Made by a program: the position numbers and the translations under genes | Part shown: positions 1-64,000 of the stretch, piece by piece | Layout: every line of letters starts with the position of its first letter | Position numbering within the stretch: position 1 is the stretch's first letter | The notes under the pieces: generated by a model | The model's database searches: none | Told to the model about the DNA's origin: nothing | What the model saw: only the letters and a program-made list of their open reading frames with translations | DNA from: Pseudoxanthomonas sp. J35 | Lineage (GTDB): Bacteria > Pseudomonadota > Gammaproteobacteria > Xanthomonadales > Xanthomonadaceae | Reading direction: 5' to 3' | Assembly (NCBI RefSeq): GCF_000513995.1 | Contig: NZ_KI911337.1 | Span: 51,523 to 115,522, forward strand | Length of the DNA: 64,000 bases

Positions 1-575
1 AGGCGCTGCCGATCGTGGCGATGCTGCTCCTGCTGGGCACCGCGCGCGCGTCCTTCGCCAACCACTATTACGTGCCCAGCGGCTCGATGCAGCCGACCCT
101 GGCGCCAGGCGACCGGGTGGTGGTCGACATGAGCGCCTACGGCCTGCGGGTGCCGTTCACCCGCCTGGTGCTGCTGGAGCGCGACGTGCCGCAGCGCGGC
201 GACGTGGCCGTGTTCGACTCGCCGCGCGACGGCGCGCGCCTGATCAAGCGCGTGGTCGCCGTGGCCGGTGACCGCGTGGTGCTGCGCAACGGCCGCCTGA
301 CGATCAATGGCCGGCCGCTGGCGGCCGACGCCGGACGCGGCGAGGGCCCGGAAGTGTTCGGCGGGCGCACCGCCTGGCTCGACCTGGCCGACGGCGGCGG
401 CCCGGACATCCCCGGCGTGGTCGTGCCCGAAGGCAAGGTGCTGGTGCTGGGCGACCATCGCGGCGACAGCCTCGACGGCCGCTACTTCGGCTTCGTCGAC
501 GCCGACGCGATCTACGGCCGCGCGGTGGCGGTCTACTGGCGCCGCGGCGAGGGCCTGGGCTGGCAGCGGCTCTGA
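1..575 (+). CDS. lepB: Signal peptidase I (partial, 5' end outside window)
   Basis: Membrane-bound serine/lysine endopeptidase that removes signal peptides from exported preproteins. Numbering from an internal GTG at 15, the nucleophile motif SGSMQPTL carries Ser24, the general-base Lys is Lys78 in RLIKRVVA, and the C-terminal box LGDHRGDSLDGRYFG lies at about 145-159, a variant of the usual GDNRDNSxDSR. The frame is open to the window edge and only one hydrophobic stretch precedes the catalytic Ser, so the true start and the N-terminal membrane anchor are probably upstream. The gene stops at 575 with no obvious partner before the LysR gene on the other strand. It could be the main LepB or a second paralogue; the sequence does not decide. 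Confidence 0.85.
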   Translation, partial: ALPIVAMLLLLGTARASFANHYYVPSGSMQPTLAPGDRVVVDMSAYGLRVPFTRLVLLERDVPQRGDVAVFDSPRDGARLIKRVVAVAGDRVVLRNGRLTINGRPLAADAGRGEGPEVFGGRTAWLDLADGGGPDIPGVVVPEGKVLVLGDHRGDSLDGRYFGFVDADAIYGRAVAVYWRRGEGLGWQRL

Positions 576-651
576 CGCCGGTTCCCGCGCCGAAGAAGAT
601 ACCCTGGCCAGGAACCTCCGGACGGCGGCGCGAGGTGGCCGCAGGCGGGGA

Positions 652-1614
652 CTAGCGCTCCGAATGCCCCGCCTGGTCGTACTCGCGCGGAGCCAGCAGG
701 TCGGGCTTGATCAGGGCGATGAAGGCCCGCGCCTGCGGCGACAGCACGCGGCCCTTGCGCACCACCACGCCGTAGCTGCGCGAGGGGAAGAACGCCGACA
801 GCGAGCGCGAGGCCAGGCGGTCGCGGTCGCCCTCGCCCAGGCAGATCGACGGCACGATCGAGACGCCCATGCCCATCGCCACGTACTGCTTGATCACGTC
901 CCAGCCGCTGACCTCCAGCGCCACCGTGTACGGCACCCGGTTCTGCTGCAGCACCAGGTCGACCAGGCGCCAGGTGATCTGCCGTTTCGGCGGCAGGATC
1001 AGCGGGTATTCGGCGAGGTCGGCCAGCTCCAGCCGCGGCTTGCGCAGCAGCGGATGGCCGGGCGGGGCGACCAGCAGCTGCTCGAAGCGGTAGGCGGCCT
1101 CGTAGCTGAGGTCGGCCGGCACGTCGAGCAGGGTGCCGACCACCAGGTCCACCGCGTCCTCGCGCAGCAGCTCGGTGCCTTCGCTGGTAACCACGTTGTG
1201 CAGGGCCAGGCGCACCTCGGGATGGCGGGCGCGGAAGGCCTCCACGATCTTCGGCAGCAGGTAGAGGATGGTCGAGCTGTTGGCGGCGATCTTCAGCTCG
1301 CCGGCCTCCAGCCCGCGCACCCGCTCCTGGAAGTCCGCCTCCAGCCCGTCGAGCTGCTCGACCAGGGGCAGGGCCATCTCGTACAGCACCTCGCCCTCAC
1401 GGGTGGGGGTCAGGCGCCGGCCGTTGCGCTCCAGCAGGCGCACGCCCAGGTCCCGTTCCAGCGCCTGCAGCTGCAGGGTGATGGCGGGCTGGCTGACGAA
1501 AAGCGCGTCCGCGGCCCGTGAGACCGACCCCAGCCGGACCGTCTGGCAGAACGCGCGCAGCGGCTTGAGCTTGTCGGATTTGTAAGGAAATCGCGGACTT
1601 GCGGACGGCGCCAT
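652..1614 (-). CDS. LysR-family transcriptional regulator divergent from aceBA
   Basis: DNA-binding regulator. An N-terminal winged helix-turn-helix (about residues 15-75, with SVSRAADALFVSQPAITLQ) is followed by a LysR substrate-binding domain to about 300. The effector domain keeps the pattern of CysB/Cbl-like members (ANSSTILYLLPKIVEAF, GWDVIKQYVAMGMGVSIVP). ATG at 1614 is used; an in-frame TTG at 1629 would add five residues and neither has a strong Shine-Dalgarno. It is transcribed away from aceB across an AT-rich 116-bp gap containing a perfect palindrome. Inference: it controls aceB-aceA and itself; the ligand is unknown. Family assignment is firm, target assignment is by position only. 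Confidence 0.9.
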   Translation of the reverse strand: MAPSASPRFPYKSDKLKPLRAFCQTVRLGSVSRAADALFVSQPAITLQLQALERDLGVRLLERNGRRLTPTREGEVLYEMALPLVEQLDGLEADFQERVRGLEAGELKIAANSSTILYLLPKIVEAFRARHPEVRLALHNVVTSEGTELLREDAVDLVVGTLLDVPADLSYEAAYRFEQLLVAPPGHPLLRKPRLELADLAEYPLILPPKRQITWRLVDLVLQQNRVPYTVALEVSGWDVIKQYVAMGMGVSIVPSICLGEGDRDRLASRSLSAFFPSRSYGVVVRKGRVLSPQARAFIALIKPDLLAPREYDQAGHSER

Positions 1615-1672
1615 GGGATGGTTGTGCAAGCCTATTAGCTGATCTTATGAATTACATTGCAATATCTTAGTT

Positions 1673-1687
1673 GTCAAATAATTTGAC
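1673..1687. promoter_or_regulatory. Palindromic operator candidate between lysR and aceB
   Basis: GTCAAATAATTTGAC is a perfect 7-1-7 inverted repeat in an unusually AT-rich stretch (about 1635-1690) between the divergent LysR gene and aceB. On the minus strand it contains TTGACA, a good -35-like hexamer. A dyad at this place suits LysR-type autoregulation and control of aceB. Binding by the neighbouring regulator is inference. Confidence 0.5.
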
Positions 1688-1730
1688 GCAGCGCAGCGTG
1701 GGCATCCGTACCGAGCAGTAGGAGCCCGCC

Positions 1731-3413
<1,683 letters not shown>

Positions 3414-3422
3414 TTCCGCGCC

Positions 3423-3440
3423 GGCCCGGATGCCCGGGCC
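3423..3440. other. Hairpin in aceB-aceA spacer
   Basis: GGCCCGG/CCGGGCC arms separated by ATGC form a 7-bp GC-only stem directly after the aceB stop. There is no T-run, so it may be an mRNA-stabilising or processing element that lets aceA be expressed differently from aceB. The role is inferred. Confidence 0.4.
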
Positions 3441-3489
3441 GCGCATCCCGCCATAGCCGCAGCAACACGACGTCCCACGGAGAAGCACC

Positions 3490-4782
<1,293 letters not shown>

Positions 4783-4800
4783 CCCGGTCCAAGGGGGCGG

Positions 4801-4862
4801 CCGGTCCTTGGGGGAGGACCGGTCGCCCCTGCGGTTGCGCCGGGAGAGGGGGGCGCAACCGC
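4801..4862 (+). terminator. Two tandem hairpins after aceA
   Basis: CCGGTCCT (4801-4808) pairs with AGGACCGG (4815-4822), and GCGGTTGCGCC (4831-4841) pairs with GGCGCAACCGC (4852-4862), an 11-bp perfect stem. Neither is followed by a T-run, so they are strong structures ending the aceBA message rather than a textbook intrinsic terminator. The rest of the 4783-5140 gap holds no gene that I can support. Confidence 0.5.
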
Positions 4863-5140
4863 ATCTGTGCACGGCTGCGGCCCTGCCGCGGCCGCTTTTC
4901 TGCCGGTTTCCGTCTTATGCAGGGTGAGGCCGGCACTGCCGGCGCCTTGGCAGGGCACCCATGCAGCGTTTCCAGAATCCCCGCACGCGCGTGCCGGAGA
5001 GGCGCCGCGGCGCGCCGCAGGCCGCGATCCTGGCCCATCCCCGGGCCGGGTGGGCCGCCGCCGCGGCCGCCCTGACCCCCGCCCGCCGCGATGCTATGCT
5101 CGCCGCTCACCTGGGGGGGGCCGGGTCAGGGAGCCGCGAG

Positions 5141-6181
5141 ATGTCCAGCGAGGGCGTGGCGCGCAAAGTCCGCCAGACAGTGGAGCAGGAAGCGCCCGGT
5201 GGCGGCAACGCCACCCTGTCGGCGTGCGAGGCCGGACTGTTCGCGGCGGTCGGCCGCGAACGGGCCATGCGTGCCGGGGAGCGCCTGTTCCGCCGCGGCG
5301 ACCCCGGCGAACTCATGTATGTCATCGCCAGCGGCCGGGTCGAACTGGACTTCGGCAACGACCTGGCGACCAAGCAGCTGGGTCCGCAGGAATTCTTCGG
5401 CGAACTGGGCCTGCTGATCGGCGAGCACACCCGCAGCGCCGACGCGGCCTGCATCCAGGACGGGCGCCTGTACGAACTGGGCCAGGGCGAGTTCCAGCAG
5501 CTGGTCGACCGCGATCCGGCGCTGGTCGCGCAGTTCCTGCGCCGTTCCATCACCCGCGTGGTGCTCAACGAGCAGGGCCTGATCCGCCAGCTGCGGCGCC
5601 GCAACCAGGACCTGGAAACGGCCCTGGACAACCTCTACGCCACTACCCACCAGCTCAACCAGACCGAGGAGCTGATCCGCACCGACGAGCTCACCGGCCT
5701 GTACAACCGCCGCGGCCTGACCCTGCACATGCAGGAATGCCGCCGGCTGGGCATGGACAAGCCGATGGGCCTGGTGCTGGTGGACTGCGACCGCTTCAAG
5801 CAGGTCAACGACGACCACGGCCACCTGGTCGGCGACCGCGTGCTGCAGAACGTGGCCGGCATCCTGCGCTCGGTCGCCGGCGCCGAGGACGTGCCGTGCC
5901 GGCTCGGCGGCGACGAGTTCTGCCTGCTGGTCTCGGCGCAGGGCCGCGACGAGGTCATGCGCTACGCCGAATTCATCGTTTCCACCACGCGCAGCCTGCT
6001 GAAACTGCAGCAGACGGTGCCGACGATCTGCCCGGTCAGCGTTGGCGCCTGCCTGGTCGAGCCGGAGCGCGACTGGAACGACTGGTACGCGCGCGCCGAT
6101 GCCGCCCTCTACGAGGCCAAGCGCCTGGGCGGCAACCGCGCTTTCTGGATGGACGAAACCCCACCGCCCGCGATGGCATGA
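5141..6181 (+). CDS. Cyclic-nucleotide-binding domain / GGDEF diguanylate cyclase
   Basis: A 346-aa cytoplasmic protein with no membrane segment. Residues about 25-145 are a CRP-like cNMP-binding beta-roll (GERLFRRGDPGELMYVIASG, LGPQEFFGELGLLIGEHTRSADA). Residues about 150-185 look helical (linker or coiled coil), and residues 190-340 are a GGDEF domain with intact GGDEF at 256-260. I see no RxxD inhibitory site at the usual place just before it. Predicted to make c-di-GMP from 2 GTP under control of a ligand bound by the N-terminal roll; whether that ligand is cAMP, cGMP or nothing is not visible. ATG 5141 is preferred over ATG 4961 because GGGAG lies just before it and the extra 60 residues are low-complexity. 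Only 12 bp separate it from the cyclase-like gene, suggesting one transcript. Confidence 0.88.
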   Translation: MSSEGVARKVRQTVEQEAPGGGNATLSACEAGLFAAVGRERAMRAGERLFRRGDPGELMYVIASGRVELDFGNDLATKQLGPQEFFGELGLLIGEHTRSADAACIQDGRLYELGQGEFQQLVDRDPALVAQFLRRSITRVVLNEQGLIRQLRRRNQDLETALDNLYATTHQLNQTEELIRTDELTGLYNRRGLTLHMQECRRLGMDKPMGLVLVDCDRFKQVNDDHGHLVGDRVLQNVAGILRSVAGAEDVPCRLGGDEFCLLVSAQGRDEVMRYAEFIVSTTRSLLKLQQTVPTICPVSVGACLVEPERDWNDWYARADAALYEAKRLGGNRAFWMDETPPPAMA

Positions 6182-6193
6182 GGGCGGACGCCG

Positions 6194-8809
6194 ATGGATG
6201 GCCAGCCGCACCATCACGACACCGATTCCCCGCAGCTGCGGACCCTGCTGCTGACCGACCTGTGCGAATCCACGCAGCTGGTCGAGCGGCTGGGTGATTC
6301 GGCGGCCGCGGCGCTGTTCCGCGACCACGACCAGCTGGTGCTGGAACTGCAGCACCGCTGGCGCGGCCGCCTGATCGACCGCTCCGACGGCATGCTGCTG
6401 CTGTTCGAGCGCCCGCTGGACGGGCTCGGCTTCGCCCTGGACTACCGCCGCGGCCTGGACGCGCTGGGCCAGGCGCACCGCGTCGGCCCGCTGCTGGCGC
6501 GTTCCGGCCTGCACGTCGGCGAGCTGCTGGTGTGGCGCAACAGCGAGGAAGCGGTCAGCGCCGGGGCCAAGCCGGTGGAAGTGGAAGGCCTGGCCAAGCC
6601 GTTCGCCGCGCGGCTGATGCAGCTGGCGCGGCCGGGGCAGATCCTGCTGTCGTCGGTGGCCGAACCGCTGGTGCGCCGCGCCGCGCGCGAACTGGGCGAA
6701 CGCGGCGCCACGCTGCAGTGGCGCACGCACGGGCGCTGGCATTTCAAGGGCGTGCCCGGCGTGCAGGAAGTGCACGAGGTTGGCGAGCCGGGGCTGGCGC
6801 CGCTGCGCATGCCGCGCGGCGACTCCAAGGCGCGCCGCGACCTGCCGGCATGGCGACGGCCGATGGCGCTGGTCGCCGAGGTGGTGCTGGTGGCCGGCGT
6901 GGCGGTCGCCATCTGGGCGGTGACCCGCCCGCAGCCGGCGATCGCCTTCGCCGAACGCGACTGGGTGGTGGTCGGCGACCTGCGCAACCTCACCGGCCAG
7001 ACCGTGCTGGACGATTCGCTGCAGCAGGCGTTCCGGATCAGCCTGGAGCAGTCGCGCTACGTCAACGTGCTCAGCGACCTGAAGGTCCGCGATACCCTGG
7101 CGCGGATGCAGCGCGACCCGGCGGCGACCAGGGTGGATCGCGCCATCGGCTCGGAAGTCGCCCAGCGCGACGGCGCGCGTCTGCTGATCCTGCCGACGGT
7201 GGCGGAAGTGGGCGGGCGCGTGCGCTTCAGCGCCGAGATCGTCGATCCGCGCACCCAGCGCACCCTGGCGGCCGAATCGGCCGACGGCCGCGGCCTGGAA
7301 TCGGCGCTGCGCTCGATCGACCAGGTCACCGCCTCGCTGCGCAACGCGATGGGCGAGAGCCTGGCCTCGATCCAGCGCGATTCGGCGCCGCTGCCGGACG
7401 TGAGCACGTCCAACATCGACGCGCTGCGCGCCTACGCGCTTGGCCAGCAGGCCTTCGGCAACTCGGAGTACGAGAAGGCCGCCGGCTTCTACGCCCGCGC
7501 GGTCGAATTGGATCCGGATTTCGCCCTGGCCTACGTCGGCCTGCTGCGCGCGGCCAATGCCCAGGTGAAACGCGACGAAGCCCTCGCAAGCCTGCGCGAG
7601 GCGATGGCGCACAAGAACCGCCTGCCGCCGCGCGAGCAGCTGTACCTGGATGCCTGGAACGCGCAGCTGACCGCGCCGGCGGACGCGCTCGACAAGTGGC
7701 GGCAGATGAGCGAGCTGTACCCGGACTTCTTCCCGGCCTACGCCAACGTCGGCTACGGCCTGCTGTCGGCGCGGCGCTACGCCGACGCGATGGACTACGC
7801 GATGCGCGCCACCGACCCGCAGAGCGAATTCGCGGCGCTGTCGATGGCGCTGGTCGGGCAGCTGCACCTGGGCCTGGAGAACCCGGGCAAGGCCGCCGAG
7901 GCCTTCGCCGCCGCGCAGGAAGGCGGGGTCAGGAACGCGCCGGTCGGCCGCGCGATCGCGCTGGCGGCGCGGCGCGAGTTCGACCGCGCGCACGAGGCGT
8001 GGAACCGGCAGCCGACCCAGGACGTGGCCTATTTCGACCACGCCAGCATCCTGCTCGACCAGGGCGACTGGGACGGCGCGATCGAGGAGATGCGCCGGCA
8101 GCTGGCGGCCACCGAGCCCGGCAGCGTACGCAACCAGATCGGCCAGCTGATGCTGGCCAGCGTGCAGGTGCTGGGCGGCCGCCCGCATGCCCGCGACGCG
8201 CTACGCCAGGCCGTGGAACCGCTGCTGGCGCGCACCGGGGACGAGGCCGCCCCGCTACCTGACGTGCTGGACTCCGCCTACGCGGTGCTGGTCGGCGCGC
8301 TGCTGGCGCAGCGCATCGGCGACACCCGCCTGTCCGGCGAAGTGCTGCGCCGGCTCAAGGGCCAGCCCCATACCAGCGGCGACCTGCCGCCGGCGAAGCT
8401 GTACCTCGCCGTGCAGGCCGGGCAACGGCTGGCCGAAGGCGACGCCGCGCAGGCGATCGCGCTGCTGGAACCGGCGCTGGACGGCGCCGAACCGGTGCAG
8501 GCGCACCGCATCCTGCTGGAGGCGTACCGCGCCCGCGGCGACACCGCGCGCAGCCTGCGCGAATCGCGCTGGCTCGCCGCGCACCGCGGCCGCAGCTACG
8601 TGGAACCCGGCTGCGGGCGCTGCCAGCAGGCCTTGAACGTATTCGATACCGTCGTCAGCCACCTCGAAAGCGCCGAGCTGCTCGCGTCCTCCGCCAGGGC
8701 GAAGGACGCGGCCGCGGAACTGGAGCGGTTCGACAGTGCGTGGCCGGCCGAGCGCCTGCCCGATTACTTGAGGCGGCGCAGGGAAGCGGTGCTGGCCGCA
8801 TTCAACTGA
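6194..8809 (+). CDS. Cyclase-like / TPR membrane protein of a peptide-modification cassette
   Basis: An 871-aa protein matching, as I recall it, the 'putative peptide modification system cyclase' family found beside NHLP-type precursors and SagB-like dehydrogenases in Xanthomonadaceae. Residues 15-160 are a class III nucleotidyl-cyclase fold: metal Asp22 in TDLCEST and Asp65 in DRSDGMLLLF are kept. The purine-selecting Lys region reads LIDRS, and the transition-state Asn of the usual VNxAAR motif aligns with Pro in AKPFAAR, while the Arg is kept. Activity may therefore be altered or lost. A single membrane segment (about 223-243) leads to a TolB/FlgO-like domain (about 255-370) and then TPR-like repeats to the end, probably periplasmic. 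Stop at 8809 overlaps the 3' end of the opposite-strand precursor gene by 46 bp. Confidence 0.78.
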   Translation: MDGQPHHHDTDSPQLRTLLLTDLCESTQLVERLGDSAAAALFRDHDQLVLELQHRWRGRLIDRSDGMLLLFERPLDGLGFALDYRRGLDALGQAHRVGPLLARSGLHVGELLVWRNSEEAVSAGAKPVEVEGLAKPFAARLMQLARPGQILLSSVAEPLVRRAARELGERGATLQWRTHGRWHFKGVPGVQEVHEVGEPGLAPLRMPRGDSKARRDLPAWRRPMALVAEVVLVAGVAVAIWAVTRPQPAIAFAERDWVVVGDLRNLTGQTVLDDSLQQAFRISLEQSRYVNVLSDLKVRDTLARMQRDPAATRVDRAIGSEVAQRDGARLLILPTVAEVGGRVRFSAEIVDPRTQRTLAAESADGRGLESALRSIDQVTASLRNAMGESLASIQRDSAPLPDVSTSNIDALRAYALGQQAFGNSEYEKAAGFYARAVELDPDFALAYVGLLRAANAQVKRDEALASLREAMAHKNRLPPREQLYLDAWNAQLTAPADALDKWRQMSELYPDFFPAYANVGYGLLSARRYADAMDYAMRATDPQSEFAALSMALVGQLHLGLENPGKAAEAFAAAQEGGVRNAPVGRAIALAARREFDRAHEAWNRQPTQDVAYFDHASILLDQGDWDGAIEEMRRQLAATEPGSVRNQIGQLMLASVQVLGGRPHARDALRQAVEPLLARTGDEAAPLPDVLDSAYAVLVGALLAQRIGDTRLSGEVLRRLKGQPHTSGDLPPAKLYLAVQAGQRLAEGDAAQAIALLEPALDGAEPVQAHRILLEAYRARGDTARSLRESRWLAAHRGRSYVEPGCGRCQQALNVFDTVVSHLESAELLASSARAKDAAAELERFDSAWPAERLPDYLRRRREAVLAAFN

Positions 8810-9102
8810 TTCGGGGTCATGCCCACGCCCGAACCGAGCATCGCCTCCAGCGACGAGCGCGCGCTGGCGATGGCCGCCTTCGGCGCGATCCGCTCCACGC
8901 GCAGGCACACGGCCAGCTGCTCCAGCGCGGCTTCACCGGCGGCGTCGCCCTTGGCGACCTTGTAGCCGGACGCCACCAGCGCGGCCTTCGGATCCTTCTT
9001 GAACAGGCGCCGGAACTCGTTGTCCGTGCCCAGCTTGTCCAGGAACTTGCGCGCCACCTTCGGATCCAGCGGCACGCGGCTGCCAGCCTTCTTCGTTGCC
9101 AT
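8764..9102 (-). CDS. NHLP-type putative modified-peptide precursor
   Basis: A 112-aa small protein. The N-terminal half is a leader resembling nitrile-hydratase-type/Nif11-type RiPP leaders (DNEFRRLFKKDPKAALVASGY at about 27-47). The C-terminal region from about 80 is rich in Ala, Ser, Thr and Asn with Gly-Ser-Gly-Val-Gly near the middle and ends LRRLK; the single Cys sits earlier, in QLAVCLRV. Presumed substrate of the neighbouring dehydrogenase; the actual modification and cleavage site cannot be read from one sequence. The ATG at 9102 follows GGGGAAACC. Lies tail-to-tail (46-bp overlap) with the cyclase-like gene and divergent from the dehydrogenase gene. Missed by automatic calls if the 490-residue frame containing it is taken as the gene. 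Confidence 0.75.
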   Translation of the reverse strand: MATKKAGSRVPLDPKVARKFLDKLGTDNEFRRLFKKDPKAALVASGYKVAKGDAAGEAALEQLAVCLRVERIAPKAAIASARSSLEAMLGSGVGMTPNQLNAASTASLRRLK

Positions 9103-9159
9103 GATGGTTTCCCCAGGAACGTCCCGGAATGGGCCGCTCCCGCAATCTAGCGGCCGCGC

Positions 9160-9181
9160 CGGCCGCCCACAAGGGCGGCCG
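9160..9181. promoter_or_regulatory. GC hairpin between precursor and dehydrogenase genes
   Basis: CGGCCGCCC (9160-9168) and GGGCGGCCG (9173-9181) form a perfect 9-bp stem with loop ACAA in the 174-bp divergent gap. It may insulate the two promoters or sit in the dehydrogenase leader. Function unknown. Confidence 0.4.
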
Positions 9182-9276
9182 CGTTGCGGCGGCGGAGCCG
9201 ATCGCGCAGGCTGTCGGCGGGGTGTCCGCGGCGCGAACGTGATGCCGGACGGGTAACGGAGAACGGGGAGGCGCGG

Positions 9277-10440
9277 ATGCGCGTGCGGCGGTGCCGGGTG
9301 CTCTACATCGAGCCCCGCGAGGACGTGGAGTTCGACCTGGCGGATGTGCTGCGCGGTGGCGACGGCCTGGCCAGCCGCATGCGCTGGCTGGCGCTGGCGC
9401 CGCACCTCGCACGGGAAGTGGAACTCGACGCGCGCGAACGCGAACTGCTCGGCCGGTTGAGCGCGGAGCGCTGGGTGGACCGCGCCACGCTCGACGGGGA
9501 CGCGCGCAAGGCGCTGCCACGGCTGCTGCGCGAAGGGCTGGTACTGGGCAGCGGCAAGCGGCATGCGGCGATGCGCCAACGCGAGGAAGCGCTGCGCGAG
9601 GTGCACTGGGATCCGCTGGCGGCCACCATGCACGCCTTCACCCGCTGGGAGGACGCCGACGCGGTGCGGTCGATGGAGGACACCGGCACGGTGACCATCG
9701 AGGAGGTACGCGAACTGTTCGGCGCGCCGCCGCCGGCAGTGCCGGTGCCGGAAGACGATGCGTTGCTGCAGCTGCCGCGCGCGGCGCGCGGCGACTTCGA
9801 CGCGCTGCTCTCGCGCCGCGTCACCTGCCGCAACTTCGACACCGCCCGCCCGCTGCCACGGACGCTGTTCGCGCAGGTCCTCGAGCGCGTGTTCGCCGCG
9901 CACGGGAAGATGGAAGTCACCGCCGACACGGTGTTCCTGAAGAAGAACTGCCCCTCCGGCGGCGGCCTGCATCCGGTGGAGGCCTATCTGCTGGTGCAGA
10001 ACGTCGAGGGCGTGGTGCCGGGCCTGTACCACTACCATCCGGTGCGGCATGCATTGCGCCCGTTGCCGTCGCCGGGCCGGCCGCTGGCCGACCTGGCGCT
10101 GGAGGCGGTGGCGCGCCAGCACTGGTTCGCCAACGCGCACGCGATGGCGATCCTCGCCCCGCGCTACGACCGCCACTTCTGGAAGTACCGCCGCCATCCC
10201 AAGGGGCTGCGCGTGGTCACGCTGGAGGCGGGGCATCTTTCGCAGCTGCTGTACCTGGCGGCGACCGACGCGGGCCTGGCGGCGTACATCACCGCGGCGA
10301 TCAACGAACAGCCACTGGAACGCGCGCTGGGCCTGGATCCGCTGCGCGAAGGCGTGCTGGCGGTGTGCGGCTTCGGCTGGCGCGCCGCGACGATGGAGAC
10401 GATGGAGCTGGATCCGGGCGCGGCGGTCTGGCAGCCGTGA
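9277..10440 (+). CDS. SagB-type flavin dehydrogenase, putative peptide maturation enzyme
   Basis: A 387-aa cytoplasmic protein. Residues about 35-85 resemble a small winged-helix (LDARERELLGRL..., RATLDGDARKALPRLLREGLVLG). Residues about 165-380 are a nitroreductase/SagB-like FMN domain with SRRVTCRNFDTARPL, the hallmark CPSGGGLHPVEAYLLVQ, and GLYHYHPVRHALRPL. SagB enzymes oxidise azolines to azoles on thiazole/oxazole-modified peptides; here no SagC/D cyclodehydratase is next door, so the reaction may differ. It fits the 'putative peptide maturation dehydrogenase' group that accompanies the cyclase-like protein and NHLP precursor. ATG 9277 follows GGGGAG; the upstream in-frame start at 9184 adds only Arg-rich low-complexity sequence and was rejected. 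Confidence 0.8.
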   Translation: MRVRRCRVLYIEPREDVEFDLADVLRGGDGLASRMRWLALAPHLAREVELDARERELLGRLSAERWVDRATLDGDARKALPRLLREGLVLGSGKRHAAMRQREEALREVHWDPLAATMHAFTRWEDADAVRSMEDTGTVTIEEVRELFGAPPPAVPVPEDDALLQLPRAARGDFDALLSRRVTCRNFDTARPLPRTLFAQVLERVFAAHGKMEVTADTVFLKKNCPSGGGLHPVEAYLLVQNVEGVVPGLYHYHPVRHALRPLPSPGRPLADLALEAVARQHWFANAHAMAILAPRYDRHFWKYRRHPKGLRVVTLEAGHLSQLLYLAATDAGLAAYITAAINEQPLERALGLDPLREGVLAVCGFGWRAATMETMELDPGAAVWQP

Positions 10441-10459
10441 CGGGCACGCGCCGCGCGGG

Positions 10460-10490
10460 AAAAAGAAACGGGCGCCGTTACCGGCGCCCG
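10460..10490 (-). terminator. Intrinsic terminator of the S9 peptidase gene
   Basis: CGGGCGCC (10469-10476) and GGCGCCCG (10483-10490) form an 8-bp stem. On the minus strand it is followed by TTTCTTTTT (10468 down to 10460), the classic form. It lies between the convergent dehydrogenase and peptidase genes and may stop both. Confidence 0.8.
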
Positions 10491-10513
10491 CCCCCCAACC
10501 AACCGCGGTTGCC

Positions 10514-12592
10514 TTACTTCTGTACGTTCGGCGTGTGGCCCTGCAGCGCCTCGGCCAGCCCGTCCACGCCCTCGGCGCCCACCGGGGCGGTGGCGCTGGA
10601 CCCGGCCAGGTCCTCGCCGATCGGCTGCGCGCGGCCGCCCAGGCACCTGGCCAGGAAGTTCTCCGCGATCGCGTTGAAGGCCTTGTTGTTTTCCGGACGG
10701 GCGAAGCCGTGGCCCTCGTCGGGGAACAGCACGTAGGTGACCGGGATGTTCTTCGCCTGCATCGCCGCGACGATCTGGTCGCTCTCGGCCTGCTTCACCC
10801 GAGGGTCGTTGGCGCCCTGGCCGATCAGCAGCGGCTTCCTGATCTGGTCGGCGCGGGTCAGCGGCGAGCGTTCCTCCAGCCACTTGCGGCCTTCCTCGGT
10901 GCGCGGGTCGCCCATGCGCCGCGCCAGCTGCTCGAAGAAGCTGGCCCAGTACGGCGGCACCGTCGACAGCAGGGTGGCGAGGTTGGACGGCCCGACGATG
11001 TCCACGCCGCAGGCGAAGGTGTCCGGGGTGAAGGTCAGGCCGACCAGCGTGGCGTAGCCGCCGTAGCTGCCGCCCATGATCGCGACCTTGTCCGGGGTGG
11101 TGATGCGCTGCTCCACCGCCCAGTTCACCGCGTCGACCAGGTCGTCGTGCATCTTGCCGGCCCACTCGCCGTCGCCGGCGTTGGTGAACTCCTTGCCGAA
11201 GCCGGTGGAGCCGCGGTAGTTGACCGAAAGCACCGCGTAGCCGCGGTTGGCCAGCCACTGGTTCCAGCTGCTGTAGCCGTAGCCGTCGCGCGCCCACGGT
11301 CCACCATGCACCAGCAGCACCAGCGGCACCGGCGTGTCGGCCTTGCCGTCGCCGTCGGGATCCGCCTGCGCCGGCAGGGTCAGGTAGCTGGGCAGGGTCA
11401 GGCCGTCGCGCGACTTCAGCTCCAGTGGCCACTGCGGCACCAGCGGCTTGCCGTCCAGCGCCGGGCGCGCGGAGAACAGCCTGGTCAGCCTGCCTTCGGC
11501 GCCGGGCGTGCGGTCGTAGCGGTAGTACACCACCGGCGATTCGGCGGCCGAGTAGGTGACGATCCAGGTGCGGTCGTCGAGCGTGCGCGCGTTGACGCCG
11601 ACCTCGCCCGGGCCGATGCCTTCGAGCACCTTGAGGTCGGCCGCCAGCGCGTCGCCGACAGGCTTCCACTCGTTGCGCAGGTAGTCCACCGACACCGCCT
11701 GCAGCTCGCCGGTGCGCGGATCGGCCAGGCCGCCGCCGATGTCGGCGCGCGCGTCCTCGGCCAGCAGCCTGCGTTCGCCGCTGGCGCTATCGATCGCGTA
11801 CACCGCGGCGGTATTGCGGTTCCGCGAATCGGCCAGGTACAGCGTCTTTCCATCGTGGGTCAGGCCCAGCACGCTGGTGGTCAGCACGTCCTCGAACGGT
11901 ACGTCGTCGGCCTGCTCCCAGCCGTCGCCGGCGCGGCGCAGGATGTCGAGGCCGCCGTCGGGGCGCGAGCGCTGGGCGAAACGCAGGTTGTACTCGCCGT
12001 CGGCGATGTAGCCGGCGATCTGCCGGGTGTTCTTCTCCACCAGGGTGCGGTCGCCGCTGGCCAGGTCGACCCGGTACAGGTCGTGCCACTTGGCGTCGCG
12101 GTCGTTCATGCCGACCAGGATGCTGTCCGGCTGCGTCGGGCTGACGCCGACGACCTGCGCGGTGGTCTTCGCGAACGGAGTGAGGTCGCGCGCCTGGCCG
12201 GTGGCGAGGTCCACCGCGTAGAGGTGGAAGTCCTCGTCGCCGCCGGTGTCGCGCAGGTACAGCAGCGTGTCCGGGCGGTACGACCAGAAGTAGTTGCGGA
12301 TCCCGCGGGCCTTGTCGTCGGTGACCGCGCGCGCGGCGGAGGGATCGTTCGCCGGCGCGACCCAGACGTTCATCACGCCGTCGACCGGCGCGACCCAGCT
12401 GAGGTACTTGCCGTCCGGGCTGATCTGCACCGCCGCGCGCTCGGGATTGCCGAACAGCGCATCGCGCGGGATCAGCTCGACTTCCTTCGGTGTTTCGGGC
12501 GTGGCGGCGGCGGTGCCTTCCTCCTGTTTGCCGGTACAGGCGGCCAGGGCGAGGGCGAGGCTGGAGACGGCGAACAGGGCGGTGCGGCGCAT
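10514..12592 (-). CDS. S9-family (prolyl oligopeptidase/DPP-like) lipoprotein peptidase
   Basis: A 692-aa exported serine peptidase. The N-terminus MRRTALFAVSSLALALAAC is a lipoprotein signal peptide with lipobox LAAC, so it is probably membrane-anchored in the periplasm or outer membrane. Residues about 35-400 are WD/beta-propeller-like repeats typical of S9; the C-terminal alpha/beta hydrolase carries HGGPW (oxyanion region), nucleophile Ser509 in GGSYGGY, Asp in GANDPRV and His in EGHGFARP. Expected to cut short peptides, often after Pro. ATG 12592 follows GGGGAG; an in-frame start at 12634 was rejected. It lies convergent to the peptide-modification cassette, and a link to it is only positional. 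Confidence 0.9.
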   Translation of the reverse strand: MRRTALFAVSSLALALAACTGKQEEGTAAATPETPKEVELIPRDALFGNPERAAVQISPDGKYLSWVAPVDGVMNVWVAPANDPSAARAVTDDKARGIRNYFWSYRPDTLLYLRDTGGDEDFHLYAVDLATGQARDLTPFAKTTAQVVGVSPTQPDSILVGMNDRDAKWHDLYRVDLASGDRTLVEKNTRQIAGYIADGEYNLRFAQRSRPDGGLDILRRAGDGWEQADDVPFEDVLTTSVLGLTHDGKTLYLADSRNRNTAAVYAIDSASGERRLLAEDARADIGGGLADPRTGELQAVSVDYLRNEWKPVGDALAADLKVLEGIGPGEVGVNARTLDDRTWIVTYSAAESPVVYYRYDRTPGAEGRLTRLFSARPALDGKPLVPQWPLELKSRDGLTLPSYLTLPAQADPDGDGKADTPVPLVLLVHGGPWARDGYGYSSWNQWLANRGYAVLSVNYRGSTGFGKEFTNAGDGEWAGKMHDDLVDAVNWAVEQRITTPDKVAIMGGSYGGYATLVGLTFTPDTFACGVDIVGPSNLATLLSTVPPYWASFFEQLARRMGDPRTEEGRKWLEERSPLTRADQIRKPLLIGQGANDPRVKQAESDQIVAAMQAKNIPVTYVLFPDEGHGFARPENNKAFNAIAENFLARCLGGRAQPIGEDLAGSSATAPVGAEGVDGLAEALQGHTPNVQK

Positions 12593-12687
12593 GCGGTGAC
12601 TCCCCGGTGATGCCGGCGGCATCGGAGCGGACACGCTAGCGCGGAAGCGGCGTGGGCGAGGTTGCCTGCGCGTTAAACCATGACCAT

Positions 12688-12712
12688 GACCGATGGGGGA
12701 TAACCCCCGGTC
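12688..12712 (-). terminator. Hairpin after comM
   Basis: GACCG-AT-GGGGG pairs across loop ATAA with CCCCCGGTC, about 20 bp beyond the comM stop. A weak T-run follows on the minus strand. Likely the end of the ubiK-comM message. Confidence 0.45.
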
Positions 12713-12731
12713 GCGCCAGGCACTGCCCGGC

Positions 12732-14252
12732 TCAGGCCTGGCCGGGCAGCGGCGCCAGCGGCGTGCGGTAGCCCAGCGCCTCGGCCAGGTGCGCGGCGCC
12801 GATGCCGTCGCTGGCGTCCAGGTCGGCGATGGTCCGCGCCACCCGCAGCACCCGGTGCAGGCTGCGCGCGGTCAGCTGCAGGCGTTCGGCGGCCTGGTCG
12901 AGCAGTTGCTGCCCGGCGTCGTCGAGGCGACAGGCCGTGGCCACTCCGGCGGCATCGAGATGGGCGTTGGGCACACCGCCGCGGGCCTGCTGGCGGTCGC
13001 GCGCCGCTTCCACCCGTGCCCGCACCGCGGCGCTGGACTCGCCGGGCGGGGCGTCGGCGCGCAGCAGTGCCGGCGGCAGCCGCGCCATCGCCAGGTGCAG
13101 GTCGATACGGTCCAGCAGCGGTCCGGACAGCCGCCCCCGGTAGCGGCGGACCATGTCCGGGGTGCAGCGGCAGCGCGAGGACGGGTCGCCGGCCCAGCCG
13201 CAGGGGCAGGGGTTCATCGCCGCCACCAGCTGGAAGCGCGCCGGGAACTCGGCGCTGCGCGCGGCGCGGGAGATGGTGACGCGGCCGGATTCCAGCGGCT
13301 CGCGCAGCACTTCCAGCGCGGCCCGGCTCCATTCCGGCAGTTCGTCGAGGAACAGCACGCCGTTGTGCGCCAGCGAGATCTCGCCCGGCCGCGGCGGGCT
13401 GCCGCCGCCGGCCAGGGCTACCGCGCTGGCGCCGTGGTGCGGCGCGCGGAACGGCCGCTGCCGCCACCGCGCCGGGTCCAGGCCGCGGCCGCTGATCGAG
13501 TGCACCGCGGCCGTCTCCAGCGCCTCGGCCTCGCTGGCCTCGGGCAGCAGGCCGGGCAGGCGCGACGCCAGCAGGGTCTTGCCGCAGCCCGGGGGCCCGC
13601 TCATCAGCAGGTGGTGTGCGCCGGCGGCGGCGATCTCCAGCGCCCGCCGGGCCTGGGCCTGGCCGCGGACATCGGCCAGGTCGGGGACCGGCAGGGTCGC
13701 GAGCGGGCCGGCCCCGGCCTCGGCCGCGCGCGGCAGGGGGGTGCGGCCATCCAGGCCGGCGCAGGTTTCCAGCAGGGTGCGGGCGACGTAGGCCTCCGCC
13801 TCGCGGGCCAGTGCCGCCTCGGCGGCGCTGCCGGCCGGCACCACCAGGCGGCGGCCGTCGCGGGCGGCGGCCAGCACGGCCGGCAGCACGCCGTCGATCG
13901 GACGCAGTTCGCCGGTCAGGCCCAGCTCGCCGAGGAATTCGCAGCCGGCCAGGCGGTTGCGGTCGATCTGGCCGCTGGCGGCGAGGATACCCAGCGCGAT
14001 CGGCAGGTCGAAGCGGCCGCCGTCCTTGGGCAGGTCGGCGGGGGCCAGGTTGATGGTGATGCGCCGCTGCGGGTATTCGAACTGGGCGCAGAGGATGGCC
14101 GCGCGCACGCGGTCGCGCGATTCGCGCACCGCCGCGGCGGGCAGGCCGACGATCTGGGTGCTGGGCAGGCCGCCGGAGAGGTGGACCTCCACCTGGACCG
14201 GCGGCGCGAGGACCCCGGCGCGGGCACGGCTGTGCACCAGCGCCAGGCCCAT
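12732..14252 (-). CDS. comM: ComM/YifB-family Mg-chelatase-like AAA+ ATPase
   Basis: A 506-aa cytoplasmic hexameric helicase that promotes branch migration during natural transformation in Vibrio and Acinetobacter homologues. Visible parts: N-terminal ChlI-like domain (residues 1-160, STQIVGLPAAAVRESRDRVRAA), Walker A SGPPGCGKT near 220, Walker B VLFLDELPEW near 300, a CPCGxxGD cysteine block near 350 and a C-terminal YifB domain (LSPRS-like TARSLHRVLRVARTIADL). Length is usual for the family. Translated just after ubiK (7-bp gap), so probably one operon. Confidence 0.93.
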   Translation of the reverse strand: MGLALVHSRARAGVLAPPVQVEVHLSGGLPSTQIVGLPAAAVRESRDRVRAAILCAQFEYPQRRITINLAPADLPKDGGRFDLPIALGILAASGQIDRNRLAGCEFLGELGLTGELRPIDGVLPAVLAAARDGRRLVVPAGSAAEAALAREAEAYVARTLLETCAGLDGRTPLPRAAEAGAGPLATLPVPDLADVRGQAQARRALEIAAAGAHHLLMSGPPGCGKTLLASRLPGLLPEASEAEALETAAVHSISGRGLDPARWRQRPFRAPHHGASAVALAGGGSPPRPGEISLAHNGVLFLDELPEWSRAALEVLREPLESGRVTISRAARSAEFPARFQLVAAMNPCPCGWAGDPSSRCRCTPDMVRRYRGRLSGPLLDRIDLHLAMARLPPALLRADAPPGESSAAVRARVEAARDRQQARGGVPNAHLDAAGVATACRLDDAGQQLLDQAAERLQLTARSLHRVLRVARTIADLDASDGIGAAHLAEALGYRTPLAPLPGQA

Positions 14253-14259
14253 GGGCGGC

Positions 14260-15068
<809 letters not shown>

Positions 15069-15073
15069 GGCGA

Positions 15074-15093
15074 AGGCCGCCCTGCGGCGGCCT
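15074..15093 (+). terminator. Hairpin after the PII gene
   Basis: AGGCCGCC and GGCGGCCT form a perfect 8-bp stem with loop CTGC, 5 bases beyond the PII stop and before the convergent kinase-like gene. There is no T-run, so termination strength is uncertain. Confidence 0.5.
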
Positions 15094-15124
15094 CCAGCAT
15101 CATCGGGCGGATACCGCTGCGGGC

Positions 15125-15775
15125 TCAGTGCCCGCGCAGGCCGCGGTAGAAGCGCTTCCAGCCCTCGCGCACGGCGGTCACCCAGCGCGGCTTGGCCAGC
15201 ACCGACGACACGAAATCGCCCGGCTGGCGCCCGGTCAGGCGCTGCTCGATGCGGAACGCGTTGGCGATGTCGCTGCGGCGCAACTCGCGCAGCACCGGGG
15301 CGTTGCGCAGCCAGCGCGGCGTGCGCAGCGCCGAGGCGAAGTCCAGCAGGACGACGCGGTCGCCATTGACCATCACGTTGGCCGGGTGCAGGTCGTTGTG
15401 GGTGTAGCCGCTGGCATGCAGCTGCGCCACCGCGCCGCGCAGCCGGCGGAACACCTCGTCGTCGACCTGGTTGGCGCTGCCCAGCGGCTCGCCGGGCACG
15501 AACTCCATGGTCAGGGCCAGGCCGCCGGCGATGCCCAGCAGCATCGGCGCATGGGCCCAGCCGCGCAGGCGGCGCAGGATCCGCGCCTCCCGGCGGACCA
15601 GCAGGCGCGCCAGCGGCGCCAGCGGGGTGCGCCGGTAGCGACTGTAGTCCTTCACCACGGCGGGCATGTCGTCGAGCCGGGTCACGTAGACGTCCGGCTC
15701 GAGCAGGCGCTCGCCGCGCTTGAGCAGTTGGGCGCGGGGAAGGAGCGTGGGCAGGGCGAGGGGGAAGGTGGTCAT
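15125..15775 (-). CDS. Small RIO/LPS-kinase-like protein
   Basis: A 216-aa protein with a truncated protein-kinase fold. VVKDY (residues about 40) may hold the ATP Lys, and the catalytic loop is HNDLHPANVMV near 136 with metal-binding DFASA near 153, the pattern of lipopolysaccharide-core (KdkA/WaaP-like) or RIO-type kinases. Substrate is unknown; a lipid A/LPS sugar phosphotransferase is the best-supported guess, by fold. ATG 15775 was chosen over an upstream TTG at 15835; neither has a good Shine-Dalgarno. It stands alone between the PII gene and speE. Confidence 0.7.
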   Translation of the reverse strand: MTTFPLALPTLLPRAQLLKRGERLLEPDVYVTRLDDMPAVVKDYSRYRRTPLAPLARLLVRREARILRRLRGWAHAPMLLGIAGGLALTMEFVPGEPLGSANQVDDEVFRRLRGAVAQLHASGYTHNDLHPANVMVNGDRVVLLDFASALRTPRWLRNAPVLRELRRSDIANAFRIEQRLTGRQPGDFVSSVLAKPRWVTAVREGWKRFYRGLRGH

Positions 15776-15941
15776 GGAAATGGCGGCCCGTCGCGTCCGG
15801 GGGAAGACACGGGGTCGGCTGGGGTGGTCTGGCAAGCCTGGGGTGGCGGCACGGCCGCATAAACGGCGTGCCGCTCATTACTGCGTTGCGGTGCCGCAAC
15901 ACTGGCTTAATTACGCGGTTTTCGGCCGTTTCCGGCCTGTG

Positions 15942-15964
15942 CCGGACCTCATGGTGAGGTCCGG
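15942..15964 (-). terminator. Hairpin after speE
   Basis: CCGGACCTCA (15942-15951) pairs perfectly with TGAGGTCCGG (15955-15964) around TGG, 14 bp past the speE stop. Ten paired bases without a T-run. The 143-bp gap 15836-15978 shows nothing else. Confidence 0.55.
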
Positions 15965-15978
15965 CGGTCGGCGTCCGT

Positions 15979-16833
15979 TCAGGCTTCGCCGAGGGCTTCG
16001 GCCACGAACGGGGGGGCGACCAGCACGCCCTGGTGCAGGTGCGCGCTGTAGTAGCGGGTCGGGAAACCCTTGGCGGCCGCGTCGGCCTGGCGGAAATCGA
16101 AGCCCTGGCCCTTGCGCGCCAGGGTCACGCTCCACCAGCCGGTCGGGTAGCACGGCTGCGGGAACGGCAGGGTCTTGAAGGTGCTGAAACCGGCCTTGCC
16201 CATCTCGGCACGCATGGCCTTGATCAGCTCCAGCTGGGCCAGCGGCGACTCGCTCTGCTGGACCAGGATGCCGTCGTCCTTCAGGGCGCGGAAGCAGCTG
16301 GCGTAGAAGTCCTTGTTGAACAGGCCTTCGGCCGGGCCGACCGGGTCGGTGGAGTCCACGATCACCACGTCCACGCTGCCGGCCGGGCAGTTGGCCATGT
16401 AGGCCACGCCGTCGTCGAACAGCAGCTCGGCGCGCGGGTCGCCGTTGGATTCGCACAGCTCCGGGAAGTACTTCTCGGCCATGCGGGTGACCTGCTCGTC
16501 GATGTCGCACTGGGTGGCGCTTTCCACGCCCCGGTGCTTGAGCACCTCGCGCAGGGTGCCGCAGTCGCCGCCGCCGATGATCACCACGCGCTTCGGAGCG
16601 GCGTGGGTGAACAGCACCGGGTGGGCGATCATCTCGTGGTACAGGAAGTTGTCGCGGCTGGTGAGCATCACCGCGCCGTCGATCAGCATCAGGTTGCCCC
16701 AGTCGGTGGTTTTGTAGATCTCGATCTTCTGGAACGGCGACTGGACCTCGTCGAGCTTGGCCTCGATCCGGTAGCCGATGGCCGATCCGGTCGGCTCGAA
16801 ATGCTCGATGTACCAGTTGTCCTGGGTGCTCAT
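15979..16833 (-). CDS. speE: Spermidine synthase (polyamine aminopropyltransferase)
   Basis: Transfers aminopropyl from decarboxylated S-adenosylmethionine to putrescine, giving spermidine; cytoplasmic. At 284 aa it is of normal length. Motifs: N-terminal YKTTDWGNLMLIDGAVMLTSRDNFLYHEM, Rossmann glycine-rich VVIIGGGDCGTLREVLKH, acidic CDIDEQV, and catalytic VDSTDPVGPAEGLF with the Asp-Ser-Thr-Asp proton-shuttle block. ATG 16833 begins MSTQDNWYIEHF; the longer frame to 16929 is Pro/Ala-rich. Divergent from speA, which with an agmatine route supplies its putrescine. Confidence 0.96.
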   Translation of the reverse strand: MSTQDNWYIEHFEPTGSAIGYRIEAKLDEVQSPFQKIEIYKTTDWGNLMLIDGAVMLTSRDNFLYHEMIAHPVLFTHAAPKRVVIIGGGDCGTLREVLKHRGVESATQCDIDEQVTRMAEKYFPELCESNGDPRAELLFDDGVAYMANCPAGSVDVVIVDSTDPVGPAEGLFNKDFYASCFRALKDDGILVQQSESPLAQLELIKAMRAEMGKAGFSTFKTLPFPQPCYPTGWWSVTLARKGQGFDFRQADAAAKGFPTRYYSAHLHQGVLVAPPFVAEALGEA

Positions 16834-16976
16834 GGCGTCCTCGTGGGGGATCGTGGGCGGCGCGGCGGGCGGCCTGGCGGGCCGGCGCGGGGTTGCCCGG
16901 CGGCGGGGCCGCGCATTGTAACGGAGCATTCTGAACAGCAGGGTTAGAATGCGCGTCCTTTTCCGCCCCGAGCCGC

Positions 16977-18875
16977 ATGCCGATGAGCGACTGGTCCGTC
17001 GACCACGCCCGCAAGACCTGGTCCATCCCGCACTGGTCGGGTGGCTATTTCGACGTGGCCGACGGGGCCATGCAGGTGCTGCCGCGCGGCGAAGGCGGCC
17101 CGGCGCTGCCGCTGCCGGCGCTGGTGGAGGCGGCCCGCGCCCGCGGCATGCAGCTGCCGCTGCTGCTGCGCTTCCCGGACATCCTCGGCGACCGCCTGGC
17201 GCGGCTGCAGGACGCCTTCGCCCAGGCCATGGCCGAGGCCGACTATGCCGGCGGCTACACCGCCGTATACCCGATCAAGGTCAACCAGCACCGCGGCGTG
17301 GCCGGCACCCTGGCCTCGCACCAGGGCGAAGGCTTCGGCCTGGAGGCCGGCAGCAAGCCGGAGCTGATGGCGGTGCTGGCGCTGTCGCGCCCGGGCGGCC
17401 TGATCGTGTGCAACGGCTACAAGGACCGCGAGTACATCCGCCTGGCCCTGATCGGACGCAAGCTCGGCCTGGAGACCTTCATCGTCATCGAGAAGCCCTC
17501 CGAGCTGGCCCTGGTGATGGAGGAGGCGCGCGCGCTGGAGGTGCGCCCGGGGCTGGGCGTGCGCATGCGCCTGGCCAGCCTGGGCGCCGGCAAGTGGCAG
17601 AACAGCGGCGGCGACAAGGCCAAGTTCGGCCTGTCGCCACGCCAGGTGCTGGACCTGTGGAAGTCGCTGCGCGACACCGGCATGGCCGACTGCCTGCAGC
17701 TGCTGCACTTCCACATGGGTTCGCAGATCTCCAACGTGCGCGACATCGCCAACGGCATGCGCGAGGCGGTGCGCTACTTCACCGAGCTGTCGCGGCTGGG
17801 CGCGACGATCCGCTACATGGACGTCGGCGGCGGCCTGGGCATCGACTACGAAGGCACCCGTTCGCGCAGCTACTGCTCGATCAACTACGGGCTGGGCCAG
17901 TACGCGGCCAACATCGTGCAGCCGCTGGCCGAGGCCTGCAGCGAGCACGGGCTGGCGCAGCCGCGCATCGTCACCGAGTGCGGCCGCGCGATGACCGCGC
18001 ACCACGCGGTGCTGGTGGCCAACACCACCGAGGTGGAGAAGGCGCCGGAGGGCCGCGTGCCGGACGCCCACGATGACGAGCCGGCGGCGATCCGCCACCT
18101 GCGCGAGCTGCACGCCGACCTGGACCGGCGCCCGCCGCTGGAGCTGTTCCACGAGGCCCAGCACTTCCACGCCGAAGGCGTGGCCGCCTACGCGCTGGGC
18201 CAGATCGACCTGCCGCAGCGCGCGCGCGTGGACGACCTGTTCTACGCCGTGGCCCACGGCGTGCGCGCGCGCCTGGACGGCGCCGAGCGCAGCCACCGCG
18301 CCGCGCTGGACGAGCTCAACGACCGCCTGGTCGACAAGTACTTCGTCAACTTCAGCGTGTTCGAGTCGATCCCCGACGCCTGGGCGATCGACCAGGTGTT
18401 CCCGATCGTGCCGATCGAGCGCCTGGACGAGGAGCCGACCCGCCGCGGCGTGATCGCCGACATGACCTGCGATTCCGACGGCACGGTGAAGACCTACGTC
18501 GAGAACGGCGGCCTGGACACCTCGCTGCCGCTGCACCCGGTGCGCCACGGCGAGAGCTACCGGCTGGCGTTCTTCCTGGTCGGTGCCTACCAGGAGATCC
18601 TCGGCGACATCCACAACCTGTTCGGCGACACCGACGCGGTCGAGGTGCGGCTGACCGCCGACGGCGGCTACGAGCTGACCCAGCAGCGCCGCGGCGACAC
18701 CACCGACGTGATGCTCGACTACGTCGGCTACCGCCTCGACGACCTGCGCGCGGCCTACGCGCAGCGCGTGCACGACGCGCGCCTGCCGCAGGACGAGTCG
18801 CTGGCGATCGCCGCCGCGCTGGAAGCCGGCCTGACCGGCTACACCTACCTGTCCGACGACGCGCCGCTGGCCTGA
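16977..18875 (+). CDS. speA: Biosynthetic arginine decarboxylase
   Basis: A PLP-dependent fold III (alanine-racemase/ODC-like) enzyme that turns arginine into agmatine and CO2, the first step of the ADC route to putrescine. 632 aa fits SpeA (about 630-660). The PLP Lys lies in YTAVYPIKVNQHRGV near 100, followed by GLEAGSKPELMAVLAL, HFHMGSQISN near 245, MDVGGGLGIDYEGT near 285, and the C-terminal catalytic-Cys block DMTCDSDG near 500. ATG 16977 is used; ATG 16983 is equally possible. A -10-like TAGAAT sits at 16945. Paired head-to-head with speE. Confidence 0.96.
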   Translation: MPMSDWSVDHARKTWSIPHWSGGYFDVADGAMQVLPRGEGGPALPLPALVEAARARGMQLPLLLRFPDILGDRLARLQDAFAQAMAEADYAGGYTAVYPIKVNQHRGVAGTLASHQGEGFGLEAGSKPELMAVLALSRPGGLIVCNGYKDREYIRLALIGRKLGLETFIVIEKPSELALVMEEARALEVRPGLGVRMRLASLGAGKWQNSGGDKAKFGLSPRQVLDLWKSLRDTGMADCLQLLHFHMGSQISNVRDIANGMREAVRYFTELSRLGATIRYMDVGGGLGIDYEGTRSRSYCSINYGLGQYAANIVQPLAEACSEHGLAQPRIVTECGRAMTAHHAVLVANTTEVEKAPEGRVPDAHDDEPAAIRHLRELHADLDRRPPLELFHEAQHFHAEGVAAYALGQIDLPQRARVDDLFYAVAHGVRARLDGAERSHRAALDELNDRLVDKYFVNFSVFESIPDAWAIDQVFPIVPIERLDEEPTRRGVIADMTCDSDGTVKTYVENGGLDTSLPLHPVRHGESYRLAFFLVGAYQEILGDIHNLFGDTDAVEVRLTADGGYELTQQRRGDTTDVMLDYVGYRLDDLRAAYAQRVHDARLPQDESLAIAAALEAGLTGYTYLSDDAPLA

Positions 18876-18944
18876 CCGCGGCGCGGCGTGCAGGCGCCGC
18901 GCGATCGGGTGAAGATGCGGCCGTCCCATGAGCGGGGGTGGCCG

Positions 18945-19623
18945 ATGCTGGACCTGCTGAAGGCCGTCGCGACCGGGCTGGCCACGATCCTGCCGCTGGC
19001 CAACCCGCTGACCACGGTGGCCCTGATGATGGGGCTGTCGCGCGGCATGGACGAGGCCGAGCGCAACCGCCAGGCGCTACGCGCCTCGCTCTACGTGTTC
19101 GTGATCATGGCCGTCGCCTACTACGGCGGCCAGCTGGTGATGAACGTGTTCGGCATCTCGATCACCGGCCTGCGCATCGCCGGCGGGCTGATCGTCTCGT
19201 TCATCGGCTTCCGCATGCTGTTCCCGGAGCAGCGGCTGGACGAGAGCCCGGAGGTGGAGCGGCGCAGCGAGGAACTGCGCCAGCACCGTACCGAGGACAT
19301 CGCCTTCATCCCGCTGGCGATGCCCAGCACCGCCGGGCCGGGCACGATCGCGCTGATCATCAGCATCGCCGCTTCGGTGCGCGACGAGCGCCCCTACGCA
19401 GAGTGGGTGATGCTGGCCGCACCGCCGCTGGTGATCGCCCTGGCCAGCCTGATCCTGCTGCTGTGCCTGCGCAGCGCCACGCGGATCATGCGCGTGCTCG
19501 GCAACAGCGGCGTGGAGGCGTTCTCCCCGGCTGATGGGCTTCCTGCTGGTCTGCATCGGCGTGCAGTTCGTGGTCAACGGCATCTACGAGATCGCCGCCG
19601 AACTGCAGGCGCGGCTGGCGTGA
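18945..19623 (+). pseudogene. MarC-family membrane protein, frameshifted near its 3' end
   Basis: Inner-membrane protein of the MarC/UPF0056 family (six predicted membrane spans, function unknown). From ATG 18945 (after GGGGGTGG) the frame reads through [36 protein letters not shown] and [20 protein letters not shown]. It is then broken at the C4 run 19525-19528: removing one C restores [18 protein letters not shown] and an end at TGA 19623, giving about 225 aa, the usual family length. Without the fix the frame runs on to 19712 with Arg-rich sequence. A sequencing error in the homopolymer is as likely as a real mutation. Confidence 0.8.
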
Positions 19624-19662
19624 GCCGCAACGGGGCGGCACGCGCCGCCCCGCGGTGGCGGC

Positions 19663-21388
<1,726 letters not shown>

Positions 21389-21418
21389 TACATCGTTCTC
21401 CGCTTGCTGCCCGACCGC

Positions 21419-23107
21419 TTACATCCGCTCCGGCGCGCTGACGCCGAGGAGGCCGAGGCCGTTCGCCAGGCCCTGCCGCACGGCCAGCGCCAGCGCCAGG
21501 CGCGCGTCGCGCAGGTCGGCGTCCTCCACCAGCACGGGGGTGTTCGCGTACCAGGTGTGGAAAGCATAGGCCAGTTCGCGCAGGTACTGGGCGACCAGGT
21601 GCGGTTCCAGCGACTGGCCCGCTGCCTCGACCACTTCCGGATAGCGCGACAGCTCGATCATCAGCGCCAGCGAGCCTTCGTCGTCCAGCTTCGCCAGCTG
21701 CGCCAGGGCGTTGGCCTGGTCCCAGGCGTAGCCCTTCTCGGCGGCCTGACGCAGCAGCGCGCACACGCGGGCGTGGGCGTACTGCACGTAGAACACCGGG
21801 TTGTCGTTGCTCTGCTGGCGCGCCAGGTCGATGTCGAACACCAGCTGCGAATCGGGCTTGCGCGCGATCAGGAACCAGCGGGTCGCGTCGCGCCCGGCTT
21901 CCTCGATCAGGTCGCGCAGGGTCAGGTAGGAGCCGGCGCGCTTGGACAGCTTCACTTCCTCGCCGCCACGCATCACCGTGACCATCTGGTGCAGCACGTA
22001 TTCCGGCCAGCCCTTGGGGATGCCCACGTCCAGCGCCTGCAGGCCGGCGCGCACGCGCGCCAGCGAACCGTGGTGGTCGGCGCCCAGCTCGGTGATCGCG
22101 CGCTCGTAGCCGCGCTGCCACTTGCTCAGGTGGTAGGCCACGTCCGGCACGAAGTACGTGTAGGTGCCGTCGGACTTGCGCATCACCCGGTCCTTGTCGT
22201 CGCCGAACTCGGTGGTGCGCAGCCACAGCGCGCCGCCTTCCTCGTACGTATGGCCCTTCGCGGTCAGCTCGCGCACGGTCTCCTCGACCTTGCCGTCGCG
22301 ATACAGCGAGCTCTCCAGGAAGTAGATGTCGAAGTCGACGCCGAACGCGGCCAGGTCCTGGTTCTGCTCGTTGCGCAGGTAGGCCACGGCGAAGCGGCGG
22401 ATCGCCTCGATGTCCTCCACGTCGCCGCTGCCGGTGACCGCGTGGCCCTCGATCTCCACGGTGTCGCCGCGCAGGTAGGCGTCGGCCACGTCCTGGATGT
22501 AGTCGCCGTTGTAGGCCTCCGCCGGCCAGTCGGCGTCGCCGGGCCTGGACCCGCGCAGGCGCGCCTGCACCGAGCGGGCCAGGTTCTCGATCTGCACGCC
22601 GGCGTCGTTGTAGTAGAACTCGCGCTTGACCTTCCAGCCGTTGGCGTCGAGCACGCGGGCGATGCAGTCGCCGATCGCCGCGGCGCGGCCGTGGCCGACG
22701 TGCAGCGGGCCGGTCGGGTTGGCCGAGACGTACTCCACGCCGGCGGTGCGGCCCTGGCCGGAGGTGTTGCGGCCGTACTCGGCGCCGTGGCGCAGGGCGG
22801 CGGCGACCTCGCGCTGCCAGGCGCCGGGGCTGAGGTGGAAGTTGATGAAGCCCGGCCCGGCGATCTCGACCCGGGCGACGTCGTCGCTGGCCGGCAGCGC
22901 GGCGACCAGCGCCTGCGCCAGCGCGCGCGGACTGGTGCGCGCGGCCTTGGCCAGCAGCATCGCCGCGTTGGTGGCGAAGTCGCCGTGCTCGCGGGTCTTG
23001 GGCCGCTCGATGACGAAGTCGGGGGTGGGCGCGTCGGCGGGCAGGGTGCCGGCAGCGCGCAGCGCTTCGATGCCCTGGGAAACCAGGGCGCTGAGAAGGA
23101 TCTTCAC
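21419..23107 (-). CDS. argS: Arginyl-tRNA synthetase
   Basis: Class I aminoacyl-tRNA synthetase charging tRNA-Arg in the cytoplasm. 562 aa is usual. It shows the N-terminal Add1 domain, the HIGH-type signature [17 protein letters not shown] near 125, a degenerate KMSKS as [12 protein letters not shown] near 380 (normal for bacterial ArgS), and the C-terminal DALR anticodon domain ([13 protein letters not shown]). Start GTG 23107 ([20 protein letters not shown]) gives the family N-terminus; the frame further upstream runs through a REP element and is not coding. No strong Shine-Dalgarno is seen before it. Confidence 0.95.
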
Positions 23108-23191
23108 TCGGGGGACGGTTTCATGCGGTCTGGCCGGGCATTTTACCCGCTCTGCCGGACCGGGGCGGGCGGCGGGGCGGGGCGGGGCGCC

Positions 23192-23268
23192 GTAGAGTCG
23201 GGCTTGCCCGACTCCCCCGCCTGGTGTCCCCGGGCGGATGAGGAGCAGCGGGGCAAGCCCCGCTCTAC
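23192..23268. repeat. GTAG-type REP pair (copy A)
   Basis: Begins GTAG and ends CTAC. Two hairpins: GAGTCGGGC/GCCCGACTC with loop TT (23195-23214) and AGCGGGGC/GCCCCGCT with loop AA (23247-23264), separated by 32 bases containing CCCCGCCTGGTG. A second element with the same plan lies at 28191-28268. The form recalls the GTAG-headed SMAG REP elements of Stenotrophomonas, usually mobilised by RAYT transposases; none is in the window. Confidence 0.8.
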
Positions 23269-23330
23269 GACGGTGCCGGCCGCCGCGGCGGGGGAGGCGG
23301 CCCGGAGACCGCCCCCGCCGCGGCGCCGGC

Positions 23331-24005
23331 TCAGACCAGTCCCCGCGCGGCCATCGACACCGGCTCGCCATCGCCGACCACGAAGTGGTCCAGCAGCCGG
23401 ATCTCCACCAGGCCCAGCGCCTGCTTCAGCCGCGCGGTCACCGCACGGTCGGCCGCCGACGGGTCGCTGCAGCCGGAGGGGTGGTTGTGGCCGACGATCA
23501 CCGCCGCGGCATTGTGCGCCAGCGCCCGCCGCACGACCTCGCGCGGATGCACCTCGGCGCCGTCGATGGTGCCGTGGAACAGCTCCTCGAAGGCCAGCGC
23601 CCGGTGCCGGGTGTCCAGGAACAGCACCGCGAACACCTCGTGCGGGCGGCTGCGCAGGCGCCGGGCGAAGTAGCGGCCGGCGGCGGCCGGGTCGGTCAGC
23701 GCCTCGCCGCGCTCCAGTGCCGCCGCCAGGTGGCGGTTGCCCAGCTCCAGCGCCGCCGCCAGCTGGCAGGCCCGGGCCGGACCCAGCCCGGGCAGCCGCG
23801 CCAGCCCGGCCGGCGGCCGGTCCAGCAGGGCGCGCAGCGGCCCGTGGCTGGCCAGCAGCTCGCGGGCGGTCTGCACCGCGTCGCGGCCGTGCAGGCCGGA
23901 GCCGAGGAAGATGGCGAGCAGTTCGGCGTCCGACAGCCCGGCCGGGCCGCGGGCCAGCAGCCTTTCCCGGGGGCGTTCGTCGCTGGGCCAGTCGCGGATG
24001 CGCAT
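23331..24005 (-). CDS. radC: RadC family JAB/MPN-domain protein
   Basis: A 224-aa protein with an N-terminal helix-hairpin-helix region ([21 protein letters not shown] near 68-90) and a C-terminal JAB1/MPN metalloprotease-like domain (about 105-222) holding the metal motif [13 protein letters not shown] with the catalytic Glu in [20 protein letters not shown]. Named for DNA repair, but the activity is unproven and the original radC phenotype was reassigned to recG. Full length. Divergent from coaBC, with about 95 bp between them. Confidence 0.92.
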
Positions 24006-24101
24006 GCGGCCACTGTGCCGTCCGGCGGCGACGCGCGGGATCGGCCGCTGCCGGCGCTTGGAGTAAGCTGGACACCCTGTTCAGCGTAGGAAAACGCCCG
24101 C

Positions 24102-25352
24102 GTGAGTGTCACCGCCAACCGCCCGCTTGCCGGGCAGCGGATCCTGCTGTGCGTCGGGGGCGGGATTGCCGCCTACAAGGCGCTGGAGCTCGTGCGTCGC
24201 CTGCGCGATGCCGGCGCGGACGTGCAGGTGGCGATGACCGCCGGCGCGCAGCAGTTCGTCACCCCGCTCAGCTTCCAGGCCCTGTCCGGCTATCCGGCGC
24301 GCACCACGCTGTGGGACAGCGCCGCCGAGCAGGCGATGGGCCACCTGGAACTGGCGCACTGGGCCGACCGCGTGGTCGTCGCCCCGGCCACCGCCGACCT
24401 GCTCGCGCGCCTGGCCCACGGCATGGCCGACGACCTGGTCACCACCCTGTGCCTGGCCACCGAGGCGCCGCTGGCGGTCGCCCCGGCGATGAACCACCGC
24501 ATGTGGAAGCACCCGGCCACCGTCGCCAACGTCGGGCTGCTGCGCTCGCGCGGCGTGCAGGTGATCGGCCCGGACGACGGCCCGCTGGCCGAAGGCGAAT
24601 CCGGACCGGGCCGCCTGCGCGAGCCGGACGCCATCGTCGCCGAGCTGGCCGGCGTCGCCCCGCCCGCGGCGACCCCGGCCGCGCCGGGCGCGTTGCAGGG
24701 CCTGCGTGTGGTGGTCACCGCCGGCCCGACCTACGAGGACCTCGACCCGGTCCGCTACCTGGGTAACCGCAGCAGCGGCAAGATGGGCTTCGCCGTCGCC
24801 GCCAGCGCCGCGCGCGCCGGCGCCGAGGTGGTGCTGGTCGCCGGGCCGGTGCAGCTGGACACGCCGCCGGGCGTGCAGCGGGTCGACGTGCGCTCGGCCG
24901 CGCAGATGCGCGACGCGGTCGACGCGGCGCTGCCGGCGGACGTCTACATCGGCGCCGCCGCGGTGGCCGACTACACCCCGCGCGCGTTCTCGCCGAAAAA
25001 GATCAAGAAGACCGGCACCGGCGAAACCCTCGCCCTGGACCTGGTGCGCACGCCGGACATCCTTGCCGAGGTCGCCAGCCGGGAGGACGCCGGGCTGAAG
25101 CTGGTGGTGGGGTTCGCCGCCGAAACCCACAACGTGGCCGACTACGCGCGGCAGAAGCTGGAGGCCAAGCGCCTGGACCTGATCGTCGCCAACCGCGTCG
25201 GCGTGCCCGGCACCGGTTTCGAGAGCGACGACAACGCCATGACCGCGTACTGGCCCGGCGGCGAGCGCGATTTCCCGCCGGCGCCGAAGCTGCGCCTGGC
25301 CGATGGCCTGGTCGAGCTGGTCGCCGAGCGGCTGCGGGCGGACGCGCGATGA
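24102..25352 (+). CDS. coaBC: Bifunctional phosphopantothenoylcysteine decarboxylase / synthetase
   Basis: Two steps of coenzyme A synthesis: joins 4'-phosphopantothenate to cysteine (CoaB, CTP-dependent, C-terminal) and decarboxylates it to 4'-phosphopantetheine (CoaC, FMN, N-terminal). CoaC region 1-190 has [15 protein letters not shown], the active His in [17 protein letters not shown] and [13 protein letters not shown]. CoaB from about 205 has [27 protein letters not shown] and the Lys block SPKKIKKTG. The linker is Ala/Pro-rich. Start GTG 24102 after TAGGAAAA; 416 aa is usual. It overlaps dut by ATGA. Confidence 0.96.
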
Positions 25353-25813
25353 GCCGGGTCCACGAACTGGAAGTGCGCGTGCTCGACCCGCGTTTCGGCG
25401 CGGAGTGGCCGCTGCCCGAGTACGCGACCGCCGCCAGCGCCGGCATGGACCTGCGCGCGGCGATCGCAGGCGAGCTGGTGCTGCAGCCGGGCGACGCCGA
25501 GCTCGTCCCCAGCGGCCTGTCGATCCACGTCGCCGACCCGGGGCTGTGCGCGCTGGTGCTGCCGCGTTCGGGCCTGGGCCACCGCCACGGCATCGTGCTG
25601 GGCAACGGCACCGGCCTGATCGACGCCGATTACCAGGGGCCGCTGCTGATCAGCGTGTGGAACCGAGGCCGCGAGGCGTTCCGGATCCGCCCGGGCGACC
25701 GCATCGCCCAGCTGGTCCTGGCACCGATCGTGCGGGCAAAACTGAAGGTGGTCGAAAGCTTCGCCGGCTCCGCGCGCGGCGAAGGGGGGTTCGGCCACAC
25801 CGGAGTACGTTGA
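25349..25813 (+). CDS. dut: dUTP diphosphatase
   Basis: Hydrolyses dUTP to dUMP and PPi, keeping uracil out of DNA and feeding dTMP synthesis. A trimeric 154-aa enzyme with all five motifs: [43 protein letters not shown] and the C-terminal glycine-rich [11 protein letters not shown] arm. Translation is coupled to coaBC through an ATGA overlap and it is followed 18 bp later by the algC-type gene, the usual order in gammaproteobacteria. Confidence 0.97.
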
Positions 25814-25831
25814 CAGGGGGAACTGGAGACG

Positions 25832-28162
25832 ATGGGCCAGATGGATACAGGACGGGGAGCGCAGGTGAAGCGCAGTGGACCGCTGCTGGCGGTGCTGCTG
25901 GTGCTGATCGCCGCGTGGGTCGGCTGGAGCGGGGTGCAGCAGTGGCGCGGCGACGTCCGTGCCGGGCAGCTGGGCGCGGCGCGCGACCAGATGGTCTCGG
26001 CGGCGACAACCGCCATCGCCGCGCAGACCCGCGAACTGGCCATGCGGCTGGCCCGGGAAGACGTGCAGGCCGCGCTGGCCAGCAGCGACACCGCCGCCGC
26101 CGGCACCGCCCTGGTCGATGGCTGGAACGGCGCCGGCCCGGCACAGTTCCTGCCGGCCAGCCTGGCCCCGGCCTACGCCGACACGGCCAGTTTCGGCTAC
26201 GCGCGCCTGGGCCTGCTGGAGAAGGCGCTGGCCGACAACGCCGCCACGGCGATGATCGTGCGCGAGGAAGGCAAGCCGTGGCTGGGCGTGGCCGCGCCGG
26301 CGACCGTGTCTGGCGCGCCGGCGGTGGTCTACGTGCGCCTGCCGCTGGGCGTGGTCACCGCCGCCGTCGAACAGGCGCCGGTGCCCGATGGCGCCTACCT
26401 GGCGCTGCGCCAGGGCAACTACAACGTCGCCGAGCGCGGCGACGGCTCGCTGGCCAGCAGCGCCGACGTGCTGTCGCGCGAGGTCGGCAAGACCGGCCTG
26501 CGCGCCGCCGCCGCGCTGCCGGACGTGGAGAGCGGCCCGTTCGGGCTGGGTGCGCTGCAGTGCCTGGTCCTGGCCGGCCTGCTGCTGGTGCTGGCCGTGC
26601 TGGTGCTGCTGATGGCGCAGGGCAAGCTGCCGAAGCTGAAGGTCCGCAAGGCCGCCGAGGAGCCCGGGGACGCCGAACCGACCCTGGGCGAGGCCCTGCA
26701 GCGCGAGCAGGCCTCGGCCCCGGCTGCGCCCGCCGCGCGTGCGGCCACCCCGGCGCCGGCGGCCATCGGGGTCGAGATCGACCCGGGCATCTTCCGCGCC
26801 TACGACATCCGCGGCGTGGTCGGTCGCGACCTCACCCCGCAGGTCGCCACGCTGATCGGCCAGGCCATCGGCAACCTGATGGAAGAGAAGGGCCTGACCG
26901 ACATCGTGGTCGGCCGCGATGGCCGCCTGTCCGGCCCCGAGCTGGCCGCCGGCCTGGTCGAAGGCCTGCGCCGCGCCGGGCGCAACGTCATCGACGTGGG
27001 CCGCGTGCCCACGCCGGTGGTGTATTTCGCCGCCTACCACCTGCGCGCCGGCAGCGGCGTGGCGGTAACCGGCAGCCACAACCCGCCGGACTACAACGGC
27101 TTCAAGATCGTGGTCGGTGGCGAGACCCTCTCCGGCGACGCGATCCAGGACCTGTGCGAGCGCATCCGCGAAGGCCGCCTGCTGCAGGCCGCCGCGCCCG
27201 GTTCGCTGCAGCAGCAGTCGGTGGACGAGGACTACATCCGCCGCATCGCCGACGACGTGCAGGCCGAGCGCCCGCTGAAGGTCGTGGTCGACGCCGGCAA
27301 CGGCGTCGCCGGCGACATCGCCCCGCGCCTGCTCGAGGCGATCGGCGCCGAGGTGATCCCGCTGTACTGCGAGGTCGACGGCAACTTCCCCAACCACCAC
27401 CCGGACCCGAGCGAGCCGCGCAACCTCGAGGACCTGGTGCAGATGGTCCAGCGCTTCGACGCCGACCTGGGCGTGGCCTTCGATGGCGACGGCGACCGCC
27501 TGGGCGTGGTGACGAAGGAAGGCCGCATCGTCTTCCCGGACCGCCTGCTGATGCTGTTCGCCGCCGACGTGCTGCAGCGCAATCCCGGCGCGCTGGTGAT
27601 CTACGACGTCAAGTGCACCGGCCGCCTGCAGGACTACATCCTGCGCAACGGCGGCAGCCCGATGATGTGGAAGACCGGGCATTCGCTGATCAAGGCCAAG
27701 ATGCGCGAGACCGAGGCGGAGCTGGCCGGCGAGATGAGCGGCCACTTCTTCTTCAAGGAGCGCTGGTACGGCTTCGACGATGGCCTGTACTCGGCCGCGC
27801 GCCTGCTGGAAATCCTCGCCGGCCGTTTCGAGACCCCGTCGGAGGTGCTCGACGAGCTGCCCGGCGGCGTTTCCACGCCGGAGATCAAGGTGCCGGTGGA
27901 GGGCAATCCACACGCGCTGGTGGAGCGCTTCGTCCAGGCCGCGCAGGTGGAGGAGTCGCCGTTCGCCGGCGCACGCCTGACCACCATCGACGGCCTGCGT
28001 GCCGACTGGAGCGACGGCTGGGGCCTGCTGCGCGCGTCCAACACCACGCCGGTGCTGGTGCTGCGCTTCGAGGCCGACGACGATGCCGCGCTGCGGCGGA
28101 TCAAGGACCTGTACCGCGAGCAGCTGCGCGCGCTGCTGCCGGACGCGGCGCTGGATTTCTGA
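25832..28162 (+). CDS. algC: Phosphomannomutase/phosphoglucomutase with membrane-anchored sensor-like N-terminus
   Basis: Interconverts mannose-6-P/mannose-1-P and glucose-6-P/glucose-1-P for LPS and exopolysaccharide. At 776 aa it is much longer than the 460-aa catalytic core. Residues 1-310 are an extension with a membrane span at about 17-36, an extracytoplasmic domain of about 200 residues, a second span at about 236-262 and an Ala/Pro linker. The mutase domain starts near 312 (GIFRAYDIRGVVGRDLTP) with phospho-Ser415 in TGSHNPPD, metal loop FDGDGDRLG, sugar loop GEMSGHFFF and phosphate loop RASNTTP. The extension resembles the long form of Pseudomonas AlgC. GGAG precedes ATG 25832. Confidence 0.93.
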   Translation: MGQMDTGRGAQVKRSGPLLAVLLVLIAAWVGWSGVQQWRGDVRAGQLGAARDQMVSAATTAIAAQTRELAMRLAREDVQAALASSDTAAAGTALVDGWNGAGPAQFLPASLAPAYADTASFGYARLGLLEKALADNAATAMIVREEGKPWLGVAAPATVSGAPAVVYVRLPLGVVTAAVEQAPVPDGAYLALRQGNYNVAERGDGSLASSADVLSREVGKTGLRAAAALPDVESGPFGLGALQCLVLAGLLLVLAVLVLLMAQGKLPKLKVRKAAEEPGDAEPTLGEALQREQASAPAAPAARAATPAPAAIGVEIDPGIFRAYDIRGVVGRDLTPQVATLIGQAIGNLMEEKGLTDIVVGRDGRLSGPELAAGLVEGLRRAGRNVIDVGRVPTPVVYFAAYHLRAGSGVAVTGSHNPPDYNGFKIVVGGETLSGDAIQDLCERIREGRLLQAAAPGSLQQQSVDEDYIRRIADDVQAERPLKVVVDAGNGVAGDIAPRLLEAIGAEVIPLYCEVDGNFPNHHPDPSEPRNLEDLVQMVQRFDADLGVAFDGDGDRLGVVTKEGRIVFPDRLLMLFAADVLQRNPGALVIYDVKCTGRLQDYILRNGGSPMMWKTGHSLIKAKMRETEAELAGEMSGHFFFKERWYGFDDGLYSAARLLEILAGRFETPSEVLDELPGGVSTPEIKVPVEGNPHALVERFVQAAQVEESPFAGARLTTIDGLRADWSDGWGLLRASNTTPVLVLRFEADDDAALRRIKDLYREQLRALLPDAALDF

Positions 28163-28190
28163 TCCGCCTCCCTCTCCGGAAGATCACCCC

Positions 28191-28268
28191 GTAGAGTCGG
28201 GCCTGCCCGACTCCCCCGCCTGGTGGAGCGACGCCACGGGAAGAGCAGCGGGGCAAGCCCCGCTCTAC
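28191..28268. repeat. GTAG-type REP pair (copy B)
   Basis: Same plan as the element at 23192: GTAG head, stem GAGTCGGGC/GCCCGACTC around CT (28194-28213), then CCCCGCCTGGTG, a variable centre, stem AGCGGGGC/GCCCCGCT around AA (28247-28264) and CTAC tail. It sits between the convergent algC and DUF4124-like genes, where it could end both messages. Confidence 0.8.
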
Positions 28269-28327
28269 GGGGTTGGAGGACGCCGGGGCGGGTGAATCCG
28301 GCCGGGCGCGCCGGCGCGCAGGTCCGC

Positions 28328-29029
28328 TTACGGCGCCGGTGGAGTCGCCGCTGCCGTGGCGGCGCCGGCGTCGCCGGCGGCCGGGGCGATGCCCTTCAGC
28401 TCGCGGTAGCGCTGCAGGGTCTGCTCGATCTCGGTGTCCAGCTCGCCGCGCTGCCGTTCGTAGCTGGCCTGCAGGGCGGTGTTGTAGCGCAGCTGGGCGT
28501 GGCGGGCGCGGATGTCGTTGGCGATCTTCTCCGGCACCGGCTTGCCGGACAGCTCGCGCTCGCCGGCGGTGCGCAGCAGGGTGACCAGGCCCTCGCGCAG
28601 GCTGGTGACGTTGTAGCGCGTGGTGGCGATGCTGTTGTCGACCAGGTTGACCCGCTCGGCGAACACGCGGCGCAGTTCGTCCTCGGTCTGGAACGAGGTG
28701 AGCATGGCCTGGTCGGTGCGGCGGCGGGTCTCGGCGGCGGCGGCCTCGGTGCGGCGCACGGCCTCCTCCTCGGCCTGGGCGGCGCGCTCGACGTCGGTGA
28801 GCGCGCGCTGCACCTCTGCGGTAGTGCGCATCATGCCGCTGCCGGAGCTGATCTCCTCGCGGGCGACGCCCAGCGCCTCCGGCGGCAGCGAATCGGCGCA
28901 GATCCGCTTGCCGTCCTGGTCCCAGCAATAGAGCTTCTTCTTGCCGGCCTTTTCCTGCGCCGCGACGGGCAAGGCCACGGCGGCCAACAGCGCGACCAGC
29001 AGCGGTCGCCATGTCTTCGTCACTGGCAT
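28328..29029 (-). CDS. Exported DUF4124-like protein with coiled coil
   Basis: A 233-aa predicted periplasmic protein of unknown function. A signal peptide (residues 1-24, WRPLLVALLAAVALPVAAQ) leads to a short DUF4124-like segment (KKLYCWDQDGKRICADSLPPEA). A long helical, probably coiled-coil region from about 75 to 215 follows (many Glu/Arg/Ala; TRYNVTSLREGLVTLLRTAGERELSGKPVPEKI), then an Ala/Pro tail. The ATG at 29029 follows AGGGGG. It lies 22 bp downstream of pyrE on the same strand, so it may be co-transcribed; nothing ties it to pyrimidine synthesis. Confidence 0.75.
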   Translation of the reverse strand: MPVTKTWRPLLVALLAAVALPVAAQEKAGKKKLYCWDQDGKRICADSLPPEALGVAREEISSGSGMMRTTAEVQRALTDVERAAQAEEEAVRRTEAAAAETRRRTDQAMLTSFQTEDELRRVFAERVNLVDNSIATTRYNVTSLREGLVTLLRTAGERELSGKPVPEKIANDIRARHAQLRYNTALQASYERQRGELDTEIEQTLQRYRELKGIAPAAGDAGAATAAATPPAP

Positions 29030-29051
29030 CACGGCAGCCCCCTGCTGTCAC

Positions 29052-29711
29052 TCAGCCGTTGGTTTGGCAGCCGTAGCGGGCGCGGTAGGCCTGCAGCGGT
29101 GCGCGGAATGCCGAAAGTGTGTCCTTTCCGTCGGCGAATGCAAGCAGGTCGGCCAGGCCGGCCACCGCCAGCACCGGCACGCCGGCCTCGGCGGACACCG
29201 CCTGGGCGGCCGAACGGCGGTCCTGCTCGCCGGCGATCTCCTGCCGGTCCAGGGCGACCACGATCCCGGCCGCGGTGCCGCCGGCGCCGGCGATGATGCC
29301 CAGCGCCTCGCGGATGGCCGTGCCGGCGGTGATCACGTCGTCCACCACCAGCACCTTGCGCCCGGCCAGCGGCGCGCCGATCAGGCTGCCGCCCTCGCCG
29401 TGCGCCTTGGCTTCCTTGCGGTTGAACGCCAGCGGCAGGTCGCGGCCGCGGCGGGCGTACTCGCAGGCCAGCGCCGTGGCCAGCGGAATGCCCTTGTAGG
29501 CCGGGCCGAACAGCAGGTCGAACTCCACCCCGGCGGCGTCGATCGCATCGGCATAGCACGTCGCCAGCGCCGCCAGGCTGGCGCCGCTGTCGAAGCGGCC
29601 GGCGTTGAAGAAATACGGCGACAGCCGCCCGGACTTGAGGGTGAATTCGCCGAAACGCAGCGCGTCGGCGTCCAGGGCCAGCTGCAGGAAGCGGGTGCGG
29701 TGGTCGGACAT
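29052..29711 (-). CDS. pyrE: Orotate phosphoribosyltransferase
   Basis: Joins orotate to PRPP giving orotidine-5'-phosphate in de novo pyrimidine synthesis; cytoplasmic dimer. At 219 aa it is of normal length. Motifs: TLKSGRLSPYFFNAGRF near 22, FGPAYKGIPLATALA near 70, the flexible loop NRKEAKAHGEGG near 100 and the PRPP motif VLVVDDVITAGTAIRE near 122. ATG 29711 (MSDHRTRFLQLAL) is preferred over an upstream in-frame start at 29771. Divergent from xthA. Confidence 0.96.
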   Translation of the reverse strand: MSDHRTRFLQLALDADALRFGEFTLKSGRLSPYFFNAGRFDSGASLAALATCYADAIDAAGVEFDLLFGPAYKGIPLATALACEYARRGRDLPLAFNRKEAKAHGEGGSLIGAPLAGRKVLVVDDVITAGTAIREALGIIAGAGGTAAGIVVALDRQEIAGEQDRRSAAQAVSAEAGVPVLAVAGLADLLAFADGKDTLSAFRAPLQAYRARYGCQTNG

Positions 29712-29831
29712 CGCGGCGGAAAGTGAGGGGGGCCAATAGGATACCGCCGCGCGCCGGCCCGGGCGGGCCATGCCGGCCTACGGGCCGCCGGGATTGGTTA
29801 GGCTAGCCGCCTGTCCGACCGGTTTTCCTGC

Positions 29832-30644
29832 ATGCGCATCATCAGCTTCAACGCCAACGGCATCCGCTCCGCCGCGACCAAGGGTTTCTTCGACTGGCTC
29901 CAGGCCCAGGACGCCGACGTGGTGTGCCTGCAGGAGACCAAGTCGCAGGAGGACCAGCTCACCGATCCGCGCTTCCGCCCGGACGGCCACCACTGCTTCT
30001 ACCGCGACGCCACCACCAGGAAGGGCTACAGCGGCGTTGCGATCTATGCGAAGCGCGAGCCGGACGAGGTGCGCACCGCGCTGGGCCGCCCGGACTTCGA
30101 CGAGGAAGGCCGCTACATCGAGGCACGCTTCGGCAACCTGAGCGTGGTCTCGTTCTACATCCCGTCCGGCTCGTCGGGCGAGCTGCGCCAGGGCTACAAG
30201 TTCGAGGTGATGGAGTGGCTGCGGCCGATCCTCGACCAGTGGCTGGCCAGCGGCCGCGACTACGTGCTGTGCGGCGACTGGAACATCGTGCGCAGCCGCC
30301 TGGACATCAGGAACTGGACCTCCAACCAGAAGAACTCCGGCTGCCTGCCGCCCGAGCGCGCCTGGCTCAACGGCATGCTCTGCGACGACGGCGGCAGCGA
30401 CGGCACGCCGCCGCGCGCCGGCGGCTGGGTCGATGCCTACCGCAGGCTGCATCCGCAGGGCCAGGACTACACCTGGTGGAGCAACCGCGGCGCCGCGCGC
30501 GCCAACAACGTGGGGTGGCGCATCGACTACCAGTTCGTGACCCCGGCGCTGGGCCAGCGGGCGCGGGCGTGCTCGATCTACCGCGAGCAGCGCTTCTCCG
30601 ACCACGCGCCGTTCACCGTCGACTACGCGGACGCCGGCAAGTGA
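29832..30644 (+). CDS. xthA: Exodeoxyribonuclease III (AP endonuclease)
   Basis: Mg-dependent 3'-5' exonuclease and AP endonuclease of base excision repair. 270 aa. EEP-fold motifs: SFNANGIRSA (Asn7), CLQETKSQEDQL (catalytic Glu), FYIPSGSS, LCGDWNIVRSRLDIRNW (Asp, Asn), WRIDYQFVTP and SDHAPF (catalytic His). The gene is paired with the AmpG-like transporter by a GTGA overlap at 30641, so translation is likely coupled. Confidence 0.95.
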   Translation: MRIISFNANGIRSAATKGFFDWLQAQDADVVCLQETKSQEDQLTDPRFRPDGHHCFYRDATTRKGYSGVAIYAKREPDEVRTALGRPDFDEEGRYIEARFGNLSVVSFYIPSGSSGELRQGYKFEVMEWLRPILDQWLASGRDYVLCGDWNIVRSRLDIRNWTSNQKNSGCLPPERAWLNGMLCDDGGSDGTPPRAGGWVDAYRRLHPQGQDYTWWSNRGAARANNVGWRIDYQFVTPALGQRARACSIYREQRFSDHAPFTVDYADAGK

Positions 30645-31963
30645 GCGGCGCCACGCCGGCCGCCGGGGCGGCCACGAAGGGCTACAAGGGCTGGGCCGGC
30701 ATCCGCCGCGCCTTCGGCACGCCGTCGGCGCTGACCCTGGCGCTGCTGGGCTTCGGCTGCGGCCTGCCGTTCCTGCCGATCGCCTCGATGACCCTGTCCA
30801 CGCGCCTGCGCGACTCCGGCCTGGACCTGGGCAGCATCGGCCTGATCAGCCTGGCCAGCTTCTTCTACCTGTTCAAGTTCGTCTGGGCGCCGCTGCTGGA
30901 CCGCTACGTGTTCCGGCCGCTGGGCCTGTTCGGGCGCCGCCGCTCGTGGCTGCTGGCGGCGCAGCTGGGCATCGTCGCCGGCCTGGCCGCGCTGGCCTTC
31001 GTGCGCCCGGAACTGGGCGTGGCGCCACTGGTGGGCTGGGTGCTGTTCACCTCGTTCTGCGGCGCCACCCAGGATTCGGTGGTCGACGCCTACCGCATCG
31101 AGATCGCCCCGGCCAACGCCCAGGCGGCGCTGGCGGCGACCTACACCCTCGGCTACCGCATCGGCCTGATCCTCGGCGGCGCCGGCGCGTTGTACCTGGC
31201 CGACTTCGCCGGCTGGAGGATCGCCTACCTGGGCATGGCCGCGCTGATGCTGCTGCCGCTGCTGGCCACGCTGTCCAGCCGCGAGCCGGTGGCGCCGGAA
31301 ATGACGGTGCAGCGCCGGATCGATTTCCTCGGCGCGTTCTGGCAGCCGTTCTCCAGCTTCTTCCGCAACAACGGCGTGGCCTTCGGGCTGGCCCTGCTGG
31401 TGTTCGTCGGCCTGTTCAAGTTCCCCGACCAGGTGATCGGGGTAATGGCCGGGCCGTTCTACCTGGATTCGGGCTACACCAAGGCCGACATCGCCACGGT
31501 GTCCAAGCTGTACGGGATCTGGGCCGGCATCGGCGGGGCGTTCCTGGGCGGCATGTGCGTGGCGGCGTTCGGCTTCCGCCGGATGCTGCTGGTGGCGGCG
31601 CTGGGCGTGGCCCTGTCCAACCTGGCCTTCCTGCTGATGGCGAAGCATCCATCGGAGCTGTGGGCGTTCTATGCGGCGATCACCGCCGACAACGTCGCCC
31701 AGGGTTTCGCCGGCACCACCCTGGTCGCGTTCATGTCCTCGCTGACCGACCGCGACTTCACCGCGACCCAGTTCGCGCTGATGGTGTCGCTGGCCAACCT
31801 GCCGGGCAAGTTCGCCGGCGGCGTATCCGGCTACGTGGTGGAAGCCAGTTCCTACGGCACCTTCTTCCTGCTCAGCGCCCTGACCGTGGTCCCGACCCTG
31901 CTGCTGCTGGCCTGGCTGTGGCCGCGGATCCGCGAGGCGGCGCCGGTTCCGGCGGACGGTTGA
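30641..31963 (+). CDS. ampG: AmpG-family muropeptide permease (MFS)
   Basis: Inner-membrane proton-driven transporter that brings GlcNAc-anhydroMurNAc peptides from the periplasm into the cytoplasm for peptidoglycan recycling. 440 aa with about 12 predicted spans, starting FGTPSALTLALLGFGCGLPFLPIASMTLSTRLRDSGLDLGSIGL as in AmpG, with KFVWAPLLDRY and a conserved ATQDSVVDAYRIEI-like block. Start GTG 30641 overlaps the xthA stop. AnmK, which acts on the product of this pathway, is also in the window at 40.7 kb. Confidence 0.9.
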   Translation: MSGATPAAGAATKGYKGWAGIRRAFGTPSALTLALLGFGCGLPFLPIASMTLSTRLRDSGLDLGSIGLISLASFFYLFKFVWAPLLDRYVFRPLGLFGRRRSWLLAAQLGIVAGLAALAFVRPELGVAPLVGWVLFTSFCGATQDSVVDAYRIEIAPANAQAALAATYTLGYRIGLILGGAGALYLADFAGWRIAYLGMAALMLLPLLATLSSREPVAPEMTVQRRIDFLGAFWQPFSSFFRNNGVAFGLALLVFVGLFKFPDQVIGVMAGPFYLDSGYTKADIATVSKLYGIWAGIGGAFLGGMCVAAFGFRRMLLVAALGVALSNLAFLLMAKHPSELWAFYAAITADNVAQGFAGTTLVAFMSSLTDRDFTATQFALMVSLANLPGKFAGGVSGYVVEASSYGTFFLLSALTVVPTLLLLAWLWPRIREAAPVPADG

Positions 31964-32043
31964 GAACGCCGGTGGAAAGGCATGCCGACGCCGGCGAATC
32001 GTGGCAGTCTTGGCCGTCGTCGACCATGCCGAAGGGGACCGCC

Positions 32044-32271
32044 ATGACCGACCTGCTGCTGCAGGACATCGACGCGATCCTGGCCGAGCGCATCCGCCGG
32101 GTGGCCGCCGCCCGCGGCTGGACCCAGCACGAGACCATCCTGCGCCTGCTGGAGCAGGGCCTGTTCGCCTGCGAGCAGGAAGTCCGCGGCGGGTTCGAGG
32201 ACCAGGAAGTGGACGCCCTGGCCGCGGCGATCGCCGCGCTGAAGGAAGTGCCGGCCGGGCGCAGCTTCTGA
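32044..32271 (+). CDS. Small conserved-looking protein, unknown function
   Basis: A 75-aa acidic, mostly helical protein (MTDLLLQDIDAILAERIRRV ... EVDALAAAIAALKEVPAGRSF). The first 40 residues have the look of a short helix-turn-helix or ribbon-helix-helix monomer (RVAAARGWTQHETILRLLEQGL), so DNA binding is possible but not shown. AAGGGGA precedes ATG 32044. It lies 80 bp after ampG on the same strand. Confidence 0.6.
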   Translation: MTDLLLQDIDAILAERIRRVAAARGWTQHETILRLLEQGLFACEQEVRGGFEDQEVDALAAAIAALKEVPAGRSF

Positions 32272-32295
32272 GGCCGGCCCGCCGGGGCTGCGGCG

Positions 32296-32945
32296 CTACT
32301 GCGGCAGCCGGGTGCGTGCCTGCGCGTAGCCCTGCGTGGCGCGGGCGCCGCCGCCGGCCAGCGCATTGCGCCGCTCGCGCAGGCGCTGCGCGGCGTAGGT
32401 GAGCGCGGCGGCCATGACCAGGGTGTAGCCCAGCAGTTCGGTGCGCTCCCCGGCGGCGTTCTTGACCACGCGCACGTAGTTGTCGGCCAGCAGGCCTTCC
32501 CACAGCGCGGTCATGCCGAACAGGCGCGAGTAGATCAGCAGCAGCACCAGGCCGATGGTCATCACCGTGCTGGCGCGCGAACGCAGGAGGCTCGCGGTGG
32601 CCGCCAGCGTCGACTGGCGGTGGCGCAGGGCGTAGCCGAGGCTGGCGGCGGCCACGCCGGCGACCAGGATCGACCACAGGCCGCGGAAGAGCAGGTCCCA
32701 GACCGCGTCCAGCTCGCGGATCAGCATCGAGGCGAAGAAGCCGGCGGCCAGCACCGCGAAGCCGCGCTCGTCGGCGCGCGCGCGGGCGACCCGGGCGAAT
32801 GCCAGGACGGTGGCGAACAGGAAACCGAGCTGGGTGAGCTCGACCAGCGACCATTCGCCCAGCTGTCGCGCAGCCACTGGATGTCGGCGTACAGGAGGGC
32901 CACGGGGGCGGCCATGATCAGCGCCAGCAGCGCGGAACGGCCCAC
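32296..32945 (-). pseudogene. Inner-membrane protein of unknown function, probably frameshifted
   Basis: The frame 32296-32877 encodes a multi-span membrane protein (about five hydrophobic stretches: LTQLGFLFATVLAFARV, LWSILVAGVAAASLGYAL, VMTIGLVLLLIYSRLF and others) but has no start signal. The adjoining frame from GTG 32945 supplies what looks like its missing first span ([31 protein letters not shown]). The frames meet at GGCGAAT (plus-strand complement at 32852-32858). Restoring a second GGCGAAT copy would join them as ...WANGEWSLVEL..., so loss of one 7-bp repeat is a simple explanation. No function can be named. The region 32946-33238 beyond it holds nothing I can support. Confidence 0.5.
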
Positions 32946-33238
32946 GTGGGCCAGGAGGGTGTGCAGTTCTTTGTCCGCGGCGGGAACCCTGGGGGGAGGT
33001 TGCGCGGGGTGGTCGCCGGCCGGATGCGGGGCACCGGGGGCGGATGGGGTGGCGGAATCTTAACGTCGGCCGCGCCCGCCCTCGGCATCACCGCTGGAAC
33101 GCTGTGCGCCGCTTCAGCTGGCCGCTGGCGGGTCGGGCTGCGTGGCCTCATCGGCCCCCGCACACCGTGGCACTCTTGGAAGGACACACGAGGAGGGAGC
33201 CGGACGTGGCGGACGCCGTTCCCCGGGAGTTGCAGGCA

Positions 33239-33754
33239 ATGCCGCTGAGGATGCGGGCCGTGGCTGCGGACATCACCACCCTGCGGGTGGACGCCATCGT
33301 CAACGCCGCCAATTCCTCGCTGCTCGGCGGCGGTGGGGTGGACGGCGCGATCCATCGCGCCGCCGGCCCGGGCCTGCTGGAGGAATGCCGCGGGCTGGGC
33401 TGGTGCCCCACCGGCGAGGCCCGCATCACCGGCGGCCACCGCCTGCCGGCGCGGCACGTGATCCATACCGTGGGCCCGGTATGGCGCGGCGGCGGCGCGG
33501 GCGAAGCGGAGCTGCTGGCGGCCTGCTACCGCAACAGCCTGGTGCTGGCCGAGGCCCACGGTTGCCTGGTGGTCGCCTTCCCCTCGATCAGCACCGGCGT
33601 GTACGGCTTCCCGCCCGACCTGGCCGCGCCGATCGCGGTGGAGACGGTGCTCGCGTTCCCGGCGCAGCGGGTGCACGAGGTGGTGTTCTGCCGCTACTCG
33701 GTGGACGACCTGCTGCGTTACGAAAGCGAGCTGGCCGGCGTGCCCGGCATCTAG
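33239..33754 (+). CDS. Macrodomain protein (O-acetyl-ADP-ribose deacetylase type)
   Basis: A 171-aa single macrodomain, expected to bind ADP-ribose and hydrolyse O-acetyl-ADP-ribose or mono-ADP-ribose esters. Family blocks: [36 protein letters not shown], the [25 protein letters not shown] strand and [18 protein letters not shown]. The Asn/Asp active-site pair ([15 protein letters not shown]) is intact, as in YmdB. ATG 33239 is used; ATG 33251 is also possible. Confidence 0.92.
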
Positions 33755-33778
33755 CCCCGGCACGCCGGCGACCGCTGC

Positions 33779-35704
33779 TCAGGGCAGCGGCAGGGGGTCG
33801 TCGCGGTAGATGGCCACGTGCGGCACGCCATCGGCGCCGATCCAGCCGCGGTACATGCCGCCGGTGTTGAACGGGAAGGCGGCCTTGCCCTGCGCGTCCA
33901 GGGCGATCGCGCCGCCGTCTCCGCCGGCCTTCGGGATCATGCCGTTGATCACCTGCTCGCTGGCGCGGGCGATGCTGTCGCCGGACAGGCGCACGCGCGC
34001 GCAGATCTCGTGCGCGGCGGCGGTGCGGATGTAGAACTCGCCCCAGCCGGTGCCCGACACCGCGCAGCGGTCGTCGGCCCAGGTGCCGGCGCCGATGATC
34101 GGCGAGTCGCCGACGCGGCCGTAGCGCTTGTTGGTCATGCCGCCGGTGGAGGTGCCGGCGGCCAGGCGCCCGTCGGCGTCCAGCGCCACCGCGCCGACGG
34201 TGCCGAAGTAGGCCTTGGCCGGCGCGTTCGAGTGCAGCGCATGCGGCCTGCTGTCGTCCTGCAGCGCCTTCTGCAGTTGCCGCCAGCGCTTCTCGGTGCG
34301 GAAGTACGAAGGATCCACCAGGGCGATGCCCTGTTCCTTGGCGAAGATCTCGGCGCCGTCGCCGACCATCATCACGTGGCGCGACTTCTCCATGATCGCG
34401 CGTGCCAGGGTGATCGGATTGCGCACGCGGTGCAGGCCCGCCGCCGCGCCGGCGCGGCCGCTGGCGCCGTCCATGATCGAGGTGTCCAGCTCGTTGCGGC
34501 CGTCGTGGGTGAACACCGCGCCGCGCCCGGCGTTGAACATCGGCGCGTCCTCCAGCACGGTCACCGCCGCGGTCACCGCCTCCAGCGCCGGCTGGCCCGC
34601 CTGCAGCTTCGCGTGGCCGGCGCGCAGGGCCTCGGCCAGCGCCGCGCGCGCGGCGTCCTCCTCGGCGGGGGTCAGGTCGCCCGGCTCGACGCCGGCGCCG
34701 GCATGGATCACCAGCAGCGGCTGCTCCAGCGCCGCCAGCACGCCGTCGCGCACCGCGTAGGCGCGGCGCGAGGCGGGGTTGTCGACCTTGCCGGAAGGCA
34801 GGTGCAGGGTCGAACCGGTGCCGGCGACCACCGCCTCGAAACGCCCCTGGCGCATCGGCTCGTCCTCGGCCTGCGCGTCGAAGCGGCCGCGGACCACGGT
34901 GGCGCCGGCGCCCGGCGCGGTGGCGTAGACGCGGCCGGTGCCGTCGGCTTCCACCGCCACCGCTGCGTCCTCGTCCACGCCCAGGCCGAGCAGCGGGCGG
35001 CCGGCCATCGATTCGGCCTTGGCGACGAAGGCCAGCAGCCGGCCGAGGCGGTTGCGCTCGCTGAAGTGGGTGTCGGTCACCACGCCCTCGAGCAGGTCCA
35101 GGTGGAGGAAACCGGTCTCGATGGTGACCTCGTCGCCCAGTGGGTTGGCCAGCGCGCGCGGGCTGGTGATGCTGCCGCCGTCCATCGCTCCGTAGAGGTA
35201 CTCGCCGAGGATCGCCAGGCCGGCGCTGGTGCCACCCAGCGGCTTGCCGGCGCGCACGTGCGCGTCCAGCGCTGTGGCCACCGGCGTGCCGCGCCAGTAG
35301 CGCACGTAGCGCGACTGGTCGCCGCCGGCGATGAAGATGCCGTCGGCGCGCTTGAGCGCGCGCAGGATCGCCGGGTCGGAAGCGGCCTCGCGGTCTTTGA
35401 ACACGAAGGTCTCCACCGAGGCGATGCCGCCGACCTCGTTGTAGAACTCCTCGCCGATCTCGCCGCCGAGCGAGGCGCGCAGCACGACGATGTGGCCGTG
35501 GCCGGCCTTGTCCATGAACCAGCGCAGCGCGTCGTGGTTGCGGTCGCCGCCGCCCATCAGCAGCAGGCCGGGAGCGACCTTGCCGGGCGTCTTCGCCTTC
35601 GGGTCGCCCAGCAGGTGGTGGCCATAGTCGGCGGCCAGCACCGGCGCCGCCAGCAGGCAGCCCAGGGCGAACGCGACCATCTTCCGCATACCGCGCATCT
35701 TCAT
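33779..35704 (-). CDS. Exported cyanophycinase fused to isoaspartyl peptidase/L-asparaginase
   Basis: A 641-aa two-enzyme fusion with a signal peptide (VAFALGCLLAAPVLAA, about 10-25). Residues about 45-310 are a cyanophycinase-like S51 serine peptidase: LLLMGGGDRNHDALRWFMDKAGHG, IFIAGGDQSRYVRYW, and nucleophile Ser160 in LGGTSAGLAILGEYL. Residues about 330-640 are a T2 Ntn-hydrolase (isoaspartyl peptidase/type III asparaginase): VIHAGAG start, and self-cleavage nucleophile Thr502 in YFGTVGAVALDADG followed by AAGTSTGGMTNKRYGRVGDSPIIGAG. Together the halves could cut cyanophycin to beta-Asp-Arg and then to Asp and Arg. ATG 35704 follows GGAG. Divergent from an ECF sigma/FecR/TonB receptor set. 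Confidence 0.9.
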   Translation of the reverse strand: MKMRGMRKMVAFALGCLLAAPVLAADYGHHLLGDPKAKTPGKVAPGLLLMGGGDRNHDALRWFMDKAGHGHIVVLRASLGGEIGEEFYNEVGGIASVETFVFKDREAASDPAILRALKRADGIFIAGGDQSRYVRYWRGTPVATALDAHVRAGKPLGGTSAGLAILGEYLYGAMDGGSITSPRALANPLGDEVTIETGFLHLDLLEGVVTDTHFSERNRLGRLLAFVAKAESMAGRPLLGLGVDEDAAVAVEADGTGRVYATAPGAGATVVRGRFDAQAEDEPMRQGRFEAVVAGTGSTLHLPSGKVDNPASRRAYAVRDGVLAALEQPLLVIHAGAGVEPGDLTPAEEDAARAALAEALRAGHAKLQAGQPALEAVTAAVTVLEDAPMFNAGRGAVFTHDGRNELDTSIMDGASGRAGAAAGLHRVRNPITLARAIMEKSRHVMMVGDGAEIFAKEQGIALVDPSYFRTEKRWRQLQKALQDDSRPHALHSNAPAKAYFGTVGAVALDADGRLAAGTSTGGMTNKRYGRVGDSPIIGAGTWADDRCAVSGTGWGEFYIRTAAAHEICARVRLSGDSIARASEQVINGMIPKAGGDGGAIALDAQGKAAFPFNTGGMYRGWIGADGVPHVAIYRDDPLPLP

Positions 35705-35807
35705 CCGCAACTCCGTGTGTGGGCCGCGGCGAAGCGCCGCGCCGGCTACCACAGCCTAGACGAACTGGGGACCGCATTCCCCCATGCCGGTCGGCTAGAG
35801 TGCGGCG

Positions 35808-36404
35808 ATGTCCACCGAATTCGACGACTGGTTCGCCTGCGAGGTGCTGGCGCACGAGCGCGCGCTGATGCACTACCTGCAACGCTGCTGGCCGCACCGC
35901 GACGAGCTGCACGACCTGCGCCAGGAGATCTACGTGCGGATCTACGAGGCCGCCGCGCGCAGCCGCCCGACCGCGCCGAAGGCCTTCCTGTTCGCCACCG
36001 CCCGCCACCTGATGGCCGACCGCGCCCGCCGCGGCAAGGTGGTGTCGATCGAGCCGGTGGGTGATTTCGACCCGTCGAACGTCTACCTGATCGACGAGGT
36101 CTCGCCGGAGCGCTGGACCGGCACCCGTCAGGCCCTGCGCCGGCTGGTGGAGGCGCTGGACCGCTTGCCCGGCCGCTGCCGCGAGGTGGTGTGGCTGCGC
36201 CGGGTCGAGGAGCTGTCGCAGAACGAGGTGGCCCAGCGGCTGGGCATCAGCGGGAGGACCGTGGAAAAGCACCTGGCCAAGGGCATGCGCCTGATCGCGG
36301 ACCACCTGTACGGGGGCGGGCCGTTGCCGCGGCCCGCACGCCGCCGCGGGGATGGAGCCGGCATGGAGCACGAGCACGGACATGGACGACAGCAGGAAGA
36401 TTGA
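35808..36404 (+). CDS. ECF sigma factor, FecI-like
   Basis: A 198-aa RNA polymerase sigma factor. Region 2 (about 20-85, LMHYLQRCWPHRDELHDLRQEIYVRIYE ... TARHLMADRARRG) and region 4 (about 125-175, LDRLPGRCREVVWLRRVEELSQNEVAQRLGISGRTVEKHLAKGM) are complete. The C-terminus after 180 is an His/Gly/Arg tail overlapping the next gene. It is held by the FecR-like protein encoded immediately downstream and expected to drive the TonB receptor gene and possibly the divergent cyanophycinase gene. Confidence 0.92.
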   Translation: MSTEFDDWFACEVLAHERALMHYLQRCWPHRDELHDLRQEIYVRIYEAAARSRPTAPKAFLFATARHLMADRARRGKVVSIEPVGDFDPSNVYLIDEVSPERWTGTRQALRRLVEALDRLPGRCREVVWLRRVEELSQNEVAQRLGISGRTVEKHLAKGMRLIADHLYGGGPLPRPARRRGDGAGMEHEHGHGRQQED

Positions 36405-37482
36405 ACGCACCGCCGCGGCCTGGCTGGCGCGACGCGAGGGCGGCCAGTGGGGCGCGCAGGACCAGCAGGCGCTGGAGGCGTGGCTGGCCGGGTCGACCGC
36501 GCACCGCGTCGCCTTCCTGCGCCTGCAGGCGGCCTGGAACGAGGCCGCGCGGCTGAAGGCGCTGGCCGCCGGCCTGGCGCCGGGCAGCGTGCCCGGGCGC
36601 GGGCAGTGGGCCGGATGGGCCGCCGCCGGCGCGCCGCGGGCCGAACCGGCCGGTGCCGACGACCCGCCGGCGTTGGCCGCCCGGACCCACGCCCTGCCGG
36701 ACCTGCGCGCGGTGTCCTTCGCCCCGCGCCGGCCTGCACCACGCCCCGCGCGCTGGCCGCGCGCGCTGGCCGCCGGCTTCGTCCTGGCCGTGGCCGGCGG
36801 GCTGGGCTGGGGCGCCTGGCAGCTGGGCGGCCGGCAGGAGGCCGCCTACGCCAGCGCGGTCGGGAAGGTGGTCGAGGTGGCGCTGGCCGACGGCTCGAAG
36901 GCCACGCTCAGCAGCGACAGCCGGCTGCAGGTGCGCATGGACCGCGGCGAACGCCACGTCGCCCTGCTGCGCGGCGAGGCCTTCTTCGAGGTCGCCCACG
37001 AGGCCGGGCGGCCGTTCGTGGTCGAAGCCGACGGCCACCGCGCCGTCGCCGTCGGCACCCGCTATGCGGTGCGCCGCGACGCCGACACGCTGCGGGTGGT
37101 GGTGACCGAGGGCCGGGTGCGGCTGGACGGCGCCGGCGGGGGGCGCAACCTCCCGGTCTCGCTGCTGCCGGCCGGCAGCGTCGCCACCGTCGGCCGCAAC
37201 GGCGTGCTGGTGCGCTCGCTGCCGCCGGAGGAAGCGGCCCGCTACGTGGAATGGCGCAGCGGCTTCCTGGTCTTCGACGACGCGCCGCTGGCGCAGGCGG
37301 CGGCCGAGTTCAACCGCTTCAACACCCGCCGCCTGGAGCTGGCCGATCCGGCGGTGGCGCAGCTGCGGATCGGCGGCCACTTCCGCTGGTCCGGGCTGGA
37401 CGCCTTCGTCGGGTTACTGGAGCAGGGCTTCCCGGTGCGCGCCGAGCGCCACCCGGACCGGATCGTCCTGCACTCGCGCTGA
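36382..37482 (+). CDS. FecR-like anti-sigma / signal transducer
   Basis: A 366-aa bitopic membrane protein. N-terminal DUF4880-like anti-sigma helices (1-55, ERTAAAWLARREGGQWGAQDQQALEAWLAGS), one membrane span near 125-150 (LAAGFVLAVAGGLGWGAW), a periplasmic FecR domain (about 160-260, VEVALADGSKATLSSDSRLQVRM, RGEAFFEVAHEAGRPFVVEAD) and a C-terminal STN-partner/DUF4974-like domain (LAQAAAEFNRFNTRRLELAD). It relays the receptor signal to the sigma factor, whose gene it overlaps by 23 bp. Confidence 0.92.
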   Translation: MDDSRKIERTAAAWLARREGGQWGAQDQQALEAWLAGSTAHRVAFLRLQAAWNEAARLKALAAGLAPGSVPGRGQWAGWAAAGAPRAEPAGADDPPALAARTHALPDLRAVSFAPRRPAPRPARWPRALAAGFVLAVAGGLGWGAWQLGGRQEAAYASAVGKVVEVALADGSKATLSSDSRLQVRMDRGERHVALLRGEAFFEVAHEAGRPFVVEADGHRAVAVGTRYAVRRDADTLRVVVTEGRVRLDGAGGGRNLPVSLLPAGSVATVGRNGVLVRSLPPEEAARYVEWRSGFLVFDDAPLAQAAAEFNRFNTRRLELADPAVAQLRIGGHFRWSGLDAFVGLLEQGFPVRAERHPDRIVLHSR

Positions 37483-37564
37483 GCGGGCGGCAATGGGGGA
37501 AGCGGCCGCCTCGTTCGTCATGGCAACAAAAGAGTGCCGTCCCGGCACCGGGGAGAGAAAACCG

Positions 37565-40500
37565 ATGCGTCACCCGTCGCGTGTCCTGCTGTTGACCCTG
37601 GCCTGTTCCGCCGTGCTGGCGGCGCAGGCCGCCCAGGCTGCCGGCCCGATCAACGTGCCGGCCGGCGACCTGGCCGCCGCGCTGAACGCGCTGGCGCGCC
37701 AGTCCGATACCCAGCTCGTGTACCGGGCCGACGACCTGCGCGGCCGGCAGACCGCCGGGGTGCAGGGCGCGGCCGATACCGAGCAGGCGCTGCAGCAGCT
37801 GCTGCAGGGCAGCGGCTTCAGCGCCCGCCGCGACGCCAGCGGCGCGGTGCTGGTGGCGCGGGTGGAACCGCCGGCGCGGCGCCGCGCCCCGGCGCCGCAG
37901 GCGCAGGAGGCTTCCGCCGGCAGCGCCCCGGCCGGGGAGCCGGTGGTGGAGATCGACACGGTCACGGTGACCGGTTCGCGCATCCCGCGCGCGCAGATCG
38001 AGGGCCCGGCGCCGATCAGCGTGGTCACCGCCGAGGAGATCCGCGCCAACGGCTTCACCTCGGTGCCGGACGTGCTGCGGGCGATGACCCAGAACGGCGG
38101 CGAGACCCAGAGCCAGCAGTCGGCCAGCGGCGCCGACTTCTCGCCGGGCGCGCAGCAGGTCGACCTGCGCGGCCTCGGCCCGAACCACACCCTGGTGCTG
38201 GTCAACGGCCGCCGCATCGCCGACTTCCCGATGCCGTTCAAGGGCCGCAGCAACTTCACCGACATCTCCAGCATCCCGATCGCGATGATCGAGCGGGTGG
38301 AGGTGCTGACCGGCAGCGCCTCGGCGATCTACGGCTCCGACGCGATCTCCGGCGTGGTCAATTTCATCCTCAAGAAGAAGGCCGACGGCACCATCGTCGA
38401 CATGCGCCTGGGCACCACGACCGAAGGCGGCGGCGAGTCGTTCGATGCCAGCCTGGTCAGCGGCTTCGGGCGCGGCGGCTTCAGCGGCGTGTACAGCATC
38501 GACGTGCAGTCGCAGACCCCGCTGTGGGCCTACGAGCGCGACATCCAGGATTCGACCAAGGACGGCCCGACCGCCAACTCGCAGATCGCCCGCCGCGCCT
38601 GGCTGCGCACCGACTGGTGGGACGACTACATCGACCCGGGCCAGGCCACCTGCGACGCGCTGTCCGGGCAGAACGGCGGCACCACCTACTACGCCTACCG
38701 GCCGCGCTACGGCTACTACTGCGGCAGCGACGAGTCGATCGGCTACGGCACCATCCTCAGCAAGCGCCGCGGCGTGAATGGCTATGCCTCGCTGAACTAC
38801 GACTTCGGCAACGGCCACCAGTGGTTCGCCGACGTGCAGGCCGGCCACCACCAGGTCGAGCTGTTCCGCGACGTGTCCTCGTGGAGCTACATGGCGCCGG
38901 ACGGCAACGAGGAGGGCTACTTCTACAACCAGGCCACCGGCCAGGTGGAGTACTGGCAGCGCCAGTTCTCGCCGGAGGAAATGGGCGGGCTGGACCGCGG
39001 CATGGTCGAGACCACGCAGAAGACCTTCGGCCTGACCACCGGCTTCCAGGGCAGCTTCGCCGCCGACTGGGACTACGAAGCCTCGCTGAGCTGGTCGCAG
39101 TACAAGGCGAGGATCAGCTGGCCGCAGATCGTCGCCGCGCGCGCCAACGACCTGTTCCTCGGCCCGCAGCTGGGCGTGGACGACGACGGCTTCCCGGTGT
39201 TCGACGCCGACCCGTCGCGCCTGTACCGGCCGCTCAGCCGCGCCGAGTACGACAGCATCGCCGCGCGCACGGTCTACCACCCGCAGTCGGAGACCGCGAC
39301 CCTGGCGGCGACGGTGAGCACCGCCGACCTGTTCGCGCTGCCCGGCGGCGATGCCGGCTTCGCCGCCACGGTCGAGTACGGCCACCAGAGCTACGACCTA
39401 AACCCCGACCCGCTGGCGACGCAGTACTACTATTACAGCTGGAAGGATTCCGACGGCCACGGCAGCCGCAACCGCTGGGCCGGCGCGGCCGAGCTGCGCA
39501 TGCCGCTGCTGGAGTCGCTGAGCTGGAGCCTGGCCGGCCGCTACGACCAGTACCGCTATTCCGGCAACAGCGTCGGCAAGGCGACCTGGAGCACCGGCCT
39601 GGAGTGGCGTCCGCTGGACAGCCTGCTGGTGCGCGGCTCCTACGGCACCGCGTTCCGCGCGCCGGACCTGCACTACGTCTACGCCGGCGTCGGCAACGAC
39701 GAGACCTCCGGCAACGACTACTACAACTGCCTGCTCGACGACGCCGACGACTGCTCCGACTACGAGGAGGGCCTGATCCGCACCCGCGCCGGCAACCGCG
39801 ACCTGGAACCGGAGACCAGCACTTCCTGGACCGCCGGCTTCGTGTGGTCGCCGCTGGAAGGCCTGGACCTGTCGGCCGACTGGTTCGACATCGACATGCG
39901 CGACCAGGTGCAGGACATGAGCGTGGACGCGATCCTGCGCGACGAGGCCGCCTGCCGCCTCGGCGAGCTGCCGGCGACCTCGCCGACCTGCGTCGACGCG
40001 CTGGCCCGTGTCACCCGCAGCGCCAATGGCAGCCTGTACGGGATCTCGGTGGCGCCGATCAACGTCGCCCGCGAGCGCACCCGCGGCGTCGACGTGGCCG
40101 CGCGCTACCGCCTGGAGACCGGCATCGGCCGCTTCACCCTCACCTTCAACCACACCTGGGTGAAGGAGCACGAGTTCCAGCAGTTCCCGGGCGATCCGGT
40201 CGAGGACCAGTTCGCCACCAACAGCGGCTTCGACATCCCGCGGACCAAGAGCAACGCCAGCATCGGCTGGGATCGCGGTCCGTGGACGGTGACGCTGTAT
40301 GGCTCGCGCCTGGGCCGGTTGCCGAACGGCTGGTCGTACGACCAGGTGTGGGAGGACGGCGACCCGGGTCCGTGGATCCCGGCGACCTACCGCTACAACG
40401 CCTCGGCGCAGTTCCGCTTCAACGACCACTCGCGCCTGAGCCTGGCCATCACCAACCTGGCCAACAAGATGCCGCCGAAGGATCCGACCTACACGGCGTA

Positions 40501-40588
40501 TCCGTACTACGACATCTCCTGGTTCGACTCGGTCGGTCGCACGATCAACCTGCAGTACACCCACCAGTTCGGCGGCAGCGGGCTGTAG
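37565..40588 (+). CDS. TonB-dependent receptor with STN signalling domain
   Basis: A 1007-aa outer-membrane receptor/transducer. Signal peptide 1-25 (LLLTLACSAVLAAQAAQA); STN domain about 27-105 (INVPAGDLAAALNALARQSDTQLVYRADDL) that contacts the FecR protein; TonB-box-like VVEIDTVTVTGSRI near 130; plug about 140-260 (APISVVTAEEIRANGF, QVDLRGLGPNHTLVLVNGRRI, VEVLTGSASAIYGSDAISGVVNFIL); beta barrel to the end. The barrel has several Cys and acidic loops (DDADDCSDYEEG). The C-terminus ends YTHQFGGSGL rather than in an aromatic residue. Substrate unknown; location suggests an aspartyl-peptide or cyanophycin-derived ligand, by inference only. Confidence 0.93.
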   Translation: MRHPSRVLLLTLACSAVLAAQAAQAAGPINVPAGDLAAALNALARQSDTQLVYRADDLRGRQTAGVQGAADTEQALQQLLQGSGFSARRDASGAVLVARVEPPARRRAPAPQAQEASAGSAPAGEPVVEIDTVTVTGSRIPRAQIEGPAPISVVTAEEIRANGFTSVPDVLRAMTQNGGETQSQQSASGADFSPGAQQVDLRGLGPNHTLVLVNGRRIADFPMPFKGRSNFTDISSIPIAMIERVEVLTGSASAIYGSDAISGVVNFILKKKADGTIVDMRLGTTTEGGGESFDASLVSGFGRGGFSGVYSIDVQSQTPLWAYERDIQDSTKDGPTANSQIARRAWLRTDWWDDYIDPGQATCDALSGQNGGTTYYAYRPRYGYYCGSDESIGYGTILSKRRGVNGYASLNYDFGNGHQWFADVQAGHHQVELFRDVSSWSYMAPDGNEEGYFYNQATGQVEYWQRQFSPEEMGGLDRGMVETTQKTFGLTTGFQGSFAADWDYEASLSWSQYKARISWPQIVAARANDLFLGPQLGVDDDGFPVFDADPSRLYRPLSRAEYDSIAARTVYHPQSETATLAATVSTADLFALPGGDAGFAATVEYGHQSYDLNPDPLATQYYYYSWKDSDGHGSRNRWAGAAELRMPLLESLSWSLAGRYDQYRYSGNSVGKATWSTGLEWRPLDSLLVRGSYGTAFRAPDLHYVYAGVGNDETSGNDYYNCLLDDADDCSDYEEGLIRTRAGNRDLEPETSTSWTAGFVWSPLEGLDLSADWFDIDMRDQVQDMSVDAILRDEAACRLGELPATSPTCVDALARVTRSANGSLYGISVAPINVARERTRGVDVAARYRLETGIGRFTLTFNHTWVKEHEFQQFPGDPVEDQFATNSGFDIPRTKSNASIGWDRGPWTVTLYGSRLGRLPNGWSYDQVWEDGDPGPWIPATYRYNASAQFRFNDHSRLSLAITNLANKMPPKDPTYTAYPYYDISWFDSVGRTINLQYTHQFGGSGL

Positions 40589-40612
40589 GCCGCGAGTCCA
40601 CCCGACAGCAAC

Positions 40613-40639
40613 CCACCGGGCCCCATGCGGGCCCGGTGG
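40613..40639 (+). terminator. Terminator after the TonB receptor gene
   Basis: CCACCGGGCCC (40613-40623) pairs with GGGCCCGGTGG (40629-40639), an 11-bp perfect stem, followed by CGTTTCG. It lies 25 bp past the receptor stop and before the convergent anmK. Confidence 0.65.
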
Positions 40640-40642
40640 CGT

Positions 40643-40677
40643 TTCGGGGTTCGGGGTTCGGGATTGGGGATTGGGGA
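40643..40677. repeat. TTCGGGG/TTGGGGA heptamer repeat
   Basis: Five 7-bp units (TTCGGGG twice, TTCGGGA, TTGGGGA twice) directly after the terminator. Same family as the heptamers at 55981 and 56064. Confidence 0.65.
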
Positions 40678-40696
40678 TTCGGCTGGACCTGGCGGG

Positions 40697-41809
40697 TCAG
40701 GCTGGATGCACCACGCCCAGCACGCGCGGGCCGCGCGCGCCGGTGACCGCCGGCAGGTTGCCGGGGCGGCCGGCCAGGGTCTGCCGCGCCAGCCAGGCGA
40801 AGGCCATCGCCTCGACGAAATCCGGATCCAGCCCGTAGGCGGCGGTGTCCTCGATCGCCACGCCCGGCAGGCGCGCGGCGAGGCGTTCGAGCAGGCGCGG
40901 ATTGCGCACGCCGCCGCCGCAGGCGATCACCCGCGTGGTGCCGGGCTGGTGCGCGAGCAGTGCCCCGGCGGCGGTGGCCGCGCTCAGTTCCAGCAGGGTC
41001 GCCTGCACGTCGGCCGGCGATTCGTGGCCGGCCAGCCGCGCCTGCACCCAGTCCAGGTGGAACTGCTCGCGGCCGGTGCTCTTCGGCGGCGGCAGCGCGA
41101 ACCACGGATCGTCCAGCAGCCGCTGCAGCAGCGCCGGGTCCACGCTGCCGCTGGCCGCGAACGCGCCGTCGGCGTCGAAGTCCGCGCCGGTATGGCGCTG
41201 GCACCAGGCATCGAGCAGGGCATTGGCCGGGCCGGTGTCGAAACCGCGCACCGCGCCGGCCCGCGGCAACAGGGTGTAGTTGCCGATCCCGCCGAGGTTG
41301 AGCACGGCGCGGTCTTCCTGCGGCGAATGCAGCAGGGCGGCGTGGAAGGCCGGCACCAGCGGCGCGCCATGGCCGCCGGCGGCGACGTCGCGGCGGCGGA
41401 AGTCGGCGACCGTGGCGATGCCGGTGCGCTCGGCGATCACGCTGCCGTCGCCGATCTGCATGGTGAACGGCGCCTCGCCGTGCGGGCGGTGGCGGATGGT
41501 CTGGCCGTGCGAGCCGATCGCCGCGACCTCTCCCGGCGCGACGCCGGCCGCCTCCAGCAGGCCCAGCGCGGCGTCGGCAAAGGCGACCGCCACCTGCACG
41601 TCGAGCCGGCCCAGTTCGTCCAGCGATTCCGGCTCGCCGCCCTGGCCCAGCGCGACCAGGCGCGCGCGCAGCTGCGACGCCCACGGCGTGGTGCGCGCGG
41701 CGAGCAGGCGCAGGCCGGCGGTGCCGGGGGTGTCGGGGAATTCGACCAGCGCGGCATCGATGCCGTCGGCGCTGGTGCCGGAGATCAGTCCGAGGAAGAG
41801 GCGTGACAT
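40697..41809 (-). CDS. anmK: Anhydro-N-acetylmuramic acid kinase
   Basis: Phosphorylates and opens 1,6-anhydroMurNAc to MurNAc-6-phosphate in peptidoglycan recycling; cytoplasmic, ATP-dependent. 370 aa with [84 protein letters not shown] and [13 protein letters not shown], all family blocks. ATG 41809. It is downstream of mepM on the same strand, and AmpG, the importer of its pathway, is encoded at 30.6 kb. Confidence 0.96.
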
Positions 41810-41968
41810 GCGCGCATCGTAGCCCGGGCCGGCACGTCGCATCCGGGGCAGGTCACGTCGAGTGCGATGCGCGGGGTGGTGCGTCGGGCGTGGTGGTCCG
41901 CAGCCCGGGCACGCGCAGCCTGCGCTGGGCGGTCACGCCGGTGGCTCTGCGCCGGCGCGTGGCGGGGC

Positions 41969-43384
41969 TCAGCCGCGCTTTTCCTTCCTCGCCGGCACGT
42001 CGGCCTTGGCGTACAGCAGCGCTTCCATCGATTCCATGCGCGCCAGCGCCGGCGCGGTGGCGGCCTTGAACGCGGCCAGCTCGGCGCCCTTGAGCGGTTC
42101 CGGCGGCGGCATGGTCACCGACAGCGGGTTGCGGTGCTGGCCGTTGACGCGGAATTCGTAGTGCAGGTGCGGGCCGGTGGCCAGGCCGGTGGAACCGACG
42201 TAGCCGATCACCGTGCCCTGTCCGACCTGCTGGCCCTTGCGGACCTTGCCGAAGCGCGACATGTGCGCGTACAGCGTGGTGTGGCCGCGGCCGTGGTCGA
42301 GGATGACGACGTTGCCGTAGCCGCGCTGCTGGCCGACGAACTGCACCTTGGCGTCGCCGGCGGCCATGATCGGGGTGCCGGTGCTGGCCGCATAGTCGAC
42401 GCCCTTGTGCATGCGCATGCTGCCCAGTACCGGATGGCGGCGGGCGCCGAACTTCGAGGACAGGCGCGCATACGGGATCGGCATGCGGATGAAGCTCTTC
42501 TTCAGCGGCCGGCCGTCGGCGGTGAAGTACTCGGCCTTGCCGTTGCGCTCGAAGCGGAAGCCGGTATAGGTCTTGTTGCCGGTGGTGAAGCTGGCGGCGA
42601 GGATGCGGCCGGTGCCGATGCGCTCGCCGTCGCGCCAGGTCTCCTCGACCACGGCGCTGAAGCGGTCGCCCGGCTGCACGTCCTTGAAGTCGATGTCGTA
42701 GCGGAAGATCTCGTCGGTCAGCACCGCGATGGCGGCGGGGCTGAGCCCGGCCTTCACCGCCGAGGCGTACAGCGAGCGGTCGATCTCGGCGCTGGCCACG
42801 GCCACGCGGGTGGTGGTGGCGCGCTCGAGCACCTTCTCGCGGATGCTGTCGCCGCGCAGGTCCAGCTCCACGCGCTGGGTCGGGCTGCGGTCGAAGCGGA
42901 AGCCGCGCAGGCCGCCCTCGTGGTCAAGGGCGAAGCCCAGCTCGGCGCCCGGGCGCAGGCGGGTCAGCGGCTCGCGGTTGGCGGGGTTCTCGAGGATCCG
43001 GTGCATGGTCGCCACCGGCAGGCCCATGGTCTCGAACACCTGGCCCAGGGTCTGGCCGCGCTCGATCTCCACCACTTCCCAGAAGGTCTCGGTGCCGTCG
43101 CCGGCCGGCGCGCGCACGGTCAGCGGCGGCAGCTGCAGTGGCAGCACCGCGCTGGCCTGCGAGGCCGGCTGCAGCTGCGAGGAGAAACCGGGGACGATCG
43201 TGGCCAGCAGGGCGCCGAGGGTGGCGAACAGGCTGGCGTGGAGCCAGTGGCGGCGGGTCCAGCGCTGGTTGAAGGCGGCGGGAAACCGCTCTTTCAGCTT
43301 GCGGTGGAGGGTCTGGTGGTGAAGGATGCCGAGGCGGTCGTGGAACTGCTGCTTGCGGACGCGGCCGTGGTCGGTGAGGGGCAT
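41969..43384 (-). CDS. M23 peptidoglycan DD-endopeptidase, MepM-like
   Basis: A 471-aa zinc metallopeptidase that cuts peptidoglycan cross-links so the wall can grow. A basic cytoplasmic tail leads to one membrane span at about 46-66 (LHASLFATLGALLATIVPGF), an OapA/LysM-like region (VVEIERGQTLGQVFETMGLP near 105), and the LytM domain at about 330-440 with zinc ligands in MRMHKGVDYAA (His, Asp) and HLHYEF (catalytic and ligand His). ATG 43384 begins MPLTDHGRVRKQQF. A clear sigma70-type promoter lies upstream. Divergent from tyrS, upstream of anmK. Confidence 0.92.
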   Translation of the reverse strand: MPLTDHGRVRKQQFHDRLGILHHQTLHRKLKERFPAAFNQRWTRRHWLHASLFATLGALLATIVPGFSSQLQPASQASAVLPLQLPPLTVRAPAGDGTETFWEVVEIERGQTLGQVFETMGLPVATMHRILENPANREPLTRLRPGAELGFALDHEGGLRGFRFDRSPTQRVELDLRGDSIREKVLERATTTRVAVASAEIDRSLYASAVKAGLSPAAIAVLTDEIFRYDIDFKDVQPGDRFSAVVEETWRDGERIGTGRILAASFTTGNKTYTGFRFERNGKAEYFTADGRPLKKSFIRMPIPYARLSSKFGARRHPVLGSMRMHKGVDYAASTGTPIMAAGDAKVQFVGQQRGYGNVVILDHGRGHTTLYAHMSRFGKVRKGQQVGQGTVIGYVGSTGLATGPHLHYEFRVNGQHRNPLSVTMPPPEPLKGAELAAFKAATAPALARMESMEALLYAKADVPARKEKRG

Positions 43385-43430
43385 GCTTGACTTCCTTCAC
43401 GGGACCCCGGGGTGCGGCCCACTGGCGGGT

Positions 43431-43459
43431 AAAATAGACACCTCAAACTAGTGCGTCAA
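43431..43459 (-). promoter_or_regulatory. Sigma70 promoter of the mepM-like gene
   Basis: On the minus strand TTGACG (43459-43454), 17-bp spacer, TATTTT (43436-43431), about 46 bases before the ATG at 43384. Spacing is ideal and the -35 has five of six consensus bases. Confidence 0.7.
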
Positions 43460-43553
43460 ACCATTGATGGTGCTGGACTTTCATCTGGCCTTCCGGTTAA
43501 CCCGCACGTAACATTCCATTCAAGTTTGTCATCGCCCCACGCCTGGAGTCCCC

Positions 43554-44771
43554 GTGTTTTCCGAGAAGTCCGTCGAAGAATCCCTCGCCCTCATCGGTCG
43601 CGGCGCCGATGAGATCCTCAAGCGCGAGGATCTGGAGGCGCGGCTGAAGCTCGGCCGCCCGCTGCGGGTCAAGGCGGGCTTCGACCCGACGGCGCCGGAC
43701 CTGCACCTGGGCCATACGGTGCTGCTGAACAAGATGCGGCAGTTCCAGGACCTGGGCCACCAGGTGATCTTCCTGATCGGCGACTTCACCGGGATGATCG
43801 GCGACCCGACCGGCAAGAACGCCACCCGCAAGCCGCTGTCGCGCGAGGACGTGCTGGCCAATGCCGAGACCTACGCCGAGCAGGTGTTCAAGGTGCTGGA
43901 CCGCGAGCGCACCGAGGTCCGCTTCAACAGCGAGTGGTTCGGCAAGATGTCGGCCGCGGACATGATCCGCCTGGCCGGCCAGCACACGGTGGCGCGCATG
44001 CTCGAGCGCGACGACTTCTCCAAGCGCTTCGCGGCGCAGCAGTCGATCGCCATCCACGAGTTCCTCTACCCGCTGGTGCAGGGCTACGACTCGGTGGCGC
44101 TGCAGGCCGACGTGGAGCTGGGCGGCACCGACCAGAAGTTCAACCTGCTGATGGGCCGCGGCCTGCAGGAGCACTACGGGCAGGCGCCGCAGGTGGTGCT
44201 GACCATGCCGCTGCTGGAAGGCCTGGACGGCGTCAACAAGATGAGCAAGTCGCTGGGCAACTACGTCGGCATCGCCGAGCCGGCGATCGACATCGTCAAC
44301 AAGACGATGAAGATCGGCGACGAGCTGATGTGGAAGTGGATCGAGCTGCTGAGCTTCGAGATCTCCGCCGAGGAGGCGCGCAAGCTGCGCGAGGACGTGG
44401 CCGCGGGCATGAACCCGCGCGACATCAAGCTGCGCCTGGCGCGCGAGCTGGCCACGCGCTTCCACGACGCGGCCGCGGCGGAAACGGCAATCGCCGGCTG
44501 GCACGCTGCGGTCACCGGCCAGGGCGACACTTCGCTGCTGCCGCTGCAGGACGTCGCGGTGCCGGCCGAGGGCCTGCGCATCGCCGCGCTGCTGACCGCC
44601 GCCGGCATCACGCCGTCCAACTCGGAGGCCAACCGCAAGCTCAAGGAACGGGCGGTGAAGGTCGACGGCGAGGTGGTCGAGGACGCTTCCAGGGTGTTCG
44701 CGCCGGGCTTCGAGGGCGTGCTCCAGGTCGGCAAGCGCAACTTCGCGCGCGTCCGCCTGGTCGTGGGTTGA
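43554..44771 (+). CDS. tyrS: Tyrosyl-tRNA synthetase
   Basis: Class I aminoacyl-tRNA synthetase charging tRNA-Tyr. 405 aa with [28 protein letters not shown] (HIGH as HLGH), [15 protein letters not shown] for tyrosine binding, [11 protein letters not shown] near 230 and a C-terminal S4 RNA-binding domain ([24 protein letters not shown]). This is the TyrZ-like form common in proteobacteria such as Xanthomonas. Start GTG 43554 gives the family N-terminus ([22 protein letters not shown]); GGAG precedes it. Confidence 0.96.
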
Positions 44772-44792
44772 TCTCTTCAACAACAGCAACAG

Positions 44793-44990
44793 CGACAGCG
44801 ACGGGGTTGGGCTGAGCTGGCTTCGGACGGAGCCGCGGCAGCACGGGGGTATGCCGCATCGCGCGGTTCCGCGTCCTGCTCCAACGCGCGAACGCAGCAC
44901 ATCCATGTGCTGCTTGCGGCATACCCCCGCGCTACCGCGTTTTCGGGCGCGTTTGGGTCGTGGCTTCGATCTTCGTCTCACTCTCCCGCC
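44793..44990. repeat. Long palindromic repeat, copy 1
   Basis: About 200 bp, repeated at 45165-45376 at high identity. It holds the short hairpin GGCTTCGGACGGAGCC (44819-44834), an outer inverted repeat GGGGGTATGCCGCA (44845-44858) / TGCGGCATACCCCC (44915-44928), and an inner hairpin GCAGCACAT/ATGTGCTGC around CC (44894-44913). Short frames in it are not coding. The 732-bp gap 44772-45503 consists of these two copies plus unique sequence. Confidence 0.8.
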
Positions 44991-45164
44991 GCGGTGAGAC
45001 CGCATGTCCGCGCAGCACTGGCGCGCATGCCGTCGAACGTTGGCGCCGTGGACGCGGGCCGCGGCGCGGAGCAGGGCAGGGCAGGGAGAGGGTCTGGTCC
45101 CGACTGATGGTTTCGGCACGCGGGTGGCGTGACATCCGACTGCTCAGGTGGCGACGTCGGGTAT

Positions 45165-45376
45165 CGACAGCAACGGCAACGGGGTTGGGTTGAGCTGGCT
45201 TCGGGCGGAGCCGCGGCAGCACGGGGGTATGCCGCATCGCCCGGTTCCGCGTCCTGCTCCAACGCGTGAACGCAGCACATCCACGTGCTGCTTGCAGCAT
45301 ACCCCGCGCTACCGCGTCTTCGGGTTGCTCTTGGGACGTGGCTTCGTTCTTTTCTCCCCTCTCCCGATCCCCGCAT
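45165..45376. repeat. Long palindromic repeat, copy 2
   Basis: Second copy of the element at 44793, same orientation, 372 bp later. The left arm GGGGGTATGCCGCA (45223-45236) is identical to copy 1. The right arm reads TGCAGCATACCCC (45293-45305), with one substitution and one base fewer, so the outer stem is weakened. The small hairpin is GGCTTCGGGCGGAGCC (45198-45213). Confidence 0.8.
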
Positions 45377-45503
45377 CGCGCCCCGCCCGCGTCCATCGGC
45401 CGCGGGCGTTTGGCGGCATGCGCGCCAGTGGCGCGCAACATGCCGCCTCACTCCAGGGAAAAGAGGGGCTGGAACCCGGATGCGGCCTTTGGCCTTATCC
45501 GGG

Positions 45504-46655
45504 CTACAGCGTGTGGGTGACCACGCAGTCGCGGCCGGCGCGCTTGGCGGTGTAGAGGGCCTCGTCGGCAGCGCGCATCAGCATCGACAGCGACATCGGC
45601 CGGTTGCACAGCGATACGCCGAGGCTGGCGGTGACGCGGACCGGCGGGGCGGGCGGGTCCATGCGCATGGTCGCCAGGGCGATGCGGATGCGTTCGGCCA
45701 GCTGCTGCGCGTTGCGGGCGTCCGGGCCGGTCACCACGATCACGAACTCCTCGCCGCCGGTGCGGGCGAACACGTCGTACTCGCGGGTCTGGCCGCGGAT
45801 CGTGTCGCTGGTCTTCTGCAGCACCAGGTCGCCGATCTCGTGGCCGTAGCGGTCGTTGACCCGCTTGAAGCGGTCCAGGTCCAGTGCGATCACCGCCAGG
45901 TGCGCTTCACGGGTGAGCCGTTCCAGGTCCGGGTCGAGGCGGGCGAACAGGCCGCGGCGGTTGAGGGTGCCGGTGAGCGGGTCGAGCATCGCGGTCTGGC
46001 GCAGCGATTCGGCGGCGCGGAAGCTGGCCAGCATCAGCATGCAGAAGTTGATCAGGTACCACAGCGACAGGTCGACGTTGACCCAGGCGTCGTTGGGCCC
46101 GTACTGGCCGGTCAGCGCCTGCAGCAGGTCGCGCGCGTACAGCCAGGCCAGCACCGCCGCGCCGATCACCATCAGCCGCGCCGGCACCCGCAGCGGCGGC
46201 ACGTCGAGGTGGCGCAGCTGCCACAGCATCACCCCCAGCAGGACCAGCTCGGCCAGGCTCATCGCCGCGCCCTGGCCGTCGATCGCGTCGCCGGCCAGCC
46301 AGGCCAGCAGCGACAGCGCGGCCAGCGCCGGGACCAGCAGCCATTCGCTGCGGGTCTGCTCGCGCTGCTGCACGAACTTGATCACCGAGCCGGCCAGCAC
46401 CGCCAGTCCGCCGCAGGCGAACATCCCGCCCGCCGCGGCCACCGGGGCGGTCGCGGCGGTGGCGCCGGCGCGCTCCAGCTGCTGGGCGGTGCCGTCGAGC
46501 ATCGCCGCGCCGAGCGAGTAGAAGAAGTGTCCCACGCCCCAGGAAGCGATGCCGCGCACGCCGCGCGAGACCCGCGACACGTACCAGAACAGGCCCAGCA
46601 GGATGAACGCCAGGGCGCAGTCGGCCAGCAGCAGGTTGTAGAAGTCGGTGGTCAT
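45504..46655 (-). CDS. Membrane GGDEF diguanylate cyclase
   Basis: A 383-aa inner-membrane protein. About seven predicted spans in residues 5-215 (LLLADCALAFILLGLFWYV, GMFACGGLAVLAGSVIKFV, WLLVPALAALSLLAWLAG, LAELVLLGVMLWQL and others) are followed by a cytoplasmic GGDEF domain (about 225-380) with the active GGEEF motif in ARTGGEEFVIVV. Expected to make c-di-GMP in response to a signal sensed in or at the membrane; no recognised sensor domain. ATG 46655 is preferred to the longer frame to 46757. It stands alone next to the repeat region. Confidence 0.88.
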   Translation of the reverse strand: MTTDFYNLLLADCALAFILLGLFWYVSRVSRGVRGIASWGVGHFFYSLGAAMLDGTAQQLERAGATAATAPVAAAGGMFACGGLAVLAGSVIKFVQQREQTRSEWLLVPALAALSLLAWLAGDAIDGQGAAMSLAELVLLGVMLWQLRHLDVPPLRVPARLMVIGAAVLAWLYARDLLQALTGQYGPNDAWVNVDLSLWYLINFCMLMLASFRAAESLRQTAMLDPLTGTLNRRGLFARLDPDLERLTREAHLAVIALDLDRFKRVNDRYGHEIGDLVLQKTSDTIRGQTREYDVFARTGGEEFVIVVTGPDARNAQQLAERIRIALATMRMDPPAPPVRVTASLGVSLCNRPMSLSMLMRAADEALYTAKRAGRDCVVTHTL

Positions 46656-46877
46656 CCGCCTCCCCGGGCAGCGCGATCGCGGTGCCAGAACGACTATAGC
46701 GGCCAACCGCGGCCGCAAGCGGCCAAGGACGTCACGGAACCGCGGTGACGGGCGCACGGGGCCGCCCCGGCCGGCGGCCGGGACGGGGACAGGCGGGAGG
46801 GGCGCCCGCGGCCGCCGCTGGGCGGGCCCCGGCCGGGCGGGCGAAGGGCGGCGCGGGGAGCGGCCGCCCTGCCGGGC

Positions 46878-49800
46878 TCAGTCGCCCAGGGTCAGCAGCG
46901 AGGCGTTGCCGCCGGCGGCGGTGGTGTTCACCGTCACCGTCTTCTCGGTGGCGAAGCGCAGCAGGTAGTGCGGGCCGCCGGCCTTGGGGCCGGTGCCGGA
47001 CAGGCCCTGGCCGCCGAACGGCTGCACGCCGACCACCGCGCCGATCTGGTTGCGGTTGACGTAGATGTTGCCGACCCTGGCCCGCGAGGCGATCCGCTCG
47101 ACGGTTTCGTCGATGCGCGAGTGGATGCCCAGGGTCAGCCCGTAGCCGGTGGCGTTGACCTGGTCGATCACCGCGTCGAGCTGGTCGGCCTTCCAGCGCA
47201 CCACGTGCAGGACCGGGCCGAACACCTCGCGCTGCAGCTGCGCCAGCGACTGCAGCTCGTAGGCGCGCGGCAGGAAGAAGGTGCCGTGCTCGAGCGACGC
47301 ATCCGACGGGGCGATGGCGATCAGCTTCGCCTCGGCGTCCATCCGCCGCGCGTGCGCTTCCAGCACCGAACGGGCGTCCTCGTCGATCACCGGGCCGACG
47401 TCGGTGGACAGCAGGCCCGGGTCGCCGACCTTCAGCTCGGCCATCGCGCCGGCGAGCATGGTCACCACCTTGTCGGCGATGTCCTCCTGCACGAACAGCA
47501 CGCGCGCGGCCGAGCAGCGCTGGCCGGCGGAAGTGAACGCGGAGGCGATGGCGTCCTTGACCAGCTGCTCGGGCAGCGCCGAGGAGTCGGCGATCAGCGC
47601 GTTCTGGCCGCCGGTCTCGGCGATCAGCACCGCGATCGGCGCTTCCTCGCGCGCGGCCAGGGCGCGGTTGATCGCGCGCGCGGTCTCGGTCGAGCCGGTG
47701 AAGGCCACGCCGGCCACGCGCGGGTCGGAGGTCAGCGCCGCGCCGACGGTGGCGCCGTCGCCCGGCACGAACTGCAGCACTTCGGTGGGCACGCCGGCTT
47801 CGTGCAGCAGCTTCACCGCGGCGTGGCCGACCAGGTTGGTCTGCTCGGCCGGCTTGGCGATGACGCTGTTGCCGGCAGCCAGCGCCGCGGCCACCTGGCC
47901 CAGGAAGATCGCCAGCGGGAAGTTCCACGGGCTGATGCAGACGAACACGCCGCGACCCTGCAGGCGCAGCTCGTTGGATTCGCCGGTCGGGCCGGGCAGG
48001 TGCTCCGGCGCGCCGAACTGGCGCCGCGCCTGGCCGGCGTAGTAGCGCAGGAAGTCGACCGCCTCGCGCACCTCGGCCACCGAGTCGGGCAGGGTCTTGC
48101 CGGCCTCGCGCACGCACAGGGCCATGAACTGCGCCATGCGCTGCTCGAGCAGGTCGGCGGCGTGCTCGAGGATCGCGGCGCGGCTGGCGGCCGGGGTGCG
48201 ATCCCAGGCCGGCTGCGCGGCGGCGGCGTTGGCCAGCGCGCGCTGCACGGTGGCCGCGTCGGCCGGCTGCCAGTGGCCGACGACCTGGCGGCGGTCGGCC
48301 GGGCTGGTCACCGGCAGCGAGGCCTCCGCCGGGGTCGCGCCGGGCACCAGCGGACCGGCGCTGTACGGGCCGGCGTGCTCGCCCAGGCGCGCGGCCAGGG
48401 CCTTCAGTTCGAGGTCGTCGGCGAGGTTGGCGCCCATGGAGTTGTTCCTGTCGAAGCCTTGCTGGATGTAGAGGTCGCGCGGCAGCGGAATGCGCGGATG
48501 GGGGATCGATTCGAAGCCGGAGACGGTGGCCACCGGGTCCTGGACCAGGTCGGACACCGGCACGTTCTCGTCGGTGATGCGGTTGACGAAGCTGGAGTTG
48601 GCGCCGTTCTCGAGCAGGCGGCGCACCAGGTACGGCAGCAGGTCCTCGTGGCTGCCCACCGGTGCGTACACGCGGCACGGCACGCCCAGGCGGTCGGCCG
48701 GCACCACTTCGGCGTAGAGGTCGTCGCCCATGCCGTGCAGCTTCTGGTGCTCGTACGGGCGGCCGTCGGCGATGGCGCGGATCGCGGCGATGGTCTGAGC
48801 GTTGTGCGTGGCGAACATCGGGTAGATCGCGTCGCTGTTGGCGAACATGCGCCTGGCCGTGGCCAGGTAGGACACGTCGGTGTTCTGCTTGCGGGTGAAC
48901 ACCGGGTAGCCCGGCAGGCCCTCGACCTGGGCGCGCTTGATCTCCGCGTCCCAGTACGCGCCCTTGACCAGGCGCACCGGGATGCGCCGGCCGACGCGGC
49001 GCGCCAGCCCGGCGAGGAAGTCGATCACGAACGGCGCGCGCTTCTGGTAGGCCTGCACCGCCAGGCCGTAGCCTTCCCAGCCGCCCAGGGTCGGGTGCGA
49101 GTAGGTGGCCTCGATGACGTCCAGCGACAGCTCCAGGCGGTCGCTTTCCTCGGCGTCGACGGTGTAGCCGATGCCGTAGGAGCGGGCCAGCTGCGCCAGT
49201 TCCAGCACCGCCGGCGCCAGCTCGACCATCACCCGCTCGCGCTTGGCGTGCTCGTAGCGCGGGAACAGCGCCGACAGCTTGATCGAGATGCTCGGCGCGG
49301 CGAACACGTCCGAGCCGACGTAGTTGCCGCTGCGGCCGATGGCGTGGATCGCGTCGCGGTACGCCTGCAGGTAGCGCTGTGCGTCCTTCATGGTCAGCGC
49401 GCCTTCGCCGAGCATGTCGAACGAGTAGCGGTAGCTGGCGTTGTCGCCCTTCTTCGAGCGCGCCAGCGCCTCGCCGATGGTGCGGCCCATGACGAACTGG
49501 TGGCCCATGATCCGCATCGCCTGGCGCACGGCCAGGCGCACCACCGGCTCGCCGATGCGGCCGACCAGGCGCTTGAAGGCGCCGGGCACGTCGTGGCGGG
49601 TCATGTCGTTGAGGTTGACCAGCTTGCCGGTGAGCATCAGGCCCCAGGTCGAGGCGTTCACCAGCACCGATTCGCTCTGGCCCAGGTGCTTCTCCCAGTC
49701 GGCATCGCCGAGCTTGTCGCGGATCAGGCGGTCGGCGGTGTCCTGGTCGGGGATGCGCAGCAGCGCCTCGGCCACGCACATCAGCAGCACGCCTTCCTCG

Positions 49801-50102
49801 CTGCCGAGGTCGTACTGGCGCATGAAGGCCTCGATCGCGCCCTGGTCGTGGACCCGGGCGCGGACCCGGCGGACCAGGTCGGCGGCCAGTGCGTCGACCT
49901 CGCCCTGGCGCTGCGGATCCAGGCGCGCCTGCTCGAGCAGCTCGCGCACGTGGGTGGTCTCGTCACGCAGCCAGGCGGCGGTGATCGCCGCGCGCAGTGG
50001 CGAGGGCGGGGCGGGCGGGGCGTCGAAGACCGGCGGCGCGCCGACGACGCGGAGCGGGCCGTGCCCGTGCGCGCTGGAGAAGGAGGAGGGAGTGGCGTTC
50101 AT
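46878..50102 (-). CDS. putA: Bifunctional proline dehydrogenase / P5C dehydrogenase
   Basis: Oxidises proline to glutamate in two channelled steps: an FAD-dependent PRODH barrel (about 130-470, e.g. SIKLSALFPRYEHAKRERVM, RLVKGAYWDAEIKRAQ, ATHNAQTI) and an NAD-dependent aldehyde dehydrogenase (about 540-1040) with WNFPLAIFLGQVAAALAAGN, FTGSTETA, ETGGQNALI and catalytic Cys in SAGQRCSAARV. At 1074 aa it lacks the N-terminal ribbon-helix-helix DNA-binding domain of E. coli PutA (1320 aa), so it should not repress itself. ATG 50102. It lies downstream of a PAS-AraC regulator gene on the same strand. Confidence 0.95.
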   Translation of the reverse strand: MNATPSSFSSAHGHGPLRVVGAPPVFDAPPAPPSPLRAAITAAWLRDETTHVRELLEQARLDPQRQGEVDALAADLVRRVRARVHDQGAIEAFMRQYDLGSEEGVLLMCVAEALLRIPDQDTADRLIRDKLGDADWEKHLGQSESVLVNASTWGLMLTGKLVNLNDMTRHDVPGAFKRLVGRIGEPVVRLAVRQAMRIMGHQFVMGRTIGEALARSKKGDNASYRYSFDMLGEGALTMKDAQRYLQAYRDAIHAIGRSGNYVGSDVFAAPSISIKLSALFPRYEHAKRERVMVELAPAVLELAQLARSYGIGYTVDAEESDRLELSLDVIEATYSHPTLGGWEGYGLAVQAYQKRAPFVIDFLAGLARRVGRRIPVRLVKGAYWDAEIKRAQVEGLPGYPVFTRKQNTDVSYLATARRMFANSDAIYPMFATHNAQTIAAIRAIADGRPYEHQKLHGMGDDLYAEVVPADRLGVPCRVYAPVGSHEDLLPYLVRRLLENGANSSFVNRITDENVPVSDLVQDPVATVSGFESIPHPRIPLPRDLYIQQGFDRNNSMGANLADDLELKALAARLGEHAGPYSAGPLVPGATPAEASLPVTSPADRRQVVGHWQPADAATVQRALANAAAAQPAWDRTPAASRAAILEHAADLLEQRMAQFMALCVREAGKTLPDSVAEVREAVDFLRYYAGQARRQFGAPEHLPGPTGESNELRLQGRGVFVCISPWNFPLAIFLGQVAAALAAGNSVIAKPAEQTNLVGHAAVKLLHEAGVPTEVLQFVPGDGATVGAALTSDPRVAGVAFTGSTETARAINRALAAREEAPIAVLIAETGGQNALIADSSALPEQLVKDAIASAFTSAGQRCSAARVLFVQEDIADKVVTMLAGAMAELKVGDPGLLSTDVGPVIDEDARSVLEAHARRMDAEAKLIAIAPSDASLEHGTFFLPRAYELQSLAQLQREVFGPVLHVVRWKADQLDAVIDQVNATGYGLTLGIHSRIDETVERIASRARVGNIYVNRNQIGAVVGVQPFGGQGLSGTGPKAGGPHYLLRFATEKTVTVNTTAAGGNASLLTLGD

Positions 50103-50274
50103 CGTGTCGCTCGGCAGGGGCGGACGCCGGCCACGGCCAGTTTCGCGCTGCCGCGAGGGGCGGGCGTGAACGGGCGTGGGCCGGGGGCGCGACATGATCG
50201 CGTGCGCCCCCGGCGGCTGGCTTGACCGATTCCGGCGCGGACCGTGCCTGCCGCGGCACAAGCCCGCCGCGCGT

Positions 50275-50988
50275 TCAGCCCTGGCGCAGGGCGCGGTACT
50301 CGCTGGGGGTCATCCCGACCAGGGCGACGAAGCGGCGGGTGAAGGCGCTCTGGTCGCCGAAGCCGCAGGCCTGGGCGATGCTGGCGATGCTGCCGGGGCC
50401 GTGCAGGCGGTGCATCGCCGCCTGGATCCGGATCCGGGTCAGTAGCTGCAGCGGCGACAGCTGGAACACCTTGTGGAAGGTGCGTTCGAGCTTGGACGCG
50501 GAGAAGCCGGTGATCGCCTGCAGGTCCTGCACGCGGACGTTGCCGGCGTAGTTCCGGTTCATGTGCACCAGCGCCTCGCGAAGCGAGCGGTAGTCGTCCT
50601 CCAGGCCCTCGCGACTGGCCAGGTCGCGGGAGATGCCGATCAGGCCGGCGACCTCGCCGCCGATCCGCAGCGGGCGCTTGCAGGTCAGGCACCAGCCCGG
50701 CTCGCGGTCGGAGAACAGGTGCAGTTCCAGCAGGTTGTCGATCACCGCCCCGCCCAGCACCTGCTGGTCCTGCAGGCCGTAGGTGGCGCCCATGCCGCTG
50801 GGGTAAACCTCGCTGGCGCGGCGGCCGATGATCTCCCGGCGCGAGCGCAGCCCCAGCCGCCGCAGCATGGTGGCGTTGACGTGGGTGTAGCGCCCCTCGC
50901 GGTCCTTGATGAAGAACAGGACGTCGGGGATCGAATCGAACAGCGCCTCGACCTCGGCGGCGTCCACGTTGAGGGGGGCGGGGCTCAC
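50275..50988 (-). CDS. PAS-AraC transcriptional regulator, probable putA activator
   Basis: A 237-aa regulator: PAS-like sensor at about 8-125 (VEALFDSIPDVLFFIKDREGRYTHVNATMLRRLG) and AraC-type double helix-turn-helix at about 140-235 (VRVQDLQAITGFSASKLERTFHKVFQLSPLQLLTRIRIQAA, SIASIAQACGFGDQSAFTRRFVALVGMTPSEYRALR). The PAS ligand is not known. It lies 172 bp upstream of putA in the same direction, which fits control of proline breakdown in an organism whose PutA has no DNA-binding domain; that role is inferred. Confidence 0.88.
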   Translation of the reverse strand: MSPAPLNVDAAEVEALFDSIPDVLFFIKDREGRYTHVNATMLRRLGLRSRREIIGRRASEVYPSGMGATYGLQDQQVLGGAVIDNLLELHLFSDREPGWCLTCKRPLRIGGEVAGLIGISRDLASREGLEDDYRSLREALVHMNRNYAGNVRVQDLQAITGFSASKLERTFHKVFQLSPLQLLTRIRIQAAMHRLHGPGSIASIAQACGFGDQSAFTRRFVALVGMTPSEYRALRQG

Positions 50989-51221
50989 GGCAGGCAGGGG
51001 CGGCGGGGCAGGGTCGGGGCGACCGGGGCGGACACATCTTAAAGGTGTGCCGCAGGCGCGGCCGGCCCCGCTGCCGCTTGGCGCGGAAGCGGGCCCGGCG
51101 ACCGCCCCGCGCCGCGCCCGCCCGGCCGGGCATTGAGCGGAATCAATGCAAGTTGCCGCCGAATGTGCTCAACGCTTACCATCCGGATGTTTTCCGCAGC
51201 CGGCATGCGGCGGTGGGCGAC

Positions 51222-51719
51222 ATGATCGAGGTGGTCCCGACGGGGGCCGGCGGTCCCGGTGCGCAGCTGCGGTTGCGCCCGCCGCGGGCCCTGACGGCCG
51301 CGCAGTTCAGGGTGCTGTTCGCCGCCCTGGCGGGCGCGATGTGGCTGGTGGCCGGCCTGGGCTGGCTTGCCGGCAACGTGTTCGCCCCGGTCTTCGCCCT
51401 GCTGCACAGCGCAGGGGTCGCGCTGGCGTTGCGCTGGCTGTGGCGCAGCGGGGAACGTGGCGAGGACATCGCCATCGGTCCGGGGGCGGTGGAAGTCCGC
51501 CGCGGGACCGAGTCCGTCTTCCGCGCCCATCCCCACTGGGTGCGGATGCGGGTGGAGGGGGACGAGGGCAGGGTGCTGCTGTCGTCCAGCGGCAGGCGGG
51601 TGGAGGTGGGCGCTTTCCTGGGCCCGGCCGAACGCTCCCAGCTGGTGGGGTGCTTGAAGGAATTCCTGGCGGCCGCCGACCGGCCGCAACCGATGACGCA
51701 ACCAGGGTCTAGGCAATGA
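51222..51719 (+). CDS. DUF2244 integral membrane protein, head of cox locus
   Basis: A 165-aa protein with two adjacent membrane spans (about 25-70: LTAAQFRVLFAALAGAMWLVAGLGWLAGNVFAPVFALLHSAGVALALRWLW) followed by a small beta-rich domain with a conserved GERGEDIAIGPGAVEVRRG segment, as in DUF2244 proteins found before cytochrome oxidase genes. Function unknown, perhaps assembly or stability of the oxidase. ATG 51222 after GGTGGG; stop overlaps coxB by ATGA. Confidence 0.82.
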   Translation: MIEVVPTGAGGPGAQLRLRPPRALTAAQFRVLFAALAGAMWLVAGLGWLAGNVFAPVFALLHSAGVALALRWLWRSGERGEDIAIGPGAVEVRRGTESVFRAHPHWVRMRVEGDEGRVLLSSSGRRVEVGAFLGPAERSQLVGCLKEFLAAADRPQPMTQPGSRQ

Positions 51720-52633
51720 TGCAAGCGAAGGGATGGTGGAAGCGGTTGATGGCGGCGGGCGCGCTCCTGGCGGCGCCGGTGCTGGCCTGGGCCCAGTCGG
51801 CGGATCCGCAGCGCTGGCAGCTGAACATGGGGCGCGGCGTCACCGCCTCCTCGCAGAACGCCTACGAGGCGCACATGATCGCGCTGTGGGTCTGCGTGAT
51901 CATCGGCCTGGTCGTGTTCGGCGCCATGGCCGTGGCCATGATCCGGTTCCGCAAGTCCAAGGGCGCGGTGGCCGCGCAGTTCAGCCACAACACCACCGCC
52001 GAGGTCATCTGGACGGTGATCCCGGTGCTGATCCTGATCGCGATGGCGTGGCCGGCCACGGCCAAGCTGATCGCCATGTACGACACCCGCGATGCCGAGA
52101 TGACCGTCAAGGTCACCGGCTACCAGTGGATGTGGAAGTACGAGTACATGGGCGAGGGCGTGGAGTTCACCAGCCGCCTGGACCGCGAGTCCGACCGCAT
52201 CCGCCAGAGCGGCGAGCAGCCGGACTTCGAGAAGAACCCGCACTACCTGCTGGACGTGGACAACCGCCTGGTCCTGCCGGTGGACACCAAGGTCCGCTTC
52301 GTCATCACCTCCGACGACGTCATCCACGCCTGGTGGGTGCCGGCGCTGGGCTGGAAGCAGGACGCGATCCCGGGCCTGATCAACGATGCCTGGACCGAGA
52401 TCAAGACGCCGGGCGTGTACCGCGGCCAGTGCGCCGAGCTGTGCGGCAAGGACCACGGCTTCATGCCGATCGTGGTGGAAGCCGTCTCCAAGGAAGACTT
52501 CGCCCGCTGGCTGGCCTCGAAGAAGCCGGCCGCCGAACCGGCCCCGGCGCCCGCCGGGGAAGCCGAAGGCGCCGAAGCCCCGGCCGCCGATGCCGCGCCC
52601 GAAGCGGCGCCGCAGGGCGCCGGCCAGGCCTGA
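51716..52633 (+). CDS. coxB: Cytochrome c oxidase subunit II
   Basis: Receives electrons from cytochrome c at the CuA centre. 305 aa: signal peptide (1-26), two membrane spans (about 55-77, 95-117) and a periplasmic cupredoxin domain with YQWMWKYEYMGEGVEF, SDDVIHAWWVPALGWKQDAIPG and CuA ligands in CAELCGKDHGFM. The last about 35 residues are an Ala/Pro/Glu tail without a heme c motif (no CxxCH), so it is the plain aa3 type. Coupled to DUF2244 by ATGA. Confidence 0.96.
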   Translation: MMQAKGWWKRLMAAGALLAAPVLAWAQSADPQRWQLNMGRGVTASSQNAYEAHMIALWVCVIIGLVVFGAMAVAMIRFRKSKGAVAAQFSHNTTAEVIWTVIPVLILIAMAWPATAKLIAMYDTRDAEMTVKVTGYQWMWKYEYMGEGVEFTSRLDRESDRIRQSGEQPDFEKNPHYLLDVDNRLVLPVDTKVRFVITSDDVIHAWWVPALGWKQDAIPGLINDAWTEIKTPGVYRGQCAELCGKDHGFMPIVVEAVSKEDFARWLASKKPAAEPAPAPAGEAEGAEAPAADAAPEAAPQGAGQA

Positions 52634-52695
52634 TCCGTACACGCAACGGCCGCGCCGCGGCCGCCACGCAAACGCATTCCAGAGGTAGCAACGCC

Positions 52696-54309
52696 ATGGC
52701 CCATACCGCCGCCGAGCACCACGACGACCACCACGGCCACAAGCAGGGGTTCGTCGAGCGCTGGTTCTTCTCGACCAACCACAAGGACATCGGCACGCTG
52801 TACCTGCTGTTCTCCTTCGTGATGTTCATCATCGGCGCGGCGATGAGCGTGGTCATCCGCCTGGAGCTGATGCAGCCGGGCCTGCAGCACGTCAGCCCCG
52901 AGTTCTTCAACCAGATGACCACCGTGCACGCGCTGGTCATGATCTTCGGCGGCGTGATGCCGGCCTTCGTCGGCCTGGCCAACTGGATGATCCCGCTGCA
53001 GGTCGGCGCGCCGGACATGGCGCTGCCGCGCATGAACAACTGGTCCTTCTGGATCATGCCGTTCGCCTTCGCCCTGCTGCTGGTCACGCTGTTCCTGCCG
53101 GGCGGCGCCCCCGCCGGCGGCTGGACCCTGTACCCGCCGCTGTCGCTGCAGGGCGGTTACAACGTGGCGTTCACGATCTTCGCCATCCACATGATGGGCA
53201 TCAGCTCGATCATGGGCTCGATCAACATCATCGCCACCGTGCTGAACATGCGCGCGCCGGGCATCGACCTGCTGAAGATGCCGATCTTCTGCTGGACCTG
53301 GCTGATCACCGCCTTCCTGCTGATCGCGGTGATGCCGGTGCTGGCCGGCGCGGTGACCATGCTGCTGACCGACAAGTTCTTCGCCACCTCGTTCTTCAAC
53401 GCGGCCGGCGGCGGCGACCCGGTGATGTACCAGCACATCTTCTGGTTCTTCGGCCATCCCGAGGTCTACATCATGATCCTGCCCGCCTTCGGCGTGGTCA
53501 GCGAGATCATCCCGACCTTCAGCCGCAAGCCGCTGTTCGGCTACCAGGCGATGGTCTACGCGACCGCCTCGATCGCGTTCCTGTCGTTCATCGTGTGGGC
53601 CCACCACATGTTCACGGTGGGCATGCCGCTGGGCGGCGAGATCTACTTCATGTTCGCCACCATGCTGATCGCGGTGCCGACCGGCGTGAAGGTGTTCAAC
53701 TGGGTCTCCACGATGTGGAAGGGCTCGCTGACCTTCGAGGCGCCGATGCTGTGGTCGGTGGCCTTCGTGATCCTGTTCACCATCGGCGGCTTCTCCGGCC
53801 TGATGCTGGCCATTGTGCCGGCGGACTTCCAGTACCACGACACCTACTTCGTGGTGGCGCACTTCCACTACGTGCTGGTGACCGGCGCGGTGTTCGCGCT
53901 GATCGCCGCGGTCTACTACTGGTGGCCGAAGTGGACCGGCCGCATGTACAGCCAGGCCGCCGCCAAGTTCCATTTCTGGTGGTCGGTGGTGTTCGTGAAC
54001 CTGCTGTTCTTCCCGCAGCACTTCCTGGGCCTGGCCGGCATGCCGCGCCGCATCCCGGACTACAACGTGGTGTTCGCGGACTGGAACCTGGTCAGCTCGA
54101 TCGGCGCGTTCGGCATGTTCGTCACCCCGTTCATGATGGCGGCGATCCTGTTCCACTCGCTGCGCAACGGCGCCAAGGCCGACGCGCGTTCGTGGGAAAG
54201 CGCCCGCGGCCTGGAGTGGACCGTGCCGTCGCCGGCGCCGCACCACACCTTCTCGACCCCGCCGGTCATCAAGGACGGCGACCTGGCCCACGGCGACGTG
54301 AGCCACTGA
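52696..54309 (+). CDS. coxA: Cytochrome c oxidase subunit I
   Basis: Catalytic subunit with heme a, heme a3 and CuB; reduces O2 to water and pumps protons. 537 aa, 12 predicted spans. Ligands and channels are visible: heme a His in MTTVHALVMIFGGVMPA, CuB/Tyr cross-link WFFGHPEVYIMILP, HHMFTVGM with the two CuB His, and heme His pair in YFVVAHFHYVL. N-terminus is His-rich (AAEHHDDHHGHKQG). GAGGTAGC precedes ATG 52696. Confidence 0.98.
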   Translation: MAHTAAEHHDDHHGHKQGFVERWFFSTNHKDIGTLYLLFSFVMFIIGAAMSVVIRLELMQPGLQHVSPEFFNQMTTVHALVMIFGGVMPAFVGLANWMIPLQVGAPDMALPRMNNWSFWIMPFAFALLLVTLFLPGGAPAGGWTLYPPLSLQGGYNVAFTIFAIHMMGISSIMGSINIIATVLNMRAPGIDLLKMPIFCWTWLITAFLLIAVMPVLAGAVTMLLTDKFFATSFFNAAGGGDPVMYQHIFWFFGHPEVYIMILPAFGVVSEIIPTFSRKPLFGYQAMVYATASIAFLSFIVWAHHMFTVGMPLGGEIYFMFATMLIAVPTGVKVFNWVSTMWKGSLTFEAPMLWSVAFVILFTIGGFSGLMLAIVPADFQYHDTYFVVAHFHYVLVTGAVFALIAAVYYWWPKWTGRMYSQAAAKFHFWWSVVFVNLLFFPQHFLGLAGMPRRIPDYNVVFADWNLVSSIGAFGMFVTPFMMAAILFHSLRNGAKADARSWESARGLEWTVPSPAPHHTFSTPPVIKDGDLAHGDVSH

Positions 54310-54362
54310 GGCAGGAGCGCCGGGGCGCCGCGGCTCGGGCGCCCCGCAACCGGAAGTACCGC

Positions 54363-54497
54363 ATGAACGCAGGCAACGGCCACAACCAGGACACGGAGCG
54401 CCGCCGCAAGGGCGCGGTGCGGACCGCGCTGGTGCTGGGCGCGATCGCGCTGGCGATCTACGTGGCCTTCATCCTCTCGGGCGTGCTGGGCGCATGA
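54363..54497 (+). CDS. Cytochrome oxidase small assembly-type protein
   Basis: A 44-aa single-span protein: a polar, basic N-terminus (NGHNQDTERRRKGAVR) followed by TALVLGAIALAIYVAFILSGVLGA. Such mini-proteins sit between coxA and ctaG in many proteobacterial cox operons and are thought to help assembly. GGAAG precedes ATG 54363; the stop overlaps ctaG by ATGA, supporting real translation. Confidence 0.8.
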   Translation: MNAGNGHNQDTERRRKGAVRTALVLGAIALAIYVAFILSGVLGA

Positions 54498-55087
54498 GCG
54501 GCCAGCAGGCCCCGGCGAAGCGCAGCGCGGGCTGGCTGAAGCTGGCCGGCGTGGCGCTGGCCGCGTTCGCCTTCACCTTCTCGCTGGTGCCGCTGTACCG
54601 CATCGCCTGCGAGAAGGTGTTCGGCATCCGCCTGGAGCAGGGCCCCGGCCAGGTGCGCGCGCAGGCCGCCGGCGACGCGCGCAAGGCGCGCACGGTGACC
54701 GTGCAGTTCGACGGCGGCGTGAACTCGAAGCTGCCGTGGGCGTTCGAGCCCGAGCAGCTGACCATGCAGGTGGTGCCCGGCGAGCTCAACGAGGCGATGT
54801 ACGTGGCGCGCAACGACGGCGACCGCGCCATCGTCGGCAGCGCCACGCCGTCGGTGGCGCCGGCGCGCGCCTCCGGCTACTTCACCAAGACCGAGTGTTT
54901 CTGCTTCACCGCGCAGACCCTGCAGGCCGGCGAGACGCGCGAGATGCCGGTGCGCTTCATCGTCGACCCGGACCTGCCGGCCGACGTCAGCACCATCACC
55001 CTGTCGTATACCTTCTTCAAGAACGAGGAACTGACCGCGCGACTCGGCGCGGCGCAGGCCACCCACCCGCCGCACGCGGCGCCCTGA
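54494..55087 (+). CDS. ctaG: Cytochrome c oxidase copper assembly protein CtaG/Cox11
   Basis: Delivers copper to the CuB site of subunit I. A 197-aa bitopic membrane protein: span at about 13-35 (LAGVALAAFAFTFSLVPLYRIACEKVFG), then a periplasmic immunoglobulin-like domain with the copper motif TKTECFCFTAQTL and REMPVRFIVDPDLP. All Cox11 hallmarks are present. ATGA-coupled to the small protein before it. Confidence 0.95.
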   Translation: MSGQQAPAKRSAGWLKLAGVALAAFAFTFSLVPLYRIACEKVFGIRLEQGPGQVRAQAAGDARKARTVTVQFDGGVNSKLPWAFEPEQLTMQVVPGELNEAMYVARNDGDRAIVGSATPSVAPARASGYFTKTECFCFTAQTLQAGETREMPVRFIVDPDLPADVSTITLSYTFFKNEELTARLGAAQATHPPHAAP

Positions 55088-55106
55088 CGAGCACGGAAAC
55101 ACCACC

Positions 55107-55976
55107 ATGGCCCAACCGCAGACGGACCACTACTTCGTACCGGCGCAGAGCAAGGCGCCGATCCTGGCCTCGATCTCGCTGTTCACCCTGATGGTGGGCG
55201 TGGCCAACTGGCTCAACGACGTGTCCTGGGGCCGCTGGGTGTTCTTCCTCGGCCTGGCGATGATGGTCGCGGTGCTGTTCTACTGGTTCAGCGCGGTGGT
55301 GCGCGAATCGCTGGCCGGCCACTACAACCGCCAGGTCGACGTCTCGTTCCGGATGGGGATGATCTGGTTCATCTTCTCCGAGGTGATGTTCTTCGGCGCG
55401 TTCTTCGGCGCGCTGTTCTACGCCCGCCAGTTTGCGCTGCCGTGGCTGGGCGGCGAGGGCGACGGCGTGATGACCAACGCGCTGCTGTGGGACGGCTACG
55501 CGGCGGCGTGGCCGACCGCCGGCCCGGGCCAGGTCGGTGGCCAGTTCCAGACCATCCCGGCCTGGGGCCTGCCGCTGGTCAACACCCTGATCCTGCTGAC
55601 CTCGGGCGTGACCCTGACCATCGCCCACCACGCACTGAAGGCGGCACGCCGTGGCCAGGTGCTGCTGTGGCTGGGCATCACCGTGTTGCTGGGCCTGCTG
55701 TTCCTCACCTTCCAGGCCGAGGAATACATCCACGCCTACAAGGAGCTGAACCTGACCCTGGGTTCGGGCATCTACGGTTCGACCTTCTTCATGCTGACCG
55801 GCTTCCACGGCGCGCACGTGCTGCTCGGCACCATCATGCTGGCGGTGATGTGGTTCCGTGCGCTGAAGGGCCACTTCACCCCGGACAGCCACTTCGGCTT
55901 CGAAGCGGCGGCCTGGTACTGGCACTTCGTCGACGTGGTGTGGCTGGGGCTGTTCCTGTTCGTGTATGTGCTGTGA
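55107..55976 (+). CDS. coxC: Cytochrome c oxidase subunit III
   Basis: Seven-span subunit that stabilises the oxidase and aids proton uptake. 289 aa: HYFVPAQSKAPILASISLFTLMVG at the N-terminus, RMGMIWFIFSEVMFFGAFFGALFYAR near 95, FLTFQAEEYIHAYKEL, STFFMLTGFHGAHVLLGTIML and AAWYWHFVDVVWLGLFLFVYVL at the end. ATG 55107 follows the ctaG stop by 19 bp. Last gene of the coxB-coxC block before a terminator. Confidence 0.96.
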   Translation: MAQPQTDHYFVPAQSKAPILASISLFTLMVGVANWLNDVSWGRWVFFLGLAMMVAVLFYWFSAVVRESLAGHYNRQVDVSFRMGMIWFIFSEVMFFGAFFGALFYARQFALPWLGGEGDGVMTNALLWDGYAAAWPTAGPGQVGGQFQTIPAWGLPLVNTLILLTSGVTLTIAHHALKAARRGQVLLWLGITVLLGLLFLTFQAEEYIHAYKELNLTLGSGIYGSTFFMLTGFHGAHVLLGTIMLAVMWFRALKGHFTPDSHFGFEAAAWYWHFVDVVWLGLFLFVYVL

Positions 55977-55980
55977 GAGC

Positions 55981-56008
55981 GGGGATTGGTGATTCGGGAT
56001 TCGTGATT
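55981..56008. repeat. GGATTCG-type heptamer repeat, left array
   Basis: Four 7-bp units (GGGGATT, GGTGATT, CGGGATT, CGTGATT) immediately after the coxC stop. The inverted counterpart lies at 56064-56126, with the coxC terminator between. Confidence 0.65.
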
Positions 56009-56030
56009 CGATAAGCGGACACGGTCACGC

Positions 56031-56063
56031 AGCGAGGGCGCCGCCAGGGCGCCCTCGCTCTTT
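56031..56063 (+). terminator. Terminator after coxC
   Basis: AGCGAGGGCGCC (56031-56042) pairs with GGCGCCCTCGCT (56048-56059), a 12-bp perfect stem, followed by CTTT. It lies between coxC and the convergent DUF2909 gene. Confidence 0.75.
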
Positions 56064-56126
56064 CGAATCCCCAATCCCGAATCCCCAATCCCGAATCCCG
56101 AATCCCGAATCCCGAATCCCGAATCC
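56064..56126. repeat. CGAATCC heptamer array, nine units
   Basis: Nine contiguous 7-bp units, seven CGAATCC and two CCAATCC (units 2 and 4). The reverse complement of the GGATTCG units at 55981, so the two arrays face each other across the terminator. Confidence 0.9.
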
Positions 56127-56151
56127 CGCCCGCGCGCCGCAGGCGCGCGGA

Positions 56152-56370
56152 TCACCGCCCGATGCCGTGCGGGGTGATCACCCCGGTCCAGATGCCGAGG
56201 ATGACCAGCAGGATCAGCGCCACCGAGAAGCCGATGCGGCGGGTGAGCGCGTTGACCGTGCGCTTGCTCTGGCCGCGGTCGACCAGCAGGTAGTACAGGG
56301 CGCTGCCGAGGTTCCAGAGGATGACCAGCAGGAACGCGACGATCAGCAGGGTCTTGAGCGAATCGTTCAC
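56152..56370 (-). CDS. DUF2909-like twin-span membrane protein
   Basis: A 72-aa protein with two membrane segments (LKTLLIVAFLLVILWNLGSALYYL and IGFSVALILLVILGIWTGVI) joined by a basic loop (VDRGQSKRTVNALTRR), the DUF2909/twin transmembrane pattern often placed between coxC and SURF1 on the opposite strand. Start GTG 56370 gives the family N-terminus; the longer frame to 56535 runs antisense through SURF1. Likely linked to oxidase assembly, by position. Confidence 0.82.
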   Translation of the reverse strand: MNDSLKTLLIVAFLLVILWNLGSALYYLLVDRGQSKRTVNALTRRIGFSVALILLVILGIWTGVITPHGIGR

Positions 56371-56397
56371 GGCACGGGCCTCGGCGTGGCAGGAAGG

Positions 56398-57201
56398 ATG
56401 CCGCGCATTATCGCAGGCGCGGGGCCTGGCGTCGTGAGCGCGCGCCACCTGCCGCTGTGGGTCGGCTGGCTGCTGGCGCTGGCCGTGGCCGCGGGCTGCG
56501 CCTCGCTGGGGCTGTGGCAGCTGCAGCGCATGCACGCCAAGCAGGCGCTGCTGGACGCGTCGGCGCAGGTGCTGGAACAGCGCCGCGAGCAGCCCCTGGC
56601 GCTCGCCGCCGACGCCACGCGCGCGCGCGCCTACGACTGGGCCGCGGGCAATGGCCGCTTCGCGGCGCTGCCGGCGGTGCTGCTGGACAACCAGAACCGC
56701 GATGGACGCGCCGGCGTGCGCGCCTACCGCGTGTTCCAGCCCGGAACCGACGGCGCGATGCCGCTGCTGGTCGAACTGGGCTGGCTGCCGCTGCCGGGCG
56801 ACCGGCGCCTGCCTGGCGTGCCCGCACCGCCGCTGGACCGCGTGTCCGGCCTGCTGCTGCCGCCGCCTTCGCCAGGGCTGGCCGCGCCGGCGGTCGAGAC
56901 GCAGGCCGACGGCACCCTGCTGCTGGTCGCGCTCGATCCGGAAGCCGTGGCCGCCGCGCTGGGCCTGCCGGCGCTGGCGCCGCGCGTGCTGCGCCTGGAT
57001 CCGGACCTGCCGGCGGGCTATGCGCGCGACCTCGACCTGCTGCCGAACACGCTAACGCCGGAGCGGCATCTCGGCTATGCGGTGCAGTGGTTCGCCCTGG
57101 CGCTGGCGGTGCTGGCGATCGCGGTGCTGCTGAGCCTGCGCCAACGCCGTGCCGCGGCCCGGGCGGCGGCATCGCACAACGTGCGAAAATCCGGCCCATG
57201 A
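56398..57201 (+). CDS. SURF1-family oxidase assembly protein
   Basis: A 267-aa inner-membrane protein helping heme a insertion into subunit I. Two spans at the ends (LPLWVGWLLALAVAAGCASLGLWQLQRMHAKQALL and HLGYAVQWFALALAVLAIAVLLSLRQRR) enclose a periplasmic domain with LLDNQNRDGRAGVRAYRVFQP and LVELGWLPLPGDR; the C-terminal HLGYAVQWF motif is diagnostic. ATG 56398 has AGGAAGG abutting it; GTG 56434 would also fit. ATGA overlap with the next gene. Confidence 0.9.
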   Translation: MPRIIAGAGPGVVSARHLPLWVGWLLALAVAAGCASLGLWQLQRMHAKQALLDASAQVLEQRREQPLALAADATRARAYDWAAGNGRFAALPAVLLDNQNRDGRAGVRAYRVFQPGTDGAMPLLVELGWLPLPGDRRLPGVPAPPLDRVSGLLLPPPSPGLAAPAVETQADGTLLLVALDPEAVAAALGLPALAPRVLRLDPDLPAGYARDLDLLPNTLTPERHLGYAVQWFALALAVLAIAVLLSLRQRRAAARAAASHNVRKSGP

Positions 57202-57770
57202 TCGTACCTGCCACCGACGCAGCCCGACTCCGCCGCGGGCGACTGATGCTGATCGCCCTGTTCGTGCTGTTCTTCGGTTCGGCCTTCGGCGCCGGCCTGC
57301 TGCGCCTGAGCGGCTGGATGCCGGCGGGGCTGAAGAACCACGGCGAGCTGCTGCAGCCGCCGGCCGACCTGCGCGAGGTCCCGCTGTTGCACGCCGACGG
57401 CCGTCGCTACGACTGGGATCCGGCCGCTCGCACCTGGCGCATCCTCGCCGCGCCGCCGGCCGGCTGCGCCGCCGACTGCGTGCAGCTGCTGGCCGAGCTG
57501 GACAAGGTGTGGAAGCTGTTCGGGCACAACGCCGACCGGGTCGAGGTGCTGTGGCTGGGGGCGACGCCGGACGGCATCGCGCTGCCGCCGGAGCTGCGTC
57601 CGCTGCTCGACGATCCGGCCGTGCGCGCCGCGCTGCCGCGCGCCGACGACCCGGCCGGCATCCCGCTGTACGTGATCGATCCCAACGGCTTCGTCGTGCT
57701 GCGCTATGCGCCGCACGCCGATCCGTCCGGGCTGCGCACCGACGTGGCCCGCCTGTTGAAGCTGAAGTGA
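57198..57770 (+). CDS. Membrane-anchored thioredoxin-fold-like protein of cox locus
   Basis: A 190-aa bitopic protein: N-terminal span (RLMLIALFVLFFGSAFGAGLLRLSGWMP) and a periplasmic domain with RTWRILAAPPAGCAADCVQLLAELDKVWKLFGHNADRVEVLWLG and IPLYVIDPNGFVVLRYAP. The CxxxC pair and the order of elements recall SCO-like or thioredoxin-fold copper chaperones, but no full SCO motif is present. It lies between SURF1 and ctaA in many gammaproteobacteria and its role is unproven. ATGA-coupled to SURF1. Confidence 0.75.
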   Translation: MIVPATDAARLRRGRLMLIALFVLFFGSAFGAGLLRLSGWMPAGLKNHGELLQPPADLREVPLLHADGRRYDWDPAARTWRILAAPPAGCAADCVQLLAELDKVWKLFGHNADRVEVLWLGATPDGIALPPELRPLLDDPAVRAALPRADDPAGIPLYVIDPNGFVVLRYAPHADPSGLRTDVARLLKLK

Positions 57771-57783
57771 GGCCCGTGCGCCG

Positions 57784-58974
57784 ATGAAACCCCTGTCCCG
57801 TCCCGCGCTGGCCCGCCATTTCCACCGCTTCGCCTGGCTGGCGGTGGCGCTGACCGCCTGCGTGGTGGTGTTCGGCGCGTTCGTGCGCCTGTCCGACGCC
57901 GGCCTCAGCTGCCCCGACTGGCCGACCTGCTACGGCCGCGCCACCTGGCCGTCGGCGCCGCAGGACGCGGCCGCGCACGCGGCCAGCGAGATCCGCCAGT
58001 TCGACACCACCAAGGCCTGGCGCGAACAGGTGCACCGCCACCTGGCCGCGTCGCTGGGCGTGCTGGTGCTGCTGCTGGCGCTGCTGGCCGCGCGCCGGCG
58101 CCGCTTCGGCATGGGCGTGATCGTCGGCGCCTCGCTGCTGGTGGCTGCGGCGATCCCGGCCTACATGTACGGGCAGATCGGCCTGGCCTTCGCCCTGGCC
58201 GGCGCCGGCGAGGCCGTGCTGCTGCTGGCGGCGATGCGCTGGTCGAACATCGACCTGGCGCGCGCCGCGGTGCTGACCCTGGCGGTGATCGTGTTCCAGG
58301 CGCTGCTGGGCAAGTGGACCGTGACCCTGCTGCTCAAGCCGATCGTGGTGATGGGCCACCTGCTCGGCGGCCTGACCACGTTCTCGCTGCTGCTGTGGAT
58401 GGCCTGGCGCGCCACCCACCTGCCGATCGTGCTGGCCGATGCACGCGTCCTGCGTCGCTGGCTGGTCGCCGGGCTGGTCGTGCTGGGCGTGCAGATCGCG
58501 CTCGGCGGCTGGACCAGCGCCAACTACGCCGCGCTGGCCTGCGGTGGCGGTGGCTGGACCACGGCCGAGCACCACTACCTCGACTTCCCGAAGTGCGTCG
58601 GCCAGTGGTGGCCGCCGACCGATTTCCGCGAGGGCTTCGTGCTGTGGCGCGGGATCGGCGTGGACTACGAAGGCGGCGTGCTCGACGGCGCCTCGCGGAT
58701 CGCGATCCAGATGGCGCACCGGATGATGGCGGCGGTGGTGCTGCTGTACATGCTGGTCCTGGCCGTGCGCCTGTCGCGCCTGCCGGGCATGCGCGGCTGG
58801 GGTTCGCTGCTGGCGGTGCTGGTCCTGGCCCAGGTCGCGCTGGGCGTGCTCAACGTCAAGCTGGCCCTGCCGCTGCCGGTGGCGGTGCTGCACAACGCCG
58901 GCGCGCTGGCGCTGCTGGCGGTGCTGGTGACCCTGCTGGCGCGGCTGAAGGAACCCGAGCCGGTCCGCGCATGA
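57784..58974 (+). CDS. ctaA: Heme A synthase
   Basis: Oxidises the C8 methyl of heme O to the formyl group of heme A. 396 aa, eight predicted spans. Family blocks: [39 protein letters not shown] (heme His), GPLLKPIVV-like [45 protein letters not shown] and [16 protein letters not shown] (His). Cys pairs in the periplasmic loops suit the COX15/CtaA type 2 form. Translation overlaps ctaB by ATGA. Confidence 0.95.
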
Positions 58975-59876
58975 GCCCCGCCCCGATCCCCATCTGGCGC
59001 GAATACCTGGAGCTGACCAAGCCGCGCGTGGTCGCGCTGCTGGTGTTCACCGCGCTGGTCGGCATGTTCCTGGCCGTGCCCGGGCTGCCGCCGCTGCGCG
59101 AGAGCGTGTTCGGCCTGCTCGGCATCTGGCTGGCCGCGTCCTCGGCCGCGGCGATCAACCACCTGATCGACCAGCGCATCGACCGGGTGATGGCGCGCAC
59201 CTCGCACCGGCCGCTGGCAACCGGGGCGCTGAACCCCCTGCAGGTGCTGGTGTTCGCGGTGGTGCTGGGCGTGGCCTCGATGGCGATCCTGGTGCTGCTG
59301 GTGAACGCGATCACCGCGCTGCTCACCTTCGCCTCGCTGATCGGCTACGCGGTCGTCTACACCGGCTTTCTCAAGCGCGCCACGCCGCAGAACATCGTGA
59401 TCGGCGGCGTCGCCGGCGCGGCGCCGCCGCTGCTGGGCTGGGCCGCGGTGACCAACCTCGAGGGCCCGTGGGACTGGCAGTACGCGCTGCTGCTGGTGCT
59501 GATCATCTTCGTGTGGACGCCGCCGCACTTCTGGGCGCTGGCGATCTTCCGGCGCGAGGACTACGCGCGCGCGCTGATCCCGATGCTGCCGGTGACCCAC
59601 GGCGTCACCTACACGCGCTGGCAGATCCTGTTCTACACGGTGCTGCTGTTGCAGGTGAGCCTGCTGCCGGTGATCTTCGGCATGAGCGGGTTCTTCTACC
59701 TGGGGGGTGCGCTGGTGCTGGGCAGCGTGTTCCTGTGGTACGCGTGGCGCCTGCTCGATCCGCCGGACGAGCTGTTCGCCATGCGCGTGTTCAAGTATTC
59801 GGTGGTCTACCTGATGGCGCTGTTCGCCTTCCTGCTGGTCGACCACTGGCTGCCGCTGCTGCTGCCGGCCGCCTGA
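58971..59876 (+). CDS. ctaB: Protoheme IX farnesyltransferase
   Basis: Attaches farnesyl diphosphate to protoheme, giving heme O for CtaA. 301 aa UbiA-superfamily protein with about nine spans, the prenyl-diphosphate motif [23 protein letters not shown] and the second Asp loop [30 protein letters not shown]. Starts at the ATGA overlap with ctaA. Last gene of the cox locus, followed by a hairpin. Confidence 0.96.
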
Positions 59877-59890
59877 TCCGCGGCGGGGCA

Positions 59891-59919
59891 GCGGACGTGC
59901 GCGCGCAGCGCACGTCCGC
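59891..59919. terminator. Hairpin between ctaB and the MBL lipoprotein gene
   Basis: GCGGACGTGCGC (59891-59902) pairs with GCGCACGTCCGC (59908-59919), 12 bp perfect, in the 49-bp gap between convergent genes. No T-run on either side, so it probably serves as a bidirectional transcript end. Confidence 0.6.
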
Positions 59920-59925
59920 GTCGAG

Positions 59926-60900
59926 TCACTCCGCGACCCATACCAGTCCTTCGCCCTGCCGCTCGATGCGGCCCAGCCCAGGGAACGGGAAGTGCACGGC
60001 GTACACGCGCTCGCCGCTGTCGGCGAGCTGGGCGAGCAGGGCCTGGCGGCGTTCGCGTCCGGCGTCGGCGTCGCGGTCGAAGGAGATCGTCCACTCCGGC
60101 CGCTGCACGGAGACGACGTGGTGGTGCATGGAGTCGCCCACGTACAGCAGGGTGTCGCTACCGCTGGTGATCCGGTAGGCGGCATGGCCGACGGTGTGCC
60201 CGGTCGCCTCGACCGCCTGCACCACGCCGGGCACCAGTTCCGCGCCCGCGGCGAAGGTCTCCACCTTAGGCGTGATCGCCGCCACCAGCGCGGCCTGCGC
60301 CGGGTTGGCGCCTTCGGCCCCGGCGCGCGCGCGCAGGTCGTCCCATTCCTGCGCGGTCATGCGCACGGTGGCATTGGGGAATGCCAGCGCGCCTTGCGCG
60401 TCGACCAGGCCGCCGATGTGGTCGCCGTGGGCGTGCGAGATGAAGATGTCGGTGACCTGGTCCGGCGCCACCCCGGCGGCGGCCAGGGCCTCGCCGAGCT
60501 TGCCGGCGCCGTCGCCCATGTTGCGGCCGGCGCCGGTGTCGAACAGCAGCACCCGCTCGCCGGCGCGCACCAGCAGCGGCTGCACGCTCAGGTGCAGGGT
60601 GTCGGTCGGCTGGCCGGCCGCCGCGAGCACGTCGGCCACTTCCTGCGGCGTCAGGCCCACGCCGAACACGGCGTTGTCGTTGGGCACCGATAGGGTGCCG
60701 TCGCGCAGCGCGGTGGCCTGCAGCGAACCGATGGCGAAGGCGTGGAAGGCCTCGCTGGCGGCCGGGGCGGGGGCTTCGGCCGCGGCTTCGGGGGCGGGCG
60801 CGGCGGCACCGGCCGACGGGTTCTGGCGGTCGCAGGCGGCCAGGGTCGTGGCCAGGGCGACGGCCAGCAGGGACAGTGCAGCAGTGCGGATACGCATCAT
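59926..60900 (-). CDS. MBL-fold metallohydrolase lipoprotein
   Basis: A 324-aa exported protein. N-terminal lipobox LATTLAAC (Cys near 23) and an Ala/Pro/Glu linker lead to a metallo-beta-lactamase fold: zinc motif SHAHGDHIGG near 160, a TGHTVGH His, a YVGDSMHHH Asp and a HFPFPGLG end. Pattern is that of the MBL hydrolases that include lactonases (AidC/YtnP-like); the substrate is not shown by sequence. ATG 60900 follows GGAGGAA. Lies downstream of terC with a strong hairpin between. Confidence 0.85.
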   Translation of the reverse strand: MMRIRTAALSLLAVALATTLAACDRQNPSAGAAAPAPEAAAEAPAPAASEAFHAFAIGSLQATALRDGTLSVPNDNAVFGVGLTPQEVADVLAAAGQPTDTLHLSVQPLLVRAGERVLLFDTGAGRNMGDGAGKLGEALAAAGVAPDQVTDIFISHAHGDHIGGLVDAQGALAFPNATVRMTAQEWDDLRARAGAEGANPAQAALVAAITPKVETFAAGAELVPGVVQAVEATGHTVGHAAYRITSGSDTLLYVGDSMHHHVVSVQRPEWTISFDRDADAGRERRQALLAQLADSGERVYAVHFPFPGLGRIERQGEGLVWVAE

Positions 60901-60912
60901 GGCTTCCTCCCG

Positions 60913-60946
60913 GGTGGACCGCGCGATTCTGGTCGCGCGGTCCACC
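60913..60946 (-). terminator. 14-bp hairpin between terC and the MBL gene
   Basis: GGTGGACCGCGCGA (60913-60926) and TCGCGCGGTCCACC (60933-60946) pair perfectly around TTCTGG, 26 bp past the terC stop. Likely ends the riboswitch-controlled terC message. No T-run. Confidence 0.6.
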
Positions 60947-60971
60947 GGCCGGCAAGCGGCGCCGGCGGGAT

Positions 60972-61718
60972 TCAGCGTGCGTCCCGCTGCAGGGCGGCGC
61001 GTTGCTCGCGCCGCCGGATCCACAGGTTGATCAGCTCGACGAACACCGAGAACGCCATCGCCGCGTAGATGTAGCCCTTCGGGATGTGCTGGCCGAAGCC
61101 GTCGGCGATCAGCACCAGGCCGATCATCAGCAGGAAGCTCAGCGCCAGCACCTTCACCGTGGGATGGCGCTCGACGAAGTCGCCGATCGGGCCGGCGAAC
61201 AGCAGCATGAAGCCGATCGAGACCAGGATCGCGGTGACCATCACCCAGCGCTCGTCGACCATGCCCACGGCGGTGATGATCGAGTCCAGCGAGAACACGA
61301 TGTCCAGCAGCATGATCTGCACGATCACCCCGGCGAAGGAGGTCGCGGCGCGCTTCAGTCCCCCCGCTTCGGGCGAGGCACCGGCGCCTTCGATCTTCTG
61401 GTGGATCTCGTGGGTGGCCTTGGCGATCAGGAACAGGCCGCCGCCGATGAGGATCATGTCGCGCCAGGAGAACGGCTGGCCGAAGGCTTCGAACACCGGG
61501 TAGGTCAGCCGGGTGATCCAGACGATCGCGAACAGCAGGCCGAGGCGGGTGATCGCGGCGGCGGCGATGCCGAAGCGGCGGGCGCGATTGCGCTGCTTTT
61601 CGGGCAGGCGCCCGGCGAGGATCGAGATGAAGATGATGTTGTCGATGCCCAGGACCAGCTCCAGCGCGGTCAGGGTGGCCAGCGCGATCCAGATCTCGGG
61701 GTTGTAGAGGGCTTCCAT
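60972..61718 (-). CDS. TerC-family membrane transporter (Mn2+ efflux candidate)
   Basis: A 248-aa integral membrane protein with seven predicted spans. The two family metal motifs are ALELVLGIDNIIFISILAGRLP near 20 and MLLDIVFSLDSIITAVGM near 135, each with membrane-embedded Glu/Asp, plus AVIVGF-like SFLLMIGLVLIADGFGQHIPKGYIYAAMAFSVFVELIN. TerC/Alx relatives export manganese. An Mn2+ riboswitch of the yybP-ykoY class is readable in the 5' leader, which supports that role. The symbol is left blank because several TerC paralogues usually occur per genome. Confidence 0.92.
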   Translation of the reverse strand: MEALYNPEIWIALATLTALELVLGIDNIIFISILAGRLPEKQRNRARRFGIAAAAITRLGLLFAIVWITRLTYPVFEAFGQPFSWRDMILIGGGLFLIAKATHEIHQKIEGAGASPEAGGLKRAATSFAGVIVQIMLLDIVFSLDSIITAVGMVDERWVMVTAILVSIGFMLLFAGPIGDFVERHPTVKVLALSFLLMIGLVLIADGFGQHIPKGYIYAAMAFSVFVELINLWIRRREQRAALQRDAR

Positions 61719-61844
61719 CGGGGTCTCGTCGAAGGGCAGGCGCGAGCCGGCATGCTGCCCCCGGTGGGGGCAAGGACGGGTGCACGCCCGCGTGGGCGGG
61801 AAAGGTGGCGGGAACCACGGCGATACCGCATCCGGGAGACGCGT

Positions 61845-61957
61845 CTTCGCCGTGGGACGGCGAAGGTCTTGTCCGCGGGCCGGTGGCGGGCCCGCTGCTG
61901 CACCGGGGCGGCAAGGCCCGTCATGACGGCGACAGCACGGAGGACTACTCCCCTTCG
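61845..61957 (-). promoter_or_regulatory. yybP-ykoY (Mn2+) riboswitch upstream of terC
   Basis: On the minus strand the leader reads CGAAGGGGAGTAG (from 61957), then the conserved CCGTCATGACGG block, and closes with AAGACCTTCGCC. P1 is CGAAGG (61957-61952) with CCTTCG (61866-61861). The 3' strand of P1 also belongs to a mutually exclusive 9-bp hairpin with arms CTTCGCCGT and ACGGCGAAG (61865-61845), the expression platform. GGGGAGTAG and the AAGACCTT-type closing strand are class hallmarks. It ends 126 bp before the terC ATG; the rest of the leader holds further GC hairpins (for example TGCCCCC/GGGGGCA near 61757). Confidence 0.85.
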
Positions 61958-61974
61958 AGTGGCCATCCTAGCAC

Positions 61975-62004
61975 GGGGCCCGGCGATGCCGGCGTGGAGG
62001 CCCC
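61975..62004 (-). terminator. Nested hairpin after dnaG
   Basis: GGGGCC (61975-61980) and GGCCCC (61999-62004) enclose an inner stem CGGC/GCCG. It lies directly past the dnaG stop and before the riboswitch, so it may separate the two transcripts. Moderate support only. Confidence 0.4.
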
Positions 62005-62020
62005 GGGCGGTCCGCGGCGC

Positions 62021-63754
62021 TCAGGCGCGGCCGGCCAGCACCTGCAGCAGCATCCGCAGTTCGTACTTGTCGGTTTCGTCCAGGCCCTGGGCGCGCGCCT
62101 TCTGCTGCAGTTCGTCGATGCGCTGCTGCAGGGTCTGGCGTTCGAGCTGGGCGATGGCGTCGTGCAGTTCGTGCGCCCACACCGCTTCCTCGCCGGGCAG
62201 GACTTGCGCGGCGAGCCGGCGCAGGGCTTCGCCCTGCTCGTGCTCGACGAAGTGCTCGAGCAGGGCGCCGGTGCTGATCTCCGGCCGCTGGGCGACGATG
62301 TCGAGGATCTCCAGCAGCAGCGGGATGCCGGGCTGGCGCAGGTCGGCGAAGCGGTACGGCCGTTCGACCTGTGCGCCCAGCGCGGGCTTCTGCAGCAGCA
62401 GGGCGATGGCGCTGCGCACCAGGCTGCGCTTCGGTGCCGGCGTTGCAGCGCCGCGTCGCGGCGACGCGCGCACCGGTTCCGGTGCGGGCGCGGGTCGCGC
62501 GGTGTCCACGCCGGTCAGGCGCTGCAGTTCCTGGCGCATGAGGTCGGCGAAGGCGCCGTCTGGCAGCTGCGCCAGCAGCGGGCGGGCGCGTTCGGCCAGG
62601 CGGGCGCGCCCGTCGATGGTGCCGAGGTTGATGTCGCGGCCCAGCTCGTCGAAGAAGAACTGCGACAGCGGCGTGGCCTGGGCCAGGCGGGCGTCGAAGC
62701 CTTCGGCGCCTTCCTGGCGGACGATGGTGTCCGGGTCCTCGCCCTCGGGCAGGAACAGGAAGAAGGCCTGGCGCCCGTCCTTCATCCGCGGCAGCACCGA
62801 TTCGACCGCGCGCCAGCCGGCGCGGCGGCCGGCGGCGTCGCCGTCGAAGCAGAAGTAGACGTCCGGGGCGTTGCGGAACAGCAGTTCGGCGTGGTCGGCG
62901 GTGGTGGCGGTGCCGAGGGTGGCCACGGCCTGGGTGATGCCGTGCTGGAACAGGGCGACCACGTCCATGTAGCCCTCGACCACGATCAGCCGTTCCAGCT
63001 TCTGGTTGGCCTGGCGCGCCTGCCACAGGCCGTACAGTTCGCGGCCCTTGTGGAACAGGGGGGTCTCGGGCGAGTTGAGGTACTTGGGGCTGGCATCCTT
63101 GTCGAGCACGCGGCCGCCGAAGGCGATCACGCGTCCGCGGCGGTCGTGGATCGGGAACATGATCCGGTCGCGGAACTTGTCGTAGACGTGGCCGCGCTCG
63201 TTCTTCGAGAGCATGCCGGTGCGCTCGAGCAGCTTGAGGCGCCGTTCGTCGGTGCCGAGGGCGTCCTTCAGGGTGGAATAGCCGTCGGCGGCGTAGCCGA
63301 TGGCGAAGCGGGCGCGGTTGTCGGCGTCGACGCCGCGGCCGTCGAGGTAGGCGCGGGCGCGCGGGTTGTCGGCCAGCTGGCGCTGGAACAGCTTCGCCGC
63401 GGCTTCGAGGGCGGCGTACTGGTCGCGGAGGTCGTTGTCCTGGTTGTTCTGGCGGGTCTCCTTGGGGACTTCGATGCCGGCGCGGCGCGCGAGTTCTTCG
63501 ACGGCGTCGAGGAACTCGAGGCGGTCGTAGTTCATCAGGAAGCTGATGGCGGTGCCGTGGGCGCCGCAGCCGAAGCAGTGGTAGAACTGCTTGGTCGGGG
63601 AGACGTAGAACGAGGGGGTGCGTTCGTCGTGGAAGGGGCACGGTGCGCTGTATTCGCGTCCCTTGCGCTTGAGCGGCACGCGCGAGCCGACGATCTCGAC
63701 GATGTCGGTGCGTGCGAGCAGGTCGTCGATGAACGCGTCGGACAGGCGGGCCAT
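62021..63754 (-). CDS. dnaG: DNA primase
   Basis: Makes RNA primers at the replication fork with the DnaB helicase. 577 aa: zinc-binding domain with Cys39, His42, Cys60, Cys63 (CPFHDERTPSFYV, FYHCFGCGAHG), the RNA polymerase/TOPRIM core from about 115 to 430 (IMFPIHDRRGRVIAFGGRVL, RLIVVEGYMDVVALFQHGI, YFCFDGDAAGRRAGWRAVES) and the C-terminal helicase-binding domain. The linker has a Pro/Ala insert (ARPAPAPEPVRASPRRG). ATG 63754 (MARLSDAFIDDLL). rpsU and rpoD partners of the macromolecular-synthesis operon are not in the window. Confidence 0.97.
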   Translation of the reverse strand: MARLSDAFIDDLLARTDIVEIVGSRVPLKRKGREYSAPCPFHDERTPSFYVSPTKQFYHCFGCGAHGTAISFLMNYDRLEFLDAVEELARRAGIEVPKETRQNNQDNDLRDQYAALEAAAKLFQRQLADNPRARAYLDGRGVDADNRARFAIGYAADGYSTLKDALGTDERRLKLLERTGMLSKNERGHVYDKFRDRIMFPIHDRRGRVIAFGGRVLDKDASPKYLNSPETPLFHKGRELYGLWQARQANQKLERLIVVEGYMDVVALFQHGITQAVATLGTATTADHAELLFRNAPDVYFCFDGDAAGRRAGWRAVESVLPRMKDGRQAFFLFLPEGEDPDTIVRQEGAEGFDARLAQATPLSQFFFDELGRDINLGTIDGRARLAERARPLLAQLPDGAFADLMRQELQRLTGVDTARPAPAPEPVRASPRRGAATPAPKRSLVRSAIALLLQKPALGAQVERPYRFADLRQPGIPLLLEILDIVAQRPEISTGALLEHFVEHEQGEALRRLAAQVLPGEEAVWAHELHDAIAQLERQTLQQRIDELQQKARAQGLDETDKYELRMLLQVLAGRA

Positions 63755-63827
63755 CGCAATAGGATGCCACGGGGAGGCGGGCTGGCCGCTGGTTCGGCGT
63801 GGCGGATCGAGCCAGCGGACCCAGCAG

Positions 63828-64000
63828 TAACCTCAACGGCAACGGCGTCCGGGTGGCTGGCTTCGGACGGAGCCGTGGGAGCGCGGGGGCGCCGGGAATG
63901 AACAAGGGCGCTGGCGACGTCTGGCGCGTCGCCACGCGCCAGTTGCCTGGCCGCTACGCTGCGGCGTGATGGGTGGGAGTGGTGGGCTTCGGACGGAGCC
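63828..64000. repeat. Partial copies of the GGCTTCGGACGGAGCC repeat
   Basis: The gap upstream of dnaG holds two exact copies of GGCTTCGGACGGAGCC (63859-63874 and 63985-64000), the small hairpin that heads the long repeats at 44.8 and 45.2 kb. The first is also preceded by a CAACGGCAACGG-type lead as there. The second runs off the window edge. No gene is seen from 63755 to 64000. Confidence 0.7.

What the first reader, a model, noticed from the sequence alone, without database searches (positions are those of the whole stretch)
5141..10440. Uncharacterised RiPP-like cassette: cyclase-like TPR protein, NHLP precursor, SagB-type dehydrogenase
Seen: a 112-aa peptide with an NHLP/Nif11-like leader lies tail-to-tail with a class III cyclase-like/TPR membrane protein and head-to-head with a SagB-like FMN enzyme, with no YcaO cyclodehydratase, LanM or radical SAM enzyme beside them. 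Established, from memory: this trio (modified peptide, modification-system cyclase, maturation dehydrogenase) has been defined as a protein-family constellation in Xanthomonadaceae. I know of no reported product. Inference: a peptide modified by an oxidation without classical azole formation.
Basis: partly seen in the sequence, partly recalled or inferred. Interest (0 to 1): 0.88.

Follow-up and report, generated by a model that had tools for sequence, protein, structure and literature searches.

The report
Peptide-gated guanylate cyclase signalling locus
A bacterial gene cluster encodes a small peptide, an enzyme of the oxidising SagB family and a membrane protein whose predicted outer half differs between strains in step with the peptide and the enzyme while its inner half stays nearly constant, so it is likely a peptide signalling system that would switch on the cGMP and cyclic-di-GMP messengers shown to control biofilms in a related Xanthomonas.

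Summary
The trio is real: a TIGR04510 cyclase-TPR protein, a TIGR04509 NHLP-type peptide and a TIGR04511 SagB-like enzyme. NCBIfam already names it. Two results change its reading.

A fourth gene belongs to it. The cNMP-binding GGDEF gene just upstream (5141-6181) is in 81 of 82 genomes with TIGR04511 and keeps the cGMP-contact residues of Xanthomonas XC_0249. The 'cyclase' is of the type of XC_0250, the guanylate cyclase that works with XC_0249 (PMC3770947): a messenger enzyme, not a peptide cyclase.

The cyclase's predicted periplasmic half, the peptide and SagB vary together as one exchangeable block. Between Xanthomonas types A and B the TPR part, peptide and SagB are 30%, 32% and 45% identical, while the cytosolic half (95%), GGDEF protein (91%) and aceBA (93-94%) barely differ. 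The break lies at the membrane helix; switches occur in seven genera. Peptide quorum-sensing specificity groups look like this.

Best reading: a SagB-matured peptide is the ligand of a membrane guanylate cyclase that drives cGMP, then c-di-GMP. Binding, modification and export are untested; no linked exporter was recognised.

The parts
5141..6181 (+). cNMP-binding + GGDEF protein (XC_0249-type cGMP effector, diguanylate cyclase)
   Evidence: Pfam PF00027 and PF00990; F71, E88, L89, H96, V140, N143, E144 and GGDEF all present in the window; best solved match 5h5o
6194..6784 (+). cyclase protein, residues 1-197: class III nucleotide cyclase domain, predicted cytosolic
   Evidence: matches Rv1900c and Ma1120; D22 and D65 kept in 78 of 79 rows, the other a gap
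6854..6922 (+). cyclase protein, residues 221-243: single membrane helix
   Evidence: hydropathy peak 2.5, next outside it 1.37; helix in the model; divergence begins here between Xanthomonas types
6959..7363 (+). cyclase protein, residues 256-390: alpha/beta domain, predicted periplasmic
   Evidence: model with moderate confidence
7406..8803 (+). cyclase protein, residues 405-870: TPR solenoid, predicted periplasmic; most type-specific part, proposed peptide-binding domain
   Evidence: model pLDDT mostly over 90; 38% identity to congener G001 against 83% in the cytosolic half
8764..9102 (-). 112-aa NHLP-related precursor peptide
   Evidence: TIGR04509, 63.3 bits
8767..8832 (-). peptide residues 91-112: proposed mature tail
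   Evidence: tail is the most type-specific part of the peptide in Xanthomonas; proposed from alignment, cleavage not shown
9103..9276 (.). divergent intergenic region between peptide and SagB genes
   Evidence: sequence
9277..10440 (+). SagB-like FMN dehydrogenase, proposed peptide maturation enzyme (Trp-Lys-Tyr at 10180-10188)
   Evidence: TIGR04511, 563 bits; WKY in 88 of 88 rows; model matches ThcOx, BmdC, McbC
7201..10600 (.). type-specific block as seen against congener G001 (edges to the nearest 200 bases)
   Evidence: DNA identity 34-69% inside; 79-94% before 7000 except 52-71% at 4800-5200, 74% at 7001-7200; 81-91% after 10600
1731..4782 (+). aceB and aceA, conserved flank used as background
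   Evidence: for aceA; aceB named by position and by recurrence next to aceA; not part of the system

Best explanation
This locus is likely a peptide signalling system in which a small peptide, predicted to be matured by the SagB-like enzyme, would bind the predicted periplasmic TPR domain of a membrane nucleotide cyclase and so raise cGMP, which would switch on the neighbouring diguanylate cyclase to make cyclic-di-GMP. Shown here: the four gene families go together across genomes; the GGDEF protein keeps the cGMP-contact residues of XC_0249; the cyclase is of the XC_0250 type by residue pattern and gene order; the cyclase's outer half, the peptide and the SagB enzyme differ together as a block between close relatives while the inner half and the flanks stay nearly constant. 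Shown by others in Xanthomonas campestris (PMC3770947): XC_0250 makes cGMP, cGMP binds and stimulates XC_0249, and both affect biofilm. Inferred: the peptide is oxidised by SagB, cut and exported, is the ligand, and strains fall into groups that respond to their own peptide.
For: Genome co-occurrence: 79 of 299 genomes have all four, 88 have any. GGDEF protein: residues equivalent to F73, E90, L91, H98, E146 of XC_0249 in 71 of 71 rows. XC_0249 and XC_0250 residue numbers fit Xanthomonas loci at offset 0. Block polymorphism in 23 Xanthomonas loci, with DNA edges at the membrane helix and 159-222 bases after the SagB stop in three pairs. The types need at least 7 changes on an aceBA tree. In 76 loci, partial correlation given the cytosolic half: TPR-peptide 0.84, TPR-SagB 0.79, aceA-peptide 0.02. 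In 26 disjoint close pairs, Spearman TPR-peptide 0.94 and TPR-cytosolic half 0.12. A matched set is shared by G175 and G195 of different genera. The window shows the same switch against G001.
Against: No product, binding or secretion has been seen. No exporter was recognised among the gene families that recur near the cassette, and 28 of 82 cassette genomes have no C39-type exporter match. The three block genes are adjacent, so exchange carries all of them even if selection acts on one. The types are somewhat clustered on the aceBA tree (7 changes against a shuffled mean of 10). The GGDEF-peptide partial correlation is low (0.22) but also beyond 2000 permutations, and TPR-aceA reaches Spearman 0.40, p 0.04, in the disjoint pairs. 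G091 has the cassette without the GGDEF gene; G276 has cyclase and GGDEF gene without peptide or SagB. The XC_0250 sequence itself was not fetched. N145 is kept in 47 of 71 and V142 in 49 of 71. In the window the residue equivalent to L73 of XC_0250 is Met.
Confidence: 0.6

Rival explanations
1. The peptide is an antimicrobial RiPP and the membrane cyclase is the producer's sensor of, or protection against, it. Outer domain, enzyme and peptide diversify as a bacteriocin-immunity set, and cGMP is a stress answer rather than a group signal.
For: Bacteriocin and immunity genes also diversify in pairs (recalled). The lack of a recognised linked exporter and regulator leaves the role of the product open.
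Against: The output half is conserved and belongs to a pathway that controls biofilm and transcription (PMC3770947). G276 keeps cyclase and GGDEF gene without peptide or SagB, as a receiver could. No killing or immunity family was named among the proteins scanned.
Confidence: 0.13
2. The peptide is a carrier on which SagB makes a small molecule, and the TPR domain senses that small molecule, not a peptide.
For: SagB keeps its catalytic pair with no YcaO in most cassette genomes, so its chemistry is not the classical one.
Against: The tail is the most type-specific part of the peptide and is well kept within types (12-25% between types, 68-95% within), as expected of a ligand rather than of a carrier.
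Confidence: 0.13
3. The block is swapped for reasons unrelated to signalling (for example escape from phages or toxins that use the outer domain), and the peptide and SagB merely hitch-hike because they lie next to it.
For: The three genes are adjacent, so any exchange carries all of them.
Against: Peptide and SagB stay with the cyclase throughout: of 82 genomes with TIGR04510 over cut-off only G276 lacks both. In G175 and G195, of different genera, the set stays matched (TPR 47%, SagB 52%, peptide 56%; next best over all 76 loci 25.5, 36.2 and 34.3 for G175) although SagB lies inverted there.
Confidence: 0.08
4. One reading: the cyclase-like protein takes part in modifying the peptide.
For: The NCBIfam name and the tight linkage.
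Against: It is a nucleotide cyclase by sequence and model, its relatives make cGMP (PMC3770947), and the variable part is predicted to lie outside the cytosol.
Confidence: 0.03

Closest known systems
XC_0250 / XC_0249 cGMP to c-di-GMP relay of Xanthomonas campestris (An et al. 2013, PMC3770947)
   Same: Adjacent class III cyclase with TPR domain and cNMP-binding GGDEF protein; cGMP-contact residues; GGDEF motif
   Different: The paper does not mention the peptide or the SagB-like gene: the words peptide, operon and nitroreductase do not occur in its main text. The input signal was unknown.
NCBIfam trio TIGR04509 / TIGR04510 / TIGR04511
   Same: All three members present over cut-off and in the usual order
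   Different: The trio leaves out the GGDEF effector and names the cyclase as part of peptide modification
comQXPA and agr quorum-sensing loci with pherotypes (comQXPA: PMC4408185, passages; agr recalled)
   Same: Peptide, modifying enzyme and sensor part of the receptor diverge together; types are exchanged; output conserved
   Different: Receptor is a nucleotide cyclase, not a histidine kinase; Gram-negative hosts; enzyme is SagB-like; export and ligand binding not shown
Azole-forming RiPP clusters (SagBCD, McbBCD, cyanobactin ThcOx)
   Same: SagB/McbC/ThcOx fold and Lys-Tyr pair
   Different: No YcaO in this genome; 7 of 82 cassette genomes have one
Animal receptor guanylate cyclases gated by peptides (recalled)
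   Same: Works like (proposed): outer peptide-binding part, one membrane helix, inner cyclase
   Different: Not claimed as a member: TPR outer domain and cyclase at the N-terminus here; peptide gating unproven

Membership tests
NCBIfam trio TIGR04509/04510/04511 | each protein over its curated cut-off | tested here: met
   63.3/34, 1087/400, 563/240 bits
NCBIfam trio TIGR04509/04510/04511 | the three families occur together in genomes | tested here: met
   80 of the 84 genomes with any have all three
XC_0250/XC_0249 cGMP relay | cyclase and cNMP-binding GGDEF genes adjacent | tested here: met
   window 5141-6181 and 6194-8809; GGDEF gene near the cassette in 71 of 81 loci
XC_0250/XC_0249 cGMP relay | cGMP-contact residues F73, E90, L91, H98, V142, N145, E146 | tested here: met
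   all seven in the window at offset -2; in relatives N145 47 of 71, V142 49 of 71, the other five 71 of 71
XC_0250/XC_0249 cGMP relay | residues of XC_0250 needed for activity (D41, D71, L73, A150, L157, A161) | tested here: inconclusive
   two Xanthomonas loci match at offset 0; the window has D35, D65, A145, L152, A156 but Met 67 for L73, read by me from the sequences
XC_0250/XC_0249 cGMP relay | makes cGMP; cGMP stimulates the GGDEF protein | not testable with these tools
   needs enzyme assays
Azole-forming RiPP (SagBCD type) | SagB fold with catalytic Lys-Tyr | tested here: met
   WKY in 88 of 88 rows; model matches ThcOx, BmdC, McbC
Azole-forming RiPP (SagBCD type) | YcaO cyclodehydratase in the cluster or genome | tested here: not met
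   none in this genome; 7 of 82 cassette genomes
Azole-forming RiPP (SagBCD type) | core rich in Cys/Ser/Thr | tested here: inconclusive
   71 of 97 peptides have no Cys in the last 22 residues, but all 97 have at least one Cys, Ser or Thr there
Peptide quorum-sensing pherotype locus | peptide, maturation enzyme and receptor sensor part co-diversify while the output part is conserved | tested here: met
Peptide quorum-sensing pherotype locus | types exchanged between relatives, not following descent | tested here: met
   7 changes on the aceBA tree; one clade rejected for A (p 3e-7) and B (p 2e-4); shared set in G175 and G195
Peptide quorum-sensing pherotype locus | exporter or protease for the signal | tested here: inconclusive
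   no linked exporter recognised; C39 family in 54 of 82 cassette genomes
Peptide quorum-sensing pherotype locus | group-specific activation by an outside peptide | not testable with these tools
   needs bench work
RRNPP peptide receptors (TPR proteins; features recalled) | cytosolic TPR receptor that binds re-imported peptide | tested here: not met
   one membrane helix separates the TPR part from the cyclase domain, so it is predicted to be periplasmic

The most novel reading that the evidence does not exclude
Bacteria have a peptide-gated receptor guanylate cyclase: a SagB-oxidised peptide pheromone without classical azoles binds the periplasmic TPR domain of the XC_0250-type cyclase, and cGMP passes the message on to c-di-GMP. 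The locus is split into pherotypes that are swapped as a block between species and genera of Lysobacteraceae, so that biofilm control in Xanthomonas and its relatives is kin-specific.
Probability: 0.45. Interest if true: 0.95.

Novelty: new variant of a known kind. Interest (0 to 1): 0.86.

Why it matters
Two things filed apart turn out to be one locus: a RiPP-like cassette known from NCBIfam family names, for which I found no product in print, and a proven bacterial cGMP to c-di-GMP pathway whose input signal is unknown. The block polymorphism suggests what that signal is and which part of the receptor reads it. That makes the open question 'what does XC_0250 sense' directly testable with a peptide, a purified TPR domain and two alleles. 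If confirmed, it would be a peptide-gated membrane guanylate cyclase in bacteria and a pherotype system of modified peptides in Gram-negative bacteria.

Tried and rejected
Azole formation by an unlinked YcaO: not supported for this genome and for 75 of 82 cassette genomes, which have no match. A dedicated C39 exporter: not supported, 54 of 82. One conserved product: the window's 120 listed peptide homologues (of 496 found) share a conserved tail, which at first suggested this, but wider sampling shows many tail types. Fast evolution of the outer domain instead of exchange: not supported, because pairs with cytosolic halves 97-100% identical show either 82-99% or 22-33% in the TPR part. Linkage of the GGDEF gene as mere synteny with aceBA: partly true within the family (aceA beside it in 57 of the 58 same-family loci that have the GGDEF gene nearby); outside it, 6 of 13 linked loci have no aceA nearby, and seven cassette genomes keep the gene unlinked. 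An RRE-like leader-binding domain at the SagB N-terminus was considered; the structure list tested mainly residues 164-383, so nothing is claimed. Fisher values are not corrected for relatedness and are not used as proof.

Rows dropped: L135 (broken copy), so 23 of the 24 Xanthomonas loci; L116 has no SagB row there. In one search I dropped loci lacking any of five proteins, loci with identical cyclase C-termini, and ten loci that I named because they hold several cassettes or are broken or fragmentary, leaving 76, of which 23 are Xanthomonas. Of the 81 genomes other than the window's with TIGR04511 over cut-off, 80 were fetched; G136 came. The genes were called by a simple GC-frame rule, not by a gene finder, and its clusters were not all named. 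The peptide counts include two broken loci (L135, L154) and one contig piece (L156). The alignments for the structure models used 32 and 37 relatives chosen by me from the longer hit lists.
Full report
WHAT IS THERE. Along the + strand: aceB 1731-3413, aceA 3490-4782, a cNMP-binding GGDEF protein 5141-6181, a cyclase-TPR protein 6194-8809, then a 112-aa peptide on the - strand 8764-9102, a SagB-like enzyme on the + strand 9277-10440, and an S9 peptidase on the - strand.

IT IS A UNIT OF FOUR. In the same 299 genomes of the order, TIGR04511, TIGR04510 and TIGR04509 are over cut-off in 82 genomes each. All four are in 79 genomes; 81 of the 82 with TIGR04511 have the GGDEF gene. Around 81 loci (80 fetched and the window) the GGDEF gene lies nearby in 71. 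Of the other ten, two have it beside the cyclase on another contig, seven elsewhere in the genome, and one (G091) has none. Five genomes have the GGDEF gene without TIGR04511: G111, G106, G231 and G254 have no cyclase over cut-off either, and G276 keeps the cyclase but neither peptide nor SagB. Within the window's family part of this linkage is shared synteny with aceBA; outside it, 6 of 13 linked loci have no aceA nearby. These counts are not corrected for descent.

THE CYCLASE IS A MESSENGER ENZYME. Its first 200 residues match class III adenylyl cyclases Rv1900c and Ma1120, and D22 and D65 are kept in 78 of 79 rows, the other being a gap. One hydrophobic helix lies at 221-243. The model (mean pLDDT 87.5, pTM 0.59) shows an alpha/beta domain at 256-390 and a TPR solenoid at 405-870. 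With the nucleotide cyclase inside, the TPR part is predicted to be periplasmic. An et al. 2013 (PMC3770947; text parts 1-3 of 4 read, and a word search) showed that Xanthomonas campestris XC_0250, a class III cyclase with a TPR domain, makes cGMP and not cAMP. They showed that the linked cNMP-binding GGDEF protein XC_0249 binds cGMP (KD 0.29 uM), that cGMP raises its diguanylate cyclase activity, and that both affect biofilm and virulence. Xanthomonas loci fetched here carry the published residues at exactly the published numbers: L037 and L076 for the cyclase, L081 and L107 for the effector. The window's effector has all seven contacts at offset -2; five are invariant in 71 of 71 rows, N145 is in 47 and V142 in 49. 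The window's cyclase has Met where XC_0250 has L73. The sequence of XC_0250 itself was not fetched. One search gave 33 named loci (24 Xanthomonas, 6 Stenotrophomonas, 2 Pseudoxanthomonas, 1 unnamed Lysobacteraceae); 29 of them show the complete order GGDEF, cyclase, peptide (-), SagB, and the other four (L116, L127, L135, L144) are incomplete or broken.

THE CENTRAL RESULT: BLOCK POLYMORPHISM. Among 23 Xanthomonas loci the cassette falls into four types (A 12, B 6, C 4, D 1). I set the types by eye from the peptides. Mean identity between A and B: aceA 92.8, aceB 93.7, GGDEF protein 91.1, cyclase residues 1-205 94.7, residues 251-430 53.2, residues 431 to end 29.9, SagB 44.9, peptide 32.0. Within A the same eight values are 93.9, 94.1, 92.3, 95.2, 89.5, 81.6, 84.9 and 79.6. 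In three pairs of different type (L114/L132, L143/L136, L131/L124) DNA identity is mostly 86-100% on both sides, with a dip to 70-79% near 4600 in two pairs and unaligned ends, and 33-67% inside. At 30-base resolution all three pairs drop at cyclase codon 231, by the start of the membrane helix, and recover 159-222 bases after the SagB stop. On an aceBA tree the types need at least 7 changes where 3 would do (shuffled mean 10, so they are not random either); one clade is rejected for A (p 3e-7) and for B (p 2e-4). Strains named X. arboricola carry A (L112, L119, L143), B (L131) and C (L136).

NOT ONLY XANTHOMONAS. In 76 loci of the order, with the cytosolic half held constant, identity of the TPR part correlates with the peptide at 0.84 and with SagB at 0.79, and SagB with the peptide at 0.72; the GGDEF protein correlates with the peptide at 0.22 and aceA with the peptide at 0.02. 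No permutation of 2000 reached the first four values; 735 reached the aceA value. Without Xanthomonas (53 loci) the first three become 0.75, 0.69 and 0.61, against 0.30 for GGDEF-peptide and 0.02 for aceA-peptide. In 26 close pairs that share no locus, Spearman is 0.94 (TPR-peptide), 0.94 (TPR-SagB), 0.12 (TPR-cytosolic half, p 0.55), 0.23 (TPR-GGDEF, p 0.25) and 0.40 (TPR-aceA, p 0.04). Switches (TPR part under 45% with GGDEF protein and cytosolic half over 75%) occur in seven genus codes: g1, g2, g3, g5, g6, g8 and g18; g3 by one pair within the genus. The window is one case: against its congener G001, aceA 94, GGDEF 77, cytosolic half 83, TPR 38, SagB 57, peptide 43; against G264 all are 94-99. 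One block is shared across genera. G175 (Xanthomonas) has a cytosolic half and GGDEF protein 100% and 99% like another Xanthomonas, but its TPR part, SagB and peptide are nearest to G195 of another genus (47, 52 and 56%), with nothing else in the 76 loci over 26, 36 and 34%. G195 in turn has a cytosolic half 97% like its congener G190. Both carry SagB in the opposite orientation.

DUPLICATES AND REMNANTS. Three genomes (G291, G281, G110) hold two cassettes in tandem behind one GGDEF gene; the paired cyclases are 67-70% identical in the cytosolic half and 29-34% in the TPR part. G096 and G203 carry, downstream of SagB, an outer domain without a cyclase that is about 50% identical to those of G151 and G023. 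Duplication with divergence of specificity is discussed for other cell-cell signalling families (PMC5199041, search listing and start of abstract only).

THE PEPTIDE AND ITS ENZYME. In Xanthomonas the leader helix is 43-62% identical between types and the tail 12-25%; within types A, B and C the tail is 88, 95 and 68%. Of 97 distinct peptides, 71 have no Cys in the last 22 residues and 18 none in the last 95, but all 97 have at least one Cys, Ser or Thr in the last 22. SagB keeps Trp-Lys-Tyr and Arg-x-Thr-x-Arg in 88 of 88 rows (the roles of these residues are recalled), and the model (mean pLDDT 90.4) matches ThcOx, BmdC and McbC. No YcaO was found in this genome and only 7 of 82 cassette genomes have one. 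So the enzyme looks active, but classical azole formation lacks its first enzyme. Dehydrogenation of another bond is a guess.

READING. In comQXPA pherotypes are tied to striking polymorphism of the comQXP genes (PMC4408185, passages); that the sensor part of the receptor varies while the output stays put, there and in agr, is recalled. The same pattern here points to the peptide, matured by SagB, as ligand of the TPR domain, with cGMP and then c-di-GMP as output. What speaks against certainty: the genes are adjacent and could hitch-hike; homologous exchange can only end where sequences are alike, so the edge at the membrane helix tells where divergence starts, not by itself why; no exporter was recognised; no product has been seen.

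KNOWN OR NOT. The trio is in NCBIfam; the relay is published. I found no paper that joins them. Searches: 'peptide modification system cyclase' 0 papers; 'peptide maturation dehydrogenase' 1, on graspetides, passages seen; the TIGR accessions and short names 0; SagB + nitrile hydratase leader + Lysobacter 0; XC_0250 3 papers and XC_0249 6, listings seen, one of them read in parts 1-3 of 4 and one in passages; cGMP + Xanthomonas + diguanylate cyclase + guanylate cyclase 24, 15 listed; Xanthomonas + pherotype 5, none on this by title; a mixed search 3. The library holds open papers only.

Noticed in passing
L037, L076: cyclase residues 28 and 41; window cyclase residues 22 and 35: The residue called the first metal-binding Asp in XC_0250 (D41) aligns with window D35, but the class III match to Rv1900c and Ma1120 places the Asp of the TD motif at window D22 (Xanthomonas D28); both are conserved. 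That the TD motif is the metal site is recalled.
   Followed up: partly
L135 (Xanthomonas phaseoli), L154 (G290), L152 (G254): The cassette is broken in L135 and in L154, and L152 keeps only the GGDEF gene; loss of the system recurs.
   Followed up: no
L094 (G235) and G091 (TIGR04509 matches): G235 has five TIGR04511 matches and nine TIGR04509 matches around one full cyclase; G091 has five TIGR04509 matches in a row and no GGDEF gene match.
   Followed up: no
window 8764-8809: Peptide and cyclase genes overlap tail-to-tail by 46 bases; an overlap is present in 49 of 101 loci counted, so antisense effects are possible.
   Followed up: partly
L062 9935-11860, L063 10166-12091: Outer domain without a cyclase domain downstream of SagB, perhaps a displaced older receptor or a decoy.
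   Followed up: partly
window 18000-64000: Nine further proteins scanned look like housekeeping or transport (coaBC, AmpG-type transporter, TonB receptor, tyrS, putA, ctaD, dnaG among them); none relates to the cassette. The rest was not scanned.
   Followed up: partly
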